Shown here piece after piece: positions 1 to 5,913 of a stretch of 5,913 bases of DNA. Within the stretch, counting starts at the first letter, position 1. Each line of letters begins with the position of its first letter. The stretch comes from Candidatus Alcyoniella australis. GTDB lineage: Bacteria > Lernaellota > Lernaellaia > JAVCCG01 > Alcyoniellaceae. The notes under the pieces are model-generated. The model did not search any database and was not told the DNA's origin. It worked only from the letters and a program-made list of their open reading frames with translations. The position numbers and the translations under genes were made by a program. Where the stretch lies: the NCBI GenBank assembly GCA_030765605.1, contig JAVCCG010000002.1:1-5913 (forward strand), given 5' to 3'.

Positions 1-557
1 AGCACTTGCGTGTCGTCGGGCAGGGTGAACAGCTTGCGCCGGATATTGTCGAGCAAGGCGTTGTGGTTGCCGCCGGGTAGGTCGGTGCGGCCGATGCTGC
101 CGCAAAACAGCGAGTCGCCGACGATCGCCACCTTGTCGAACACCAAGCCGATGCCGCCGGGAGAATGCCCAGGCAAATGCAGCACGCGCATCTTGATTGC
201 GCCGACTTCGACCTCGTCGCCTTCCTTAAGCAGCTGATCCGCGGGCGGAGACGAAGGCACGCTCATGCCGAACAGCGAGGCGGTGGCCGCGGAGTTGGCG
301 AGCATGTCGGCCTCGGCCTCGTGGATCAGGATCGGCGCGTCGGTGCTCTGCTTGAGCTCGGCGTTGCCGCCGGTATGATCCCAATGCGAGTGAGTATTGA
401 TGATGTATTTGACGCTCAGCCCGTGCTTGTTCACCAGGTCGAGAATCATTTGCGCATGGCCGCCGGGATCGATCACCGCGGCTTGCTTGGTCTCTTCATC
501 GCCCACGATGTAGCAGTTGACCGCCAGCGGTCCGGTCTCAAGCATCTCGAGAATCAC
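1..557 (-). CDS. MBL-fold metallo-hydrolase, glyoxalase II-like (3' end outside window)
   Basis: This is a small cytosolic metallo-beta-lactamase-fold hydrolase of the hydroxyacylglutathione-hydrolase-like (GloB-like) group, whose members usually hydrolyse thioesters at a two-metal site. The 185 visible residues contain the metal-binding motif THSHWDHTGG (residues 55-64; ligands H56, H58, D60, H61), a third histidine in LPGHSPGG (H131), and the bridging aspartate in GDSLFCGSIGRTDLPGG (D148). The family usually has about 205-215 residues, so only a short tail, including the last metal-ligand histidine, should lie beyond position 1. The chosen start is GTG at 557-555: a strong GAGGAGG sits four bases upstream, and an in-frame TAA lies just upstream. 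The in-frame ATG at 545 is too far from that site. The second HxHxDH position is Ser-His rather than the commoner Gly-His. The true substrate cannot be told; such genes are often called hydroxyacylglutathione hydrolase without glutathione being present. Confidence 0.93.
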   Translation of the reverse strand, partial: MILEMLETGPLAVNCYIVGDEETKQAAVIDPGGHAQMILDLVNKHGLSVKYIINTHSHWDHTGGNAELKQSTDAPILIHEAEADMLANSAATASLFGMSVPSSPPADQLLKEGDEVEVGAIKMRVLHLPGHSPGGIGLVFDKVAIVGDSLFCGSIGRTDLPGGNHNALLDNIRRKLFTLPDDTQV

Positions 558-561
558 ATCG

Positions 562-568
562 CCTCCTC
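562..568 (-). promoter_or_regulatory. Ribosome binding site fixing the GTG start of the MBL hydrolase
   Basis: The minus strand reads GAGGAGG followed by CGAT and then GTG. The match to the anti-Shine-Dalgarno sequence is near perfect, with the same four-base spacing used by iorB in this window. This favours the GTG at 557 over the ATG at 545. Confidence 0.8.
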
Positions 569-613
569 GGGGTTGATTGCATTAGCCGCGACCGACCTTT
601 CGCGGCTGGCCGA

Positions 614-643
614 ATCCTAATCGTCGACGTTACGCACTGTCAA
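614..643 (-). promoter_or_regulatory. Predicted sigma70-type promoter for the MBL hydrolase
   Basis: On the minus strand a perfect -35 hexamer TTGACA (643-638) is followed by an 18-base spacer and TAGGAT (619-614), which matches four of six bases of the -10 consensus. Transcription would start near 607, giving a leader of about 50 bases before the GTG start. It lies in the divergent intergenic stretch 558-712, in which no other gene is seen. This is prediction by eye only. Confidence 0.55.
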
Positions 644-694
644 CGTCTTGGATCACCCGTCGGACCTGGCAATCGCTTTTTGCGCGGCGTTGGC

Positions 695-703
695 TGTGAT
701 AAA
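695..703 (+). promoter_or_regulatory. Possible extended -10 element for the GNAT-membrane gene
   Basis: The plus strand reads TGT followed by GATAAA, an extended -10-like pattern ending nine bases before the ATG at 713. No convincing -35 is present. No Shine-Dalgarno precedes the ATG, so if this element is used the transcript would be almost or fully leaderless. Weak evidence. Confidence 0.2.
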
Positions 704-712
704 ACCGCTGAC

Positions 713-1738
713 ATGTCAAAGCTGAGCATCAGACCGCTGGACAGCGGGCAGTTCGAGCAAGCCGCGCACGTAGCGGTACGCGAGCATTGCGCACTGTTCG
801 ATGCGCCTGAGCTGCCGCGGCGCGTGAACGAGCTGCACGGCGCTTGGTCTAAGCGTGGCGCGGCCGAGGGAGTTTTTACCGCACTGGACCAGGACGACGG
901 ACTGGCCGGGCTGTGCGTTGTGCGCTGCCGCGAGAACGGCTGGGCCTGGCCTGCCACGCAACGGCTGAGCGGACCGCTGCCGCCGGCAAGTGCGGCCCTG
1001 GAACTGGTCTGGGTGCGGCCCGACTTACGGCGACAGGGTATCGCCGCCGCGCTGGCAGCGCGGGCAGTGGAGTACGCCGCGGCCCGCGCGTGCGACGAGT
1101 TGCTGTGCGAACCCCGGGGCGACAACGGTCTGGACCTTGCTCTGGCCTTAGGATTTGTACAGCGCGGCCGCCAATACCGGCTGTTGATCGACAGCTCTGA
1201 GCACTGCGGCGAGGTGCCGATCGCCCTGCCCCGCAAGCTGGTCCAGCCGCTGTTCAACGCGACGGGCTTTTGGCTGCGGCAAAAACGCGGCGACCCTCAT
1301 GCGCTCTATGGCTACCTTTTTCTATTGTTCGCCTGCGTGCTGCTGCTCTCGCTGCTCGAGCCGGGATGGCGGCAAATAGCACAATCGCTGTTGTTCAACA
1401 GCGCGACCGTGTTGGCCGCAATACTGGCCTGTGCAGTGCTGCTGATCGGCGCGGGCGCGATCTATCGCGCACCCCTGCGTCCGCTGGACGCGCTTAAGCT
1501 ATCGGCCGTCGGCCTAACGATCAGCGGCGCGCTTTGCGCGGCGCTAAGTTTGGCACTGCTAATGGCGGGCGTTGAGTACTCCGCGTTGCCCTCAATGGTC
1601 GGGGTATTGATCTGTTGTTTGGTGCTGGTGCCCGGAGAGCGGCTGTACGGCCGCTGGACCTGGGGCGCGGCACTACTGGCGGCCCTGGCCGCGGGACTCG
1701 TGGCTCAGGAATTGGGAATGTTCAGCCTAAATTATTGA
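713..1738 (+). CDS. GNAT-family acetyltransferase fused to a multi-pass membrane domain
   Basis: A 341-residue protein in two parts. Residues 1-160 look like a GNAT (GCN5-related) N-acetyltransferase. There is a beta strand ELVWVRP (97-103) followed by the acetyl-CoA pyrophosphate-binding loop RRQGIA (106-111) and its helix, then a later GFVQRGRQY segment (147-155) typical of the fold's C-terminal strands. Residues from about 198 to 334 hold roughly five hydrophobic stretches (about 198-216, 228-250, 263-286, 292-307, 315-334), separated by basic or polar turns, so the protein should be anchored in the cytoplasmic membrane. No signal peptide precedes the GNAT part, which should face the cytosol. 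I do not recognise the membrane domain as a named family, and the substrate is unknown. ATG 713 is preferred over an in-frame TTG at 680 because similarity to the fold begins at once; neither start has a Shine-Dalgarno. The 3' end overlaps the convergent iorB by 17 bases. Confidence 0.85.
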   Translation: MSKLSIRPLDSGQFEQAAHVAVREHCALFDAPELPRRVNELHGAWSKRGAAEGVFTALDQDDGLAGLCVVRCRENGWAWPATQRLSGPLPPASAALELVWVRPDLRRQGIAAALAARAVEYAAARACDELLCEPRGDNGLDLALALGFVQRGRQYRLLIDSSEHCGEVPIALPRKLVQPLFNATGFWLRQKRGDPHALYGYLFLLFACVLLLSLLEPGWRQIAQSLLFNSATVLAAILACAVLLIGAGAIYRAPLRPLDALKLSAVGLTISGALCAALSLALLMAGVEYSALPSMVGVLICCLVLVPGERLYGRWTWGAALLAALAAGLVAQELGMFSLNY

Positions 1739-2321
1739 TGAAGCGGCGGCCCGCTTCAAAGGCCCGGGCGTTGACCTCGCGCAGGCGCTCCACAACGCTG
1801 GACACCACGTAATCGCGCAAAGCGTCGCCGGGCAGCGGCAGCACTCCGAGCTCGGCCAACGCTCCACTGAGCACGCTGTTTACAGCCATGGAACTGCCCG
1901 CCTCTTCTGCCAATCTCAGGACGTCAAAGGTCACCAGCCTCGCAACCGAACCCTCGAGCTGCCGCAAACGCGACAGTGCGTCGGGATATTCGCGGTCGGC
2001 CAATGTCAGGCCAAAGGGCACGATCGGCCGCGTGTTGACCAGCAGCGTGGTCTGCGGCCCGACGCGGTCCACAGCGCGCAAAGCCTCCAATGGCTCAAAG
2101 CCGACCAGCACGTCGGCACAGCCGCGACCGACCAGCGGACTGCGCGCCGCACCGATCACCAGCGTGCTGACCACCACACCGCCGCGCTGGCTCATACCGT
2201 GGATCTCGCCCGCCGTGGCCTCGAGCCCGGCGAGCAGCGCGGCCTCGCCCAGCAATCGGGTCATGGTCAGCGAGCCCTGCCCCCCGACTCCCGCGACCAC
2301 GATTTTGCACAGTCCGCTCAT
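1722..2321 (-). CDS. iorB: Indolepyruvate oxidoreductase beta subunit (IorB)
   Basis: A 199-residue cytosolic subunit of indolepyruvate:ferredoxin oxidoreductase, the gamma-type (POR_N/EKR-like) domain that completes the 2-oxoacid oxidoreductase with IorA. The visible signature is an N-terminal IVVAGVGGQGSLTMTRLLGE (residues 7-26) and then EIHGMSQRGG (39-48), both hallmarks of the family. The length matches the usual 190-200 residues, so the gene looks intact. The start at 2321 is set by AGGAGG four bases upstream and by the ATGA overlap with the stop codon of the upstream iorA-like gene, which implies translational coupling and near-equal amounts of both subunits. An in-frame upstream ATG at 2378 would lie inside iorA and is not needed. 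The stop TGA (1724-1722) lies inside the 3' end of the convergent GNAT-membrane gene. Confidence 0.95.
   Translation of the reverse strand: MSGLCKIVVAGVGGQGSLTMTRLLGEAALLAGLEATAGEIHGMSQRGGVVVSTLVIGAARSPLVGRGCADVLVGFEPLEALRAVDRVGPQTTLLVNTRPIVPFGLTLADREYPDALSRLRQLEGSVARLVTFDVLRLAEEAGSSMAVNSVLSGALAELGVLPLPGDALRDYVVSSVVERLREVNARAFEAGRRFINNLG
1739..1758. terminator. Perfect 8-bp hairpin between convergent genes, possible two-way terminator
   Basis: TGAAGCGG and CCGCTTCA form a perfect 8-bp stem around a four-base loop. It begins at the base right after the TGA of the GNAT-membrane gene and lies inside the last codons of iorB. On the minus strand it is followed by an AT-rich stretch (TCAATAATTT), a weak U-tract. 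On the plus strand AAAGGCCC follows, so no U-tract is present in that direction. A terminator role is inferred from position and symmetry. Confidence 0.35.
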
Positions 2322-5300
2322 TGCGCCTCCTGGACCTTCACGGGCCGGATCGCGCCGTTGGGACAGACCTGCACGCATACTCCGCAGCCGTCGCAGAGCA
2401 CCGGGTCGATGGCAATTTTACCGTCGCGGCGCACGAACGCCGGACAGCCGAGCAGGTCCAGGCAGGCTTGGCACGTGGCGCAGATCCCGCAGGTCAGACA
2501 GCGCCGCGCCTCGCGCTGCGCCGATTGGATATCGAGCACGCCCCTGGTCGGCTCGAAATCTTTGCTGCGCAATTCGGCCTCGCGCTGCGGCGGGCTGATG
2601 CGTTGTTGAGTCGTCACGCCGCCGGGCGCGTACCGGGGCTCCTCGCGCCAGCGCTCGCGCTCGGGCTCGATCTCGCGCAGCACCGGGTCCGCGCTGAGCA
2701 ACAGGTCGATGCCGTATGCCGCGCGTTTGCCCGCTGCCATGGCCTGGACCACGCTTGAGGGTCCGCTGACCACGTCGCCGGCCGCGAACACGTCCGCAAC
2801 GCTGGTGGCGCCGGTCTGTTCGTCAACGCGCACCCAGCCCCACTTGTCGACATCGATTTGTTTTTTTCCGCAACGCGGAAGCAACGGACGCTGGCCCACG
2901 GCAAAGACGATCGAGTTGGCTTCCAGCACGCTCTCGCTGCCCTGGACCACCACCGGCCGCGCTCGTCCCGAGGCATCGAGTCGGCCCGGCTCGGTGCGTA
3001 CGATCTCGAGCCCGGCGACACGACCATCCGTCGTCAGCACCCGCGTGGGGGCACTCCAGCTCAGCAGCTCGACCCCCTCTTCCAGCGCGTCGGCGATCTC
3101 CTGCGCGTCGGCAGGCATTTGCTCGACGCCGCGGCGGTAAACGACCTTGACCCCGCTCGCGCCAAGTCGCAGGGCCACGCGCGCCGCGTCGATCGCCGCG
3201 TTGCCTCCACCGATTACCAGCACGCGATCGCCAAGCTCTATCGCGCTTCCCAGGCGCTGCGCACGCAGCATCTCCAGGGCGCTGATGCAGCCCGTCGCTG
3301 TCTCGCCCTCGATTCCGGGCCTGGTGCCGATCATTGCGCCGCAGGCCAGCAGCAGCGCGTCATATTGATCGGCGAACAGCTCGGCCAAATCATCAATACG
3401 GCGACCGGACTCGAACTCGATCCCCGCGCCTTGCAGCATCTGCAGATCGCGCTCAAGCACTGCGCGCGGCAGCCGGTATTCGGGAATCGCCCATGCCGGT
3501 ATTCCGCCGATCAGCGGCTGCGCGTCGAACACCCGAACCTGGAAGCCGCGCAGGCGAAGATCGAACGCTCCGGCCAATCCTGCCGGGCCCGAGCCGATCA
3601 CGGCCACGCGTCCTTTGTCGGTCGGCAATGCGGACCAACGCTGGATCAGCGCGGCCCGCGCCGCGTCGCTCTCCAACTCTGCGGCCGCTGCCTTGAGATC
3701 GCAGATCGCCACAGGCTCGTCAAAATCGTTACGCACGCAGGCTGCTTCACACGGCCGGTGGCAAACCCGGCCGAGCACGCCGGGCAAACAGGCGCGCTGC
3801 CGCACCAGAGCGGTTGCCGCGTCCGCGTCCCCGGCTGCGAGCTGAGTTATGTAGCCCTGAACGCAGATTGTCAGCGGGCACTCGGTACTGCACGGCGGAT
3901 GGAGCATTTTTTCCGCGGCCGAGCCTGTCAAATAATCATCCAGCCCCTGCGGCCCGTGCTCCACACGGCGGCGCGCACGCTCTAGCTCGTAGCCCTTGGA
4001 AATCGTCTGCTCGCATTTGTGGCATTGCTCATCAGCCATGCCGCAGTTGCGGCACAGCTCGGGATCAACTTCAAAAACAGTGCGCTCTTTGCTCTGCCCA
4101 AGCACCCGACGCTCAAACAGCGGGCACGGGCTGCGGCTGATCAGCACGCGCAGGCCCGGCAGCTCGAGCAGCTCCTCGACCGCTTGCTTGGTAATGCGCG
4201 CGTCGCTGGGGTCGACCACGCGAATCTGCCTTACTCCCAAGCCGCGCAACGCAGCCTCGATGTCGACCTGCTGCTGCCCCTGCTTCACGTCGGGCGAACC
4301 GGGATGCGGCTGGTGTCCGGTCATGCCGGTGGTCGAGTTGTCGAGCACCACCAGCAGCGCTTCTCCGGCGTTGCGCACCGCGTTGACCACGCCGGTGAGC
4401 CCCGAGTGGAACAGCGTCGAGTCGCCGATAAAGGCGATCATCGGCCGGTCGACCACGCGCCCCATGCCCACCGCCTGGTTGATCGAGGCGCCCATGCAGA
4501 AGAACAGGTCGCCGATCTCGATCGGCGGAGCAAAGCCCAGGGTGTAGCAACCGATGTCGGTCATGTACAGCGCGTCGGGCCCGGCTGCGAGCTTGACCGC
4601 GAAGTAGGTCGCGCGATGCGGGCAGCCCGCGCAGAGCTGCGGCGGACGGCCCGGCAGATCAACCGGCGACTCCATCACAGGCACGGCGCGCGACAGCTCG
4701 AGCTCGCGGCCCAAGGCGTCGAGCAGTTCTTCGACTCCCAGCTCTCCCAGGCGCGAGGTGTGACCGCTGTGCTTGCCCAGTACCGGCTTGAGCTTGCCCG
4801 AGCGCGCGAGCTGCAATTGCAGCTGCTCCTCCATGTACGGCTCGAGCTCCTCGATTACCAGCACGCGCTGGACGCGCTGAATCAGCCGCGCCACCTGCTC
4901 CTCGGGCCAGGGATGGATTACGCCCAGCCGCAGGATCGTCACGCGTTCAAGCAGATCAAGTTCGCGGCAGATGTCGATCAACGCCGCGCTCACCGCGCCG
5001 GAGCTGAGCAACCCCAATGGACCCTCGCCGATCAGCTCAAAAAACTCCGATCTTTGGCTGATCTGCGCGGCGCGCTCAAGCCGCTCGATCAGCACCGGAT
5101 GCCGTTTGCGCGCGATGGCCGGCACCGGCACAAAGCTCTGCGGATCGCGTTGAAACACGCCGCTGCGTTGCGGCGGAAGCAGATCGTCAAAGGTCACCGT
5201 GCCGCGGGCGTGACTCAGCCGCGTGGTGGTGCGCAGGATTACCGGCAGCCGCACCTGCTCGCTGAGATCAAAGGCGTAGGCCGTCATGCGCCGCGCCTCG

Positions 5301-5740
5301 TCCGGGGTATGCGGCTCGAGCAGCGGCAGGCCTGATAGCCGCGCGTAGTAGCGGTTGTCCTGCTCGTTCTGGCTGGAGTGGCAGCCCGGATCGTCGGCGC
5401 TGACCAGCACGAATCCGGCGTTGGTGCCGGTGTAAGCGAATGTCATCAGCGGGTCTGCGGCCACGTTGACGCCCACGTGCTTCATCGCACACAGCGAGCG
5501 AGCGCCGCCCACGGCCGCAGCAGCGGCCAGCTCCAGCGCCACTTTCTCGTTGACCGCGTACTCGAAGTAAATCTGCGCCTCGCTCGCCAGGGAGTTCAGC
5601 GTGTCGCCGATCTCGCTGGCCGGCGTGCCCGGATAGGTCGTGGCCAGGGCCAGTCCGGCCTCCAGCGCACCGCGCACTATCGCCTGGTTACCCAGCAGCA
5701 ATAGGCGTTTTCCCGGTGTCGGATCTAGCAAAGGATGCAT
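2318..5740 (-). CDS. iorA: IorA-type indolepyruvate oxidoreductase alpha subunit fused to a GltD/NfnB-like FAD-NAD(P) module
   Basis: A 1140-residue cytosolic protein, against about 600 for ordinary IorA, which converts aryl-pyruvate and CoA to aryl-acetyl-CoA and CO2. Residues 11-550 are IorA: YPGTP (36-40), NEK with the probable catalytic Glu65, HSSQNEQDNRYYA (121-133), CAGCPHR (370-376), GCYTLG (397-402), and the thiamine-diphosphate motif GDST (439-442) to N468. Next comes a CxxC-x6-CxxC site (C563-C576). Residues about 612-690 are a GltD-type iron-sulfur domain (C617, C621, C660, C664, C668). Residues 710-1010 hold the FAD motif GSGPAG (716-721), the NAD(P) motif GGGN (844-847) with YRR (868-870) suggesting NADPH, and AGDVVSGP (987-994). 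The tail (1081-1126) is a two-cluster ferredoxin domain ending CxxCxxCxxxCP. ATG 5740 is chosen; a TTG at 5749 overlaps the predicted -10. Reading is continuous, so this is a true in-frame fusion. Direct NAD(P) coupling is inferred. Confidence 0.93.
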   Translation of the reverse strand: MHPLLDPTPGKRLLLLGNQAIVRGALEAGLALATTYPGTPASEIGDTLNSLASEAQIYFEYAVNEKVALELAAAAAVGGARSLCAMKHVGVNVAADPLMTFAYTGTNAGFVLVSADDPGCHSSQNEQDNRYYARLSGLPLLEPHTPDEARRMTAYAFDLSEQVRLPVILRTTTRLSHARGTVTFDDLLPPQRSGVFQRDPQSFVPVPAIARKRHPVLIERLERAAQISQRSEFFELIGEGPLGLLSSGAVSAALIDICRELDLLERVTILRLGVIHPWPEEQVARLIQRVQRVLVIEELEPYMEEQLQLQLARSGKLKPVLGKHSGHTSRLGELGVEELLDALGRELELSRAVPVMESPVDLPGRPPQLCAGCPHRATYFAVKLAAGPDALYMTDIGCYTLGFAPPIEIGDLFFCMGASINQAVGMGRVVDRPMIAFIGDSTLFHSGLTGVVNAVRNAGEALLVVLDNSTTGMTGHQPHPGSPDVKQGQQQVDIEAALRGLGVRQIRVVDPSDARITKQAVEELLELPGLRVLISRSPCPLFERRVLGQSKERTVFEVDPELCRNCGMADEQCHKCEQTISKGYELERARRRVEHGPQGLDDYLTGSAAEKMLHPPCSTECPLTICVQGYITQLAAGDADAATALVRQRACLPGVLGRVCHRPCEAACVRNDFDEPVAICDLKAAAAELESDAARAALIQRWSALPTDKGRVAVIGSGPAGLAGAFDLRLRGFQVRVFDAQPLIGGIPAWAIPEYRLPRAVLERDLQMLQGAGIEFESGRRIDDLAELFADQYDALLLACGAMIGTRPGIEGETATGCISALEMLRAQRLGSAIELGDRVLVIGGGNAAIDAARVALRLGASGVKVVYRRGVEQMPADAQEIADALEEGVELLSWSAPTRVLTTDGRVAGLEIVRTEPGRLDASGRARPVVVQGSESVLEANSIVFAVGQRPLLPRCGKKQIDVDKWGWVRVDEQTGATSVADVFAAGDVVSGPSSVVQAMAAGKRAAYGIDLLLSADPVLREIEPERERWREEPRYAPGGVTTQQRISPPQREAELRSKDFEPTRGVLDIQSAQREARRCLTCGICATCQACLDLLGCPAFVRRDGKIAIDPVLCDGCGVCVQVCPNGAIRPVKVQEAQ
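2326..2331 (-). promoter_or_regulatory. Ribosome binding site of iorB inside the iorA-like gene
   Basis: AGGAGG on the minus strand, four bases before the iorB ATG, lies within the last Gln-Glu-Ala codons of the upstream gene. It decides the iorB start and supports coupled translation. Confidence 0.8.
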
Positions 5741-5748
5741 GCGCGCCA

Positions 5749-5777
5749 AGTCTATGGCCGGGCGTTTTGACGGTCAA
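5749..5777 (-). promoter_or_regulatory. Predicted sigma70-type promoter of the iorA-iorB operon
   Basis: On the minus strand TTGACC (5777-5772; five of six consensus bases) is followed by a 17-base spacer and TAGACT (5754-5749; four of six). Only eight bases separate the -10 from the ATG at 5740, so the transcript would begin at or one base before the start codon. No Shine-Dalgarno is present, which fits leaderless initiation. Confidence 0.5.
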
Positions 5778-5790
5778 GCCGGACCGCGCC

Positions 5791-5913
5791 TAACCCGCAT
5801 TTCTCACGAGGGGTCGTAGCGAGGCGTGCAAGATGCCGCAAGAACAAGGAAGACGAGTCGATACTGCGCAGGCGTACCCGCTGCGGTACGTCGAGCACGG
5901 ATCGGCGAGAATG
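5791..5913 (+). other. Purine-rich intergenic element with complementary ends; candidate structured RNA or dispersed repeat
   Basis: No convincing gene is seen in 5741-5913. The stretch from CCCGCATTTCTCAC (5794-5807) to GCGAGAATG (5905-5913) has ends that can pair: CATT-CTC (5798-5805, one bulged T) with GAGAATG (5907-5913). Inside is an internal hairpin, GCGTACC (5872-5878) with GGTACGT (5885-5891), including one G-T pair, around a six-base loop. The left and middle parts are rich in GA-type words (ACGAGG, GCGAGG, AGACGAG, GGCGAGA), unlike the coding DNA nearby. Strand is arbitrary: it could be an RNA read rightward, an inverted-repeat element, or an upstream part of the operon control region. 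The element may continue past the window edge. Confidence 0.35.

Follow-up and report, generated by a model that had tools for sequence, protein, structure and literature searches.

The stretch of DNA that we analysed (hereafter the window) is an entire 5,913-bp contig of a draft genome (4.29 Mb, 98% complete). It carries an uninterrupted reading frame of 1,140 residues on the minus strand (start codon ATG at 5740, stop codon TGA at 2318), in which a GltD-type flavoprotein module lies inside IorA, the alpha subunit of indolepyruvate oxidoreductase (IOR). The start of the predicted protein, MHPLL, is near-identical in sister genomes. The gene for the partner subunit, iorB, follows with an overlap, and it also adjoins the fusion gene in L039–L043, L095 and L096. 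The contig ends ~160 bp upstream of iorA, and genes farther upstream lie outside our view. The features of the two genes, all on the minus strand, are as follows.

2318..5740, minus strand: iorA-gltD fusion gene, 1,140 residues, a single open frame conserved in 13 other proteins
1722..2321, minus strand: iorB, 199 residues, sharing an ATGA overlap with the fusion gene; POR family match of 113.5 bits
4091..5710, minus strand: IorA thiamine-diphosphate (TPP) part, residues 11–550 (TIGR03336; Pfam POR_N and TPP_enzyme_C)
4001..4075, minus strand: left junction, residues 556–580, where C563 and C566 form the opening half of the first ferredoxin motif of IorA, and C576 (comparison with 28 stand-alone IorA)
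3671..3907, minus strand: GltD cluster region, residues 612–690, with C617, C621, C626, C660, C664, C668 and K683 (Fer4_20; residue alignment to NfnB and StnC)
3692..3694, minus strand: K683, equivalent to StnC K170 and NfnB E117 (residue alignment; invariant in 14 fusions)
2690..3628, minus strand: FAD domain with a nested NAD(P) domain, residues 705–1017 (Pyr_redox_2; superposition on NfnB, Z 38.6)
3131..3139, minus strand: YRR motif, residues 868–870, predicted NADP(H) phosphate site (meaning from PMC7596348)
2486..2593, minus strand: permuted segment, residues 1050–1085, equivalent to the NfnB N-terminus, with C1081 and C1084 as NfnB C39 and C42 (profile match)
2348..2482, minus strand: IorA two-cluster ferredoxin tail, residues 1087–1131 (comparison with stand-alone IorA tails; Fer4)

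Two other genes lie in the window. A convergent plus-strand gene (680–1738) encodes a GNAT-type protein, an acetyltransferase domain followed by a hydrophobic C-terminal half that has no Pfam match and probably spans the membrane. A minus-strand gene (3–557), truncated by the contig end, encodes a metallo-beta-lactamase-fold hydrolase.

The domain content of the fusion was clear from family models. NCBIfam TIGR03336 (IorA) matches residues 12–568 at 673.5 bits, above its cut-off of 650.9, and covers positions 2–557 of the 595 in the profile. PRK12771, a model of a GltD-like NAD(P)-binding protein, matches residues 612–1132 at 427 bits, under its cut-off of 516. Pfam finds, in order, POR_N (24–186), TPP_enzyme_C (395–530), Fer4_20 (614–690), Pyr_redox_2 (711–1004, 105 bits) and Fer4 (1110–1132), and both Pfam and superposition of the predicted structure identify FAD and nested NAD(P) Rossmann domains of the GltD/NfnB type. 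An earlier, sequence-only reading of this DNA had described the same anatomy of IorA, a GltD/NfnB-like flavoprotein and a ferredoxin tail in one frame, and NCBIfam and Pfam confirm it; the cysteine cluster and the glycine motifs for FAD and NAD(P) also stand at the positions that it gave. The TPP part of the fusion is the only full IorA-like one found in the window's genome (G000); apart from it, the search hit GltD-like proteins and short stretches resembling KorA or ferredoxin.

The same reading had suggested that the flavoprotein was inserted into IorA, and comparison with 28 stand-alone IorA proteins supports this and gives the exact point. The tails of the stand-alone proteins follow the pattern VDPxKCxxCxxCLxxxGCPA ... 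IDPxLCxGCGxCxQVCPxxAI. The fusion instead reads FEVDPELCRNCG, then ~520 residues, then CQACLDLLGCPAF ... IDPVLCDGCGVCVQVCPNGAI, so that the insert interrupts the first ferredoxin motif of IorA after the second cysteine and before the third. The end of the insert, RCLTCGICATC, restores this motif, and we assign the ferredoxin tail of the fusion to IorA itself on this pattern. The tail has the two CxxCxxC-CP motifs of an IorA C-terminal ferredoxin domain, the first formed by C1087, C1090, C1093 and C1099 and the second by C1116, C1119, C1122 and C1126, and all eight cysteines are invariant in 14 fusions. At the left junction C563, C566 and C576 are likewise present in 14 of 14, and C573 occurs only in the window's protein. 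These three cysteines are kept even though no ligand is missing from the rebuilt ferredoxin motif or from the GltD clusters.

The inserted module differs from NfnB in the order of its parts. In NfnB the distal cluster is held by C39, C42, C47 and C100, and the proximal cluster by C51, C90, C96 and E117 (PMC7596348). Residue alignment pairs C617, C621, C660, C664, C668 and K683 of the fusion with Thermotoga maritima NfnB C47, C51, C90, C96, C100 and E117, and shows no counterparts of C39 and C42 immediately before C617. A profile of fusion residues 1050–1085, however, matches the NfnB N-terminus (5jca_L 12–45, E 4.7e-9; 4ylf_B 10–42, E 1.3e-5), as well as the permuted position in StnC and in the NfnABC proteins of Thermococcus sibiricus and of Caldicellulosiruptor. 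The missing pair and this match together identify C1081 and C1084 as C39 and C42, and the GltD module is, by these alignments, circularly permuted, as in StnC and NfnABC. The ligand set for two [4Fe-4S] clusters is thus complete, with K683 replacing E117 as it does in StnC. We had considered the C563/C566 pair as a substitute for the lost distal-cluster ligands and dropped this idea, as C1081 and C1084 fill those positions by permutation. The correspondences predict that a single [4Fe-4S] cluster takes ligands from both ends of the insert. Since the ends meet there, and C1087, the first cysteine of the rebuilt IorA motif, follows C1084 by three residues, the GltD distal cluster and the clusters of the IorA tail are likely to be adjacent. 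Across the 14 fusions K683 does not vary, and neither do the TPP-part cysteines that we compared or the cluster cysteines other than C573.

An AlphaFold2 model of the fusion chain alone (54 sequences; mean pLDDT 88.7, pTM 0.72, with low confidence at residues 350–370) agrees with these assignments. VIA-align ranked 9bov_A, 9n5v_A and 8oh5_C first for residues 606–1131 (Z 45–47 over ~470 residues), with NfnB next. Residues 610–1131 superpose on StnC with Z 45 over 471 residues, and the model superposes on NfnB (5jca_L) with Z 38.6 over 399 residues and an rmsd of 1.8. Residues 9–355 retrieved 2-oxoacid oxidoreductases (Z ~33).

The sequence-only reading had called for a search for the same architecture across genomes, and this search returned 13 other full-length or nearly full-length proteins. 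The resulting 14 fusions (~40–51% identity), together with two broken copies, come from Myxococcota, Planctomycetota and Acidobacteriota, and from the small phylum to which the window itself belongs. Within that phylum six of the seven genomes examined carry the fusion, intact in four and broken in G006 and G005; it was not found in the seventh, G001. Elsewhere it occurs in two of ~379 sampled genomes (G212 and G123; the whole sample numbers 386), and the G123 copy, which begins at the edge of a contig, is short of ~27 residues. When 84,980 named genomes were scanned with an alignment of the junction, at least 586 relatives emerged, and among the best 80, which we examined, at least eight are full-length fusions, labelled as three to four Myxococcota (L100, L101, L104, L107), Acidobacteriota (L102) and Planctomycetota (L105, L124, L138). 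A scan of genome contigs with a single fusion protein as the query found no fusion; the junction alignment found them. The fusion is therefore rare but conserved.

This recurrence in many independently assembled genomes excludes an artefact, and we reject both a misassembly and two genes that have lost a stop codon. The split copies are unlikely to represent a natural two-gene state: the one in G006 is interrupted by a run of N, and the one in G005 is frameshifted near residue 550, with no evident start codon for its second half. The L124 protein has an 848-residue extension without any Pfam match; in this high-GC DNA it is probably a spurious frame upstream of the true start.

In trees, the GltD halves of 16 fusions (the two broken copies included) form one clade against 37 other proteins, with support of 100/99. 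The IorA halves also cluster, but a stand-alone IorA, L015, nests among them, so there is no fused-only IorA clade. The tail of this protein (L015, 1495–3360, plus strand, in G029), GCGEKGECNNCLDTLACPAF, retains the C1084-to-C1090 spacing of the fusion, which is at most a suggestion that it is the scar of a lost GltD insert. The simplest history to be read from these trees would be one fusion event, spread between phyla and at least one possible loss.

We found no earlier description of an IorA-GltD fusion in the open-licence papers that we searched, and one may exist elsewhere; a one-protein fusion of this kind seems to be undescribed. By its alignments it belongs with IorA, as an IorA carrying an inserted StnC-type GltD module. 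It shares with IorAB (TIGR03336/TIGR03334) the TPP-binding IorA part, the two-cluster ferredoxin tail and the adjacent, overlapping iorB, and differs from it in the ~520-residue flavoprotein within the first ferredoxin cysteine motif and in a predicted acceptor that is NADP+ and not only free ferredoxin. The closest solved structures, StnC of the Sporomusa ovata StnABC complex and NfnABC of Caldicellulosiruptor and T. sibiricus (8oh5_C, 9bov_A, 9n5u_A), have the same permuted order, the RCLxCG motif on the C-terminal side and the lysine at the proximal cluster. They continue, however, into NuoG/FdhF-like domains (StnC, PMC10482914) and have bifurcating AB partners, whereas the module of the fusion sits inside IorA and is followed by the IorA tail. 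DsrL also combines a GltD fold with a C-terminal two-cluster ferredoxin, and DsrL-2 has YRR for NADP(H), but DsrL is a separate gene with a sulfite reductase partner and has a glutamate, not a lysine, as proximal ligand (PMC7596348). The authors of the DsrL study left out comparable genes where they were linked to genes for pyruvate/ketoisovalerate ferredoxin oxidoreductase (PMC7596348), so unfused pairs of GltD and 2-oxoacid oxidoreductase were already known. DsrL is defined by a genome that also has dsrAB and by the lack of such a link (PMC7596348), and the module described here, being fused to IorA, falls outside that definition.

A working precedent comes from Azoarcus evansii, whose 2-oxoglutarate:NADP+ oxidoreductase, in the passage of PMC10134865 that cites Ebenau-Jehle et al. 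2003, reduces NADP+ through a GltD-like iron-sulfur flavoprotein. According to the same passage the KorAB enzyme carries this protein as a subunit of its own (PMC10134865), unlike the module of the fusion. Aromatoleum buckelii has a similar arrangement, with consecutive genes for a GltD-like protein, KorA and KorB (L172, 7061–11741, plus strand), and its GltD-like protein forms a long branch apart from the fused modules. The window's genome itself holds an unfused relative on another contig (L097, contig C4, ~9177–13575, minus strand), an operon of POR gamma, a GltD-ferredoxin protein of 588 residues with YRR, KorA and KorB. Covalent fusion of a 2-oxoacid oxidoreductase to an NADP+ reductase is known from Euglena PNO; there, unlike the GltD-type module inserted in IorA, an unrelated flavodoxin/FNR-type reductase stands at the C-terminus of PFOR. 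By analogy, the fusion would share its mode of action with the NADP-linked 2-oxoacid oxidoreductases made of several subunits and, in principle, with PNO.

The nucleotide specificity of the fusion can be predicted from its YRR motif, which is a phosphate-binding motif in NADP(H)-using NfnB and DsrL-2 (PMC7596348) and leads us to favour NADP over NAD. Ten of the 14 fusions have YRR; CLE takes its place in L104, L072 and L124, and L073 has a shortened version, so a subset of fusions may use NAD. The GltD subunit of the Aromatoleum kor operon carries VRS where YRR would be expected, and YRR may therefore not be the sole solution for NADP.

The arrangement of ligands in the insert and the tail suggests a continuous path from TPP through the clusters of the ferredoxin tail and those of the GltD module to FAD and NADP+. 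We consider it reasonably probable that the fusion is a self-contained 2-oxoacid:NADP+ oxidoreductase that reduces NADP+ directly; its substrate is probably an arylpyruvate. The enzyme would consist of two subunits, the IorA-GltD fusion and IorB, and would be a CoA-acylating 2-oxoacid oxidoreductase. IorA and IorB would decarboxylate the 2-oxoacid on TPP to yield the acyl-CoA, and the electrons would pass one by one to the two predicted [4Fe-4S] clusters of IorA's C-terminal ferredoxin domain. From there they would reach the distal [4Fe-4S] cluster of the permuted GltD module (C617, C668, C1081, C1084), then the proximal cluster (C621, C660, C664 and K683) and then FAD, which would transfer a hydride to NADP+ at the YRR site. 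Direct delivery of electrons to NAD(P), one of the options raised by the sequence-only reading, thus becomes the leading hypothesis, and the window bears out its observation that no separate electron-transfer gene is visible next to the fusion.

Electrons might instead leave by two routes, if the IorA tail served free ferredoxin as well as the built-in flavin. The enzyme would then be an indolepyruvate:ferredoxin and a ferredoxin:NADP+ oxidoreductase in one, with NADP+ as one of two outlets. The complete two-cluster tail has been retained, invariant, and not replaced, and in stand-alone IorA proteins, which have the same tail, ferredoxin is taken to be the acceptor. The window's genome also encodes RnfC, a ferredoxin user, with a score above its cut-off, so a ferredoxin route is available as an alternative electron sink. 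The tail clusters, however, would lie covalently beside the GltD distal cluster and may be buried as internal relays only, and no ferredoxin gene stands beside iorAB within the window; we regard this branched arrangement as unlikely. A bifurcating or confurcating enzyme, in which the GltD FAD acts like the bifurcating flavin of NfnB and links the oxidation of arylpyruvates to both ferredoxin and NAD(P), was another option of the earlier reading, and here our evidence points the other way. Oxidation of a 2-oxoacid with NADP+ is already exergonic, which makes such coupling unnecessary. The module and NfnB (5jca_L, Z 38.6) are homologues, the closest solved relatives of the module belong to the bifurcating complexes StnABC and NfnABC, and R756 aligns with the conserved arginine near FAD N5 (PMC10482914), a residue that is kept in both types and does not discriminate between them. 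NfnAB has a glutamate at the proximal cluster, and all 14 fusions have K683 there. StnC has the same permuted order, its K170, the equivalent of K683, is a ligand of the proximal cluster, its FAD is non-bifurcating, and bifurcation takes place in StnAB (PMC10482914). No NfnA-, StnA- or StnB-like gene adjoins iorAB in the window, which ends ~160 bp upstream, and the sister stretches, whose neighbouring genes are annotated in part, show iorA-iorB with no obvious flavoprotein partner. The StnC-type lysine and the lack of a visible partner gene make bifurcation by the GltD flavin quite improbable.

The three orphan cysteines allow a further reading, to which we give the least credence: C563, C566 and C576 would bind a fifth cluster that forms a second, low-potential outlet from the flavin, so that one polypeptide with IorB would split the electron pair of arylpyruvate between NADP+ and ferredoxin. 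Such a 2-oxoacid-driven bifurcating or branching enzyme would be of a kind that is not known so far. As for direction, it is improbable to much the same degree as a bifurcating GltD flavin that the enzyme runs in reverse, an option that the earlier reading had also raised; NADPH would then drive a reductive carboxylation that turns arylacetyl-CoA into arylpyruvate, as a precursor of amino acids. NADPH (roughly -320 to -370 mV) is a weak donor to a couple near -500 mV, which makes this the thermodynamically harder direction, although a YRR motif would point to NADP(H), the pool that is the more reducing. Reverse operation of IORs has been proposed for methanogens (PMC13285125). Several relatives, by contrast, lie in operons with genes for acyl-CoA dehydrogenase, B12 mutase and CoA-transferase, which suggests catabolism.

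These operons bear on the substrate as well. In a subgroup of five (L095, L096, L102, L104 and L124) hydantoinase A/B-like genes lie downstream of the fusion gene, as do genes for acyl-CoA dehydrogenase, B12 mutase and CoA-transferase III at those loci that are long enough to show them. The gene order in L104 is ATC_hydrolase, IorA-GltD, IorB, hydantoinase A, hydantoinase B, acyl-CoA dehydrogenase; L096 adds a B12-binding protein, a methylmalonyl-CoA-mutase-like protein and CoA-transferase III. This gene order possibly represents an undescribed catabolic pathway, and the substrate may thus not always be an arylpyruvate. The score of IorB, which falls under the NCBIfam equivalog cut-offs, adds to the uncertainty about an aryl substrate. 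The mechanism that we favour could accordingly act on a non-aryl 2-oxoacid, for example a branched-chain one, and the name 'indolepyruvate' would then be wrong. This possibility bears on the substrate alone and overlaps the other readings. We hold it to be possible but somewhat doubtful, given that the IorA part scores above its IOR-alpha equivalog cut-off and that the hydantoinase-type operon is not seen at the window's own locus. None of the nine genomes searched had a match over the cut-off for phenylacetate-CoA ligase (TIGR02155). COX1 was found in G001, G003, G005, G212 and G123 and was not found in G000, G002, G004 and G006.

Oxidoreductases of IorA's superfamily are normally tied to ferredoxin, and further enzymes are usually needed to reach NADPH. 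If the mechanism that we favour is correct, NADPH would be reached by a compact route, with the oxidation of keto acids and an NADP+ reductase combined in one chain. The fusion would also illustrate cleanly how a domain can be inserted at an iron-sulfur motif, enabled by circular permutation, in which the ends of the insert share one cluster beside the host's own. With members in several phyla, in genomes where COX1 was found and in others where it was not, and in predicted NADP and NAD variants, the fusions offer a natural series in which to study the evolution of acceptor choice.
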